48,101 nucleotides of DNA from a virus. Under the pieces are notes generated by a model. It saw only the letters and a program-made list of their open reading frames with translations. It ran no database searches and was not told the origin of the DNA. Shown here piece after piece: positions 1 to 48,101 of the stretch. The translations under genes were made by a program, and so were the position numbers. Every line of letters starts with the position of its first letter. The stretch's first letter is position 1. Location of the stretch: positions 1 through 48,101 of IMG/VR virus record IMGVR_UViG_3300020472_000004; one strand, given 5' to 3'.

Positions 1-24
1 TCTTAAGTTTGCCGGCGAAAGCTG
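1..24. repeat. Terminal direct repeat, left copy
   Basis: These 24 bases are identical to the last 24 bases of the window. Exact end overlap is what an assembler leaves on a circular or circularly permuted molecule. It could also be a true short terminal repeat, but at 24 bases, and lying inside the leader of a gene, an assembly overlap is more likely. Confidence 0.85.
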
Positions 25-26
25 GC
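11..26 (+). promoter_or_regulatory. GAAA-tetraloop hairpin in the leader of the DUF932 gene
   Basis: GCCGGC and GCTGGC pair (one G-U) around a GAAA tetraloop, about 20 bases before the probable ATG at 48. It has no U-tract, so it is not a standard terminator. It may protect the 5' end of the mRNA or act as a regulatory leader. The window ends fall inside this element. Confidence 0.45.
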
Positions 27-47
27 GGTCAAATTACATCACATCAC

Positions 48-1157
48 ATGGCATTTTCTACAGGTCTAGCAGCATCAACAAGCTATGCAAACGACGCAAA
101 AAATCAGCCTATGCTCTGGCAAGCAAAGCGCGAAGATTCAAAAGTTGTAAGTAATGAATCAGTTCTTGGCTTTGATTTATCCGGTCAAGAATCAGTATTA
201 GATGCCTTTAATCAGGCTGACTGTAATTTTAATATTGTTAGGCGTGACTTATTTTTTATGGGTCAAGATGGCTACAAGCTTATTAATGATAAGCAAACGC
301 TAGTTAGAGAAGATACTGATACACGCCTAGCTGAAGTATCCAAGACTTATAAAGAGCTTCAACCGGCATCAATTATTAATTTCACTCAACAGCTACTCGG
401 CATGTATCCAGAAGGTAAGCTCACTAATTTAATTAATTTCAATAATTCAAGAAAAATGTATGGAGTTATTGATTTAGGGACTCAAGAAGTAACCGGCCCT
501 AGTGACTCAGTTATTAATAGGCTTCATTTCTTCAACTCTAATGATTTAAGTTCTGGTTTCGGCGTGTTTTTTACCACTATGAGACTTAGTTGTTGTAATC
601 AGATGTCTAGCTTTACCGGTAAAGTTTTCCGAGATGCAAAGGCAAATCAAAAGGGCCTTTCAATGAAGCACACTCAGGGGATCAATTCTTACGTGTCAGC
701 TCTGCCAGCCATTATCAACCGTGAGACAAACCAGTTTAACGGCGTTATTTCTGATCTCAAGCGGCTTGCAAAAGTTGAATTGACTAAGGAACGCGCTAAT
801 AAGACTATTGAAACCTTATTCGCTGAGAAGTTGGCTACACCTATCTATGACTCTTCAATCAAAGATAAGAGAGACAGAACGATTAACGACCTTAAGGAAG
901 TTGAGCAAATTAGAAAGCACTTTAAAACTGGTTACGGTATTCAACAAACTGCTTTCACTGACCAGTCAACCGGCGAGATCGTGACCCCTTCAAATTGCTA
1001 TAGATTTTTAAATGCAATTACTCAGTTTTATACTTTTGATACTGGCCGCGCAAAGTCAGCTATTCAGAGAACAGAGCAAAGGTTAAATAGTCTTTATCAT
1101 GGAGATAATGGCCGCGCTATCAATCAAGCGCGTGAGGCTTTGTTAACTACTGTGTAA
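48..1157 (+). CDS. DUF932 family phage/plasmid-like protein
   Basis: A protein of 369 residues if translation starts at ATG 48; an upstream TTG at 9 is open but lies in the hairpin leader. The order of segments fits DUF932: an N-terminal part with VSKTYKELQP, a middle part with a FGVFFTTMRLSCCNQM-like stretch (few or no conserved acids, C-rich), then SMKHTQG, where the family typically has a conserved H-T near a cysteine. DUF932 proteins occur in phages and plasmids close to replication and recombination genes; their biochemical role is unknown. Here it is the first of an early gene group at the circular junction, downstream of the candidate origin. ATG 48 is favoured because the bases before it match the leaders of three other early genes. 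Family assignment is from memory of motifs. Confidence 0.72.
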   Translation: MAFSTGLAASTSYANDAKNQPMLWQAKREDSKVVSNESVLGFDLSGQESVLDAFNQADCNFNIVRRDLFFMGQDGYKLINDKQTLVREDTDTRLAEVSKTYKELQPASIINFTQQLLGMYPEGKLTNLINFNNSRKMYGVIDLGTQEVTGPSDSVINRLHFFNSNDLSSGFGVFFTTMRLSCCNQMSSFTGKVFRDAKANQKGLSMKHTQGINSYVSALPAIINRETNQFNGVISDLKRLAKVELTKERANKTIETLFAEKLATPIYDSSIKDKRDRTINDLKEVEQIRKHFKTGYGIQQTAFTDQSTGEIVTPSNCYRFLNAITQFYTFDTGRAKSAIQRTEQRLNSLYHGDNGRAINQAREALLTTV

Positions 1158-1207
1158 CCTAACTCGGTTGAATAGGTGACATACTTACATAAGTATGGTT
1201 ATAATGA

Positions 1208-1231
1208 AGGAGTCCGAAAGGGCTCTTTTTT
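1208..1231 (+). terminator. Rho-independent terminator after the DUF932 gene
   Basis: An 8-bp stem (AGGAGTCC/GGGCTCTT with one G-U and weak outer pairs) closes a GAAA tetraloop and is followed by six T. It lies 50 bases past the DUF932 stop. It also overlaps the first codons of an extended reading of the next gene, which argues that the next gene really starts at 1252. Confidence 0.7.
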
Positions 1232-1251
1232 ATTCCATTGCATTTCATCAC

Positions 1252-1461
1252 ATGACCACCATTAACATTCCTATTTCAGAGAGATTCGACGAATTAACAA
1301 TGCTTCAAAAGGTCTCTCTAAACTTTTTAATTAATGAGGTAGCTAAGCACCAACTAAGCTTTGAAGACGATGAACAAGGCAAAAGACTTGGTGATATTGA
1401 AGAAGCTTTGAGAGTCTTAAAAGGGACTTTAGAAGCAAAGCCAGAGAGAGCGATCAAATGA
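1252..1461 (+). CDS. Small hypothetical acidic protein
   Basis: Sixty-nine residues from ATG 1252. A longer in-frame reading from 1195 would translate through a terminator hairpin and is rejected. The start is preceded by a CATTTCATCAC leader shared with other early genes. The protein is predicted mostly helical, with an acidic stretch (FEDDEQ) and a lysine-rich end; no known domain is recognised. Its stop overlaps the next start (ATGA), so the two are probably translated together. Confidence 0.6.
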   Translation: MTTINIPISERFDELTMLQKVSLNFLINEVAKHQLSFEDDEQGKRLGDIEEALRVLKGTLEAKPERAIK

Positions 1462-1571
1462 AAACAATTTTATTAAGCAAGGATTCAACCGGTAGCTATT
1501 CGATGAATAAACCGGTTCAACTTCCTAGCTATTACAAACTTCTAAACGCTTGTAAAAAACTTTCTTATTAA
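1458..1571 (+). CDS. 37-residue micro-protein
   Basis: A short gene that overlaps the previous stop by four bases (ATGA). It encodes a 37-residue peptide starting MKTILLSKDS, with a Ser/Tyr-rich middle and a basic end (NACKKLSY). The leader of the following gene begins right after it. No family is recognised. The overlap and the compact spacing are the evidence; coding capacity alone is weak at this size. Confidence 0.45.
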   Translation: MKTILLSKDSTGSYSMNKPVQLPSYYKLLNACKKLSY

Positions 1572-1590
1572 TCCAATTGCATTACATCTC

Positions 1591-2013
1591 ATGACTCAAC
1601 CAATCGACGGCCAACAATACACCCTTATCGGTGACGGTTCTACACCTTCTATAGCAAGGGGTGATAGTTGGGAGGCTTCTAAAGTTACAGAAGCACCAAA
1701 GGACGACGACACTCTATTAAGAGAAACATTTTCAAAGCTCCTAAGTTTTGTTAAGGCTAAAAGCTTTATTGAACCGGAATATGTAACTGATGAAGATGCC
1801 GCCGGCGTTCTTATCTCTAAGTTTTTTATGTGGGACCCTAACTCAGTGTATGAGGTGTCATCTAGTGCCTTTGAGGACTCAAACTACCATTCTTTTAATG
1901 CCGATATGCAAAAGCTCTATGCAGCATATAAAGCTGATGAAACCTACAAGGCAGAAAAACAAAAACAACCGGTAGAGACTCCTACAACTCAAGATGTTGA
2001 GGTTTGCTTTTAA
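1591..2013 (+). CDS. Hypothetical early protein, 140 residues
   Basis: Starts at ATG 1591, directly after a GCATTACATCTC leader shared with the other early genes. The product is acidic, with a disordered N-terminus (about residues 1-40), a helical aromatic middle and a C-terminal Lys/Glu-rich helix. No domain is recognised. The stop overlaps the next start (TAATG), showing a coupled early operon. Confidence 0.6.
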   Translation: MTQPIDGQQYTLIGDGSTPSIARGDSWEASKVTEAPKDDDTLLRETFSKLLSFVKAKSFIEPEYVTDEDAAGVLISKFFMWDPNSVYEVSSSAFEDSNYHSFNADMQKLYAAYKADETYKAEKQKQPVETPTTQDVEVCF

Positions 2014-2183
2014 TGAATAAGCAACAAACACAGGCACTCGAGACGATTAAAAAGAAATGGGCATTTGTAGGGGTGCCATTCTATGACAGTCTTAACCGGT
2101 GTTATATGGTCTCAGTTAGTCAACAGCAAGATTCTCCTAGTATTTGGCTAGGTATTGAAACCGACGGTTACACACACAGCTAA
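2013..2183 (+). CDS. Small hypothetical protein, 56 residues
   Basis: ATG 2013 overlaps the previous stop by one base. The 56-residue product starts MNKQQTQALE and has a compact pattern of hydrophobic and aromatic residues (WAFVGVPFY, IWLGIE) that looks like a small beta fold. A terminator follows within 25 bases, so it is the last gene of the early operon. No family is recognised. Confidence 0.5.
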   Translation: MNKQQTQALETIKKKWAFVGVPFYDSLNRCYMVSVSQQQDSPSIWLGIETDGYTHS

Positions 2184-2205
2184 CCAGTCAAACAACAAGA
2201 TCACC

Positions 2206-2231
2206 GGCTCGTATTACGCGGGCCTTTTTTA
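2206..2231 (+). terminator. Rho-independent terminator of the early operon
   Basis: A seven-pair stem around a short loop (GGCTCGT against GCGGGCC with G-U pairs), then TTTTTT. It lies 23 bases after the last early gene and separates it from the terminase genes. Confidence 0.7.
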
Positions 2232-2311
2232 TTGTCTTTTTAGTCTATTACTACTTAATCAAGTAATTGTCCCTTATACTGGCTTTATATGCTGTTAGAT
2301 CGCTCTTTACT

Positions 2312-2638
2312 GTGGCTAAGTGTACTAAGAGGGAAAAACAAATACGTTTAAATAAAATATATGCAATGATGCGCGATGGAAAGTCAAGAATTCAAATATT
2401 AGATTATGCGAGGACCACATGGGGCATAGGACATAGTCAGGTAGACAAGTACCGGCAAGAGATTAACGAAGAGATGACTAGGGAGTTTGAGGTATCAAGA
2501 AAGACAATGACGGTTGAGCTGGCTGATCAGTTAACGAGGATTGTTGAACGCTGTATGGAAAGTAACCAGCTAGCGGTCGCATTGGGAGCCGTAAACAGTA
2601 AAGCTAAATTATTTAATCTCTCAGACTCGAGCAAATAG
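2312..2638 (+). CDS. terS: Probable terminase small subunit (DNA recognition)
   Basis: About 108 residues from GTG 2312; the frame is open further up to TTG 2267, and neither start has a strong Shine-Dalgarno. Residues about 8-45 form a helix-turn-helix-like unit (MMRDGKSRIQ, then a WGIGHSQVDKY segment), as in small terminase subunits that bind the packaging site. The C-terminal half is helical (ELADQLTRIVER), which would suit oligomerisation. Its position, first gene before the large subunit, supports the call, but unusually 794 bases separate them. An alternative is a transcriptional regulator with the same DNA-binding unit. Confidence 0.6.
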   Translation: MAKCTKREKQIRLNKIYAMMRDGKSRIQILDYARTTWGIGHSQVDKYRQEINEEMTREFEVSRKTMTVELADQLTRIVERCMESNQLAVALGAVNSKAKLFNLSDSSK

Positions 2639-3041
2639 ACAATAGATTGTAGTCTCTAACATATCGCCGCGTAGGGGGTAGGGGTATCAGCTCCTACTTA
2701 ATTACCTAGCTTGATTAATACTTAAGTATGGGCTAAAAATGTTAAATAGTGGCGCGGCAAATTGGACACAAGCCTATAAATAGTGGACATATTGCAGACC
2801 CTTTGCCCTGACTGATTAGTGGCCTTTGCGTAACTGTGTTAAAGACAGTTATGCAAGTCAAACCCTACCCCCGGGGAAGCGATTTGCATTCTGTTTTTCG
2901 CGTGGGGGCGGTACCTCCCAGACCTAACCTAAAAATATAACTATACTTAGTTACGTATCTCTACCTAGTTGCACCCTACCCCCCTTCTCTCTAGGATATG
3001 TCTGGTCCCCCATGACCCCGTAGCCGCTTCTTAGCCGAAGC
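2639..3041. other. Non-coding region between terminase subunits; candidate packaging site
   Basis: No gene is seen here. The region holds a 12-bp hairpin at 2826-2856 (TTGCGTAACTGT, 7-base loop, ACAGTTATGCAA, one G-U pair). It also holds C-rich motifs of the type CCTACCCC at about 2672 (reverse), 2863 and 2972, and a GC-rich stretch around 2870-2920. In many phages cos or pac lies next to the small terminase gene, so packaging is the leading guess. Confidence 0.4.
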
Positions 3042-3085
3042 CAACAAACCTCTTAGTTTTTACAGGTGACTAGGGGGTTTTGTTG
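3042..3085 (+). terminator. Terminator-like hairpin, first of a duplicated pair
   Basis: CAACAAACCTCTTAG pairs with CTAGGGGGTTTTGTTG with one bulged base and G-U pairs. The right arm ends in a T-rich run. The segment GACTAGGGGGTTTTGTTGTA is repeated almost exactly about 130 bases downstream. Confidence 0.5.
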
Positions 3086-3174
3086 TATCTATGGATATCG
3101 CAATTAGAATTAAGATGCACACATTATTCTGGGCAACTGCTTATTAAACATCACGGTCAAGATTAGGTATCATC

Positions 3175-3212
3175 AAAGCCCCCTAAGTCTTTGAGGACAC
3201 TAGGGGGTTTTG
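3175..3212 (+). terminator. Strong terminator hairpin, second of the pair
   Basis: AAAGCCCCCTA pairs with TAGGGGGTTTT around a small inner stem (GTC/GAC). Because the outer arms are A-rich and T-rich it may work in both directions: for plus-strand transcripts ahead of the large terminase, and for the convergent minus-strand gene whose stop lies inside it. Confidence 0.65.
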
Positions 3213-3376
3213 TTGTAATTAGACCTCTCCTCCAACCTTGTCACCTTATTATCCAAAGTATTTAGCCTCCTAAATATTTCGACCGTAAAGGATTCCCTCT
3301 TTTTACCAGCTCCCATTGCCAACATTGCCACAACAGAAATACCAGCTCCAAGAATTGCTGCAATAATCTCGTTCAC
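3200..3376 (-). CDS. Small membrane protein with C-terminal coiled coil (holin-like candidate)
   Basis: A lone minus-strand gene. From GTG 3376, which has a GGGGGT Shine-Dalgarno, it encodes 58 residues; TTG 3400 is an alternative. One membrane segment (IIAAILGAGISVVAMLAMGA) is followed by a charged tail that can form a coiled coil (FRRLNTLDNKVTRLEER). Small one-span proteins with charged tails occur among phage holins and spanin-like proteins, but also among proteins of unknown role, so lysis is only a guess. It overlaps the terminator pair at its 3' end. Confidence 0.45.
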   Translation of the reverse strand: MNEIIAAILGAGISVVAMLAMGAGKKRESFTVEIFRRLNTLDNKVTRLEERSNYNKTP

Positions 3377-3432
3377 CCTACCCCCTATGTTTAATACCAA
3401 CTATCCTACTTAAGTAAGTAAGGATTTTATAG

Positions 3433-4788
3433 GTGAGTTTACTAGCGAACGTACCCGGTGGCTCCTGTCTCGAACCACCCATTCAGGTATCCAGCCGAGC
3501 GACGGAAACCAATGAAAAATTGCGATTTAAAATTGTAGAAGGGTTACTACCAGCCCAACGAACATTTTGTAATGATCAAAAACACCTCATTCTAGGATTC
3601 ATTGGAGGCTTCGGAAGTGGAAAAACCAGAGCCCTCTGCGCCAAAGCAGTTTTGTTGTGCATGGATAACCCCGGAACAGTCGGCGCAGTCTTCGAACCTA
3701 CAAATATATTGCTTCGCGACGTATGGATGAGAAGTTTAGATGATTTCCTAGAGGAATACCAAATCGAATACGACTTCCGAGTATCCCCGCAACCGGAATA
3801 CATAATCCACACCGAACATGGCAGCACCACCCTGTTATGCCGAGCCACCGAAACATGGAATCGCATCAGGGGTCAGAATTTATCCTTCATTCTTTGTGAC
3901 GAAATTGATACTTCGCCAATGGAAGTAGCACAAAAAGCAAGTGAGATGTTCCTCGCCAGATTACGTGGAGGCAACAACCCAGTCCTTGCAGTAGGTTCTA
4001 CACCAGAGGGATACAAATGGTGTTACCGCACTTTCGTAGAGAACGGTGACAGAGAAGACCGCCGTATGATCAAAGCAAAGACAACGGATAACCCACACCT
4101 ACCCCCTGGCTTCATCGACTCTTTATACCAAAACTATGACGCGAATTTAATAGCCAGTTACATCGAGGGAGAGTTCACCAACCTAGAAAACACAACTGTC
4201 TACCATCCATTCGATAGAGATAAACATTGGACAGACGAACAAATTAACAACGAAGACCGCATATTCTTAGGAGTTGACTTCAACGTAGCAGCCTGTTTCT
4301 GCATGACAATTATCCGTCGCGGCGACGAATTTCACGTCATAGATGAACACTACCCCAAGGACACCCCCGCCGTAGTCGAGAAACTAACTAACACCTACCC
4401 CGAGCAATTACAAAGAGATAACCTAGTCATAATCCCAGATGCGGCCAGCAAACAACGCACTACCACCAACGCCTCTGAGTCAGACCTTAGCCTCCTAAAG
4501 AAAGGAAAGTTCATCGTTAAAGTACAATCAAGCAACCCACTTGTTGCAGACCGAGTTAACTGTGTCAACGTCTTATTATTATCGAACCGCCTTAAAGTAC
4601 ACAACCGTTGTAAATATTTAATCAAATCACTCGAACAACAAACTTACGACAAAACCGGTAAACCAACCAAAGGAATTGGCGGCTTAGATGATATCTCTGG
4701 ACCAGTAGATGCACTAGGATACGCAATAAGTTATCTAGCTCCACTACGTCGTTGGACAAGTGGTGGTTCAACCATTCGTATCTACTAG
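3433..4788 (+). CDS. terL: Terminase large subunit (packaging ATPase and nuclease)
   Basis: 451 residues from GTG 3433. It drives ATP-dependent DNA packaging into the prohead and cuts the concatemer. The Walker A motif GGFGSGKT is at residues 58-65 and Walker B FILCDEID at about 151-158. The RNase H-like nuclease part has acids in GVDFN (about 280), IIPDAAS (about 335) and GLDDISGPVDAL near the C-terminus. Length is normal for the family. The portal gene follows after nine bases. The gene is richer in C and in CCTACCCC-type motifs than genes further downstream. Confidence 0.95.
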   Translation: MSLLANVPGGSCLEPPIQVSSRATETNEKLRFKIVEGLLPAQRTFCNDQKHLILGFIGGFGSGKTRALCAKAVLLCMDNPGTVGAVFEPTNILLRDVWMRSLDDFLEEYQIEYDFRVSPQPEYIIHTEHGSTTLLCRATETWNRIRGQNLSFILCDEIDTSPMEVAQKASEMFLARLRGGNNPVLAVGSTPEGYKWCYRTFVENGDREDRRMIKAKTTDNPHLPPGFIDSLYQNYDANLIASYIEGEFTNLENTTVYHPFDRDKHWTDEQINNEDRIFLGVDFNVAACFCMTIIRRGDEFHVIDEHYPKDTPAVVEKLTNTYPEQLQRDNLVIIPDAASKQRTTTNASESDLSLLKKGKFIVKVQSSNPLVADRVNCVNVLLLSNRLKVHNRCKYLIKSLEQQTYDKTGKPTKGIGGLDDISGPVDALGYAISYLAPLRRWTSGGSTIRIY

Positions 4789-4797
4789 AATAGGGAC

Positions 4798-6414
4798 ATG
4801 ACTATTTCCGGCTCCACCTACCCCAAACGTCCGGGTAAAAATGCACTTATTGACATAGGTGGATTAACCGGAAGGGTAGACATCCCCAAGAACGACAAAC
4901 CCGAAGATCCGAGCGCAAAGAACGCGGCAGTTCTCGGAATGATCCCATTCTGGAATCCAATCAACACCTGTGTTGGTGGCACGAAGACGATCCGTCAAAA
5001 CGCGGAGAGTATCATCCCCCGCGAACCAAGAGAAGATGACGATGCTTATGGTCGTCGCATCTTCCACGCAGTCATGCCCCCCTTCCTGCAACGACTAGCA
5101 TCACAAGCTGCGGGAACAATACTGAGGCGAGGTATTCATCTTGAGGGAGGCGACCAAGACTATTGGAAAGAGTGGGCAAAGGATGTCACTGGCGACGGAA
5201 CACCCCTCAACGAATTTGCGAGACGAGTCTTAGTCGATGCTTTGTTATACGGACATACCAGTGTTTTGGTCGAAAGTCCTAGCGACATGCCTAACAATCT
5301 GGCTGAGATGCGCTCAGGAGATTACAGACCCTACCTATGTCCTATTGAGGCACAACAAATATGTGGCTGGAGAACGGAGGGCAACCGCGCCCAAGCTGAC
5401 TTAACCCAGTTGCGTTATTCTGAAGTTGTTAGTGAACCAGAAGGAAGATTTGGCGAAGATGTCATCGAGCAAGTTCGAGTCCTCGAACCAGGAAGATACG
5501 AAGTTTGGAGAACAGAGAACGCAACCACCGGAAGAAACGCAGGCTGGTATCTCCACGAATCAGGAAGCTACGACCTCGACAGAATCCCAGTCGTCACAGT
5601 GTATTCCAACCGTCTCGGGACACTCCTTTCTAGACCCCCGTTATTGGAGGTCGCGAACCTAAACATCGCCTATTGCCAAAGATTCACGGATTACCACCAC
5701 AGCATCCACGTTGGTAGCCAACCAATCTTTGTCCTAAAAGGCTTCGACCCTGACAGTGATAACAAGCTCGGCCTATCAGTTAATACTGCGGTCCTCCTAC
5801 CCCCAGACGGATCAGCAGATTACGTATCTAGCAATAGCGACTCCTTTCAATCTCAACTGGATTGCCTACGCACACTCGAAGAGCAAATCAGCAGCCTTGG
5901 AATTAGCACATTAGCTAGGCAGAACATCACCAATGCGGCTGCCGAAGCCAAGCGACTCGACAGGATTGACAGCGACTCAATCATGTCAATTATCAGCGAA
6001 GACCTAGCTCGCGCAATCACCGAAATCCTAGCGATGGCGGCAGATTACGCAGGTGTCGAGCCTCCTACTGTGACCATCCCTCGCGATTACGAGAATCGTT
6101 TACTTGATGGAAACCAGATCACTGCGATGCTCCAGCTCCAGATGCAAAACCAGATCTCACAGGAGACACTGCTTCGCATCTTGCAAGAAGGAGAGGTTAT
6201 TCCTCCTTACGTCGAAATTGACAGTGAATTATCTAGAACTAAGGATGAACTAGAGGACAAACTCGAACTAGATCTCGACCAAGCTCGCGAGCAAGTCAAG
6301 ATCAAGAGTGAAGAAACAAATGGAGGAGCAACCAGTGGCGACGCAGCGTCAGGTAAGACAAAAGGTTCGATGACACTGCCCACCCCCTTAAGATCTGGCA
6401 AGTATGCAGAGTAA
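4798..6414 (+). CDS. Portal protein (DUF4055-like)
   Basis: 538 residues. It forms the dodecameric ring at the capsid vertex through which DNA passes and onto which the terminase docks. Evidence is its position directly after the large terminase, its length, and typical portal features: the N-terminal wing with FWNPINTC and an HAVMPPFLQR segment, the RRILVDALLYGHTSVLVE-type region, and a helical C-terminus with a long charged stretch ending in a disordered tail. The pattern resembles the DUF4055 portal family. It overlaps the next gene by 11 bases. Confidence 0.85.
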   Translation: MTISGSTYPKRPGKNALIDIGGLTGRVDIPKNDKPEDPSAKNAAVLGMIPFWNPINTCVGGTKTIRQNAESIIPREPREDDDAYGRRIFHAVMPPFLQRLASQAAGTILRRGIHLEGGDQDYWKEWAKDVTGDGTPLNEFARRVLVDALLYGHTSVLVESPSDMPNNLAEMRSGDYRPYLCPIEAQQICGWRTEGNRAQADLTQLRYSEVVSEPEGRFGEDVIEQVRVLEPGRYEVWRTENATTGRNAGWYLHESGSYDLDRIPVVTVYSNRLGTLLSRPPLLEVANLNIAYCQRFTDYHHSIHVGSQPIFVLKGFDPDSDNKLGLSVNTAVLLPPDGSADYVSSNSDSFQSQLDCLRTLEEQISSLGISTLARQNITNAAAEAKRLDRIDSDSIMSIISEDLARAITEILAMAADYAGVEPPTVTIPRDYENRLLDGNQITAMLQLQMQNQISQETLLRILQEGEVIPPYVEIDSELSRTKDELEDKLELDLDQAREQVKIKSEETNGGATSGDAASGKTKGSMTLPTPLRSGKYAE

Positions 6415-7213
6415 TGAAAAAGAAGAAGAACTACTTGCTTTATTTTTATTATTTGCAAGTCGAATAGAAGCACGACTAGAGCAGGAAGTCCGTCCTGTTC
6501 TACGTTTTGCGATGTTAGAGCTACGTCAATTAATCGAACAGATCAGTCCAACGGGTCAATTTCGGATCTATGAGTGGCAACAGATTCAACCTTTAGCCTT
6601 ACCAATCTTATCGACGATTACTAGTGTTCTTCGGGTACAGATCCCGCCAGAACTAGAGGCAATAAGACCAAGAATACAAAAAGCAGCGGCAGAGTATGTA
6701 AACCAACCGGCTCCTGTTGTTGCACCCATAGGTAATCAGGAGTTACTAAAAAAGGTAGTGATAGGAGGAATAACACTGAATTCAATCCTGGGAACACCAG
6801 GCGTATCTAATCGTCTAACGATAAACATGGCTAGGGATTTGGATCGAATGGTTCGCACTTCTTTATTTAAAGAGCTACCAACAACGGAGATTGCTAACAA
6901 AGTAGTCCGAACACTCGAACGAAATGGTCGAACGATTGCTCAAATAAGGAAGGGATCATACGGCAACCAAATCCTAAACAGAACGAATAACACAATCACG
7001 GCAGCGGTTTGGGACATCGCCAACAAAACAGCCAGAGATTTTTGGGAAGACAGCGCAGCAGCGGGCCAAGAGTGGATGTGGTTAGCAACATTAGAGAATA
7101 CCTGTCAACTATGTCTGCCCTACCACCGAGTTACGAAGCCAAGTCTGAATGATTTCCCGGCATTACCGAAGGTTCACCCAAACTGCCGATGTGTTGTAGT
7201 ACCTGTAGTATGA
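6404..7213 (+). CDS. Minor head protein, SPP1 gp7 / Mu F-like
   Basis: 269 residues, overlapping the portal gene by 11 bases. The C-terminus carries the signature of phage head morphogenesis proteins of the SPP1 gp7 type: EWMWLATLENTCQLC, then FPALPKVHPNCRC and a Val-rich end, with paired cysteines. Such proteins bind the portal and sit inside the capsid, influencing assembly or DNA ejection. The N-terminal half is helical. Confidence 0.85.
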   Translation: MQSNEKEEELLALFLLFASRIEARLEQEVRPVLRFAMLELRQLIEQISPTGQFRIYEWQQIQPLALPILSTITSVLRVQIPPELEAIRPRIQKAAAEYVNQPAPVVAPIGNQELLKKVVIGGITLNSILGTPGVSNRLTINMARDLDRMVRTSLFKELPTTEIANKVVRTLERNGRTIAQIRKGSYGNQILNRTNNTITAAVWDIANKTARDFWEDSAAAGQEWMWLATLENTCQLCLPYHRVTKPSLNDFPALPKVHPNCRCVVVPVV

Positions 7214-7236
7214 AGCTACTTAAGTAAGTTAAAGAC

Positions 7237-7365
7237 ATGGCTTGTTGGTATCCATCTCCGTGGTGGCCTCGTTGGGATACAGCCGAAAGCAAGGAAAGTA
7301 CCCCAAAGAAAGCCAGTAAGCCACGCAAATCAACCCCAAAAAAGAAGGAAGTCATAACTACGTAA
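7237..7365 (+). CDS. Trp-rich basic micro-protein, 42 residues
   Basis: A short gene between the minor head and scaffold genes, preceded by a CTTAAGTAAGTTA intergenic element like those before other structural genes. The first 13 residues (MACWYPSPWWPRW) contain four tryptophans; the rest is a lysine-rich, proline-rich disordered tail. Such a peptide could bind membranes or nucleic acid, or be a minor virion component; this is a guess. The unusual composition and the placement argue that it is real. Confidence 0.5.
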   Translation: MACWYPSPWWPRWDTAESKESTPKKASKPRKSTPKKKEVITT

Positions 7366-7424
7366 GTAGGATTTACTCAATTAAGTAATTAAGAGGTAGA
7401 ATGTAGTCAACCTCTCGTTTTTGC

Positions 7425-8192
7425 ATGTCTGAGGAAATAGCGGTAGTTGAGCCTGTGGCCGACGCTGTTAGTGAGTCCGTGACCGCTACCCCCGCACCAA
7501 TTCCACCAAATCCCCCTGTTAGTTCACCGGAAGGCAGTGCCACCGAAGAATTACTACAGAAGAAGTTAGGTTTCGCCAACTCTCAAGCTGCCAAAGCTAA
7601 GAAAGAAGCGGAACAGACAAAAAAGCAGCTATCAAAGCTTCAATTTGAAGTAGACAAGTTGCAAGAAACTCAACAAACGGCAGTGCGTGAAAACCTTGAG
7701 AGTCAAGGTGCTTACAAAGAGCTATATGAAGCGGAGAAAGAGCGTTGCAAAACGCTAGAGACTCGTCTTCTAAATGAGACCGCAGAATTACGAACCGAGT
7801 TGGAGTCTGTGACCCAATCGGCAAGTCAGGAACGTCTCAAAGCCAGTTCTTTATCAGCAATATCTCAATCCAACGCATTAAACCCCGAGCAAATGTATGT
7901 ATTGCTCCAACCCTTATTGCGACAAAGTGACGAAGGCAACCCAACTGTGTTAAACGGGGGCGTTGAACAGAGTCTTGGTGATTACCTCGGTAATTTGAAG
8001 CAAGCGAAGGAATGGCAGCATCATTTTGCAGCGGGTGGAAGTCGAGGAATGGGATCAAACGCCGCCGCCCCGAGCGTCGCACCCGGAATGAAAAACCCCT
8101 ATAAAACGGGGAACATGACAGATGCGATCAAACTCGAAGTTGAGAATCCAGAACTTGCCAAAGTGCTGAAAGCAGAAGCGCAAAGAGGGTAA
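7425..8192 (+). CDS. Scaffold-like protein
   Basis: 255 residues immediately before the major capsid gene, the usual place for the scaffold. The N-terminal 50 residues are acidic and proline-rich, about 50-150 is a long coiled coil rich in K, E and Q, and the C-terminus is a short helical capsid-binding-like unit. Scaffold proteins nucleate prohead assembly and then leave or are degraded. No protease motif is visible in it. Confidence 0.8.
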   Translation: MSEEIAVVEPVADAVSESVTATPAPIPPNPPVSSPEGSATEELLQKKLGFANSQAAKAKKEAEQTKKQLSKLQFEVDKLQETQQTAVRENLESQGAYKELYEAEKERCKTLETRLLNETAELRTELESVTQSASQERLKASSLSAISQSNALNPEQMYVLLQPLLRQSDEGNPTVLNGGVEQSLGDYLGNLKQAKEWQHHFAAGGSRGMGSNAAAPSVAPGMKNPYKTGNMTDAIKLEVENPELAKVLKAEAQRG

Positions 8193-8220
8193 TTCACGGT
8201 AATCTCTCGCAACCTTAAAC

Positions 8221-9285
8221 ATGGCTGCTCCATATCAAAATTACACTGGAGGAACATTCCTCAGTGATCTAGTAACACGCCCAGAATTTCTGGGCTACGT
8301 ACAGGAAGACATCTACAACGCATGTAAGTGGGTACAGTCCGGTGCCGTTGTAAGAAACAGCGCACTAGACGCACGTGCAGGTGGCGTAAAGGTACAAGTA
8401 CCATTCTTCAAACCCATTGCACCAACTGAAGAGAGAATCACTTCAGCGAACAACTGGGGAACATCTGGAGCTGGTTATTTAACACCACAGAAAGTCACAG
8501 CGGCTGATCAGGTAATGCCTATCATCCACCGTGGTTTTTCTTATGCGGTAGATGACCTTTCTCAACTTGGAACCGGATCAGACCCAATGGGCGCAATCCG
8601 CAACCAGATTTCGCAAGCAATCAATAAGCTTCGTACATCTACACTGATCAACCAGTTAGACGGAATCTTCGGAGCTGTAACAGGTAACGCAACTGACGTA
8701 TCTGGTAACGCAGCAACAACACAGGTTAACTACTTAACTCTTTCAAACGTCATCAAGGCTAAAAACCTTCTTGGTGAAAGAGCTAACGAACTTTCCACCA
8801 TCGCAATGCACAGTGATGTGTATGCGTACTTACAGGAAGTAGGAGCATTGCAATTCTCAGCTAACAACTTAGCTAGTGGAACTGCAATCTCATGGGGAGG
8901 CGGTGGCCTTGGAGTTTCTTCAACTCAAGTAGCAACCTTCATGGGTCTACAGGTAATTGTTGACGACCTCATTGCTCCAACTCTTAACGCTGGTGGATCT
9001 GACCAGTATCCTGTTTACCTTCTTGGTTCAGGTGCAATGAACGAAGGCGTTCAGCAAGAGCTTCGCGTTGAGTCAGACAGAAACATCCTTTCTAAGCAGG
9101 ACGTTATCTCTGTTGACTACCACTACGGTTTCCACTTAGGAGGAACTAAGTACGGTGGTGCTGACAACCCAACAAATGCCAACTTATCTACAGCAGGTAA
9201 CTGGACATTGGCTTATACCGAGCGCAAGATGGTAGATGCAGTCAAGTTGACAGTTAACACACCATTCTCAGTCAACAAGGCTTAA
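8221..9285 (+). CDS. Major capsid protein
   Basis: 354 residues; the HK97-fold shell protein. Supporting features are its position after the scaffold, the length, and a sequence pattern of the coat family: an N-terminal arm, VQVPFFKPI, a central helix with DPMGAIRNQISQAINK, a domain with TIAMHSDVYAYLQE and VIVDDLIAP, and the C-terminal VDYHYGFHLGGTKYG. The family was recognised from these conserved segments (P22-like or related coat family). Codon choice is richer in C and more regular than in many neighbours, as for a highly expressed gene. A terminator follows. Confidence 0.9.
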   Translation: MAAPYQNYTGGTFLSDLVTRPEFLGYVQEDIYNACKWVQSGAVVRNSALDARAGGVKVQVPFFKPIAPTEERITSANNWGTSGAGYLTPQKVTAADQVMPIIHRGFSYAVDDLSQLGTGSDPMGAIRNQISQAINKLRTSTLINQLDGIFGAVTGNATDVSGNAATTQVNYLTLSNVIKAKNLLGERANELSTIAMHSDVYAYLQEVGALQFSANNLASGTAISWGGGGLGVSSTQVATFMGLQVIVDDLIAPTLNAGGSDQYPVYLLGSGAMNEGVQQELRVESDRNILSKQDVISVDYHYGFHLGGTKYGGADNPTNANLSTAGNWTLAYTERKMVDAVKLTVNTPFSVNKA

Positions 9286-9307
9286 TTGCTTCTTGTTTGA
9301 GAACGAT

Positions 9308-9340
9308 AAGGAGGGGAGCTACACATTGGTTCCCCTTTTT
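9308..9340 (+). terminator. Terminator after the major capsid gene
   Basis: GAGGGGA pairs with TCCCCTT around a 13-base loop, with the right arm running into TTTTT. It would lower expression of connector genes relative to the capsid gene. Confidence 0.65.
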
Positions 9341-9382
9341 ATTACAAGGATTAAACTGAGTTAAGTTAGGTGAGGTAATCAA

Positions 9383-9553
9383 GTGATCTCAATGGTTCGC
9401 TTTTATCTCATGCCACGTGAAGGCATACCTGAGAACGTACTACCAACCTATTATCCCTCGGTTGTTGATGTTGATTCTCACGAAGCGCGAAAGACACGTC
9501 GCAGATTAAAGACCCAATATAAAAGTTTAGAAATCATCGCTGTTCCACTCTGA
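9383..9553 (+). CDS. Small hypothetical protein between capsid and connector genes
   Basis: Fifty-six residues from GTG 9383, which has an AGGTGAGG Shine-Dalgarno seven bases upstream; ATG 9392 is the alternative. The stop overlaps the next start (TGATG). The product (MVRFYLMPREGI near the start, VDVDSHEARKTRRR later) has a predicted beta-alpha pattern and a basic helix. Its place between coat and adaptor genes suggests a small head-completion or decoration role, but no family is recognised. Confidence 0.55.
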   Translation: MISMVRFYLMPREGIPENVLPTYYPSVVDVDSHEARKTRRRLKTQYKSLEIIAVPL

Positions 9554-10074
9554 TGTCATTACCAACAACCACCAGTTACGTTGCGAGAGCCGACGCTGAC
9601 ACGTATTTCGCCACTTCCTTCAATAACGCAACATGGACAGCGTTAAGTGACGCTCAAAAAGATTTAGCTCTAAAAGTAGCGACTCGAAATTTAGAAACTC
9701 TCCAGTGGTACGGAACGAAATGCTTGGATGATCAGGCACTGCAATGGCCGAGGGAGGTAGCAGCAGATGGTTCATGTGATGCCACTGTCTGCACAACCAT
9801 TCCCAACCAATTAGTTGAAGCAACTTGCGAGTTAGCCCTCAAGCTTCACGCCAACCAATCAATTTATATTGATGGACCAGAGACAACAACCACCGGTACT
9901 TATGTATCGAAAGAAAAGATAGGTGAACTAGAAGTTGAATATGACGAATACGACGGGGCAAAGAACGTATCCACCGGCCCCAAGATTATTGTTTTATTCC
10001 CTTGGCTCAAAGACCTACTTCGTTGTTATGCAAAGGTAGGTAGTCAGACCATCATGTTAGCGGTGAGATCGTGA
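9553..10074 (+). CDS. Head-tail adaptor, DnaT-like (gp6-type)
   Basis: 173 residues. The pattern with YVARADADTYF, then LALKVATRNLETL, LQWPREV and VEATCELALKLH is that of the connector proteins often labelled 'DnaT-like ssDNA-binding'. In context it is a head-tail adaptor that docks under the portal. It overlaps the next gene by four bases (GTGA). Confidence 0.75.
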   Translation: MSLPTTTSYVARADADTYFATSFNNATWTALSDAQKDLALKVATRNLETLQWYGTKCLDDQALQWPREVAADGSCDATVCTTIPNQLVEATCELALKLHANQSIYIDGPETTTTGTYVSKEKIGELEVEYDEYDGAKNVSTGPKIIVLFPWLKDLLRCYAKVGSQTIMLAVRS

Positions 10075-10448
10075 GCAAGATTGACGACGTATTTGGTCCT
10101 ATCCCTGGTCCTCTAATAACGAAGTGGGGGCAAGCCATGACATTCGTTCGCGTTAACGGGACCGGAGTTTATGACCAAACCACTGGTGTTGTTACTCCAA
10201 ACGAAACAAACATCTCAGTCAAAGCAATCATCACTCAAGTTTCACCCACCGAAGTTGATGGTGTTCTACAAGTTAGTGATGCAAAGATCTTGATTGACGC
10301 GGCCCAACTAGGCACAACATATATAAAGACTTCCGACAAGTTTATTTACCAAGCCGAAGGCAGCAACGTAACCGCAAGTGTTGTCCGTGTCAGTACGACC
10401 CGAGGAGATAACCCTATTTTCTACACCTGTTTTGTGAGGCCACAATAA
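10071..10448 (+). CDS. Head-tail stopper/joining protein
   Basis: 125 residues, predicted all-beta, second of four small connector genes between adaptor and tail tube. Position and size fit the head-tail stopper that closes the capsid until the tail is attached. Visible features are the GTGVYDQTTGVVTP hairpin-like stretch, ISVKAIITQ and a beta-rich end. The stop and next start overlap (TAATG). Confidence 0.65.
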   Translation: MSKIDDVFGPIPGPLITKWGQAMTFVRVNGTGVYDQTTGVVTPNETNISVKAIITQVSPTEVDGVLQVSDAKILIDAAQLGTTYIKTSDKFIYQAEGSNVTASVVRVSTTRGDNPIFYTCFVRPQ

Positions 10449-10921
10449 TGCCAAAGCCCATCTCACAACTTATTCCTGACTTTAGAGAAGCTTTACAGGA
10501 AGGATTAAAGGATGCCGTAGGTGATGTTGTTGAGGATTTGATAGAAGAGGGACCATATTGGAGTGGATTATTTGCTAAGTCTTGGAGAGTTGTGACAGGT
10601 GCAAAAAGTTCAATACCTATGTATATCCCGAGAAGTTACCCGGTTTCACGAACATCTAGAGAAGACCAAAAACCCCCTGCTAGATCTCTAGTACCGTTTA
10701 TTCCAGAAAATAGTAATTTAGAAGGTTACACAATTGGCAATATGACCGAATACCGAGGTTACGCAATGGATTTACTACCCACGAATAAAGGAAGACAAAT
10801 GGGAAATGCGCCAAATGCGACAGCCAAAAAGGACTGGTTTCTTTTATACGTTCACGCGCCCAAAGGCGGTATGGGTAAAAGGATAAATGACACTCTCACA
10901 AACGTATTCAGGAGATACTAA
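10448..10921 (+). CDS. HK97 gp10-like tail-joining protein
   Basis: 157 residues. The N-terminal helix FREALQEGLKDAVGDVVEDLIEEGP followed by YWSGLFAKSWRV is the usual arrangement of HK97 gp10-like proteins, which connect head and tail during assembly. Located third among the connectors and sharing a one-base stop/start overlap with each neighbour. Confidence 0.7.
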   Translation: MPKPISQLIPDFREALQEGLKDAVGDVVEDLIEEGPYWSGLFAKSWRVVTGAKSSIPMYIPRSYPVSRTSREDQKPPARSLVPFIPENSNLEGYTIGNMTEYRGYAMDLLPTNKGRQMGNAPNATAKKDWFLLYVHAPKGGMGKRINDTLTNVFRRY

Positions 10922-11355
10922 TGACTCTTCAATCCATCCGAGCAATCTACGAAGCCCCAGTCATAGCGGCTTTGGGAGCATTAACTCCTGCTGTTTCTTG
11001 CTATGGAGATAACCAAACTTATACCGATGACGACGCTACAACTGAGTACGCTTTAATTCGAGTTAACTTCACAGGTACAACTGAAATTTCTTTAGGTCCA
11101 AGCTTAGAGAATCTACGCGGTGTTGTTATCGTTGAATGTTTCACCCCTAAGAACATCGGTCCAGCTAGAGCGCAGGAAATGATTACGTCAGTAATGACAG
11201 CACTTAATAATCTAAATACCTGTAACCCACATCCATCGACAGGTAGTTATGGAACAGTGGGTGTGATTAATGGACCTAATTTTGCAGCATTAGATGATCG
11301 GCCTCATTACATGGCAAGTATTAGCTGTCCGTTCAAAGCAACTCACTTAAGTTAG
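10921..11355 (+). CDS. Tail terminator protein (lambda gpU-like by position)
   Basis: 144 residues. It starts with a helix (SIRAIYEAPVIAALGAL) and then alternates strands and helices (YALIRVNFTG, GVVIVECFTP, ARAQEMITSVMTAL), as in tail terminator proteins that cap the tail tube and allow joining to the head. It is the last connector before the tail tube gene. Confidence 0.65.
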   Translation: MTLQSIRAIYEAPVIAALGALTPAVSCYGDNQTYTDDDATTEYALIRVNFTGTTEISLGPSLENLRGVVIVECFTPKNIGPARAQEMITSVMTALNNLNTCNPHPSTGSYGTVGVINGPNFAALDDRPHYMASISCPFKATHLS

Positions 11356-11459
11356 AATCTAAATAAGTACTAGCCCCCAAGTACAGCAACGCCCCGCTGT
11401 TGTTACGACTCTCTTTATAGAGAGCTAGACCAATTCCAGTTTCTTGCTCAAGCCAAGTC
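11356..11459 (+). promoter_or_regulatory. Leader of the tail-tube gene with hairpins
   Basis: A gap of 104 bases. It contains a perfect 6-bp hairpin (CTCTCT, 4-base loop, AGAGAG at about 11411-11426) and a short ACAGC/GCTGT stem just before it. There is no U-tract. A processing site or a leader that boosts stability of tail-tube mRNA is plausible. No ATG is available near the start of the following gene. Confidence 0.4.
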
Positions 11460-12215
11460 TTGACAGGTACAGATGGAAGCGTTTGGTTTCAACCCGCATC
11501 CACTGAGTTCTGCCTCAAAGACTTCACTGATTTCCCTGCCGGAACGTCAATCACAGTTCCATCAGACCACGATTTTCGTGTTAATGACCCTGTTAAGTTC
11601 ACTGCCCAAGGCACTGGACATATAGATGCCAACCTCACAGCAGGTACGACTTACTACGTTGTTGCGAAAGCTGCGACAACAATTGATGTATCAGCATCAT
11701 CCGGTGGAACTGCTATTACCCTTGCGGGTGACGGTGGTACAGGTTCAGCAGACTCTTCCAATACCGCTGTCAATCACATCAAGATTGATTACGCGGAATT
11801 TGCTGCGGTTTGTCAGGTTAAATCATTCTCTCTCGATCTAAGTCGCGAGGAAATTGACACAACTGTTCTACCTTGCACAGTTAATACCACAGGTTCACTC
11901 GCTTCATTTAGAACAATGCAAGCCGGGTTTGCATCTGGTTCTGGCTCAATGGAAGTTCAGTTCACAGACGATCAAACCAACCTCGCTAACCGTTTACTCG
12001 GTAACAGCATGAGGAGGAATCAGGATGGAGCGTCAGTTCGACTATTCATCAACACTGTTGGTACGACTGCTTCACCATCTCTGACTGACAGCCTTTACAT
12101 TGAAGCACCAATCTCAATCATGGGATTCAGTTTGAATGTATCTCCAGAGGATGTCATTGTCGGTTCATTAAGCTTCAGCCTTAGTGGACAACCAACTCAC
12201 CTACTTGGTAACTAA
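11460..12215 (+). CDS. Major tail tube protein
   Basis: About 251 residues from TTG 11460; no ATG is in frame before a stop at 11418, so the start is uncertain. After an insertion-like Thr/Ala-rich segment (about residues 20-100) it has the tail-tube pattern KSFSLDLSREEIDTT, then GSGSMEVQFTDDQ and GFSLNVSPEDVIVGSLSFSL. It polymerises into rings that form the tail tube. Two later genes (21186 and 21669) share this pattern. A terminator follows directly. Confidence 0.75.
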   Translation: MTGTDGSVWFQPASTEFCLKDFTDFPAGTSITVPSDHDFRVNDPVKFTAQGTGHIDANLTAGTTYYVVAKAATTIDVSASSGGTAITLAGDGGTGSADSSNTAVNHIKIDYAEFAAVCQVKSFSLDLSREEIDTTVLPCTVNTTGSLASFRTMQAGFASGSGSMEVQFTDDQTNLANRLLGNSMRRNQDGASVRLFINTVGTTASPSLTDSLYIEAPISIMGFSLNVSPEDVIVGSLSFSLSGQPTHLLGN

Positions 12216-12238
12216 ACTAAGTTTGGTTGGAATACACA

Positions 12239-12269
12239 AAGCCTCCCATGTCTGCGGGGGGCTTTTTTA
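12239..12269 (+). terminator. Terminator after the tail-tube gene
   Basis: AAGCCTCCC pairs with GGGGGGCTT (one G-U) around an 8-base loop, followed by a run of six T. It ends the capsid-tail tube transcript. Confidence 0.85.
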
Positions 12270-12273
12270 TGTA

Positions 12274-12301
12274 TATAATTAGGTAACTTAACTAAGTAAC
12301 T
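12274..12301 (+). promoter_or_regulatory. Possible promoter and leader element before the tail chaperone
   Basis: A TATAAT box at 12274-12279 sits just after the terminator and is followed by TAACTTAACTAAGTAACT directly before the ATG. The latter belongs to the recurrent intergenic element family seen before many genes here. No clear -35 box is visible, which is common in cyanobacterial promoters. Confidence 0.4.
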
Positions 12302-12673
12302 ATGGCATTAAGCCTAATCGACGAGCTAAAGAAGGCAGCGAACCTCAAGCCAACGAAGCGCACAGTTGTATTAACAAACGGAAAAGAGATTGAATTTTAC
12401 TGCGCTCCCCTCACAATGGCAGAGCGTGAAAAAGCTCAAGCTCAAGCTAAAAATCCAGATGACACGAATACACTCGCTCTCCAACTCCTAGTCAACAAAG
12501 CCCAAACTAAGACCGGTGAGCGTATCTTCAACGTCAGTCATATCGCGGAATTAAAGCACTTCTGCAAAGAACAGGATGTTCAGGCTCTAATGCTTGCCGT
12601 GATTAGTGACGCGGAGGCAGAGGAAGAACCCACCGATATGAAAAGAACTAGAAAAGCAACTACGGAAGGATAA
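12302..12673 (+). CDS. Tail assembly chaperone, N-terminal part (lambda G-like)
   Basis: 123 residues, between the tail tube and tape measure genes, the classic place of the G/GT pair. It contains NGKEIEFYCAPLTMAEREKA, typical of tail assembly chaperones, a helical middle and an acidic end (DAEAEEEPTD). A second small reading frame follows that would be fused by frameshifting. The chaperone coats the tape measure during tail assembly and does not remain in the virion. Confidence 0.75.
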   Translation: MALSLIDELKKAANLKPTKRTVVLTNGKEIEFYCAPLTMAEREKAQAQAKNPDDTNTLALQLLVNKAQTKTGERIFNVSHIAELKHFCKEQDVQALMLAVISDAEAEEEPTDMKRTRKATTEG

Positions 12674-12677
12674 TTTA

Positions 12678-12833
12678 ATGATGCTGTCCTTCGGAGTCGC
12701 GAAGGAATTAGGCATGACCCTCCAACAGCTTTATCAAAACATCACTCTTCAAGAGCTGTTGGCTTGGTCTGCTTATTTTTCAATCATCAACCAAGAGCAG
12801 GAAGATGCTATGAAAAAGGCAAGACGACGCTAA
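12678..12833 (+). CDS. Tail assembly chaperone, C-terminal part (T-like), likely made by frameshift
   Basis: Fifty-one residues from ATG 12678. The pattern FGVAKELGMTLQQL then LQELLAWSAYFSI matches the T-type half of tail assembly chaperones. This frame is open upstream back to a TGA at 12639, overlapping the end of the G-like gene, so a +1 (or -2) frameshift between about 12642 and 12673 would make a G-T fusion, as is conserved in long-tailed phages. Restart at ATG 12678, five bases after the G stop, is the alternative. Confidence 0.65.
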   Translation: MMLSFGVAKELGMTLQQLYQNITLQELLAWSAYFSIINQEQEDAMKKARRR

Positions 12834-12864
12834 ACTGTTGAAATAACCAAGTTGAGTTAGATCG

Positions 12865-15800
12865 TTGGCAATTTACGCAGCCGATATTCAGATCAATGTA
12901 AAGAATAAAGGCGAACTTCGTACCCTCGAAAGTCGCTTCAAAAAGATTGAGACAGCAGCAGTCAGTTTAAATAAAACACTTAAAGGTTTAGGTCGTCGTA
13001 ACGCCATAAGAGTCGACACTCGCGCTGCGATGTCAGCGATCAGCGCACTCGAAGCCCGTATCCGTGGATTAAATAGAACAGTAAATCTTGATGCACGTAC
13101 TAGTGAAAGTCGAAGTGGCGGGGGAGGTATGTCCGGCGCGGCTATGCCTATTCTTGCTACTGCTTTTAGTAGTCGGCTTGGCGGTTCTAAAGGAAGTGGA
13201 AGATCAATACTAAGTCGGAGACGACAAGAGTTAGCGGGAACGGTTGATACTGCGAAGATGGCAAAACTGGCTGAGTTAGAGAAGAAGATTGCGACGGCAA
13301 TGGAGAAACAATCAAGGTCAGCAGAAAAGCTAACAAAGGCGACGGCTGCAAAAGATTCAAGAACACAGCAGATTAAAGACCTAGACGCTCAATGGGAAAA
13401 CTTAAGTAAAGTTATTACTGGTAAAAAAAGTAGATCTCGTTTCGGTAGTCGAGAAATAAATGTATTAGAAGGGCAAAGAGATGCGGTAGATAAGTTACGT
13501 AAGAGTTTAATGTCTGAAAAGATTGAGAAAGTAAATTCTGAACACGCAGCCAAGCAATTAAATGATGAGAGAAAGAAAGCTCTTAAGATATTGGAGGATG
13601 AAAAAGAGATTATAAAGTCTGGGAGTAAGGAAAAATTAGAGTCACTTAAGCTAACCGGTGAACAAAAGACAGCCCAAGAAGAGTTCAATAAGCTAAATGT
13701 CAAAGCCGGTGAACTTGAGTCAAAGCTTCTACAAAAGAAAGATGCAATAACGCAAGCTGAAGAAAGGCAACAGAAGGCTAAGAATGTACTAAATCAAACT
13801 CAAGGGAAAATAAATAAGGGTCTTAATGTCAACGCAGATACGTTAAGGCGACAGAAGGGAGAATTAGAGAGTGCGAATAAGTCGCTGGCATCACATAACA
13901 GGTGGTATAAAAAATGGGAAGACGAATTAAGAGGTGTTGGCAAACAGATTGATTCAGTAACGGAGAAACAAAAATTACTTAATACAGCAACCGCGAAAAT
14001 GCCAGCGGGCGGTTTGATGGGGCAGTTGCGTGGAGGCTTTAAGGGTCTAGGTGCGAAAGGAGCTATGGGATCTATGGGTAAGGGTGCGCTTGGTGCTATG
14101 GCGTTGATACCCGGAGCTGCCCCCTTTGCTCTTGGCGCAGGAATTGGACAAGCGAATAAAACAGGAGGCGAAGCCGTTGCCGGAGGAATGATGGGCGCGG
14201 TAGGAGCTGGCGCGATTATGGGAACCGTCGCTATGGTCGAATTTGGTAGAGCGTCAGCGCAAGTTGCGGCTGAAATGGACCGAATGAGAATTGCGCTTGG
14301 TGGTGTCGTTCCTGATCAAGAAAGTTATAACACTTCGCTAGAAAAAGTATCAAAATTATCGAACAAATATGCAATCTCACAGAGAACAATACTGAAAGGA
14401 TTTACGCAACTTCAAGCATCAGCAGATGCCGCAGGATTCAGTGTTGAAGATACAGGTAAATTGATGGAAGGATTGTTAGCTAGAACGCTGGCAAGTGGTA
14501 AAGGAATAGAAGAATTTAAGGGCGTTATGTTAGCCGCTAGCCAAATCCTGTCGAAGGGAAAATTACAAGCTGAAGAGGCGAGAGGCCAGATAGGAGAAAG
14601 GATTCCGGGCTTTATGGCTGATCTAGCAAGCTCGATGGGTGTGTCGATGCAGCGGTTAGATAAAATGATGGAACAGGGTGAAGTTACGCTTAAAGACTTC
14701 TTTAAATTAGGCGAAGATCTATTAATTAATAATGAAAAAATTGCTCAGAAAATGGCTAGTAGTTATGCAAATGCAGGCATGAGATTAGCTAAGTCAGTAG
14801 AAGATTTACAGATAGCTGTCGGTGCAAGAACTATGATAATCGGTGCCAAGTTTCAGAATATGGGGAAAGTAATCGTTGATGCGGTTACGGAGGTTATCAA
14901 AATATTAAATATGTGGAGAATTGCCGAACTTAAATTAACGATTGCGATTGGGAGAGGTATGCAATTTATGGATGATTTCTCCAAGGGTCGATTGTTTGAT
15001 GAGGATAGATTAAAGGAGGGACCAAACGACTATCTAGCTAGAGAAATTGAAGAGTTAAGGATATTAACGGGAGAACAGGAGATCTTAACTAAAAAGAAGA
15101 AAGAGCAGTTTGAAGCGGAAGTGAAAGGTGCGCTGCAAAAACAGCAGCAATTCGACAAGGCTATGAAGAATATGGAAATAGAGAAGGACTTCTTACAAGA
15201 TCAACTAGATCACGGAACTCGATATGCAGAGTTAGAAAGAGAGATAGCTTTAATGGTTATCACTCACGGTAAGGATAAAGAAGATGCCATCAGAACTGAA
15301 TTAAGAGCAAGACAAGATTTAGAAGACCAGTTAAAGAGCGAAGTAGTCACCAGAGGAAAGATCAATGACATGATCGAAGCAAACGATCAGAAATTAAAAG
15401 ATCTAGTCAACCCACTGAACCAAGTACAAGCTGCGTCAGATGCAATTGGTACTGCTTTTGGTGACGCAGTAAGGGAAGTTGTTAAGGGTACGAAGAGTAT
15501 TGGTGATGCTGTTGCGGACATGTTAGATCGTATCGCTGATCATTTCTTACAGACAGCCGCCGACATGATGGCTCAACAAGCGTCGAACTTCTTATTCAAG
15601 ACAATCGCTAGCGCAATAGGGGGTGGTTTAGGCGGTGGTACAAATATTCCTCAAGCTTCTGATACCTATAATTTTCCGATTGGTGATTACGATGCTTTAT
15701 CATCCCAAAATTTCTCAACCGGCGGTTACGTAGACAGGCCAACCAAGGGTTTGATCGGAGAAGGGGGTGAAGGGGAGTATGTCATTAAAGAGTCTCAGAT

Positions 15801-16080
15801 GGCTGGCGCAATGAATCGCTGGTCTCAAGGAAATAGAGGTAAGTCAGTCATCCACGGTAGCGATGGTGGCGTGGGTAGTAATCAAGCCGGTGGTTCATCT
15901 GAGCTAGTTGTGAACTACACAGGTCCGTCACTTGTCTTTAATGAGCAAGAGTATCTTCCTAAATCTGCGGTTCCTGAGATCATCAACTCAGCAGCTAGAA
16001 GAGGTGCGGAAGCTGGTCAAAGTAAAGTCTTGAGTCAGCTCAAAAACTCTCGTAGCCAACGTTCCAGAGTAGGTTTATAA
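12865..16080 (+). CDS. Tape measure protein
   Basis: 1071 residues from TTG 12865. It sets tail length and helps DNA ejection. A long helical, Lys/Glu-rich coiled-coil region spans about 110-380. A Gly/Ala-rich hydrophobic stretch follows (about 385-465). Next comes a tape-measure N-terminal-type domain (EMDRMRIALGG, ILKGFTQLQASADAAG, LQAEEARGQIGERIPG, about 470-600), then more helices and a tail-tip-binding end. By the usual rule of roughly 1.5 angstrom per residue the tail would be about 160 nm. It is the longest gene after the tail-tip gene. Confidence 0.92.
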   Translation: MAIYAADIQINVKNKGELRTLESRFKKIETAAVSLNKTLKGLGRRNAIRVDTRAAMSAISALEARIRGLNRTVNLDARTSESRSGGGGMSGAAMPILATAFSSRLGGSKGSGRSILSRRRQELAGTVDTAKMAKLAELEKKIATAMEKQSRSAEKLTKATAAKDSRTQQIKDLDAQWENLSKVITGKKSRSRFGSREINVLEGQRDAVDKLRKSLMSEKIEKVNSEHAAKQLNDERKKALKILEDEKEIIKSGSKEKLESLKLTGEQKTAQEEFNKLNVKAGELESKLLQKKDAITQAEERQQKAKNVLNQTQGKINKGLNVNADTLRRQKGELESANKSLASHNRWYKKWEDELRGVGKQIDSVTEKQKLLNTATAKMPAGGLMGQLRGGFKGLGAKGAMGSMGKGALGAMALIPGAAPFALGAGIGQANKTGGEAVAGGMMGAVGAGAIMGTVAMVEFGRASAQVAAEMDRMRIALGGVVPDQESYNTSLEKVSKLSNKYAISQRTILKGFTQLQASADAAGFSVEDTGKLMEGLLARTLASGKGIEEFKGVMLAASQILSKGKLQAEEARGQIGERIPGFMADLASSMGVSMQRLDKMMEQGEVTLKDFFKLGEDLLINNEKIAQKMASSYANAGMRLAKSVEDLQIAVGARTMIIGAKFQNMGKVIVDAVTEVIKILNMWRIAELKLTIAIGRGMQFMDDFSKGRLFDEDRLKEGPNDYLAREIEELRILTGEQEILTKKKKEQFEAEVKGALQKQQQFDKAMKNMEIEKDFLQDQLDHGTRYAELEREIALMVITHGKDKEDAIRTELRARQDLEDQLKSEVVTRGKINDMIEANDQKLKDLVNPLNQVQAASDAIGTAFGDAVREVVKGTKSIGDAVADMLDRIADHFLQTAADMMAQQASNFLFKTIASAIGGGLGGGTNIPQASDTYNFPIGDYDALSSQNFSTGGYVDRPTKGLIGEGGEGEYVIKESQMAGAMNRWSQGNRGKSVIHGSDGGVGSNQAGGSSELVVNYTGPSLVFNEQEYLPKSAVPEIINSAARRGAEAGQSKVLSQLKNSRSQRSRVGL

Positions 16081-16083
16081 GAA

Positions 16084-16623
16084 ATGTCTATTACAACGCT
16101 CGTTAGTTTCATTCGTGTGAAAGATTCGACTGGAACGGTTCAAGATCTTTATCAGAATGGGAAAAGAGATAATATGAACGCTTTAGATAATGGATCAGGT
16201 GAATATGATCAAAATGCAAGCAATATCATTCAATTAGATGGTGAAGACTATTATTATCTCCCATTTATTTATCAAGGAGCTGCAAAGAATAGATCAGGTG
16301 ACAACTTAGAAGCAGCTCTTGTTTTTGCTAATAACCCACTTGCAATGAATCGAGCAAGAGAAGCTGTGGTTAACAGATGGAGTATTGAGGTCTTTGTTTG
16401 TAGAGTTGATCCTAAAGATGACATGAAGCCTATAACAACGTATGGAAGTCCTTACTTAACACAAGATGTTTGGCTTGCTGCCTCGATGGGGTACGACCCA
16501 ACAACAATTGAGGTTTTATTGAGTTCTGGTATTGATGCTGTTGGATCGAACGCACCAAATAGAGTGTTGACGACTTCTCTTGTTGGACATCTTCCTACGA
16601 CAGGACAGATACAAAATAGATGA
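16084..16623 (+). CDS. Minor tail protein
   Basis: 179 residues directly after the tape measure. Predicted mostly beta, with YYYLPFIYQGAAKNRSGDN and SIEVFVCRVDP. The position is that of lambda L/M-type minor tail proteins, which build the tail tip with the NlpC-like and J-like proteins encoded next. It overlaps the next gene by four bases (ATGA). Confidence 0.65.
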   Translation: MSITTLVSFIRVKDSTGTVQDLYQNGKRDNMNALDNGSGEYDQNASNIIQLDGEDYYYLPFIYQGAAKNRSGDNLEAALVFANNPLAMNRAREAVVNRWSIEVFVCRVDPKDDMKPITTYGSPYLTQDVWLAASMGYDPTTIEVLLSSGIDAVGSNAPNRVLTTSLVGHLPTTGQIQNR

Positions 16624-17018
16624 CACCGTTTGAATTTATTGGTCTTCCTTATCGTTTAGGTGCTAATCCTGAGCAACATAAAGCTGCTGATTGTTTAACC
16701 TTATCCAAAGCAGTTTTAAAGTTCTATGGTGTAGACAGCCCCTCTCCTACTAGAGATTGGTATAGACGATTAAGGAAAAATGACTACTCAATTTTTAGAG
16801 AACAATTAGAGTTATGGGGAATCAAGACGGAACGTCCTAATATAGGTACTGTTGGCCTATGTAAATCTGAGAGAGGATATGGATTGGCAGTTTATTTTGA
16901 GGACGGATGGCTGAACATAACTTCATTCGAAGGGTCGGCGGTGACATGGCACCCCGTAGAGGAATTACTAGTCGAAGGATTTTATTGCCCCAAGAAGTTG
17001 AATTATGTGAAGTCTTAG
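16620..17018 (+). CDS. NlpC/P60-like tail-tip protein
   Basis: 132 residues. FIGLPYRLGANPEQHKAADCLTL resembles the start of NlpC/P60 domains, with the Cys of DCLTL as candidate nucleophile; a His in VTWHPVEEL would fit the second catalytic residue. Such proteins in long-tailed phages (lambda K-like) sit in the tail tip and may cut peptidoglycan locally during DNA entry. The domain is short and the third polar residue is not obvious, so activity is uncertain. The next gene overlaps it. Confidence 0.6.
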   Translation: MTPFEFIGLPYRLGANPEQHKAADCLTLSKAVLKFYGVDSPSPTRDWYRRLRKNDYSIFREQLELWGIKTERPNIGTVGLCKSERGYGLAVYFEDGWLNITSFEGSAVTWHPVEELLVEGFYCPKKLNYVKS

Positions 17019-20000
17019 GGATAACAGAAGATGATTATTGGTTCTTTGTAGACAAGACAGAAAGTTATAACGGTAAAAGATCGGAAGCTTATGATTTAGT
17101 GCCTGATATAAGGTGCGACCCGGGGACAATGTTTGTCGTCAACCTTGTTGTGGGTATTGTTATGAGTGCCATCTCTTACATGATGAGAGAGAAACCAAAG
17201 CAACCTAAAACACCTTCTAGTTTAAAAACAGCAGATGTTTCTGGTCCTAAGAGGTTTTCACCTCAATCAGGATTTGATTCTGTCCAAGAGTTAGCAGAGT
17301 TAGGAGCAACAATCCCTTTGGTTTTCGCAAATAGAACAGGAGATATTGGTGGAGTAAGAATTAATGCAAAATTACTTTGGTCACAACTTTTAAGCCTTGG
17401 AAAAGGTCAGCAATTAAAAGGCGTTTTCATGTTGTCCTCTGGAACGTTAGGAGGACGACCTGATTTTGCTGGTTATGCGATAGGAGATATGCTTTTAGAA
17501 AATTATACAAACGGAAAACTTGCTCTTTACTACTTAGATGGATCAAAAAACCCAGGAAGGTTTAAGAAAGGACTAGATAAATATTCTGAGGGAGAGCTAG
17601 ACGAAGAAACCCCCGGTGAAATTGAATTACCGTTGGTGTATTGGGATAAGGATCAAGCATATAAAGATGATGTATTTAGTGGAACAAGATCACCTAATAC
17701 TCAAGTTGAATTTGGTGTTTATGATCCGTTACCTAACTCAATGAAGTTTATGCTTCCTTATGAATTAGTTTTAAAAGGAAAAGATGCTAATAACATAGGT
17801 GATATTGATAAGAAGAGACGTAAATTAAGAACCAGATTCCCAAGGTATGCCTGTGTTCTTGCGTTAAATAATAATCAAACTCCTGGTCGCTACGAAGTAA
17901 ATAAAGGAGATAAGATTAGATATACGATAGGAGATATGAAGGTAGAAGATCATTATGAATTTGGTCCGTGGGGAGTCGAAGATGTTCAATCTTCTGTTAA
18001 CGCGACAAGAGAAAGTGCTGACGATTCAATATCAGAAGGCGAACAGTTTATGGTTGGAACGGCACTTACAATCTGTAAAAAAGTCGTACAAGATCGTTTA
18101 TGGGCTGAAGGTTTCTATAAAGATTTTGATTTTGAAGTTACTGAACCAGGAGTAATTGATGTTAGACGTATTAATACTCCTCATAACTCGTTTGAACTAC
18201 TTATTCCTCAGAAATGTGCAATAGCAACCGTAAGTAATAACAAGTCATGTGATGTAACAGAAATAGGAATCAAGTCAACGGTATGGAAACAGATTACAAG
18301 TTTTTCAAATGTAAATAGTCATCCAGGCTATTGGAAATATGAACATGGTTCAGGGGTAGTTCACGATTATGAGCAAGACAATGGAAATATTTCATTAGGA
18401 AGCATGAGTAAATATATAAAGCGTATTAGTTTTTTCCAGCTTTTCGCAAGAGAATTGGGACGTAATGCTAGTTGGATACTCTTGAGTAAGAAACCGTTTT
18501 GTGTAACAGGAAGGACACCTCAATCTCAATATAATTTCATAAGAGTCACTCATGATCGTGGTCAATATGAATTTAGGCTTGTACCTTTCCCTGGAAATGA
18601 AGCAAAGGTACAATATGAAAACGATACAGTTAACAAATTAGGCGGAACACAGACTGTTGCCTTAAAAGACTCTCCTGGGGGTTTTGATATTCGCTTTAAT
18701 GGAACTACAGAACATAAATTAGAGGGTAATGAGCTATCTAACGAAGAATGGTATTTAAGTGATCTTCCTACTTATACGAACGGCACTGCCCTGGCTTTCA
18801 ATACATATACTAAAGGGTCAATTCCAACAAAGGAAGGTTGGATCGTAACAGGTGATTCTAGTATCACAAATGGGGCGCAAGGAGCTAGAAACGAACTTTG
18901 GCTACTTGATAACTTTGGTGAAGGTACCTATGGCTTTTTTGATGACATGTCAGATGAAGAAGATTCCGGTCCTGACCAAAGTGAATGGATTTTCATTTGG
19001 AGGGGTGAGATAAAAGGAACTGTTTTAGGCAGTTACTCACTAGACCCGAGTCAATGTCTTATTGCTGGTGGTTATAAGTATTGTCTTAGTAGCGGTGTTG
19101 ATATTCTTAATCAAACTGATGACGATCAGGGTAAAGGTTACGCCGCAGTTACTAAGTACGAAAGAGGTCAAGTTGACGTCAATCCGACAACTTATAAGGG
19201 TATTAATGTTGTGGATGGAACAAATGGAAATAATAGTGCGAAAGTAGATGTTTTTGTTTATTCAAAAGACGGTCAAATAGGCTACAGGTGGGAAATTGTA
19301 GACGGAGGAAATGGTTATGCAACAGGTCAAACTGTAAGGATTCCTCATGCCAATGTAACTGTTGAAATTTTTAGTGATTCTGCAAATTTGATTACAAGAC
19401 CGTGGCCTGAAGAACAAAACTTAAATCCTTACGATGCTGTTTCTGATTACGTTACTTTTGACGCAGAAAGATCAAGTCATTTAGATGGACCAGAGCATGA
19501 AATTACTTATGTTAATGAACAGATAGAAGGATCTCCTCAACCTTATACAAATCTTGCTCTAGCAGGTTTAAGGATGAATAGTTCTAAGGAGTGGAGTTCC
19601 TTTAGTCAATTATCTGCCTATATCAAACAAGGTATCAAAGTAGAATCTTTAATTCATGGAGATATTCGTTCTACAAATTTATTTCCAGATATTGCTTATG
19701 CCTTATTAACACATCCCATTATTGGTGCTGGTGATCTTATTGGAAAGGTCTCCGTAGATAAAGAATCAATGAAAACAGCAGCACGTTTTTGTGAAGCCAA
19801 TGGCTTTTTCTGGGACGGTGTGATTACTGAAAACCAAAACTTAAGAGAGTTTATTTACCAGCAAGCGTCTTACTGTTTCTTAGATTTTACAATTATTGGA
19901 GGTCGTTTTTCTCTTGTTCCTGCTGTTCCATACCATGATAATTATGTTATGGCGAGGGCAGGGGATGAAGAAATTGAACGCTCAAAACCAGTAATTAAAG

Positions 20001-20731
20001 CGTTATTTACTGATGGCAATACAAAGAATTTGAAAGTGTCATTTCTGTCTCCAGAAGAAAGGCAGCTTTTCCAGGCAAAAGTGTTATACCGAAAAGAAAA
20101 AGATAATGGATTCTCTGAAACTAGAGTTGTCGAAGCAAGATTAGCTAAGGCAGAGGGGGGCTCAGAAAAAGACCCAAGAGAAACATTTGATCTGTCTGTT
20201 TTTTGTACCAGTAAAGAACATGCAATACACTTTGCCAAGTTTGCTTTAAGGGTTAGACAAAAGGTTGATCACGGAATCAAGTTTGAAACAACTCCACAAG
20301 CAGCAATGCACTTAAAACCTGGGCAATATTTCAGGTTCTATTCAGAGTCAACACATACCAGTCGTTTTGCTAATGGTGTTATTACTGAGAATGGAACGAT
20401 CCAATCTCAATCAATAATTACTGATGGAACGTCTATTTATTATTGGAAGCCTAGCGGTGTCGATCCTGCTTTTAATTCAGAAAAAGTTAGTGGTCCTGAA
20501 CCTCTTGTAGTTTTAGCTTCAGGGTTAGCTGGTTCTGCTTTCAGAGGCTGTGTTTTTACTAAAGCGGAAACAAATACGTCTGATCGTGTTTATAAGGTTG
20601 AGAGTATTACTTACGGAGAAGAAGGTTTTATTGAGATTGCAGGAAGTCACGAACCTTTAACTAGCCTTGGAGCATTGGCTACACTAGACTGGTCAGGAGA
20701 AGATTTTAATCTAACTGTTGATCCTGATTAA
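16985..20731 (+). CDS. Large tail-tip protein (lambda J-like central hub/attachment protein)
   Basis: About 1248 residues from TTG 16985, which has GAAGGAT just upstream; an ATG at 16907 would overlap the NlpC-like gene by 112 bases. The N-terminal part has the ITEDDYWFFV and YNGKRSEAYDLVPDIR pattern common to such proteins, followed by a membrane-like segment (FVVNLVVGIVMSAISYMM) and a KPKQPKTPS linker, then a mainly beta body. It forms the tail hub that binds the host surface and carries the fibres. The one-base overlap with the next gene (TAATG) shows coupling. Confidence 0.8.
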   Translation: MPQEVELCEVLGITEDDYWFFVDKTESYNGKRSEAYDLVPDIRCDPGTMFVVNLVVGIVMSAISYMMREKPKQPKTPSSLKTADVSGPKRFSPQSGFDSVQELAELGATIPLVFANRTGDIGGVRINAKLLWSQLLSLGKGQQLKGVFMLSSGTLGGRPDFAGYAIGDMLLENYTNGKLALYYLDGSKNPGRFKKGLDKYSEGELDEETPGEIELPLVYWDKDQAYKDDVFSGTRSPNTQVEFGVYDPLPNSMKFMLPYELVLKGKDANNIGDIDKKRRKLRTRFPRYACVLALNNNQTPGRYEVNKGDKIRYTIGDMKVEDHYEFGPWGVEDVQSSVNATRESADDSISEGEQFMVGTALTICKKVVQDRLWAEGFYKDFDFEVTEPGVIDVRRINTPHNSFELLIPQKCAIATVSNNKSCDVTEIGIKSTVWKQITSFSNVNSHPGYWKYEHGSGVVHDYEQDNGNISLGSMSKYIKRISFFQLFARELGRNASWILLSKKPFCVTGRTPQSQYNFIRVTHDRGQYEFRLVPFPGNEAKVQYENDTVNKLGGTQTVALKDSPGGFDIRFNGTTEHKLEGNELSNEEWYLSDLPTYTNGTALAFNTYTKGSIPTKEGWIVTGDSSITNGAQGARNELWLLDNFGEGTYGFFDDMSDEEDSGPDQSEWIFIWRGEIKGTVLGSYSLDPSQCLIAGGYKYCLSSGVDILNQTDDDQGKGYAAVTKYERGQVDVNPTTYKGINVVDGTNGNNSAKVDVFVYSKDGQIGYRWEIVDGGNGYATGQTVRIPHANVTVEIFSDSANLITRPWPEEQNLNPYDAVSDYVTFDAERSSHLDGPEHEITYVNEQIEGSPQPYTNLALAGLRMNSSKEWSSFSQLSAYIKQGIKVESLIHGDIRSTNLFPDIAYALLTHPIIGAGDLIGKVSVDKESMKTAARFCEANGFFWDGVITENQNLREFIYQQASYCFLDFTIIGGRFSLVPAVPYHDNYVMARAGDEEIERSKPVIKALFTDGNTKNLKVSFLSPEERQLFQAKVLYRKEKDNGFSETRVVEARLAKAEGGSEKDPRETFDLSVFCTSKEHAIHFAKFALRVRQKVDHGIKFETTPQAAMHLKPGQYFRFYSESTHTSRFANGVITENGTIQSQSIITDGTSIYYWKPSGVDPAFNSEKVSGPEPLVVLASGLAGSAFRGCVFTKAETNTSDRVYKVESITYGEEGFIEIAGSHEPLTSLGALATLDWSGEDFNLTVDPD

Positions 20732-21153
20732 TGGCTGCTGTTAATTTTCCTTCAAATTTAGCTCCGAGTAGTCGATCCTTTACTGCTGGTGAGTACCCTC
20801 AGACTGTTTTTGAAGCTCAAAATGGTGCAAAGAGTGTTATTCGTTATGGCAATAAAGTTGTCAATGCAAAATTGACTTTGGGTTTTACAAATATCTCTGA
20901 TGAAAACGTAATGAGTATTCTTTATAACTATAAGGATGTAAACAGTGAATGGAAATACATAACCTTTAGCAAGACAAAGGGATTACAAGGTATAGAGCAT
21001 AATGGTTTAGCAAACACAGTAATTGCTGGTACTTCTAACTATATGGAATCAGGGCTTAGATGGAGGTATGACGGACCTCCAAATGTAACCAGTGTTCAAC
21101 CAGGAATCAATAATGTTTCTTGTAAATTTGTAGCTTGCCTTGATGGGGACTAG
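20731..21153 (+). CDS. Conserved minor tail protein of cyanosiphovirus type
   Basis: 140 residues. NFPSNLAPSSRSFTAGEYPQ, KSVIRYGNKVVNAKLTL and a conserved end with WRYDGPPNVTSVQPG. I recognise this pattern from tail regions of marine cyanobacterial siphoviruses, where its exact role is not known. Located between the J-like gene and two tail-tube-like genes, so a baseplate or tip component is likely. Confidence 0.6.
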   Translation: MAAVNFPSNLAPSSRSFTAGEYPQTVFEAQNGAKSVIRYGNKVVNAKLTLGFTNISDENVMSILYNYKDVNSEWKYITFSKTKGLQGIEHNGLANTVIAGTSNYMESGLRWRYDGPPNVTSVQPGINNVSCKFVACLDGD

Positions 21154-21185
21154 AATAGAAAGCAACCAAGTTAAGTTGCGATCGA

Positions 21186-21665
21186 ATGGCTAATTTTTAT
21201 TCAGGACAAGACGGACAATTATTTGTAGATGGTAGTAGCACCGCTGTAGCAAAAGTAAGATCTTGGTCATTCACTGCAAGTCAAGCTGTTCTAGAAACAG
21301 TGTCACTAGAAGATACAGATCGAACAATAATTCCCGGTATCCGAAGTATTACAGGTAGTTGCTCAATCTATTACTACTCTGAATCTGGTGCGGATACAGG
21401 TGCAGGGGGTGTATCAACTCTTCTCCAGAAATTTGTTAAGCCGTCTGGAGGATCGACAGCAGGTACAGGTAAAACAACTAAATCTTCAAACATAAAGTTA
21501 GAACTAGCTATCGACGATGGTTCACCAGGAGGACGATTTATAATTTTCTATGCCTATATAACCAGTCTTTCTATGACTAACGCAGTAGGTCAGGTGCTAT
21601 CAGCGGATATTAGTTTCGAAGCAGATGGCGCACCATTAGGAACAGACTCAGCTATAAAATTCTAG
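21186..21665 (+). CDS. Tail-tube-like protein, second copy of the fold
   Basis: 159 residues, all-beta. VRSWSFTASQAVLETVSLEDTD then GIRSITGSCSIYYYSES repeats the arrangement of the major tail tube protein (a strand ending in S/T-x-E/D-x-I/V-D, then G-s-G-s). The gene is preceded by ACCAAGTTAAGTTGCGATCG. A tube-like protein downstream of the tip genes may form a distal ring or be a decoration protein. Confidence 0.6.
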   Translation: MANFYSGQDGQLFVDGSSTAVAKVRSWSFTASQAVLETVSLEDTDRTIIPGIRSITGSCSIYYYSESGADTGAGGVSTLLQKFVKPSGGSTAGTGKTTKSSNIKLELAIDDGSPGGRFIIFYAYITSLSMTNAVGQVLSADISFEADGAPLGTDSAIKF

Positions 21666-21668
21666 TCT

Positions 21669-22535
21669 GTGGCAATTTATTTTGGATCAAATGGTCTCGT
21701 TGAAATAAAGCGGGATACCAATAATAAGGGTCTTGTAACTCAGCTAGATCCGCATGATGTGACTGTATCGAAGCGTCGGTTCTCTGTTGACTTTCAGTCG
21801 AACTCCTTAATTACTGGAGATCAGGTTGAGATTGAGACTCTTGATGGATCAAATCTTGAGCTAGTTTCAGGTCAAAACTATCCAGATACTAGAAAGTTTT
21901 TGCATGTTGATGAAGTTGGAGGTATTCGACTTTTTGAGTCTTTTGAATTAGCTCTCGCTGGTAATCAATCTGAAGCTGTAGTTTTAACTGCACCGACAGC
22001 AGCTAGACAAGTTCGTTTCACAACCCGTAATCAACGATATCGCTGTTTGGCAAATATCAAAGACTTCGAGATTACAACTTCGAGAGACTCTATTGATCTC
22101 ACCCATTTAGGTGACGAATTTAAATCACAATTTGATCGTGGTTTAATTTCCGGTCAAGGTACTTTGAACTGTTTATGGCAACACCAGTATCTAGTTTGTG
22201 ATCCCCCTTACACAGTAAGCGCTCCTGAGTTTCCTGCTTACTTGGCTCAATTAATTCTAAGAATGGAGCAGGGTGCTGACTTTTTGGGTCAATTTTTTGT
22301 TTACTACAACGGGGCTACTGATGTAAATAGTGTTTGGTATGAAGCTGATTGCCTTGTTTCTAATGTTGCTGTCTCAGTTAGGACTGAGGGAGTCATTACA
22401 ACCAAGATTGACTTTGTTACGACTGGTCCGTTTCATTTGAGAAGTGGTGCGCCCGAAGATTATCTACTACAAGAAAGTGGAGATTTACTTCTACAAGAGG
22501 ACGGAAGTAAGCTTACTCTTGAGGATACGAACTAG
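21669..22535 (+). CDS. Tail-tube-like protein, third copy, with C-terminal repeat
   Basis: 288 residues from GTG 21669, three bases after the previous stop. ANIKDFEITTSRDSIDLTHLGDEF then GLISGQGTLNCLW again follows the tube pattern. The C-terminus has two short repeats (YLLQESGD, LLLQEDGS). With the two previous genes it forms a tail-tip set. It may be a distal tail protein that links the tube to fibres. Confidence 0.6.
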   Translation: MAIYFGSNGLVEIKRDTNNKGLVTQLDPHDVTVSKRRFSVDFQSNSLITGDQVEIETLDGSNLELVSGQNYPDTRKFLHVDEVGGIRLFESFELALAGNQSEAVVLTAPTAARQVRFTTRNQRYRCLANIKDFEITTSRDSIDLTHLGDEFKSQFDRGLISGQGTLNCLWQHQYLVCDPPYTVSAPEFPAYLAQLILRMEQGADFLGQFFVYYNGATDVNSVWYEADCLVSNVAVSVRTEGVITTKIDFVTTGPFHLRSGAPEDYLLQESGDLLLQEDGSKLTLEDTN

Positions 22536-22573
22536 AATTGACCTATGATGACCCTACTAAGTTGAGTTGAGCT

Positions 22574-24664
22574 ATGCCAGATCTTGAGATTAGCCAGTTA
22601 CCAGCATTAGCTGGATCTGGTTTACAGGCGACAGACCCTATCCCTGTTGCTGATATTAGTGCGAGTGAAACAAAGAAAGTTACGGCTAAAGACTTAGTTC
22701 AAAGGGGAGTTGCTTTAATTGATGCAGCTTCTATACCGGCGACTGCTCTTAGTTACCCCTTAAGTGCTAATTCGATTGTCACCGCTTCGGTTCTAGATGC
22801 AAATATAACTAATGCGAAGTTAGCTAATTCCAGTATCAGTCTGGGCGGCTTAAATTTGGTTTTAGGATCAACAGATGCAACTCCAGCTCTGGATCTGACA
22901 GATGCAACAAATTATCCAACTTCAAGCTTAAGTGGCACAATAACAAATAGTCAATTAGCAGGAAGCATTGAAGGTAGTAAGTTATTAGATACGACAATCG
23001 CTTATGTAAAATTAAATCTATCGAATGGGGATATACCGGGAGCAAAAATTACAGCGTCAAGTTTGACTTCAACGCAGTTAGGAACTGATTCTGTGACAGC
23101 TACGCAAATAGCTGAAAACGCTGTGGGGGCAAGCGAAATCGGAAGTGCAGTTATTACAAATAGTCACATCGCAAGTAATACAATCCAAGCGGGAAATGTT
23201 GCTCCAAATGCGATTGGAAGTTCAGAATTAGCAGACGCTTCTGTGGATACTTTGGCAGTTCAGGACTCAGCGATTACAACGGCTAAAATTAATAACGCTG
23301 CGGTCACTAATGATAAATTAGCGGGAAGTATTGCAGGTACTAAATTATTAAGTTCAACTATAACTTCGACTCAGTTAGGTACAAATAGCGTCACAAGTAC
23401 GGAGCTGGCTGACAACTCCGTGGATACGGCAGCCATAGCAACGTCAGCCGTGACGGATGTCAAAATTGCTAGTGGTATAGACGGATCTAAGATAACTGAT
23501 GGTACTATTTTACCGGTTAAATTAAATGCAAGTAATATAGATCGGTCGCTGAATGTTTCAGGAGATAATCTAGGAATTAATAATGCAGTAAGTGGTGGAG
23601 CGTCAGCACGCTCTGGGATTACATATAACAACGAAGGATTAATAACCGCAACAACTGCTTTAGTAGCTAGTGATTTACCAGAGGCAACTACTTCTGCTAT
23701 TGGTGCTGTTTCCGTTCCAACAGCAGGTGGTTTATCGGTTACAAACTTAGGTGCGCTCAGTATTTCGAATTCTATAAGTGCGGTAACTATTAGCGGCCTG
23801 ACATTTAATACCTTTGGCCAATTGACTTCTAGCTCTGCTTTGGTAGGTGGGGATTTACCTGTAGCCACTGCCAGTATTATTGGAGCAATCAAAGTTCCAA
23901 CAACGTCAGCACCTTTAGCTGTAGATGGTAATGGTGTTTTATCAATCGCAGATTCAGGGATAGCTTCTGGAACGTATGAAAAAGTTACTGTTAATGCACA
24001 GGGAATAGTTACGGCTGGAACTGATTTAGCAGCAGTTGATATTCCTTCTCTTGATGCAAGTAAAATAACCACTGGATCACTTGCTACAGCTAGGATTGCT
24101 GATGATGCGATCACAATGGATAAGCTAGGTAGCGGTGCTATCTCGTTCATACAAGAAGCGCAACCAGCAATCACTAATCTTCCAACTGGTGTTTACTGGT
24201 TACAAGAATCGACAGGGCAACTAAGAATATTCAACGGAAACTCCTGGTTCTCAGTGGGTTTTGGACGATTAGCAGAAGAAAATCTCAGGTTCTCAGGCAC
24301 TTTTAATGCCAGTAACGGTTTGATTGTTACCCTGACTTCCTTTGGAACGAGCGCAGGATTTAGCGCAGGAAATGCAATCCCGGCAGGTACAGCAGCAACT
24401 ACTGGCTGTTATTTCGTATGTGTTGTAGCTGGTAATGGAACTGCTGTTGTTCCTTCAACTTCCTTTGATGCGGGTGACTGGGCCTTATGTATGGGCCTCA
24501 ATGACTGGGATCGAGTTGATACATTGAGTGGTCCTGGTTCTGTTTCTGCTTTAGATGATTTATCTGATGTAAGTATTGACACTCCTACTGCTGGACAATT
24601 CTTTGAATATGCGGCTGATGGTCAATGGAAGAATGTATCTGAGATAGCTGGCGGCACTTATTAA
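22574..24664 (+). CDS. Tail fibre with long pseudo-repeat shaft
   Basis: 696 residues. From about 60 to 330 the sequence is a series of imperfect repeats of the type ITNAKLANSS, VTSTELADNS, AVTNDKLAGS, SKITTGS, which form beta-helical shafts in fibres. A middle segment has TSAIGAVSVPTAGG and SIIGAIKVPTTSAP repeats. The C-terminus has TNLPTGVYWLQESTGQLR and SALDDLSDVSIDTPTAGQFF, features common in marine phage fibre proteins. It probably contacts the host surface. An ACTAAGTTGAGTTGAGC element precedes the start. Confidence 0.75.
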   Translation: MPDLEISQLPALAGSGLQATDPIPVADISASETKKVTAKDLVQRGVALIDAASIPATALSYPLSANSIVTASVLDANITNAKLANSSISLGGLNLVLGSTDATPALDLTDATNYPTSSLSGTITNSQLAGSIEGSKLLDTTIAYVKLNLSNGDIPGAKITASSLTSTQLGTDSVTATQIAENAVGASEIGSAVITNSHIASNTIQAGNVAPNAIGSSELADASVDTLAVQDSAITTAKINNAAVTNDKLAGSIAGTKLLSSTITSTQLGTNSVTSTELADNSVDTAAIATSAVTDVKIASGIDGSKITDGTILPVKLNASNIDRSLNVSGDNLGINNAVSGGASARSGITYNNEGLITATTALVASDLPEATTSAIGAVSVPTAGGLSVTNLGALSISNSISAVTISGLTFNTFGQLTSSSALVGGDLPVATASIIGAIKVPTTSAPLAVDGNGVLSIADSGIASGTYEKVTVNAQGIVTAGTDLAAVDIPSLDASKITTGSLATARIADDAITMDKLGSGAISFIQEAQPAITNLPTGVYWLQESTGQLRIFNGNSWFSVGFGRLAEENLRFSGTFNASNGLIVTLTSFGTSAGFSAGNAIPAGTAATTGCYFVCVVAGNGTAVVPSTSFDAGDWALCMGLNDWDRVDTLSGPGSVSALDDLSDVSIDTPTAGQFFEYAADGQWKNVSEIAGGTY

Positions 24665-24700
24665 CCTGACTCAACTGAGTTAAGTAGGCTAAACTTAAGT

Positions 24701-24718
24701 CACCTATGGATATAGGTG
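24701..24718 (+). promoter_or_regulatory. Hairpin in the leader between two fibre genes
   Basis: CACCTAT and ATAGGTG pair perfectly around a 4-base loop (GGAT). There is no U-tract. It follows an ACTGAGTTAAGTAGG element and lies about 30 bases before the next ATG, so a leader or processing role is more likely than termination. Confidence 0.4.
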
Positions 24719-24746
24719 TCCATCGCTTGTATAAGCACTAGAGATT

Positions 24747-27440
24747 ATGGCTATTAAGATCACACTGAAAAACAGTGTCGTACAGGATTCTGTTCCAACT
24801 ACTACGCATTTACCGGCGGTTGGAGAGCTAGCAGTAAACGCCAATATTAATAGCCTCGGTATCTACATGAGGGCTAGTGATAACACTATCGTTAAGATGG
24901 CTGGCCCCGGAAGTTTGACCACTCCGGCAGCTTCTACAACAGTCGCCGGAATCAGTGAATATGCGACTAATTCTGAGACAACAACCGGTACTTCTACAAC
25001 AAGGTCTGTCACTCCGGCTGGTTTGGCAGCGGTTATTTCGGCTGAACGCTCTACATCAAACAGTACTTATTTAGCTCTTGCAGGTGGAACGTTAACTGGT
25101 GTTTTAGCTGCGACTGCTGGAAGTAATTCTGCTGCCTCTATTCACTTTGGCGATACAGATTCAGGAGTGTTTGGTGGAACAAATACTGTTAGCTTGACTG
25201 CTGGAGGAACAACAAGATTAACTGCTGATACTGGTGTCAGCGTTGTTGGTACGTTAGCGGTAACAGGAGCTATTACTTCTACAAGTGATCTAACGATACC
25301 TGATAAAATAATTCATTCTGGTGATACAGATACAGCGATAAGATTTCCTGCTGCTGATACTGTGTCAGTAGAAGCAGGAGGAACTGAAGCCTTAAGAGTT
25401 GATAGCTCAAGAAGGGTGCTTGTTGGTCTTACTTCTTCAAGGGCTATTGCTAATCTGACAACTCTTCAGCAGATAGAAGGAACAGATGCAGCAAGTGGTT
25501 TATCTATTACTCGTAACTCAGCCTCTAATGCAGGAGGGACTTTAAACTTTGGTAAGAGTAGAGCTGCTGCTGTTGGTGGTGTCACTGTTATTCAAGATGG
25601 TGATGCGTTAGGAACAATCAATTTCAGTGGGGCAGATGGAACCGATCTAACAAATACTGCTGCTTCTATTGCTGGGTTTATCAATGGAACACCTGGGGCA
25701 AACGATACACCTGGAAAACTTGTTTTTGGTACGACAGCAGATGGAGCAGCTTCCCCTACAACACGACTAACAATTACCAGTGCAGGATTAGTTAACGTTC
25801 CAGATAACGGGAAATTTACTGCGGGTGCTTCGTCAGATTTATCTATTTACCATGATGGATCTAATTCATACATAGAAGATGTAGGTACAGGAGTCTTAGT
25901 AATAGCTAGTAATCAGATTAATCTGGAAAATGCGGCTAAAACTGAATATTTAGCAAAGTTAGTTGAAGGCGGAGCCGTAGAACTCAATTTCGACAACTCT
26001 AAGAAGTTTGAGACGACTTCAGGAGGAACAAAAACATTTGGTACATTAGAAATCAAAGCTAATGAAGCTTCTGATTGTAACATTTATATGCACGCCGATG
26101 AAGGTGATGACAATGCCGATAATTGGTTAGTACAGGCTCATACAGATGGCTCTTGGAATCTTAAAAACTATACTGATGCTGCTTGGGAATCAAACATAAA
26201 AGCTGTTGGTAGTGGAGCCGTAGAACTCTACCATGACAACTCTGTGAAGCTCTCTGTAAACTCGGCTGGTGCTAATGTAACTGGTCGTTTATATACGAGT
26301 ACTTATGTAGATGCTGTTCAAGGTATTTATATCCCTGATAGTTACAAAGCTAACTTTGGAAATTCTGCGGATTTAAAAATCTACCATGACGGCGGCAATG
26401 GTTTTATTGTTAATGACACAGGTGATCTTTATCTACTAACTCAGAATAGTGGTGACGATATTATTCTCGAAGCTGCTGATGATATTTATTTAAGACCTCA
26501 AGCTGGTGAAGAAGGCATACATATACAAGGGAATGGAAACACCTCTCTTTACCACGACGGTGCTATCAAATGCTACACAGTAGCAAATGGCTTCAAGCTG
26601 CATACTAGTAATCATTTAGAACTGGGTGACTCTAGTGAAGCACGCTTTGGAAATGATACTGATCTGAAGATTTTTTTCAATGGAACCAACAGTGAGATAA
26701 AAAATGCTACAGGTATTCTTTACCTTGAGTCAGACGGCACAACTATTACCGACAAGGAAGGTAGTGATGTCATGGCTAAGTTTATTCACGATGGAGCCGT
26801 AGAACTCAATTTCGACAACTCTAAGAAGATTGAGACGACGAATACAGGAGCAACTTTGACTGGTTCTGTGATTATTGATAAACCCAGTGGTGGAGACAGC
26901 GCTAATATTGATAGTGAGAGCTTGATATTTAAGACCCAAAGTGGTGAATTAGGTAAGATTATTTGTAAAAGTCAAGGTGGCGGCGGACCGTCTGGGCATG
27001 GCGGTGCGATGTATTTTCACACCAAAGTAAATAATGGATCTCTAGCAGAACGGATGATATTAAATGTTGATGGAGATTTATTCGTACAGAGAATATATGA
27101 CAATACGACTAGCGGTGGTGCCAATGTAAGAGTTCAATCTAATGGACTTTTACAAAGAGATACTTCTTCAAGACGATATAAAAATACTATTGAGGATGCA
27201 ACGCATGGTTTAGCTGATTTAAATAAACTTAGATCAGTTACTTACAAAGGTAACAACGACGGAGATACTATATTTGGTGGATTAATTGCTGAAGAAGTAC
27301 ATGATGCAGGTTTAACTGAATTTGTTGATTACAACAGTGATAACCAACCAGACGCTTTGCGTTATGCAAATATGGTTGCTTTATGTATTAAAGCAATACA
27401 AGAACTATCTGCAAAAGTAACGGCATTAGAAGGTGCGTAA
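24747..27440 (+). CDS. Large tail fibre with C-terminal intramolecular chaperone domain (endosialidase type)
   Basis: 897 residues. The N-terminus is TLKNSVVQDSVP then LPAVGELAVNANINSLGIYMR, typical of adsorption fibres. The centre repeats units such as DLSIYHDGSNSYIED, DLKIYHDGGNGFI and GAVELNFDNSKK. The last about 110 residues (SSRRYKNTIEDATHGL, VTYKG, FGGLIAEEVHDAG, LRYANMVALCIKAIQEL) are an endosialidase-type chaperone (peptidase S74), which trimerises the fibre and is usually cut off by itself. Two repeat units are nearly identical at DNA level, see repeats. Confidence 0.85.
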   Translation: MAIKITLKNSVVQDSVPTTTHLPAVGELAVNANINSLGIYMRASDNTIVKMAGPGSLTTPAASTTVAGISEYATNSETTTGTSTTRSVTPAGLAAVISAERSTSNSTYLALAGGTLTGVLAATAGSNSAASIHFGDTDSGVFGGTNTVSLTAGGTTRLTADTGVSVVGTLAVTGAITSTSDLTIPDKIIHSGDTDTAIRFPAADTVSVEAGGTEALRVDSSRRVLVGLTSSRAIANLTTLQQIEGTDAASGLSITRNSASNAGGTLNFGKSRAAAVGGVTVIQDGDALGTINFSGADGTDLTNTAASIAGFINGTPGANDTPGKLVFGTTADGAASPTTRLTITSAGLVNVPDNGKFTAGASSDLSIYHDGSNSYIEDVGTGVLVIASNQINLENAAKTEYLAKLVEGGAVELNFDNSKKFETTSGGTKTFGTLEIKANEASDCNIYMHADEGDDNADNWLVQAHTDGSWNLKNYTDAAWESNIKAVGSGAVELYHDNSVKLSVNSAGANVTGRLYTSTYVDAVQGIYIPDSYKANFGNSADLKIYHDGGNGFIVNDTGDLYLLTQNSGDDIILEAADDIYLRPQAGEEGIHIQGNGNTSLYHDGAIKCYTVANGFKLHTSNHLELGDSSEARFGNDTDLKIFFNGTNSEIKNATGILYLESDGTTITDKEGSDVMAKFIHDGAVELNFDNSKKIETTNTGATLTGSVIIDKPSGGDSANIDSESLIFKTQSGELGKIICKSQGGGGPSGHGGAMYFHTKVNNGSLAERMILNVDGDLFVQRIYDNTTSGGANVRVQSNGLLQRDTSSRRYKNTIEDATHGLADLNKLRSVTYKGNNDGDTIFGGLIAEEVHDAGLTEFVDYNSDNQPDALRYANMVALCIKAIQELSAKVTALEGA
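25971..26006 (+). repeat. 36-base direct repeat in the fibre gene, first copy
   Basis: The 36 bases encode GAVELNFDNSKK and are identical to 26793-26828. A partial copy begins at 26214 and keeps the first 17 bases. Such identity at DNA level, including silent positions, points to recent duplication or gene conversion. Confidence 0.8.
26793..26828 (+). repeat. 36-base direct repeat in the fibre gene, second copy
   Basis: Identical to 25971-26006. The downstream bases (TTGAGACGAC) are also shared after one or two differences. The two copies are 822 bases apart in the same reading frame, so recombination between them would delete 274 residues without a frameshift. Confidence 0.8.
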
Positions 27441-27496
27441 CCCGTAATTTTCAATGCTTATCTAACATTTAAACTTTTATTATCTAACATTTTCTT

Positions 27497-27718
27497 ATGT
27501 CAACATTAATCGAACGCAGAGATGCACGTAAAGCAGAAGCACAAGCTTTAGCTGATAGGTTCAATACTCTTGTCGAAGAAAGCAAGAAGCTTGAAAATGA
27601 AAAAGCACAAGTTCATGCTGACTTCACTGTTAAAAATGCACAGTATGCAGAGCTAGAGCAGATGATTAAAGAAGAAGAAACAACAGTTTGTTCTGTGGAT
27701 ACTTCTCAAGAAGGTTAA
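27497..27718 (+). CDS. Small coiled-coil protein
   Basis: 73 residues, almost all helical: ERRDARKAEAQALADRFNTLVEE and a second Glu/Lys-rich helix with a short acidic end. It resembles small accessory proteins next to fibre genes in cyanophages. It may help in fibre assembly. No known domain. Confidence 0.55.
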   Translation: MSTLIERRDARKAEAQALADRFNTLVEESKKLENEKAQVHADFTVKNAQYAELEQMIKEEETTVCSVDTSQEG

Positions 27719-27753
27719 ACTCTACCTAAACAACTCAACTTAGTTACATAACT

Positions 27754-28074
27754 ATGGCAATCGTTAAAACTTGGGAAGTGAACACACTGGAACGTGACAT
27801 TTCCGATGGTCATGTGAATAAGGTTATCTATCGTGTTAAGGCGATTGATGATTCTGATAACACAGAAGCACCTGATTCAAGACAAACAGGTGAGGTGAAT
27901 TTCGTTAAGCCTTCTAGTCTTCCTTCTGACTTCAAAGCATATGATTCTCTAGATGCTGCTACCTGCATTGGTTGGGTCAAAACTGCTTTAGGAACCGATG
28001 GCGTTGCTGCTGTAGAAGCTGCGATTGACACTGCTTTAACTCCTGCTACAACTGCTGTTGGTAAGCCCTTCTAA
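27754..28074 (+). CDS. DUF7936-like accessory protein, first of a pair
   Basis: 106 residues, starting MAIVKTWEVNTLERDISDG. Strand-rich first half and a helical end (CIGWVKTALGTDGVAAVEAAID). It is a paralogue of the next gene and matches a small protein family widespread in cyanophages (DUF7936 by memory), of unknown function. It is preceded by an AACTTAGTTACATAACT element. Confidence 0.6.
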   Translation: MAIVKTWEVNTLERDISDGHVNKVIYRVKAIDDSDNTEAPDSRQTGEVNFVKPSSLPSDFKAYDSLDAATCIGWVKTALGTDGVAAVEAAIDTALTPATTAVGKPF

Positions 28075-28076
28075 TT

Positions 28077-28379
28077 ATGGCAACTACTACATGGGGTCTA
28101 GCTAATACAGACTATGACCTCAGTGATGGGTTTGTTCATACCGCCCATTGGACCTGTGTAAGAACAGATGGTAGTTACTCAGCTTCTGCCTATGGCAGTT
28201 GTTCTTTAACTAGACCTGAAACTTTAAGCGCAAGGACAGATCTGACAGCGGCTGAGATTATTACCAGTGTGAAGGAAGGTCTTGGGTCTGATCAAGTAAT
28301 AGCTATTGAAGACTCATTGCAACTTCAAATTTCAGAAGAGAAAACCCCTACTCAAGGGTCTTTTGTTCCTACCTCTTGA
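28077..28379 (+). CDS. DUF7936-like accessory protein, second of a pair
   Basis: 100 residues, MATTTWGLANTDYDLSDGFV, then a helical end (IITSVKEGLGSDQVIAIEDSLQLQI) and EEKTPTQGSFVPTS. Same layout as its upstream neighbour, two bases after that stop; probably a tandem duplication that has diverged. The C-terminal KTPTQG motif is typical of the cyanophage family. Function unknown. Confidence 0.65.
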   Translation: MATTTWGLANTDYDLSDGFVHTAHWTCVRTDGSYSASAYGSCSLTRPETLSARTDLTAAEIITSVKEGLGSDQVIAIEDSLQLQISEEKTPTQGSFVPTS

Positions 28380-28942
28380 CTGTTTTTCGTAACCCTTTCC
28401 CTCTTGAACGCAAGGAGGAAATAAGGAGAATTGTAGAGCCCAGTATTTTAAAGATGAAGAGAAATGTAAGCGTTAAGTACGTAAATAATGCTGCGAATTT
28501 TATCGATGAAAAAGCTTTAATAGAGCAAAAAGAAAAAAGTGGACTAGAAATTAATACTGCTAGCAATAGAAACTTAAAGAATTTCTCTAAGTATCTGGAA
28601 CGTATTAATTCAACAACATTAGATGAATTGACAAGGATAGTAAAGGAGGTCTATGCGGGAATGAAAGTAAGTTTAAGTGGTTCATTTGTTTATCCCGATA
28701 CGGGTTATATGGGATGGCATACGAATCATTTAGACCCCTGTAAAAGGGTATATATTGTTTACGCTGATAAGGGGAAAAGGTCTTTCTTTAAGTACGAAGA
28801 AGACGGCCAGGTTATTACTGACTTTGATGACCAGGGTTTAACAATTAGAGAGTTTGATATACCAAATACCAAACCTTATTTTTGGCATTGCGTCGGAAGT
28901 ACTTGTAATCGATTTAGCTTCGGGTTTCGAATAGAAAGCTAG
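28376..28942 (+). CDS. 2-oxoglutarate/Fe(II)-dependent oxygenase-like protein
   Basis: 188 residues from TTG 28376, overlapping the previous stop (TTGA). The C-terminal half has the double-stranded beta-helix pattern of cyanophage 2OG-Fe(II) oxygenases: GYMGWHTNHLDP (about 110-122) gives the first His, KRSFFKYEEDGQ follows, and the PYFWHCVGSTCNRFSFGFRI stretch (about 166-185) gives the second His and the Arg that binds 2-oxoglutarate. The usual Asp of HxD appears replaced by Asn (HTN) as is common in this phage group. The substrate is unknown; hydroxylation of a fibre protein would fit the position. Confidence 0.7.
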   Translation: MTVFRNPFPLERKEEIRRIVEPSILKMKRNVSVKYVNNAANFIDEKALIEQKEKSGLEINTASNRNLKNFSKYLERINSTTLDELTRIVKEVYAGMKVSLSGSFVYPDTGYMGWHTNHLDPCKRVYIVYADKGKRSFFKYEEDGQVITDFDDQGLTIREFDIPNTKPYFWHCVGSTCNRFSFGFRIES

Positions 28943-28982
28943 TATAAACTTAGTTACACCTTCCCTACCTAATTAAGTAAAA

Positions 28983-29207
28983 ATGGTTCGTAAAATCCTA
29001 GATGCCGCTGCATGTATCGGACTTATTCTTAGTGCTTCACTAGCTGGTGGTTCTTTCCTTTTATACCGGTATGTTTCTTCACCACAGTTTGAAGAGCAGG
29101 TGAAGGAGAAAATTATGGGGCAAGTCTCTAACGTTGTACCTAAATCAATCGAGAAAAGTCTTCCAAAAACAACAGGTATATCAATGCCAGCAATCCCTAA
29201 GCTATAA
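28983..29207 (+). CDS. Small membrane-anchored virion-type protein
   Basis: 74 residues. One membrane segment at about 8-28 (ACIGLILSASLAGGSFLLYRYV), then an amphipathic region (EEQVKEKIMGQVSNVVPKSI) and a Pro-rich end. Similar proteins accompany fibre genes in cyanophages. A holin role cannot be excluded. Preceded by a CTACCTAATTAAGTAAAA element. Confidence 0.55.
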   Translation: MVRKILDAAACIGLILSASLAGGSFLLYRYVSSPQFEEQVKEKIMGQVSNVVPKSIEKSLPKTTGISMPAIPKL

Positions 29208-29239
29208 CATAGAATAAAGTTACCAAGTTAAGTAGGAGA

Positions 29240-29575
29240 ATGTCGATTACTCCCGGCCCATACAATATTGAGTTATACCGGCGAAGTGACTGGAGCCAAG
29301 AGGTTGTTTTAAAAGATTCAACAGGTACGGCAGTTAATCTCACTGGGTATACAACAGCTTGCGAATTTTGGACACAAGATCGAGCTAAGAAGCATTGTGA
29401 TGTCACCACGACTATTACAGATGCAACTAATGGCAAAGTAACTCTTAGCCTTACCGATACTCAAACAGCCACCCTACCTGATACCAGTTATTACGATTTG
29501 AAGCTTACGATTGGTTCTATTTCTGACTATTGGTTAACCGGTACCGTGACTGCTAAGGAAGGCTATACAACATGA
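29240..29575 (+). CDS. Baseplate/fibre N-terminal domain protein (BppU-like)
   Basis: 111 residues, beta-rich: PYNIELYRRSDWSQEVVLKDS, NLTGYTTACEFWTQ, GKVTLSLTDTQTATLP and DYWLTGTVTAKEG. This layout resembles Ig-like N-terminal domains of baseplate upper proteins (BppU-type) found as separate genes in cyanophages. Its stop overlaps the next start (ATGA), so it is expressed with the next small fibre protein. Start is preceded by ACCAAGTTAAGTAGGAG. Confidence 0.6.
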   Translation: MSITPGPYNIELYRRSDWSQEVVLKDSTGTAVNLTGYTTACEFWTQDRAKKHCDVTTTITDATNGKVTLSLTDTQTATLPDTSYYDLKLTIGSISDYWLTGTVTAKEGYTT

Positions 29576-29823
29576 CCAATACAGTTACCGTAAATGAGAC
29601 AAAAAATACGGTCTCAGTAAATGAAACTACGAATCAGGTAACGGTTACGCAGGGTGCTACTCAAATTGTTGATGTAGTTAGTCAGGGGCCGCAAGGTCCG
29701 TCAGGCATGGCGGCGGGAGGTTTGCCAACTGGGGGTGATCCCAACAATATTCTTATTAAATCCTCCTATTCAAACTATGACACCTCTTGGTCTTCCTCCT
29801 TAGATGGTGGAACTTTTAATTAA
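29572..29823 (+). CDS. Short fibre component with collagen-like stretch
   Basis: 83 residues: Thr/Val/Asn-rich repeats (VTVNETKNTVSVNETTNQVTV), then GPQGPSGM, a short collagen-like piece, and a final SLDGGTFN. The ending DGG-x-F recurs in two neighbouring genes, suggesting a docking tag for fibre assembly. Confidence 0.6.
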   Translation: MTNTVTVNETKNTVSVNETTNQVTVTQGATQIVDVVSQGPQGPSGMAAGGLPTGGDPNNILIKSSYSNYDTSWSSSLDGGTFN

Positions 29824-29844
29824 ACCCACTATTTCTTTTTAATC

Positions 29845-30300
29845 ATGGCACGTATTCAACTCAAAAGAGGAACAAAAAGCAATTTACCCTCTGCTTCAAT
29901 GTTGGCAGGTGAAGCGCATTTCACAACTGATCGAGGTTCTTTACATGTTGCTACAGGAGCGTCAACCTCTCTTCCTATTGTTCCTCCTGTTGAAGATTTA
30001 ACGACTCTTGCTTCTGTTGATGGCTCTAATGATCTTATTTTAATTCATGACAATTCAGAGTCGAGTGGACAGAAAGAGAAAAAGATAACCTTTGCGTCTT
30101 TCAAGACCGCCTTAAATATTCCAGCAGCATCGACTGATGAAAAGGTTTCAGTAGTAAATGGTGGAACTTCTGGTTATATCTGGGGTACGGATGGAACTGA
30201 CGGGATTCTTAGAATGAATTCATCAATGGCAATGACAAAAGATAGTGGTAATGCCTATGTGACTCTGGCGGTTGGTGATGTCGATTTGGGTACGTTCTAA
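29845..30300 (+). CDS. Fibre/receptor protein with Mtd-type N-terminus
   Basis: 151 residues. The start ARIQLKRGTKSNLP, then LAGEAHFTTDRGSLHVATG, is the short N-terminal domain of phage fibres and tropism-determinant-type proteins. A beta-rich body follows. The stop overlaps the next start (TAATG). No reverse transcriptase or variable repeat is present, so this is not a diversity-generating element. Confidence 0.65.
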   Translation: MARIQLKRGTKSNLPSASMLAGEAHFTTDRGSLHVATGASTSLPIVPPVEDLTTLASVDGSNDLILIHDNSESSGQKEKKITFASFKTALNIPAASTDEKVSVVNGGTSGYIWGTDGTDGILRMNSSMAMTKDSGNAYVTLAVGDVDLGTF

Positions 30301-30530
30301 TGCCAAGCCTCCGATTTAAACGAGGTACTTCAGACCCTAGTGCCTCAGATTTTTCTAATACTGCTGAATTATTAATTAATACGGCGGCGGGTACTCTATT
30401 CACCAAGAAGGATAATGGTTCAATACGTGAGATTGGTAGTAGTCCAATATTGGTTGATGGCGGTAATTTTGCAAATGGTTCATCTACAATTAGCACATCG
30501 AACACCTTTGATGGGGGCGACTTCACCTAA
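30300..30530 (+). CDS. Short fibre component, Mtd-type N-terminus and DGG-F end
   Basis: 76 residues: PSLRFKRGTSDPSASDF and a LLINTAAGTLFTKKDNG segment repeat the unit seen in the previous gene; the end has VDGGNF and FDGGDFT. It looks like a shortened sibling of the neighbouring fibre genes. Confidence 0.6.
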   Translation: MPSLRFKRGTSDPSASDFSNTAELLINTAAGTLFTKKDNGSIREIGSSPILVDGGNFANGSSTISTSNTFDGGDFT

Positions 30531-30532
30531 TC

Positions 30533-32089
30533 ATGCCTACACCAAGCACTAGAACACCAGTAAGAATTGCTAGAGGTTCTTATTCAGACTTAAATAGTAG
30601 TATTTCGGATCTACAAGAGGGAGAAATCGTCTATGCACAAGATCAAGACGCATGTTATGTCAAAGAAGGATCATCTCTAGTAAAAGTTAAAGGAGACGTT
30701 GCCGATGCGGCAGTTACGACAGCTAAGATAGCCGACGATGCAGTTACGACAGATAAACTAGCTAACTCTATTAATACAGAGATAGCAGCCAATACAGCTA
30801 AAACAACTAACGCCACTCATACCGGTGAGGTAACAGGTAGCGGAGCACTAACTATTGCTGATAATGCCGTCACTTTGGCTAAGATGGCAGGTCTTGCTAG
30901 AGGTAAAATTATCTATGGTGATGCCTCTGGAGATCCAGCCGCATTATCCCCAGGTAGTGCTAATCAAGTACTTACATCTGATGGGACTGATATATCTTGG
31001 GCCGCTGCTTCTGGTGGAGGACTTGGTTCTGATAGCGGAGAAAACACAGTTGGTGGTGAAGATTCCGGTGCTTCAATAAATGTAGGTGCCTATGGACTGA
31101 AGAATAGCTTTTATGGATTCGAGAGTGGTACTTCAGTCACTTCCGGCGCTGAAAACACCCTGATGGGCTGGAAAGTTGCAGATTCGATGACTACAGGCGG
31201 TGAGAATGTCATTCTCGGCAGTTTTGCAGGGGAGCGCATAACTGTTCGAGGGAAAAATACTATTGTGGGAACAAAAGCATACGAAGAAGCCACTGGTGAA
31301 CTTAATACCATTATGGGATATCACTCTACTAAAAATGGTGGTATGACCGTAGGAAATTGCGCCTTTGGCTATCGCAGTAACTATGAAACTTATGGAGATT
31401 ATAATTGTGCTTTTGGTTATGAAGCTCTTAAGGGTATAGGAAACGTTTATCTACATTATAATATTGGTATTGGGTATCAAGCTTTATACAAATCACAAGC
31501 TGAGCACAGCATAGGTATTGGTTATAAAGCATGTGGTCACGGAAGTGCTATGACCGGTACTCATAACACATGTCTAGGATACGAAACAGGTACTGCACTC
31601 ACTTCTGGCGGAGATAACTTAATATGCGGCCCTAGTGCAGGAGATGCTTTAACTACAGGATCAAATAACGTCATACTTGGTCATGATGCGGCGGCTAGCG
31701 CTGTTGACGTCTCTAATGAGATAACTTTAGGTGATAGCAATATTGCAACCTTACGTTGTCAAGTAACCAGTATTACTTCACTTTCCGATAGAAGAGATAA
31801 GACAGATATTAATACTTTAGATCTAGGATTAGACTTTATTGATTCTCTTAAACCAGTTCGCTTTAAATGGCAAACGAGAAATGGCCAAGGTCCAAAAGGT
31901 TATGAAGCAGGTTTTATTGCGCAAGATTTCCAACAAGTACAAAAAGATAATGACGCTGAATATCTTAATTTAGTTTTAGAGTCAAATCCTGAAAAATTGG
32001 AGGCTGCTCCAGGAAAACTTATTCCTATTCTTGTAAAAGCAATCCAAGAGCTTAAGATGGAGGTTGAAGCTTTAAAGAAAAATGGCTGA
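30533..32089 (+). CDS. Tail fibre with C-terminal endosialidase-type chaperone
   Basis: 518 residues. N-terminus RTPVRIARGSYSDLNSS then LQEGEIVYAQDQDACYVKEG is the same unit as in the previous two genes. The centre has repeats of Gly/Ser/Ala and TxG-type (TGGENVILGS, TSGGDNLICGP, TTGSNNVILGH), probably a beta-helical shaft. The last about 110 residues (LSDRRDKTDINTLDLGLDFI, KPVRFKW, GFIAQDFQQV) form an S74 chaperone domain. This is the second fibre in the window with such an end. Confidence 0.82.
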   Translation: MPTPSTRTPVRIARGSYSDLNSSISDLQEGEIVYAQDQDACYVKEGSSLVKVKGDVADAAVTTAKIADDAVTTDKLANSINTEIAANTAKTTNATHTGEVTGSGALTIADNAVTLAKMAGLARGKIIYGDASGDPAALSPGSANQVLTSDGTDISWAAASGGGLGSDSGENTVGGEDSGASINVGAYGLKNSFYGFESGTSVTSGAENTLMGWKVADSMTTGGENVILGSFAGERITVRGKNTIVGTKAYEEATGELNTIMGYHSTKNGGMTVGNCAFGYRSNYETYGDYNCAFGYEALKGIGNVYLHYNIGIGYQALYKSQAEHSIGIGYKACGHGSAMTGTHNTCLGYETGTALTSGGDNLICGPSAGDALTTGSNNVILGHDAAASAVDVSNEITLGDSNIATLRCQVTSITSLSDRRDKTDINTLDLGLDFIDSLKPVRFKWQTRNGQGPKGYEAGFIAQDFQQVQKDNDAEYLNLVLESNPEKLEAAPGKLIPILVKAIQELKMEVEALKKNG

Positions 32090-32333
32090 ACGTTCTACCG
32101 AAGAAGTCGCAAAAATCTTCATTAATGCTGAAGATAGTGTCACTCTTATTAATTCAATTGCAGCTCAATCAACAATTACTGATGAGGACAAGGCAACTTT
32201 AAAAAGGAATGTTGCACATCTAGAGATAATCAAGGCTTATAAGAAAGAAGATGAAACGACTTCTATCTGGACAACAGAGGATTTTACAACTAAGGATGCT
32301 GCTGCTGTGTTGGGTAAATCAAAGTATGAATGA
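32082..32333 (+). CDS. Small hypothetical accessory protein
   Basis: 83 residues, overlapping the fibre gene by eight bases and the next gene by four (ATGA). Helical: EEVAKIFINAEDSVTLINSIA, DKATLKRNVAHLEI, then a short strand region. Resembles small proteins near cyanophage fibre genes; function unknown. Confidence 0.55.
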   Translation: MAERSTEEVAKIFINAEDSVTLINSIAAQSTITDEDKATLKRNVAHLEIIKAYKKEDETTSIWTTEDFTTKDAAAVLGKSKYE

Positions 32334-32512
32334 TTGAAGAGTTTATAACTTTCAACGGATTTATATATAAAAAGGTAGGTGATGTAGGTTCAATTCTGAA
32401 AAGCTGTCCTCAATGTCATAATCAATTTTTCACTAAAGAACAGCGTAAGATTTATTGTTGTTGCGCTTGTAAAACGAGGGCACATAGAGAGCGACAAGAA
32501 TGCCCACAATAA
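32330..32512 (+). CDS. Small zinc-ribbon protein
   Basis: 60 residues. CPQC near residue 26 and CCCAC near residue 45, with the QRKIYC pattern typical of small zinc-ribbon proteins, and a basic tail. DNA or RNA binding is possible. It overlaps both neighbours, so it belongs to the fibre operon. Confidence 0.55.
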   Translation: MIEEFITFNGFIYKKVGDVGSILKSCPQCHNQFFTKEQRKIYCCCACKTRAHRERQECPQ

Positions 32513-33132
32513 AAATACCTGAGATTAAAATACCTACAATTGATATACCTGAGTCGCCTTTCTTTATAGGATATTCATTAACCGGTCTTGTTCCAGGGTG
32601 TCACCTGTATCACCGAGATTTAGAAGTTTCGCGTAACCCCTCATTACTTTGGGCTGATATAAACGGAGTCTCTAATTCATGTCCAGAGGGTCAAGTTCCT
32701 TCGTATGAACCCATGCGATATGACCCTCATCGAATGACTTATACAGAAACCACCGGTACTAAAACAAGTCAAAAACCAACAGATCGAAAACAGCTACCTA
32801 AGTCGTTACCTAGAAAGAAAGATGAAGAAGAAATTGATAAACCTTGTCCAGATCCAAATTCAAGTCTAAGAATTGGATCATTCGCCAATGAGAAGAGGCT
32901 AGAGCGCGTTTCCAAATTTGAAGTTATAAACGGTGACTGCTTACCAGTCTGGGAAAAAGTCACTTATGCCGAAACTTATTTTCCCTCGCCGGGTCAAGCG
33001 ATGTCTACAACGGCAACGGCTCTGCTCGCTGTATCGGCCCCACTAATATTGAATTTAATCAAACCGATTGTTAAAAACTTGATCAAGAAAATTACCGGGA
33101 AGAAGGAAGAGAAGAAGTCTCCTGAAACGTAG
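32500..33132 (+). CDS. Cyanophage-type IKIP-repeat protein with C-terminal membrane segment
   Basis: 210 residues. The N-terminus is a short repeat (IKIPEIKIPTIDIPES), then GCHLYHRDLEVSRNPSLLW, a Lys/Thr-rich linker, RIGSFANEKRLERV, and near the end ATALLAVSAPLILNLIKPIV, a possible membrane segment, with a basic tail. I recall the same order of segments in hypothetical proteins of marine T4-like cyanophages, often near exported proteins such as those encoded just downstream on the other strand. Its 3' end overlaps that cluster by 41 bases. Function unknown. Confidence 0.6.
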   Translation: MPTIKIPEIKIPTIDIPESPFFIGYSLTGLVPGCHLYHRDLEVSRNPSLLWADINGVSNSCPEGQVPSYEPMRYDPHRMTYTETTGTKTSQKPTDRKQLPKSLPRKKDEEEIDKPCPDPNSSLRIGSFANEKRLERVSKFEVINGDCLPVWEKVTYAETYFPSPGQAMSTTATALLAVSAPLILNLIKPIVKNLIKKITGKKEEKKSPET

Positions 33133-33874
33133 ATTCTAATTTGTGCTTATGGGGTATGACTTGGTTTGGTACAGATGTAATGACGACATTTTTGCAACTT
33201 ACAGCATCTTCTCCTACGAATTTAACTCCGAGTTTCATTTGCTCCGCACAGATTTTAAGTCTCGATAAATTGACCTCTAATTTCTTAGCCTTCAACATAA
33301 ACTCTTGAGTTTGACGATGTGTTCTAGCAGCAGCCAAGCACTCATCATTAAATTTTTTTCCTAGTGGGATTTGAAAACTAAGCGTCGCACCATAGTTGAG
33401 ATTAAAAGTTGTTTGATCTATTCGTTCTTGTTCAGCTACATAAAGTATGCGACCCGGATTAATTAAGTTACCATCATCATCTTCTTGGGTATCGTATATA
33501 TTTGTTCGACTCTTTGTGCTTCTTGGTAATGAAAAGTTCTCTCCTTGAGTAACAAAAGGTGTGAACGCTACTGTAGGTAATTGGCACTGAATCCCATTGC
33601 TATATCTATGAGTTGGGAAGTTTCCATTGATCGTCTGGTACCCATTATTTATAACTGTTCCGCTACTGGATGCACTAGGGCTACTAATAGTATTATTGGC
33701 TAAAACTGGATTGCTATATATTATTAAACTCAGTGCGAGAAGATGCTTAAACTGGTCTGCGTAGTTTCGGTATTTATAGTTCTCTGGACTGTTGAAACTG
33801 CGTCGAGGCCGGGAGCGAGGAAATTTTCGACGAGTGAAAAGGCATCGCCAGAACCGGGATTCGCTAATGTCCAT
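33092..33874 (-). CDS. Exported protein of the secreted cassette (largest member)
   Basis: Up to 260 residues from ATG 33874. A secretory signal (KHLLALSLIIYSNPVLA) is seen about 43-60 residues in, but no ATG, GTG or TTG lies directly before it. The upstream stretch overlaps the neighbouring gene in another frame. After the signal come Ser-rich residues, a GYQTINGNFPTHRYSNGIQC segment, NLNYGATLSFQIPLGK and a helical end rich in Lys with three cysteines (CLAAARTH, KICAEQMK, SCKNVVIT). I recall this order from exported hypothetical proteins in cyanomyoviruses. The start is unresolved. Confidence 0.55.
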   Translation of the reverse strand: MDISESRFWRCLFTRRKFPRSRPRRSFNSPENYKYRNYADQFKHLLALSLIIYSNPVLANNTISSPSASSSGTVINNGYQTINGNFPTHRYSNGIQCQLPTVAFTPFVTQGENFSLPRSTKSRTNIYDTQEDDDGNLINPGRILYVAEQERIDQTTFNLNYGATLSFQIPLGKKFNDECLAAARTHRQTQEFMLKAKKLEVNLSRLKICAEQMKLGVKFVGEDAVSCKNVVITSVPNQVIPHKHKLESTFQETSSLPSSR

Positions 33875-34164
33875 TGAGGTTTGTTGTCGATGTCTGGTGT
33901 TACCCATCTAAATGAAACACCTCCGGCAGATTGTGATTCTGTATAGATAGCGTCGGGAGATATGGATTGCCCAGTCACAAGTTTGATTCCAGACCCCTGC
34001 GCCTGATAAGAATAGCCACTGCGGAAATTCTGAGTCACCACCGTCTCGACTATCGTTTGAACACTGCGAGACGAACTTTCCATCTGGCCTGTTGTGAAGC
34101 GCGGAGTAATACTTCCAGCCCTGACAGGTGAGATAATAAAAAATAAGAACAACCATTTCATCAT
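33730..34164 (-). CDS. Exported protein of the secreted cassette
   Basis: 144 residues with a signal peptide at 1-17 (WLFLFFIISPVRAG). Then ITPRFTTGQMESSSRSVQTI, YSYQAQGSGIKLV, RWVTPDI and FSLVENFLAPGLDAV; mostly beta. The pattern is one I associate with secreted virion or membrane-associated proteins of cyanophages. Its start overlaps the previous gene (ATGA). It overlaps the next gene's reading by over 140 bases if that one starts at 33874. Confidence 0.65.
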   Translation of the reverse strand: MMKWLFLFFIISPVRAGSITPRFTTGQMESSSRSVQTIVETVVTQNFRSGYSYQAQGSGIKLVTGQSISPDAIYTESQSAGGVSFRWVTPDIDNKPQWTLANPGSGDAFSLVENFLAPGLDAVSTVQRTINTETTQTSLSIFSH

Positions 34165-34256
34165 CTGTGTATATCTATGTAGTGCTTATACATTAAAAAG
34201 CTTGCGATGCAGTAGATAACTATGGCTATGAAGCAGACAATTATTGGGATATGCAC
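34161..34256 (-). CDS. 31-residue single-span membrane peptide
   Basis: GTG 34256 overlaps the previous stop by one base and the stop overlaps the next start. The peptide is one hydrophobic span (IPIIVCFIAIVIYCIASFLMY) with a basic tail. Overlap on both sides within an operon of exported proteins supports that it is translated, despite the size. Confidence 0.5.
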   Translation of the reverse strand: MHIPIIVCFIAIVIYCIASFLMYKHYIDIHR

Positions 34257-34783
34257 TAGTCGATCTCCAAAGATATTGTGCTTTGCATCGTTGCTGTTGT
34301 ACCTGCTCCCATATCTGTTAGAGATACAGTCATCGCTTGATCAGAAGCAAGAGTCATGGTGACAGAGCCGGGATCTCCACCAGATACGGAGACAACACTT
34401 GAGAAAATTGGAAGCGCAGGTATAACCCCGTCAGTCACCGTCCCTGAAAGTAGAGATGGTTGAGCATCACCCTCTAAATAAGTTTCTTGCACAGACCATG
34501 AATCCCCTGCTGTAGTAACGCCAAAAGTCGTGTCATGGTCTACGGTTGGGATTCCATTTGTTATTCCTGCGTCAGCTAAATCTAAACTACCTATTGCATT
34601 AGCTACTGAGTTTGATGTCGGTGTGACATTAGATCCTTGCAAACTTACTGTTGTCCCAATCCGATTACTTGTTGTACTTGCACCGACCGTACTCACCGAA
34701 ACAACTGACTGCATGGTGTGAGTGATGTCGGCTCTCGAAGGAGAAAGGATAAATACCAGTGGGAGGAGAAGTAAGTGTTTCAT
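34256..34783 (-). CDS. Exported beta-rich protein of the secreted cassette
   Basis: 175 residues with a clear signal peptide (KHLLLLPLVFILSPSRAD). The mature part is Ser/Thr/Val-rich: ITHTMQSVVSVSTVGAST, RIGTTVSLQGSNVT, FGVTTAGDSWSVQETYLEGD and a beta-rich end. I recall the ITHT-QSSV and RIGT/S-x-x-S pattern from cyanomyovirus hypothetical proteins. It may be displayed on the virion or in the periplasm. Overlaps its neighbours by four bases and one base. Confidence 0.65.
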   Translation of the reverse strand: MKHLLLLPLVFILSPSRADITHTMQSVVSVSTVGASTTSNRIGTTVSLQGSNVTPTSNSVANAIGSLDLADAGITNGIPTVDHDTTFGVTTAGDSWSVQETYLEGDAQPSLLSGTVTDGVIPALPIFSSVVSVSGGDPGSVTMTLASDQAMTVSLTDMGAGTTATMQSTISLEID

Positions 34784-34998
34784 AAATAAGCTTTACTGAT
34801 TTGGGCTAATAAACCTAATAATGCCAAACCTGCACTAACAACTGCGGCAGCTTGGAATACTCTTTTCTCTAATTGTCTTACTCGGTCTTCTAAATCTCCT
34901 ATTTTCTCCTCTGCTCTTTTCAATTTCATTTCGGTGCAGACAATTCTAGTTTCCTGCCGAGCATCGATAGAAAGATCACCTGAAAAATCACCAGTCAT
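34780..34998 (-). CDS. Coiled-coil membrane protein (holin/spanin-like candidate)
   Basis: 72 residues: a charged helix that can form a coiled coil (KLKRAEEKIGDLEDRVRQLEKR) and a C-terminal membrane segment (AAAVVSAGLALLGLLAQI). Similar small proteins occur next to exported proteins in cyanophages. As the genome shows no known lysis gene, this and its upstream neighbour are the best candidates for a holin-type role, but this is inferred from shape only. Confidence 0.6.
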   Translation of the reverse strand: MTGDFSGDLSIDARQETRIVCTEMKLKRAEEKIGDLEDRVRQLEKRVFQAAAVVSAGLALLGLLAQISKAYL

Positions 34999-35306
34999 TT
35001 GATCAACCTCCCATCTGGCCCAATGTTTTTACCGGTTATAGGATCTTTGCGAGGTTTGTTGCTGTCTTTGGGTTTAGCGTTACCCGGTTTCTTTACAGCT
35101 ATGTTGAAATTTCCAAGAACCGAAGATAGGAGACCGGCTGCAAACGTCGTGTCAATTTGCTTAACCGTATTTCCAAAGTAACTCATGCTTATTACTCCCA
35201 AAGACCACGTTAATACGATTAGTTGAACAAGAGTACCTACTTTCGACGGTCTTTCTTCGTCTTCTTTTTCTTCTTTTTCTTCAGGTAATTCTTGGTAGTC
35301 ATCCAT
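34995..35306 (-). CDS. Membrane protein with acidic head and basic tail (holin-like candidate)
   Basis: 103 residues from ATG 35306 (TTG 35309 is one codon further). An acidic N-terminus (ELPEEKEEKEDEERP), a membrane segment (LVQLIVLTWSLGVISMSYF), a second weaker hydrophobic stretch (FAAGLLSSVLGNF) and a Lys/Pro-rich tail. Two spans and a charged tail fit class II holins; other roles are possible. The stop overlaps the next gene (ATGA). Confidence 0.6.
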   Translation of the reverse strand: MDDYQELPEEKEEKEDEERPSKVGTLVQLIVLTWSLGVISMSYFGNTVKQIDTTFAAGLLSSVLGNFNIAVKKPGNAKPKDSNKPRKDPITGKNIGPDGRLIK

Positions 35307-35356
35307 CAAGTAGGTAAGTCATTACCTAGATCCTAGCAAAGGGCAACTGGGTTGGA

Positions 35357-35500
35357 TTATGACTCGTCTGTAGTTTTCCTATGAACCTGTTTTTTATGGA
35401 AGTCGTGTTCGTCGGTTAACTGCAAGAGAATGTCCTTGCACTTTTCTTGAAACTTCTCGTCTTCACTCTTAGTCTTCTTTTCCTTGTCTGAGTCCATCAT
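35357..35500 (-). CDS. 47-residue charged peptide
   Basis: Starts at ATG 35500 (a second ATG directly follows) and overlaps the 3' end of the previous gene. The product is very charged (MMDSDKEKKTKSEDEK, then an ILLQLTDEHD helix). It lies first before the exported-protein block. No family is recognised; the overlap supports translation. Confidence 0.45.
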   Translation of the reverse strand: MMDSDKEKKTKSEDEKFQEKCKDILLQLTDEHDFHKKQVHRKTTDES

Positions 35501-35714
35501 CAGATAGTTGAGATTTGCTGAGATTAAGCGCAGCTTTTATGTGATATAGGATTTTATCTGTTTTTTCTTTAGCTTCTAGAGTTGGAGTGAAATTGTCAGA
35601 CAGTTGGTCAAGATCTTCTTTTAAAAATTCGAGATCAGAAATACTGTGTTCAATATTGTCAATATAAAGTTCTCCTTCTTTTGTTGAAGAGTCAGTAACA
35701 AATGATGCACTCAT
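35469..35714 (-). CDS. Small helical acidic protein
   Basis: 81 residues from ATG 35714; ATG 35744 would add ten residues. Acidic helices (NIEHSISDLEFLKEDLDQL, AKEKTDKILYHIKAALNL) with a charged C-terminus. First gene of the minus-strand block, divergent from the serine recombinase; the dyad at 35774-35821 lies between them. Could be a regulator or an excision-related protein, but no domain supports this. Confidence 0.55.
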   Translation of the reverse strand: MSASFVTDSSTKEGELYIDNIEHSISDLEFLKEDLDQLSDNFTPTLEAKEKTDKILYHIKAALNLSKSQLSDDGLRQGKED

Positions 35715-35773
35715 GCTGTTTTTACGATTGTATGAAAGGCACATACATAAGTACTTGGTTCCTTTTTGCTCTT

Positions 35774-35821
35774 GTCGCCTTCTAGATGCCTAATCCTATG
35801 ATTAGTTAACAGCAAGGCGAC
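35774..35821. other. 48-bp dyad before the serine recombinase; candidate attP or operator
   Basis: GTCGCCTT (35774-35781) and AAGGCGAC (35814-35821) form the outer arms; CTAATC (35790-35795) and GATTAG (35800-35805) form the inner arms. Both have the same centre, between 35797 and 35798. Comparing the two 24-base halves, 17 positions are symmetric. Size, quasi-symmetry and placement 56 bases before a large serine recombinase are those expected of attP. There is no T-run, so it is not a terminator. An operator for divergent genes is the alternative. Confidence 0.55.
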
Positions 35822-35877
35822 GAAAGCCTAAAGTAATGACTTACGTATATATGCTTAATCTAGCCTAGCGAGGTCTA

Positions 35878-37194
35878 ATGTCAAACAAGACTTTCCCTGA
35901 TGTAGTCGGGTATGCGAGAGTCAGCACAGAACAAAATGAGCAACTTTCAGCTCTCGAAACACAAAAGAGCAGACTTAAAGCAGCGGGTGTTGAGAAAATT
36001 TATACCGACGTTGAAAGCGGTAGATCTAATGAAAGAGAGGCTTTTAACGAATTACTTCAGTTAATTGATAAAAAAAGAGTTAGAGAAATAGTTGTTACTA
36101 GATATGACCGGTTGGGTAGAAACGCCGCTTTTGTTGATGCTGCGCTGGTTTTAGCGTCAAAAAAGAGCGTCGTAATTAGAACAATTGATACAGGTGTTGT
36201 TGACACAGATACACCACAGGGATTCTTAATGTCTCGCATTTCTACAAGTCTTGCTGAGATGGAATCCAAAATGTTGAGCCTAAGAGTTAAGAAAGCTTTT
36301 GAGCAAAAGTGGAAAGACGGGAAGATACCGAGAGGAAAGATACCTTGGGGTTATCACAGAGTTAAATATGTTGATAATGATCGTTTAGAACTCCATCCAA
36401 CTGAGGGAGATAAAGCAAGACAGTTTTTAGCTTTATTGAGGCAGAATGGATATAGGTTTTCTAAGGCAATAATTGAATCTAAAGATGTCCCTTTACGCAA
36501 AACATCTAGTGTTAAAAAGTGGCTATGTAACCCTATTTTGAGAGGTGGTATAGGTTTTGAGAGAGTCAAAGATTACCAGTACAAGAAAGTTATTTGGGAA
36601 TTGCATGAACCGTTAATTAGACATGAAGACTGGTTCGCGATTCAACGAATTATGGAGTTTAATAGGAATACATGGGGGGCAAGTTCGAAAGTGCAACCAA
36701 AACTTCTTACTGGTCTTGCTATTTGTTCTGGCTGTACTAATCGTTTGGCCTACTTACCTCGTAAGAAGGAAACACATGCTTTTGCCTTAAGATGCAATAC
36801 TCTTAAATGCGATTTTTATAATAAGAGAGTAAAGGCTTCAATGATGGTAGAAGCTATCAATAAAGCGTTAGCTAAACGGGCAAAGGAATTAGCCAACAGA
36901 ACTGAGGAAGAACCCGTGGAAGTAATGAAGCTTCGGAGTGAAGTTGACTTACTCATTAAGATGAATGATCCAGACTTAGAGGAAGCGATTAAGAAAAAGC
37001 AGGAAAAGATAACAGGTTTACTTCTAACTGATTCCCCTATCTTGAAAGAACGAGCGCAGATACTGGGGGCGCCCGGTTTTTGGAAACATGCCGAGTCTCT
37101 TCCAGACAATCGCCTTCGGGAGATTTATCTAGAGTTTGTTCTGAAAGTGACAGCGAATCCGACTGAGGTAGTTGGAGTGGATCTAAGGATTTAG
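35878..37194 (+). CDS. Large serine recombinase (integrase/resolvase family)
   Basis: 438 residues. Catalytic domain: GYARVSTEQN with Ser16 as the likely nucleophile, VTRYDRLGRN at about 73-82, and the long E-helix (SRISTSLAEMESKMLSLRVKKAF). Recombinase domain after about 145 (GKIPWGYHRV, then WLCNPILRGGIGFERV). A zinc ribbon has CSGC at about 283 and LRCNTLKC, then a coiled-coil stretch. It would catalyse site-specific recombination at an attachment site, so integration or excision. Comparable cyanobacterial enzymes are the XisF-type excisionases. Its presence suggests a temperate or once-temperate phage. Confidence 0.9.
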   Translation: MSNKTFPDVVGYARVSTEQNEQLSALETQKSRLKAAGVEKIYTDVESGRSNEREAFNELLQLIDKKRVREIVVTRYDRLGRNAAFVDAALVLASKKSVVIRTIDTGVVDTDTPQGFLMSRISTSLAEMESKMLSLRVKKAFEQKWKDGKIPRGKIPWGYHRVKYVDNDRLELHPTEGDKARQFLALLRQNGYRFSKAIIESKDVPLRKTSSVKKWLCNPILRGGIGFERVKDYQYKKVIWELHEPLIRHEDWFAIQRIMEFNRNTWGASSKVQPKLLTGLAICSGCTNRLAYLPRKKETHAFALRCNTLKCDFYNKRVKASMMVEAINKALAKRAKELANRTEEEPVEVMKLRSEVDLLIKMNDPDLEEAIKKKQEKITGLLLTDSPILKERAQILGAPGFWKHAESLPDNRLREIYLEFVLKVTANPTEVVGVDLRI

Positions 37195-37266
37195 CTTTCT
37201 TATAATCTTCGATCAGGGAGATAAGAATATCTTTTATAGACAGAAAGGTAATACCTAATTAGTGAG

Positions 37267-37291
37267 TCTTAACTATCTATACAAGTTAAGA
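37267..37291. other. Inverted repeat after the recombinase gene
   Basis: TCTTAACT and AGTTAAGA are perfectly inverted around nine bases, in a 141-base gap between the recombinase and the convergent minus-strand genes. There is no T-run. It may be a weak terminator, a binding site, or a further member of the AGTTAAGT element family. Confidence 0.4.
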
Positions 37292-37335
37292 TAGGTACGT
37301 ATGTAATTACGGATACAAAACGACAGCCCTCACCC

Positions 37336-37527
37336 TTACAAGTCTCTTAATGTTACTTCCGGTTGAAACTTAGTTTGTCTTTTAGCGTTACGAAATTTAC
37401 TTTTACCCTTCCTAATCTTCCTAGCTCCCTCTAGGAAGTCCACAGCCCTGTGAATTTCACCGGCTGTCGCCAAGCTAACTGACTTACGCAACATCCTTAA
37501 TACTGTTGTCCTTGGTGACTCTTCCAA
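37336..37527 (-). CDS. Small basic hypothetical protein
   Basis: 63 residues, strongly basic: an N-terminal helix (TTVLRMLRKSVSLATAGEI), then a Lys/Arg-rich stretch (ARKIRKGKSKFRNAKRQT). Nucleic-acid binding is possible. Last gene of the minus-strand replication block; a plus-strand small gene lies just upstream of it in the opposite direction. Confidence 0.5.
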   Translation of the reverse strand: MEESPRTTVLRMLRKSVSLATAGEIHRAVDFLEGARKIRKGKSKFRNAKRQTKFQPEVTLRDL

Positions 37528-37565
37528 CAGAAGCTAACCTAGCTAAGTAGTTTCAACTTTACTAG

Positions 37566-37739
37566 GTGAAAAGGATTTTGGATGCAATTGGTCAACCCTT
37601 TGTTTATCGCTCACCTGATCCGTGGACGGGTTATATCAACGGGCTTCATCAATTAACCTGTAAGAAATTACAGAAGTTAGCTGGTACTCGAACCCACTAC
37701 AGCAAAAAGACTCTGATCACAATGTTTCTTGCTCAATAG
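37566..37739 (+). CDS. 57-residue protein on the opposite strand to the replication block
   Basis: GTG 37566 to TAG 37739. The end of the protein (LTCKKLQKLAGT, THYSKKTLITMFLAQ) has the small helix-extended-helix pattern of short SAP/Rho-N-like units common in cyanophage and cyanobacterial small proteins. It overlaps the 3' end of the zinc-ribbon gene by 23 bases tail to tail and is flanked upstream by an intergenic element. Coding is likely but unproven. Confidence 0.5.
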   Translation: MKRILDAIGQPFVYRSPDPWTGYINGLHQLTCKKLQKLAGTRTHYSKKTLITMFLAQ

Positions 37740-37995
37740 GGTCTTGAGACTTAAGAGTTTTACGAACAACGACATATTGTTTGTCACCTCGACCTAACCA
37801 CTTGACTTGCCCTTCTTTCACAGCAACTTCCGGTGGTGCTAATTCTTGTGTTGTATAAAATCGGTGGTCACAAATTAGGCAGTTTCGCCTTCTTACCGTT
37901 ACTTGTTGGTCGTCTTTTTTCGTACATACAACTCTAGTTAGAAAGGCTCCGCACTCTGGACATGCGGGTGGGGGAGAATTAGCGGGAGGTTTCAT
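37717..37995 (-). CDS. NrdR-like zinc-ribbon protein
   Basis: 92 residues. CPEC (about 13-16) and RRRNCLICDHRFYTTQE (about 34-50) match the zinc ribbon of NrdR regulators, including the basic run before the second Cys pair and the Phe-Tyr-Thr-Thr end. The ATP-cone that follows in true NrdR is missing; instead there is a short strand-rich end. It could bind DNA as a small regulator; no ribonucleotide reductase gene is in the window. Overlaps its upstream neighbour by four bases (ATGA). Confidence 0.65.
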   Translation of the reverse strand: MKPPANSPPPACPECGAFLTRVVCTKKDDQQVTVRRRNCLICDHRFYTTQELAPPEVAVKEGQVKWLGRGDKQYVVVRKTLKSQDPIEQETL

Positions 37996-38252
37996 TCCAT
38001 TACCTCCGCTGGTTGAAGTGTGTTTTGCCCATGTTCAGCTATTTCTGTAGAGTCATCCCATTTCACGGAGTAATAGAAAGCGGTTCGATTCCCTCTAATC
38101 TTTTTAAGTTCAGCGGCAACAACTGTTCCATACCGGCAACTAACAATCTTGTGATCAGCCAGTAATTGAAGGCGTTTTTTAGGACTGGTTAAATTGTTGT
38201 TCTTGTTGGGACGCTTAACTCGATCATTAATTTGATATTTTTGCTTACTCAT
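37992..38252 (-). CDS. Small SH3/KOW-like protein
   Basis: 86 residues from ATG 38252, which overlaps the polymerase stop (ATGA). A basic N-terminus (NDRVKRPNKNNN) and a beta-barrel-like pattern (CRYGTVVAAELKKIRGNR, YYSVKWDDSTEI, HGQNTLQP) that resembles SH3/KOW-type domains. Coupling to the polymerase suggests a replication accessory role. Confidence 0.5.
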   Translation of the reverse strand: MSKQKYQINDRVKRPNKNNNLTSPKKRLQLLADHKIVSCRYGTVVAAELKKIRGNRTAFYYSVKWDDSTEIAEHGQNTLQPAEVME

Positions 38253-40078
38253 TTGGCATCCCCCCAACTCTCGCCATAGTTTCCTTCCGCGATGAGTGCT
38301 ATTTCGTCACCAAATATCTCTTTTCCTGCCTCTTCCATCACTTTTTTAGCCATTTCGAGTACTTTTTCGGCCTTTTCATGCACACATTCGATCACGACCT
38401 CATCATGGATTTGTGCAATTAATCGTGCAGTCTTATCAATACTCGGTAGTCGGTCATAGATGACAGCCATCGCTAATTTGACGACACTGGCGCAACTTCC
38501 TTGGACTGTGTTGTTTGCGAATGTTGTATGTTTTGTAGCCTCACCATGTAGAAAACGACGACGGCCATCAACCATCCTGACAGCTTCACCTCGATCCACG
38601 CGGTTACGACATTCTTTATGCCACTCAGCAATTTTTGGATATGCCTGTAGCCACGCTTTAAGAAATTTTTCTCCCTCCTCGTAACTAATAATTTGCCCGA
38701 GTGACGCGAAATAATTAACGAGTCCTCCGGGTCCACTTCCATAGGCGCAACCAAAGTTACATGCTTTTGCTTTTCTTCTTTCTTCATCGTTAACTTCAAC
38801 CTCCTTTTTGTTAAACATCAGTGAAGCGGTGCGTCTATGAATATCAACACCAGCATTAAACGCATCCATCATTTCTTTTTCATTCGCAATACGTGGAGAA
38901 CACAAAGCTCTTAACTCCATACCTCCATAATCCAAAACAACTAATAAGCGTCCTTTCTTGACGTTGAATAAGTAACGCATATCTCCCCGAGGAACATTCT
39001 GAAGATTCGGAGAGGAACTGGAATAACGACCTGTAAAAGTACCAGTTTGATTAAATCTTGAGTGAATACGGCCTGTTTCTTCGACTTGGTGTTTGATCAA
39101 GGTCTTGCACATTTGGAGTTGCTTATCTGCTTTCTTCCACTTGAGATAGGTATCAACAAGCCTTCGTTCTCTAAATCCAGCTAATAGCTTTTGATCAAGA
39201 CTTGGCTTACCTGTTTTATCTACCGGTTGAATATCAATAGCTTTCCAAAACTCCAGTGTTTGTTTAGCTGATCCACAGTTATAACCAGCATATTTTTTAG
39301 TACCGAGTCTGATACTTCCTGTTGTTGATTTTCTGAGGTTAAAACTTCCATCTTCCTCACGTGGTATTCCTTCATGTCCTACATCCATTAGTTCGCCGTC
39401 TAGGTCTTCGATGTAAGCAGACTTGGTTGACTCACTTGTTTCGATGAGATCTTCAACTTGCTTATCCATTGCATACCGGTCCATGCGAAAACCGGTTGAT
39501 TCCATCTGAATTGTTGCTTTAATTGCTCGGCACTCGATCTCATAAGCGGTTGATAAATCCTCTGCCTTAATGCGCTTAATCATTTTTAAGCAACATTTAT
39601 ATGTGTACTCAACGTCTTTCATTCCGTATTCAATATCTGCCTCAGTTAGTTGAGCATTCATCCAATCTTGAGCTTGAAGAGTTTTATCCATGACGACGGA
39701 TAGTTCTCGATTGGCTACGTCAGATAACTTGTGACTAATACCCGGTATTCCATTATTTAATAAATAACTTTGAAGCATGGTGTCATGGATCTTCCCTTTG
39801 ATATCAATCCCACAAGCTTGCAATACCCGTATATCAAAGTTCGCGTTGTGGAAAACAATTACTAAGTTAGGGTCTTGAAGGAACTCAGTTAAGGTTTTCC
39901 AATCAGACTCGGTTAAGTCATAAGTATCTAAATAAAAGGAATACTTAGGGCTATAAAATTGAATTAATCGGACACTTCCCTTTCCATTAAAGGCGTGGGG
40001 AATTAAAGCAGTCTCAGTATCGAGGGCAAAGGTTCTGCCCAAGCGTTTGAGCTTGTTGAAGAGTACAAATCTTTCCAT
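38249..40078 (-). CDS. polA: DNA polymerase I-type (family A) with 3'-5' exonuclease
   Basis: 609 residues, replicating the phage genome. 3'-5' exonuclease: DTET near residue 20, HNANFDIRV near 76, YGMKDVEY near 142. Polymerase: motif A VLDYGGMELR near 378, motif B RRKAKACNFGCAYG near 430, motif C IHDEVV near 557. The residue equivalent to E. coli Phe762 is Phe (in NFG). No 5'-3' nuclease domain is present, normal for phage enzymes. It is the centre of the minus-strand replication block, overlapping the next small gene. Confidence 0.95.
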   Translation of the reverse strand: MERFVLFNKLKRLGRTFALDTETALIPHAFNGKGSVRLIQFYSPKYSFYLDTYDLTESDWKTLTEFLQDPNLVIVFHNANFDIRVLQACGIDIKGKIHDTMLQSYLLNNGIPGISHKLSDVANRELSVVMDKTLQAQDWMNAQLTEADIEYGMKDVEYTYKCCLKMIKRIKAEDLSTAYEIECRAIKATIQMESTGFRMDRYAMDKQVEDLIETSESTKSAYIEDLDGELMDVGHEGIPREEDGSFNLRKSTTGSIRLGTKKYAGYNCGSAKQTLEFWKAIDIQPVDKTGKPSLDQKLLAGFRERRLVDTYLKWKKADKQLQMCKTLIKHQVEETGRIHSRFNQTGTFTGRYSSSSPNLQNVPRGDMRYLFNVKKGRLLVVLDYGGMELRALCSPRIANEKEMMDAFNAGVDIHRRTASLMFNKKEVEVNDEERRKAKACNFGCAYGSGPGGLVNYFASLGQIISYEEGEKFLKAWLQAYPKIAEWHKECRNRVDRGEAVRMVDGRRRFLHGEATKHTTFANNTVQGSCASVVKLAMAVIYDRLPSIDKTARLIAQIHDEVVIECVHEKAEKVLEMAKKVMEEAGKEIFGDEIALIAEGNYGESWGDAK

Positions 40079-40081
40079 TGA

Positions 40082-40360
40082 TTACTTCCTATCTCTTTTC
40101 TCAGCTTTTCTCATTGCGTATTCATAGAAGTACGCGGCCATCGTTTTTCTTAAACGTGGTGCTTCTCGATCTTTAGAAGTGACCTTAGTTTCAGCAATCA
40201 ACCGGTCTAGTTCATCATCGGTCAAGGTCTCGACCTGATCTAGTTCTATATCCCTCTTTAATAAGTAAGAGGCAAAGTAGTGAGATTCTTGCAAGGGTAT
40301 GTCCCTTTGCAGAGGACCGTAGCGGTCGTCTTTCATGTAATGGGATGTGATGAATGTCAT
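40082..40360 (-). CDS. Hypothetical protein before the polymerase
   Basis: 92 residues, four bases before the polymerase gene. TFITSHYMKDDRYGPLQRD, then a helical part (VETLTDDELDRLIAET) and a basic end (AYFYEYAMRKAEKRDRK). No family recognised. Its start overlaps the upstream stop (ATGA); translation is probably coupled to that of the polymerase. Confidence 0.6.
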   Translation of the reverse strand: MTFITSHYMKDDRYGPLQRDIPLQESHYFASYLLKRDIELDQVETLTDDELDRLIAETKVTSKDREAPRLRKTMAAYFYEYAMRKAEKRDRK

Positions 40361-40779
40361 AGTAGTTTTTCAAGCTTAGAACGGATGTCATCTGACTCAT
40401 TACTAGGGTCTTGTTTACAATCAGTTTCTTCTTCCGCTTGCTTCAGATACATAGCCACAGTCTCAATTGTGACCTCCTTGCAAGCCTTTTCAAAGTTTCC
40501 CTCAACACTTGATAATTGCTCTTTAACAGTAATTAGTGTGGTGATGTCGCTCTGAATCCTTGCCAGTTCTTCTTGGAATGACCAGAACATTTGCTGATCT
40601 TCCTCAGATAATTCACGACCAACAAATTTTGAGAGGACAGCATAGAGTTCATTTAACCGACACTGGCTCTGTAGAAGGAATACTTCTAAGAAGTCCAATG
40701 TTTTAGCCCTCATGTGAGAAGGTTTATAAACTTGTGCGTGTTTTGCCGCGTGAAGGATGCGGCGTTGATCAAGGGTCAT
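40357..40779 (-). CDS. Hypothetical helical protein
   Basis: 140 residues, predicted helical, with LDFLEVFLLQSQCRLNELYAV and a coiled-coil-like segment (FWSFQEELARIQSDITTLI), acidic end. No family recognised. It is tightly packed between neighbours with ATGA overlaps and probably works in the early replication group. Confidence 0.6.
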   Translation of the reverse strand: MTLDQRRILHAAKHAQVYKPSHMRAKTLDFLEVFLLQSQCRLNELYAVLSKFVGRELSEEDQQMFWSFQEELARIQSDITTLITVKEQLSSVEGNFEKACKEVTIETVAMYLKQAEEETDCKQDPSNESDDIRSKLEKLL

Positions 40780-40970
40780 GTGAGGTTTAATTTCTTTTGT
40801 ACTTCTGCTAATACATCTGGCGGCAAACCATCGTCTTTAAAGTTGTTGGTTCCCCGGCAAAGACGAACTTGACCGGTGTCTTTTGGGTCTCTCTTCCAGC
40901 AAACGGTGTAAAGAGTAGCCCCGTTAGAGAGAAGCCCTTCAGTATTGTCGATTGTTACTGTCAGGGTCAT
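40776..40970 (-). CDS. Small hypothetical protein
   Basis: 64 residues with a beta-rich pattern (MTLTVTIDNTEGLLS, ATLYTVCWKR) and a short helix at the end (PPDVLAEVQKKL). Overlaps both neighbours by four bases. No family recognised. Confidence 0.55.
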   Translation of the reverse strand: MTLTVTIDNTEGLLSNGATLYTVCWKRDPKDTGQVRLCRGTNNFKDDGLPPDVLAEVQKKLNLT

Positions 40971-41155
40971 AATCTCTTTTTCCAGATTATTGAGGCTTGA
41001 GGATTAGCTGTTTTAGCTTTTTTGTAAGCTTCGTCTTTGGAGAAGCCCCAAAAATTCATATTTTTACCGTCCTCGCCTGGATTACAAACCCAAAATTGAT
41101 GGAGTTTGGCTCTTGGCGGCATACTGTTAGACATAACAGCGATGTTGTAACTCAT
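40967..41155 (-). CDS. Small hypothetical protein
   Basis: 62 residues: LHQFWVCNPGEDGKNMNFWGF and KDEAYKKAKTANPQ give a compact beta-alpha pattern, similar to small single-domain proteins seen in phage replication blocks. An AGGAGG Shine-Dalgarno lies inside the end of the previous gene. Overlaps both neighbours by four bases. Confidence 0.55.
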   Translation of the reverse strand: MSYNIAVMSNSMPPRAKLHQFWVCNPGEDGKNMNFWGFSKDEAYKKAKTANPQASIIWKKRL

Positions 41156-41367
41156 GGAACAACCTCCTGGCTTATAGGCTCTTCGTATTCTTCAAATAAC
41201 CAGTCATCAGCTCTTTTTGCTTCGATCCCTTCCCTTTCTTCTAAGTAAGTACAAACAGCTTCCCTAATTAAGGCAGACATACAAAGACCGGTCTGGGTCT
41301 TGATCTGTTTTAGTTTGTCTGTCTCTTCTTTTGAGAGACGAACTGAAGATGTAATCATCATCATCAC
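41152..41367 (-). CDS. Ribbon-helix-helix (CopG-like) DNA-binding protein
   Basis: 71 residues. SVRLSKEETDKLKQIKTQTG and MSALIREAVCTYLEE form the typical strand-helix-turn-helix of RHH repressors (first strand residues V-R-L, then Ser before the second helix). It likely dimerises on an operator and may control this block or the divergent primase gene. Several in-frame ATGs at the start follow a GGAGGTGGCG Shine-Dalgarno. Confidence 0.75.
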   Translation of the reverse strand: MMMMITSSVRLSKEETDKLKQIKTQTGLCMSALIREAVCTYLEEREGIEAKRADDWLFEEYEEPISQEVVP

Positions 41368-41582
41368 GCCACCTCCTTTTTTATTGGTGGTGTTACATCA
41401 GTAATGCGTATAGTTCCTCGGATTTGTTTACCTTTAGAGGCTTGAAATTTAATCATTCTTGTTAGATGATCAGCGTCTTGAACAAAATAAGATTCTTGAT
41501 AACGACCATTTTCTCCCTCTCCTCCGGGGTGGTTTTCATCAAATAAAACGCTAATTTGTAGGTTTTGCGATTCTTCCATCAC
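41364..41582 (-). CDS. Small hypothetical protein
   Basis: 72 residues: NLQISVLFDENHPGGEGENG and DADHLTRMIKFQASKGKQIRG; a beta-alpha pattern with an EVA end produced by a Shine-Dalgarno embedded in its last codons. Overlaps both neighbours. No family recognised. Confidence 0.55.
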   Translation of the reverse strand: MMEESQNLQISVLFDENHPGGEGENGRYQESYFVQDADHLTRMIKFQASKGKQIRGTIRITDVTPPIKKEVA

Positions 41583-41908
41583 GCCACCTCCCTTTCAATT
41601 TCTGCAAATACTGAAGTCCAATCTTGTTGCGCCCATGTTTTTGTATCTCCCATATCTTTATAGGGTTGAACATGTGGGGGCATCGCTGCCAGAGTTGCGA
41701 TCCATTGCTTTTTAAGAATACTTTTGGACTCTTCCCTACTCTTTTCATCGCTGGTTAAACCTAATTCTCTTAACTGGTTGCCTACTTTTTGATAAGTCTT
41801 GGGGTATCTCGCTGCTACTTCTCTGAGTGGATAGCGTAAAGAATGATCGTGCCAGTATTCCATAAGATGTAATCCATGTAATGTGATGCGCTTTGAGCGC
41901 GTGTTCAT
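41579..41908 (-). CDS. Hypothetical first protein of the minus-strand replication block
   Basis: 109 residues with a helix-turn-helix-like central part (PLREVAARYPKTYQKVGNQLRELG), then a basic helix (SREESKSILKKQWIATLA) and a WAQQDW segment. It is the first gene of the operon facing the primase gene, a usual place for a regulator, but no family is recognised. A GGAGGTGGCG Shine-Dalgarno in its end serves the next gene. Confidence 0.6.
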   Translation of the reverse strand: MNTRSKRITLHGLHLMEYWHDHSLRYPLREVAARYPKTYQKVGNQLRELGLTSDEKSREESKSILKKQWIATLAAMPPHVQPYKDMGDTKTWAQQDWTSVFAEIEREVA

Positions 41909-42006
41909 ATGATACCTACCTAATTACTTTACGTCAAGCAATCAAGGAATAACTTGCTTAGAAAGATTAATGCAATTACTATCTGATTCCCGAGAGATTA
42001 GACAAT
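41909..42006. promoter_or_regulatory. Divergent promoter region, replication block and primase
   Basis: A 98-base gap between two genes facing away from each other. It is AT-rich and holds ACCTACCTAATTACTTTACG near the minus-strand gene, one of the recurrent elements, and GATTAATGCAATTACTAT near the primase. The small ribbon-helix-helix proteins are candidates for binding here. Confidence 0.5.
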
Positions 42007-44334
42007 TTGAAGGAAACTGAAGCCCCAGAAATATTGCAAAACCTTGGTCCCTTGAATGGTTTAGCCAGTGATGTCAGGTTTTTACCGGTATTAGGAAAGA
42101 GACCATACGGCGCGGATAAAATAGAAGCAACGAATTGGAATCGCAATCCAGCTAAGTGGTTAACAGCCCCACAAATTTATGAGTCAAGAGCGTTAGGGCG
42201 TTGGCCTTCGATTGGATTAATGACCGGTAGTAGGGTTGGCGGCTACTGTTGGCTTGACTTCGATGGCAAGGGAGTAAACGAAAAAACAGGTGAGATTATT
42301 AGCGGCAAATTCACATTCAATGAGCTAACCAACTATCAGCTAACTCAGGAAGATCTACTCAAGCATTACAAGTCACCGGTCAATATCAGTGGTAAGAAAG
42401 ATCGAATGCGAATTCTTTACCGAATACCAGCGAAATATGCAGATGAATTATGTAGTAAGTCATTTGACCGAGGAAAACTAGAGATTATTTACGAAGCGAC
42501 AGAGCGAGGACAAAGGCATGGAGTCATTGAAGGAAAGCACCCCGACGGTCAGGAAGAAGGTAAAGATCTCTATTACCGGTGGTTAGACGGTTATTCCCCA
42601 GATGATTTAAAAGTCGCTGATTTACCTACACCAGTCATTGAAGGTTGGTTAAAGGAAATCAATGCACAAGTTAAAGAGGATAAACCTACTGATAACGGAC
42701 CAACTTTCTTTGATTACCTGTCACCGGGTGAACAGAAGAAGTTGCTCTACGAAATGATGGAGTATTGGCCTTACCGAGATGCTCATGGTGGGGTTTATGA
42801 CAAGTTAAAGCGATTAGTTTTAAGTCTTTGGCGCGGGATAGGCGATAAAGAAATATTTGAACATTGGTTAGTCGGTAGTCCTTGGGATTTGAAGTGTGAT
42901 TGGGATGGCACTAAATACAACAGACCACAAAATTATGTGAACGGTGGTTGTTTAGTTGGTTTTGCTGAGTCGTTATTAAGTAGTAAAAGTGATGAAAAAG
43001 TCGCAAAATGGGGCGCGGCGTGGTCATTAGCAGAGAAAAACGGTTGGGAATTACCTAAATGGGCGAAACATTGCCTCCCTCCAAAGATCTTGGCCGAAGG
43101 ACTAATCGAAAAAAGTGCGAAGTTGTCAGTAGAATTAAGTGAAGCACTTACAGCCATTGAGCAATCAGAAGTAAGTCCATCTCAACGACTTCTAGCAATG
43201 CAGAATTTGCGAAAGGAATTGAAGATAAGTAAGCCCGATTTTTCTCAGTTAATATCTATTCTTCAAGTAGAGCTTGATGGAGATAAACAAAGGTCAGCTA
43301 CATTTGCCGAATCAATGGCAAATCGAATTAAGACAGAAGCCATTATCCCCAGATTATTAGCCAAAGGAAGTGTGACTTTATTAGCTGCGGATGGTGGAGT
43401 TGGTAAGACAGCCTTTCTCAACAAGATGGCTGAGTCATTAACTACCGGTAAGGATTTTGCAGGAGGTTTCAAGATTCCCGAGCCTTGTCCTATTTTGTTC
43501 GTTCAAAAGGATGAACCTGAATCAGACGCGCAGGATAAATGGGATGCACAAGGTCTCGAACCCAATGGAAAGTTATTCAATATGATGTGGGACTTCAATC
43601 CCGGTATGTTCCCCGAATTGCGTCAAAAACTGGTCGAAACCGGTGCAAAAGTGATGTTTATGGACAGTTTTGGTTCACTTTTTGGCGAAAGTGGCACTTC
43701 TTTAAACGATGCAGAAATGGGCCTATACGTATATATGTTGAACCGGTTAGCTAGTGAATTGAATATCGCGATTGTTGTTACCCATCATTTGAAGAAAGAC
43801 CAAAGTAGACAGAGAGCCGGGCAAGCACCAGCTCCTAGAAATGTGACTAAGAATGATCTCTATGGATCGGCTTACTTAGTGAATGGGGCAAGTTCTGTTT
43901 GGGGTTTATGGAAAGAGCAGGGTAATGGTTTTGGTCCAGAGGAAGATGATAATGCTCCTACTTTGGTCTTAAAAGTTCTAAAGAATCGGAACGGTATTAA
44001 TGAAACCGGTGAGAAGTTCACTTTTCTAGGTAATAAAGAGGATATGAGTTTTGAGTTTGTATCCATGAACGGAGGAACTCATACCTTGACCGAGTTAGAT
44101 AAGTTGCAAGATCAAATGCTCAAGATCCTAAGCACTAAACTCGAATCAACAGTTGCAGTTAGTTTAGATGAGTTAAGAGGATTGTTAGCGGGTAGTTTCA
44201 GTCAAGCAGCCATACGAAAAGAAGCTAAGACTTTAGTGAAGAACGCTGCAACAACAGGGATTGCGAGGGTTAAGGGTAGTGCTAAGAAAGGTGGTGGCAA
44301 TCCTGGCTGGAAGTATTACAGACCGAAGAATTAA
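42007..44334 (+). CDS. Bifunctional primase-polymerase and RepA/DnaB-like helicase
   Basis: 775 residues from TTG 42007. N-terminal prim-pol (AEP) domain with CWLDFDGKG (two Asp, about residues 84 and 86), KKDRMRILYRIP and GQRHGVIEGKHPDG. A linker follows at about 230-440. The helicase part has Walker A AADGGVGKTAF near 458, Walker B VMFMDSFGS near 548, and THHLKKDQSR near 595. The C-terminus is a small DNA-binding-like domain with KGGGNPGW. It would prime and unwind the origin. It is the first gene of the plus-strand early block; the candidate origin repeats follow it. Confidence 0.88.
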   Translation: MKETEAPEILQNLGPLNGLASDVRFLPVLGKRPYGADKIEATNWNRNPAKWLTAPQIYESRALGRWPSIGLMTGSRVGGYCWLDFDGKGVNEKTGEIISGKFTFNELTNYQLTQEDLLKHYKSPVNISGKKDRMRILYRIPAKYADELCSKSFDRGKLEIIYEATERGQRHGVIEGKHPDGQEEGKDLYYRWLDGYSPDDLKVADLPTPVIEGWLKEINAQVKEDKPTDNGPTFFDYLSPGEQKKLLYEMMEYWPYRDAHGGVYDKLKRLVLSLWRGIGDKEIFEHWLVGSPWDLKCDWDGTKYNRPQNYVNGGCLVGFAESLLSSKSDEKVAKWGAAWSLAEKNGWELPKWAKHCLPPKILAEGLIEKSAKLSVELSEALTAIEQSEVSPSQRLLAMQNLRKELKISKPDFSQLISILQVELDGDKQRSATFAESMANRIKTEAIIPRLLAKGSVTLLAADGGVGKTAFLNKMAESLTTGKDFAGGFKIPEPCPILFVQKDEPESDAQDKWDAQGLEPNGKLFNMMWDFNPGMFPELRQKLVETGAKVMFMDSFGSLFGESGTSLNDAEMGLYVYMLNRLASELNIAIVVTHHLKKDQSRQRAGQAPAPRNVTKNDLYGSAYLVNGASSVWGLWKEQGNGFGPEEDDNAPTLVLKVLKNRNGINETGEKFTFLGNKEDMSFEFVSMNGGTHTLTELDKLQDQMLKILSTKLESTVAVSLDELRGLLAGSFSQAAIRKEAKTLVKNAATTGIARVKGSAKKGGGNPGWKYYRPKN

Positions 44335-44358
44335 AAAGTTCGAGGGGTCTCGCACAAG

Positions 44359-44512
44359 GCACTAAACCTAGTTTTTTTCGCTGTAATCGCTTGGGGTGGA
44401 AGAGGTTTCGCAATGCACTAAACTGGTAATAGCAAGAGTGCATGAGTTTAGTGCATCGTGAGATCCCTTGTAGTAGAACGGCTTAGAAGAAAAATAACCT
44501 AGTTTAGTGCAT
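44359..44512. repeat. Array of four GCACTAAAC repeats in direct and inverted order
   Basis: Copies: GGCACTAAACCTAGTTT (from 44358) and ATGCACTAAACTGGT (from 44413) on the plus strand, GAGTTTAGTGCAT (44444-44456) and AACCTAGTTTAGTGCAT (44496-44512) on the minus strand. The second and third form a perfect 12-bp inverted repeat (44413-44424 and 44445-44456) with 20 bases between. The whole gap of about 311 bases (44335-44645) has no gene. Iteron-like arrays next to a primase-helicase are typical of origins or of autoregulatory operators. Confidence 0.65.
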
Positions 44513-44645
44513 ATATTACACACCCCCCTTACCTACTATTTTCTAATTAACTGAGTAACAAAAGTTACATTGATTGCTTTACTAACTTATTCGTATAACA
44601 TACATAGGTAATTAGCTACAACTTAATTTAATTCCATTACATCTA

Positions 44646-45347
44646 ATGAGCCCAACTATCACAGTTGCAGATCCCGTATCACCAGTCAAAGAGAGTGACT
44701 TCCTCGGTAATTTATCTTTTGGTAGAAAGCAGTTCAGTTTATCTTTCAGGGTATGGTCCAAACAATATTCACAACCTGAACTTATCCTTCTAGGTAAGAC
44801 AGTTTTAGAAACTAACGCACTCCATAGCTCACAGATCTCAGGTTTCCAAAGAGATACACTACGAGACCCTAGCCCTAAACTATTAGTTGCCCTGGGGCTA
44901 GTGATGCAAGCTATCGCAAGAACACAGGGAGTTAAAGGATTACCTAGAGGGAAGAAGATACCAGCAACACTTGATCACCTATGGAGAGATAAGCAATATA
45001 TGAGGAACGCTGATAGTAGCCCAATGGGACCAACTGATATGTTTTCTACTTTCGCAGGTATTACAGATATAGGAATCTCAAGTGCTAAATCAATACCAGT
45101 GAAGAAAGAGAAAGCGGTTGCCAAAGCCCTCGGTAAATATATGAGGTTAGCTCTAGCCAAAGCAGACATTGATTACGTATCAGAGATTATGACGTTAAAG
45201 AAGAAGTCAAAGACTATCGAAGCACTTGTATTAAATAAACCAGTATCAGGAGCAGCTATTGTTGCAGACTTAAGCGCATTGGCAAGATTAGCGAAACTTG
45301 GTGAAGAAGATATATGGGGTATAGCCATATCACCTTTACTTAACTAG
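44646..45347 (+). CDS. Hypothetical protein after the repeat array
   Basis: 233 residues, starting after a CATTACATCTA leader shared with other early genes. ALHSSQISGFQRDTLRDPSPKLLVALG looks like a helix-turn-helix-like unit seen in cyanobacterial proteins, followed by a helical basic region. It may be the protein that binds the array just upstream, but no family is certain. Confidence 0.55.
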   Translation: MSPTITVADPVSPVKESDFLGNLSFGRKQFSLSFRVWSKQYSQPELILLGKTVLETNALHSSQISGFQRDTLRDPSPKLLVALGLVMQAIARTQGVKGLPRGKKIPATLDHLWRDKQYMRNADSSPMGPTDMFSTFAGITDIGISSAKSIPVKKEKAVAKALGKYMRLALAKADIDYVSEIMTLKKKSKTIEALVLNKPVSGAAIVADLSALARLAKLGEEDIWGIAISPLLN

Positions 45348-45349
45348 GG

Positions 45350-45369
45350 TATAATGTAGATAAGTAATT
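45350..45369 (+). promoter_or_regulatory. Possible promoter of the RHH gene
   Basis: TATAAT at 45350-45355 is followed by GTAGATAAGTAATT and the ATG 14 bases later. The transcript would have almost no leader. No -35 box is evident. It lies three bases after the previous gene. Confidence 0.4.
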
Positions 45370-45609
45370 ATGTCACTAATGACTGAAGAATTAAAGACAA
45401 GACCTAGCGGTGGTTTGCAGAAGTTGCATCACTGGAATAGTCCAAAAAGGCAGCGAACACTGAGCTTGACAGATGAAGGTTGGGACACTGCATCAGAGCT
45501 AGCCATGGAAAGTAATACAAACCGGTCCGAAGTTGTAGAGATTGTCCTCCGCTATATCAAGGAAGAAAAACTCGATCTTATCGACATTCGTAAAGATATC
45601 CTAACTTAA
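45370..45609 (+). CDS. Ribbon-helix-helix (CopG-like) DNA-binding protein
   Basis: 79 residues. RQRTLSLTDEGWDTASELAM, then NRSEVVEIVLRYI, is a typical RHH unit (first strand residues T-L-S-L, the Asn-Arg-Ser-Glu cap). It is a small regulator that probably dimerises and represses transcription, perhaps its own. Second RHH protein in the window, placed between the array-flanking gene and the SSB. Confidence 0.75.
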   Translation: MSLMTEELKTRPSGGLQKLHHWNSPKRQRTLSLTDEGWDTASELAMESNTNRSEVVEIVLRYIKEEKLDLIDIRKDILT

Positions 45610-45681
45610 TTAAGTAATTACCTAACTAAGGTATATACTAGGAAAGCCAATCTCGAGCGATACGCTCTACTCGCAATTTTC

Positions 45682-46305
45682 ATGGGCTTACTCAGTAAAG
45701 AATCAAAGGAGGCGTTTGCTAAACGCCAAGCTAATACCGGTAGTGGTGGTAGCAGATACCTCAACACCAAAGATTTAAATGAAGAAGGTACTAGGATTAC
45801 TTTCTTAGGAGATGAGAATCATACTATTAATGGTTTTGGTGTTTGGTGTGACCGTAAGGGCGGTGGTAAGAAGATTAATCTCCGTACTCCTACCAAGTTA
45901 AGCAAGACTGAATTAGAAGAAAGAGCAAATGAAGTTGGTGCAGTTGCTCCAACTGAAGGGCAAAAAGAGTTCTACGCTTTTACAGTTTGGAACTATGCAG
46001 AGGAAGCAGTTCAAATCTTTGAATTTAACCAGTCAGGTTTAATTGGTCCTGTTGTTTCCTTCGTAACTGATGTAGAAGTTGAAGGTAACGAGGAAGAATA
46101 CGATATGAAGCTTACTAAGACTAAGACCGGTAATGATCCAAGAGATGTGCGTTATACTGCTGTTCCTCTAGCAAGCGGTAAGAGAAAGCAAGCAGCTACT
46201 AAGAAGAAGATTGAAGCTGCATTTGATGAAGTAGTTGATGCAGGTTACGAAATCTCTGAGTTATTCAATCCAGAGGGCGATCCCTTTAGTTCTGATCTAA
46301 AATAA
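45682..46305 (+). CDS. Probable single-stranded DNA-binding protein
   Basis: 207 residues. RITFLGDENHTINGFGVW and KEFYAFTVWNYAEEAVQIFEF, then SFVTDVEVEGNEEEYDMKLTKTKTGND and RYTAVPLASGKRKQA, are the strand pattern of phage SSBs of the T4 gp32/T7 gp2.5 type. The end is acidic and includes DPFSSD, which might contact replication partners. Location between the regulator and the nuclease supports a replication role. A terminator follows. Confidence 0.65.
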   Translation: MGLLSKESKEAFAKRQANTGSGGSRYLNTKDLNEEGTRITFLGDENHTINGFGVWCDRKGGGKKINLRTPTKLSKTELEERANEVGAVAPTEGQKEFYAFTVWNYAEEAVQIFEFNQSGLIGPVVSFVTDVEVEGNEEEYDMKLTKTKTGNDPRDVRYTAVPLASGKRKQAATKKKIEAAFDEVVDAGYEISELFNPEGDPFSSDLK

Positions 46306-46326
46306 CTTAACTCGGTCAAGTCATAG

Positions 46327-46351
46327 AGCCTCGCAAGTAGCGGGGCTTTTT
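46327..46351 (+). terminator. Terminator after the SSB gene
   Basis: AGCCTCGC pairs with GCGGGGCT (one G-U) around AAGTA and is followed by TTTTT. Placed 22 bases after the SSB stop. Confidence 0.85.
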
Positions 46352-46355
46352 ACTC

Positions 46356-46553
46356 ATGAAGGGATTTATCTTACAAAACCAGTCTCAAGAATACTTATGT
46401 GATCCTGATTTTTATGATGAGCAATTTCATCAATTTACCAGTGACATCAGTAAAGCAAGGACTTGGACTAATCAAGACCAAGCGAACAGTGCTTGTGTTG
46501 CGTGGGAGTTAATACATCAAGAGTTAACTCATGTCATTCCATTTACTAAATGA
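46356..46553 (+). CDS. Small hypothetical protein before the nuclease
   Basis: 65 residues: GFILQNQSQEYLCDPDFYDE, then ISKARTWTNQDQANSACVAWELI. A common small family in cyanophages, with 'F-ArTW' and a helical end. Function unknown; it starts directly after the terminator and is three bases from the nuclease gene. Confidence 0.55.
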   Translation: MKGFILQNQSQEYLCDPDFYDEQFHQFTSDISKARTWTNQDQANSACVAWELIHQELTHVIPFTK

Positions 46554-46556
46554 TTT

Positions 46557-47228
46557 ATGGTAATTCGCAAAAGACGAGTTAAAAGGCATGACAATAAGAG
46601 GGGTTATTCCGTTGATGGATATGACCAGCCATTTGTAGGCATCACAACCTTATTAGGTAAAACCAAAGATGAAGAATCTAAAGCAGCATTGCACAACTGG
46701 CTTAAGCGTCCTGACTCCAAGGCAAAAACTAAACAAGCTTGTGAGCGAGGCAGCTACGCGCACCGAACTATGGAGCAATACGGGCAAGGAATACCAGTCA
46801 ATAAGGGTCAAGCCTATGCCTTGTTTAAAGGTTACGTCGATCCATTAGTTGATTGGTTTGATAGCAACGTGACTGCGGTTCTGGCGCAGGAAGAGGCAGT
46901 CTTTCACCCCGATGGTTTCGCTGGTACTTATGACCTGCTGGCGACGCTTAAAGAACATGGTGATCAACCAGTCTTGTGTGACTACAAAACATCTCAACGA
47001 TCTCGGCTAGCTAATTCAATGTTGACGCATGATTATTGTTGTCAGCTAGCTGCGTATTGTCTTTGCTTACGAGATAGTGAGGTGAATTTACCGGTTGAAA
47101 GAGCGTTATTAGTTATCTCGGTGAACGGAAAACTTGAAACGAAATACATTGGACCGGGACCAATGAAGGCATATCAAAATGCCTTTATGGATCGGGTTCT
47201 TGAATACAAACAGCTTTATACACAATGA
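46557..47228 (+). CDS. RecB/Cas4-like PD-(D/E)XK nuclease
   Basis: 223 residues. The catalytic pattern is visible: AHRTMEQYG (first His helix), GFAGTYDLLATL (Asp), VLCDYKTSQ (Asp-x-Lys) and CCQLAAYCLCL (the Gln-x-x-x-Tyr of RecB/Cas4-type enzymes). It would degrade or process DNA ends in recombination or replication. No iron-sulfur cysteine cluster of the true Cas4 type is obvious, so it is a phage exonuclease of that fold. Next gene overlaps by four bases (ATGA). Confidence 0.8.
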   Translation: MVIRKRRVKRHDNKRGYSVDGYDQPFVGITTLLGKTKDEESKAALHNWLKRPDSKAKTKQACERGSYAHRTMEQYGQGIPVNKGQAYALFKGYVDPLVDWFDSNVTAVLAQEEAVFHPDGFAGTYDLLATLKEHGDQPVLCDYKTSQRSRLANSMLTHDYCCQLAAYCLCLRDSEVNLPVERALLVISVNGKLETKYIGPGPMKAYQNAFMDRVLEYKQLYTQ

Positions 47229-47506
47229 ATTACTTAAATAGGTTAAGTCAGCTAGTTTTAAGGTACTTCTCACATACCAGTCCTTTGATTGAAACAACTA
47301 CTCTGACCATTGTTTTCAAGGATCTCGGGACAAGACAGTTTATTTTTCGCAGGGTGTTAGAAAACATCGAAATCTGTGAAATTCTCAACGCTATCTTTGA
47401 AGAGCATGAAGGGGATGAAATAGCGGGAGATGTGGAAGTGTTTCGCTACCACCGAAATGATCGACAAGAGAATGAGAGTGTCAATTATTTACCAGTTCCT
47501 GACTAG
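47225..47506 (+). CDS. Hypothetical protein after the nuclease
   Basis: 93 residues, beta-alpha pattern: TTTLTIVFKDLGTRQFIFRR, then EICEILNAIFEEHEGDEI and a charged end. Coupled to the nuclease by an ATGA overlap. No family recognised. Confidence 0.55.
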   Translation: MNYLNRLSQLVLRYFSHTSPLIETTTLTIVFKDLGTRQFIFRRVLENIEICEILNAIFEEHEGDEIAGDVEVFRYHRNDRQENESVNYLPVPD

Positions 47507-47507
47507 A

Positions 47508-47617
47508 TTAGGATCTCGAAGTAAAATAGTTATTAGGATCTTGAGGCAAAAGAGTTTTGTTTCTCTCTTGGTAAGGGTCTCGATCAAAAACAGTTAGGGT
47601 CTTGATCGAAAACAGTT
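47508..47617 (+). repeat. Four iteron-like repeats TTAGGNTCTNGA
   Basis: Copies start at 47508, 47533, 47572 and 47594: TTAGGATCTCGA, TTAGGATCTTGA, TAAGGGTCTCGA and TTAGGGTCTTGA, each followed by an A-rich stretch and AGTT. Spacing is 25, 39 and 22 bases, so two pairs at close to 2 helical turns and one irregular gap. Next to them lies an AT-rich stretch, as in iteron-type origins. Confidence 0.65.
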
Positions 47618-47639
47618 TGTTTTTCACACATACACACAC

Positions 47640-47814
47640 AGAATTAGAGTTGTATTATGATTTGATTATATAAATTCATACATAATATTTTTACTAAATA
47701 TTATAATATATACGCAATCACTATCTAATTGTTATTACTTTAATTCCTTATGTATTACTAATAGATAGGCTAATCGTTATTTAATTCTTATTACCTTCAT
47801 TCTGATTTTATTTC
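47640..47814. other. AT-rich stretch beside the iterons, candidate unwinding element
   Basis: By eye about four fifths A+T, with TATATAAATTCATAC, TTATAATATATACGC and two copies of an ATTGTTATTACTTTAATTCC-type unit (the second is CGTTATTTAATTCTTATTACC). The whole gene-free gap is 47507-47814. It may be a duplex-unwinding region of an origin. Confidence 0.5.
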
Positions 47815-47967
47815 ATGGCGAAACATAGCAAGCCCGCAAAACTCACAATATGCCGGGATAGTTTGGACCGGTGGCAAGTAACCACGCATAAACAAACCGG
47901 CCAAAGTTTCCAAAGCTTTGACAGTTTGAGCGCGGCTATGTCGTATTCGTATTCTCTGATCAGCTAA
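47815..47967 (+). CDS. 50-residue hypothetical protein
   Basis: ATG 47815 to TAA 47967, after the AT-rich stretch. Product: KPAKLTICRDSLDRWQVTTH, then QSFQSFDSLSAAMSYSYS. A short strand-like pattern as in small phage proteins, and ACCGGT-type sites in its DNA. No family; coding probability moderate. Confidence 0.45.
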   Translation: MAKHSKPAKLTICRDSLDRWQVTTHKQTGQSFQSFDSLSAAMSYSYSLIS

Positions 47968-48077
47968 GGCATAGGCAAAAAGCGCGGTTGATACTATTTA
48001 TATATGTACTTACGTAATTATCACTATATGTAACGAGTTACTACCTAACTAGGTAGCTGAGTTCTAATTGTCAACTA
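47968..48077 (+). promoter_or_regulatory. Promoter/leader region of the DUF932 gene across the circular junction
   Basis: This stretch continues into base 1 when the ends are joined, giving a leader of about 180 bases. It holds ACTTACGTAATTATCACTATA and GTAACGAGTTACTACCTAACTAGG (recurrent element type, described in parts) and a TATATATG at about 47998-48005 that could be a -10 region. No gene is seen. Confidence 0.4.
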
Positions 48078-48101
48078 TCTTAAGTTTGCCGGCGAAAGCT
48101 G
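48078..48101. repeat. Terminal direct repeat, right copy
   Basis: Identical to bases 1-24. It shows that the sequence closes on itself. Confidence 0.85.

Follow-up and report, generated by a model that had tools for sequence, protein, structure and literature searches.

The minus strand of the window (the whole 48,101-nucleotide stretch of viral DNA that was analysed) carries a compact group of small genes whose predicted products are exported or inserted into membranes, and the question it raises is whether these genes form a module conserved among phages and, if so, what that module would do in the host envelope. Virus-driven lysis of Prochlorococcus and Synechococcus contributes a large flux to the marine carbon cycle and, to our knowledge, the lysis genes of most phages infecting these hosts have not been identified. 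These cyanophages also remained an open case in a survey of spanins (PMC6139136).

An earlier note on this DNA had described eight minus-strand ORFs between positions 33092 and 35744, and these coordinates were confirmed (Table 1). Six genes had been said to be joined by overlaps of 1-4 bases; we counted five (34995/34780, 34780/34256 and 34161/33730 overlap by 4 nt, and 34256/34161 by 1 nt), while 33092, counted as the sixth, shares 178 nt with 33730, in the -1 frame. The two upstream ORFs, 35469 and 35357, overlap by 32 nt. Hydropathy agreed with the membrane segments assigned to 34995 (two), 34780 and 34161; the signal peptides of 34256 and 33730 were supported by hydrophobic segments at their N-termini. 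In 33092, the third protein credited with a signal peptide, the hydrophobic core is some 55 residues from the ORF start, and no ATG, GTG or TTG is closer to it. The start of the DUF6450 gene was taken as the ATG at 35306, one codon past the TTG of the ORF list.

Table 1. Features of the cassette region, in window coordinates
Feature	Position	Strand	Basis or remark
DUF6450 / phrog_721 protein	34995..35306	-	PF20048 1.6e-8; phrog_721 2.9e-11; phrog_21865 5.4e-13
72-aa protein, coiled coil and C-terminal membrane segment	34780..34998	-	hydropathy, Pfam scan
phrog_564 protein, predicted signal peptide, beta-rich, predicted exported	34256..34783	-	phrog_564 1.9e-21
31-aa protein, one membrane segment, GTG start	34161..34256	-	hydropathy
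DUF6322 / phrog_650 protein, predicted signal peptide	33730..34164	-	PF19847 8.5e-20; phrog_650 1.6e-28
DUF6322/phrog_848 overlap, -1 frame	33730..33907	-	
phrog_848 (phrog_848/1755) protein, starts within DUF6322	33092..33907	-	phrog_848 3.5e-57
phrog_848 signal-peptide core HLLALSLIIYSNPVLA	33698..33745	-	spans DUF6322 stop codon
phrog_570 protein, C-terminal membrane segment and basic tail	32500..33132	+	phrog_570 1.3e-26
phrog_568 ('plasmid stability'), one membrane segment, displaced module member	28983..29207	+	phrog_568 2.1e-7
Small soluble ORF, upstream, lineage-specific	35357..35500	-	matches only in L008, L011
Small soluble ORF, upstream, lineage-specific	35469..35744	-	matches only in L008, L011

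The profile searches and gene-order check proposed in the earlier note showed that the cassette is real and conserved. Homologues of phrog_848 and DUF6322 were found in 394 and 398 phage records, respectively, and most loci kept the gene order, which is more than chance would give. Four genes make up the conserved core, a compact operon on the minus strand (DUF6450 > phrog_564 > DUF6322 > phrog_848) with phrog_570 on the opposite strand. Its order recurred in marine cyanophages of the siphovirus-like, T4-like and T7-like types (~400 records) and was also kept in S-TIM5-type cyanophages. This supports the proposal of an envelope-directed module common to several phage types, and the resemblance of the exported proteins and 32500 to cyanophage hypothetical proteins could be given family names (phrog_848/1755, DUF6322/phrog_650, phrog_564 and phrog_570). 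A strong resemblance to known lysis or tail systems was not seen. The surroundings differ: the cassette adjoins hsp20 and replication genes in cyanomyoviruses and occupies the slot between tail fibre and terminase in T7-like phages. DUF6450 homologues were present in 43 phage records, and those of phrog_564 in 30 (E 0.01) and at 80 related loci. Homologues of phrog_570, which shares 41 nt with phrog_848 where their 3′ ends meet, were present in 74 records, and it was the convergent partner at 76 of 90 loci. phrog_568 abuts phrog_570 in L008-L010; in the window, fibre genes intervene and it is displaced by 3.3 kb.

Comparison with ~110 related loci also showed that the conserved module is smaller than the eight ORFs first proposed. 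The 72-aa protein had a homologue in none of these loci and is, judged by sequence, a private insertion of this phage; its Pfam matches to XhlA (PF10779, 12.9 bits; curated cut-off 34.7) and to coiled coils were weak and sub-threshold. The 31-aa protein was kept mainly in close relatives (L008, L009, L011 and L023, 61-97% identity), and the module membership of the two upstream ORFs, which matched only the two nearest relatives (L008 and L011), is doubtful. A nucleotide search of the window against phages gave no match. A host origin was rejected: a genome-contig scan gave eight matches, of which two were in single-cell assemblies of Prochlorococcus and the other six in unrelated assemblies, and the several that showed the phage gene order were read as phage contigs.

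A new feature of the cassette is the start of phrog_848 inside DUF6322. In the window, the phrog_848 ATG (33907-33905) shares bases with a Trp codon of DUF6322 and is preceded by a Shine-Dalgarno-like GGAGGT at 33924-33919. The two genes overlapped in the -1 frame in 101 of 103 pairs, and the first -1-frame start codon overlapped a Trp codon of DUF6322 in all 93 pairs tested. Within DUF6322 this frame was open for a median of 189 nt versus 48 expected. A programmed -1 frameshift is disfavoured as the origin of phrog_848, since canonical slippery heptamers occurred in only 22 of 93 pairs and the open frame began a median of 5 codons ahead of the start codon. Purifying selection at the amino-acid level within the overlap was likewise rejected; four-fold sites varied equally inside the overlap (0.264) and upstream (0.267), which indicates that the -1 frame is kept open while its peptide is loosely constrained. 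Translation of phrog_848 from a start within DUF6322 would make the two genes one overlapped unit. As a result of this overlap, public records leave out or mis-start phrog_848: no gene is called at its position in S-RSM4, and the gene as annotated in P-SSM4, S-TIM5 and P-SSP7 begins inside or downstream of the signal peptide.

Regarding the proteins themselves, DUF6450 had two hydrophobic segments in the window, S-RIM2, P-SSP7 and NATL1A-7 members and one segment above threshold in those of P-SSM4, MED4-184 and P-SCSP1k, and we infer that it is a holin-like candidate. phrog_848 consists of a ~54-aa N-terminal extension, the signal-peptide core and a mature domain with four invariant Cys; its AlphaFold model had a pLDDT of 64 and a pTM of 0.27. 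The DUF6322 model (pLDDT 81, pTM 0.45) showed two strands of 22-23 residues and a small beta head. A PDB sequence search returned nothing useful, none of the Foldseek matches in the PDB reached E 0.001, and those in the viral library were uncharacterised proteins, mostly from cyanophages. Foldseek matches to beta-hairpin pore proteins were discounted because long hairpins of any kind attract them. Pfam and PHROGs scans recognised a muralytic domain in none of the cassette proteins, and a lysis family in none of the window ORFs scanned. DUF6322 was named in no paper that we found, and gene-specific expression timing for the cassette genes was absent from the published main text searched.

The second new observation is a near exclusion between the cassette and recognisable endolysins. 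An endolysin was found in 12 of 13 cassette-negative phages, seven of them chosen because they had one, compared to 1 of 15 cassette-positive phages; phrog_848, DUF6322 and phrog_570 were absent from all seven. Fisher's test gave p 0.0017 for the 21 records other than these seven, scoring the exception against the association; related phages are not independent data. The search covered five endolysin families, the fifth of which caught the P-SS2 enzyme once added, and matches were obtained in P60, S-PM2, S-CBS2, P-SS2 and S-CBS4, all without the cassette. The split was seen again inside each of three groups, the T4-like, T7-like and siphovirus-like phages, and Synechococcus WH7803 is infected by phages of both kinds. 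In T7-like phages, the tail-fibre-to-terminase slot holds an endolysin in P60 and S-CBP42 and the cassette in cassette-positive members. Absolute mutual exclusion was dropped on account of cassette-positive S-RIM2, which has glucosaminidase and M15 domains in a tail-region protein of ~844 aa that is probably a virion part; Syn5 had neither the cassette nor a recognised endolysin.

The near confinement of the cassette to phages without a recognisable wall-cutting enzyme makes it a good lysis candidate. Among the functions offered in the earlier note, lysis is favoured by this near exclusion and by the T7-like slot, and superinfection exclusion and virion display gained no positive support. Our main reading, to which we give a probability of roughly 45%, is that marine picocyanophages use the core, together with phrog_570 and phrog_568, as a lysis module that acts on the host envelope and replaces the usual endolysin-based system. 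The signal peptides, membrane segments and overlapped start of phrog_848 suggest the same, as do the lack of a lysis family among the window ORFs scanned and the listing of many of these phages as spanin-less (PMC6139136). DUF6450 would be the holin-like inner-membrane protein, with phrog_570 and phrog_568 as additional inner-membrane parts, and phrog_564, DUF6322 and phrog_848, if exported with the predicted topology, would disrupt the outer envelope, perhaps as one oligomeric beta-structured complex. Peptidoglycan might be breached by a new hydrolase within the cassette or by a block of wall synthesis. Several observations weigh against a lysis module: the lack of a recognisable muralytic domain, the five-family scope of the search, S-RIM2 and Syn5. 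In S-TIP37, moreover, a marker insertion was tolerated in a gap with a DUF6450-like stretch (PMC8776855), where the gene looks already degenerate. A broader form is put forward only tentatively: across three unrelated tail types, most phages of Prochlorococcus and Synechococcus would lyse their hosts independently of endolysins, by means of a shared module that moves between phage types as a cassette. It would combine beta-structured proteins that are exported with a membrane protein of the holin-like kind, and one of its parts would start at an overlooked codon inside its neighbour. If true, one small cassette would be a candidate exit route for T4-like, T7-like and siphovirus-like cyanophages, and the lysis reading is accessible to existing cyanophage genetics.

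It is less probable that the cassette performs only the outer-membrane step, as a functional spanin counterpart, with an unrecognised endolysin elsewhere in the genome. Its exported proteins and overlapped gene pair recall overlapped spanins and many cassette-bearing phages are listed as spanin-less (PMC6139136); the limited family search and the location of the S-RIM2 muralytic domains outside the cassette would also fit. However, a spanin-like role alone predicts no exclusion of endolysins, which recurs in three phage groups, and inspection by eye found no lipobox in the N-termini of phrog_564, DUF6322 and phrog_848. P60, S-PM2, PSS2, S-CBS4 and Syn5 are likewise listed as spanin-less (PMC6139136), P60 and S-PM2 being endolysin-positive, so that spanin absence does not follow cassette presence, which also counts against the lysis module. 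Envelope remodelling or superinfection exclusion, in which the exported proteins would cover or modify the outer membrane of the infected host and so keep other phages from adsorbing or injecting their DNA, we consider unlikely. The signal peptides, the predicted beta-rich folds and the accessory-like mobility among phage types (PMC3037559) are consistent with it, but it predicts neither the endolysin relation nor the lysis-like slot, and so wide a presence, across most cyanophages in several groups, is atypical of an exclusion gene. A role as virion or assembly proteins, such as fibre or decoration proteins crossing the periplasm, is improbable. The nearby tail-fibre genes in the window and T7-like phages, the long DUF6322 strands and a phage tail protein as a weak Foldseek hit speak for it; the rarity of signal peptides in virion proteins assembled in the cytoplasm, the S-TIM5 annotation (neighbours virion structural, cassette genes not) and the hsp20 and replication neighbours in cyanomyoviruses speak against it.

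Compared with known systems, the endolysin loci of P60 and S-CBP42 share the T7-like slot of the cassette, and differ, as does that of S-PM2, in having recognisable endolysins (phrog_181; PF00959) and no cassette. Two-component overlapped spanins (lambda Rz/Rz1 class; PMC6139136) likewise comprise two envelope-directed proteins with overlapping frames in which the second gene runs past the end of the first; here, in contrast, there is no pair of type II i-spanin and lipoprotein and no sequence match, and both partners have predicted signal peptides of the cleavable type. DUF6450 resembles class II holins (T7 gp17.5) in its small size, basic C-terminal tail, position after the tail fibres in T7-like cyanophages and, in the window and some other members, two hydrophobic segments, but it has no sequence match to holin families. 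The closest precedent, which limits the novelty claimed at first, is a hypothetical-gene cluster of cyanomyoviruses that Sullivan et al. (2010, PMC3037559) regarded as a probable mobile cassette, consisting of T4-GCs 218, 219, 234, 235 and 237 and a 'plasmid stability' protein. Both share phrog_570 (T4-GC 234), DUF6450 (T4-GC 218) and phrog_568 (T4-GC 414), clustering, a variable position and absence from S-PM2. T4-GC 219 (phrog_605; identified in S-RIM2) was not among the matches of the window ORFs scanned, and DUF6450 lies on the other arm in the window. Beyond that work, the present analysis follows the cluster into siphovirus-like and T7-like phages and adds two features, the overlapped start and the endolysin relation.

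At 48,101 bases, the window is the record of a siphovirus-like phage. It encodes terminase, portal, tape measure and tail proteins together with a family A DNA polymerase and a serine recombinase, and the cassette lies with fibre genes on one side and the recombinase on the other. The earlier note had described eight minus-strand genes, six of them joined by 1-4 nt overlaps. All eight ORFs were present and the short overlaps held for five genes, while 33092 overlaps 33730 by 178 nt in a different frame. As a conserved module, however, the cassette is smaller, because none of about 110 related loci, the closest included, had a homologue of 34780, while 35357 and 35469 matched in two near relatives only and 34161 matched mainly among close relatives.

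Conserved genes of the cassette, named by their start in the window
Gene	Strand	Family	Evidence
33092	(-)	phrog_848/1755	profile match, uncharacterised family
33730	(-)	DUF6322/phrog_650	profile match, uncharacterised family
34256	(-)	phrog_564	profile match, uncharacterised family
34995	(-)	DUF6450/phrog_721	profile match, uncharacterised family
32500	facing the minus-strand genes	phrog_570	profile match

In the closest related loci DUF6450 directly adjoins phrog_564, and 34780-34998, a 72-aa coiled-coil and membrane-segment gene, is by sequence comparison a private insertion between them. Those closest relatives also have phrog_568 (window 28983-29207) directly beside phrog_570; in the window 3.3 kb of fibre genes (29240-32333) stand between the two, as if they had been inserted into the module's facing arm. 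The large serine recombinase adjoining the cassette (35878-37194), found among the fetched loci only in L008, L009 and L011, suggests an integrating lineage.

Using tblastn, homologues of phrog_848 and DUF6322 were found in 394 and 398 phage records, respectively, and every one of these records carried a Synechococcus, Prochlorococcus, cyanophage, marine or uncultured phage name. Profile mapping of the fetched loci gave the order 721 > 564 > DUF6322 > 848 > < 570 < 568, with phrog_570 convergent in 76 of the 90 loci with enough flank to be counted and phrog_564 upstream in 68 of 75. The same order recurs in the siphovirus-like window, cyanomyoviruses and T7-like phages, which agrees with the proposal of a module common to several phage types. 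The arrangement was present in MED4-184, S-RSM4, Syn30, S-RIM2 and S-TIM5, and also in P-SSM4, but there with phrog_570 on the same strand; 721 lies on the other arm in cyanomyoviruses, and T7-like NATL1A-7 and P-SSP7 carry every cassette gene on one strand. In cassette-positive and cassette-negative phages alike, a protein of 52-56 aa whose hydrophobic start is of the KPI type (L004 6899-7057, L025 4763-4927, L002 3564-3728, L109 3666-3836; phrog_2738/402 in Syn5) recurs close to the small terminase or to the cassette.

No ATG, GTG or TTG was found next to the phrog_848 signal-peptide core in the window, S-RIM2, S-RSM4, Syn30, S-TIM5 or the T7-like relatives. In 101 of 103 pairs the gene lay in the -1 frame relative to DUF6322, and the open stretch of this frame ahead of the DUF6322 stop had a median length of 189 nt, compared with about 48 nt under synonymous replacement of DUF6322 codons (p < 0.05 in 88 of 93 sequences, calculated per sequence on related sequences). 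Its first start codon (ATG in 84, TTG in 6 and GTG in 3 of 93) overlapped a DUF6322 Trp codon in 93/93, a median of 5 codons past the upstream stop and 56 codons ahead of the DUF6322 stop. Since a Trp codon read in the -1 frame always gives NTG, what is kept is the Trp position, the A preceding it and the open frame that follows. An SD-like motif of at least 4 nt (GGAGGT in the window) preceded 36 of the 93 starts, against a background of about 12%. Four-fold degenerate sites showed no extra conservation within the overlap, indicating that the reading frame is kept while the peptide of the extension is under loose constraint only. The exceptions were P-SCSP1k, in which phrog_848 lies in the +1 frame with an ATG of its own, and MED4-184 (L002 4900-5000), with a one-base break at a run of seven T, either a sequencing error or a real slip; the frame is intact in its metagenomic relatives L045, L046, L049 and L065.

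Our main reading, to which we give a probability a little under one in two, is that the cassette is a lysis module replacing the endolysin. DUF6450 would be holin-like, phrog_570 and phrog_568 would be membrane proteins of the module and the exported trio (phrog_564, DUF6322 and phrog_848) would act on the outer envelope. Because none of the cassette proteins has a recognisable muralytic domain, there are several candidates for the peptidoglycan breach, namely a new hydrolase inside the cassette, inhibited wall synthesis or a lysin elsewhere. AlphaFold modelled DUF6322 as a small beta head flanked by two strands of 22-23 residues (mean pLDDT 81, pTM 0.45) and phrog_848 as a long hairpin with a 41-residue helix (pLDDT 64, pTM 0.27); the cassette models had no significant match to pore-forming proteins in the PDB.

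P-SSP7-type phages carry cassette genes between tail fibre and terminase, the slot that an endolysin occupies in P60 and S-CBP42. A search of 21 records with five endolysin families (phrog_181, PF00959, PF01510, PF08291 and PF01832) matched five phages that lack the cassette (P60, S-PM2, S-CBS2, P-SS2 and S-CBS4) and one that has it, S-RIM2 (Fisher p = 0.0017, with S-RIM2 counted as positive and lineage kinship ignored). The S-RIM2 match lies within a protein of about 844 aa among other large genes, which may be a virion component, since proteomics of S-CREM2 revealed that large tail-region proteins with endolysin domains can be part of the virion (PMC10665884). Searches of seven further endolysin-positive phages found no phrog_848, DUF6322 or phrog_570; the positive controls of the first two, which matched nothing, were separate searches, and the phrog_570 search included its own positives, yet missed P-SSP7, where just the C-terminal part of phrog_570 is present. 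Adding these phages gave p = 8e-6, but they had been selected for endolysin and kinship was again ignored. Both types infect Synechococcus WH7803, so differences in host strain do not account for the split. In cassette-free S-PM2 (L126 1787-3301), a phage lysozyme is followed about 0.7 kb downstream by a gene annotated as a lipoprotein precursor, which could be a partner in lysis at the outer membrane.

The chief rivals of endolysin replacement are an undetected lysin in the cassette-positive phages and a role of the cassette in envelope exclusion. Three observations stand against replacement: Syn5 had neither cassette nor endolysin by these searches, endolysin-carrying S-H34 had a marginal DUF6450-like match (E 0.01), and S-TIP37 tolerates a marker insertion between g45 and g46 (PMC8776855), a gap holding a DUF6450-like stretch that already lacks a normal N-terminus. 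In this S-TIP37 locus (L024 6584-7145), the stretch is unannotated and phrog_570 is split by a frameshift.

A spanin survey classes many marine cyanophages as spanin-less, including the cassette carriers P-SSP7, P-SSM2, P-SSM4, S-RSM4 and Syn9 (PMC6139136). Spanin absence does not by itself track the cassette, because the cassette-negative P60, S-PM2, PSS2, S-CBS4 and Syn5 are on the same list (PMC6139136). Sullivan et al. (2010) reported a cluster of T4-GCs 218, 219, 234, 235 and 237 in every cyanomyovirus studied except S-PM2 and already suggested its mobility (PMC3037559). The myovirus cassette was therefore known, and what is new here is the common order across phage types.
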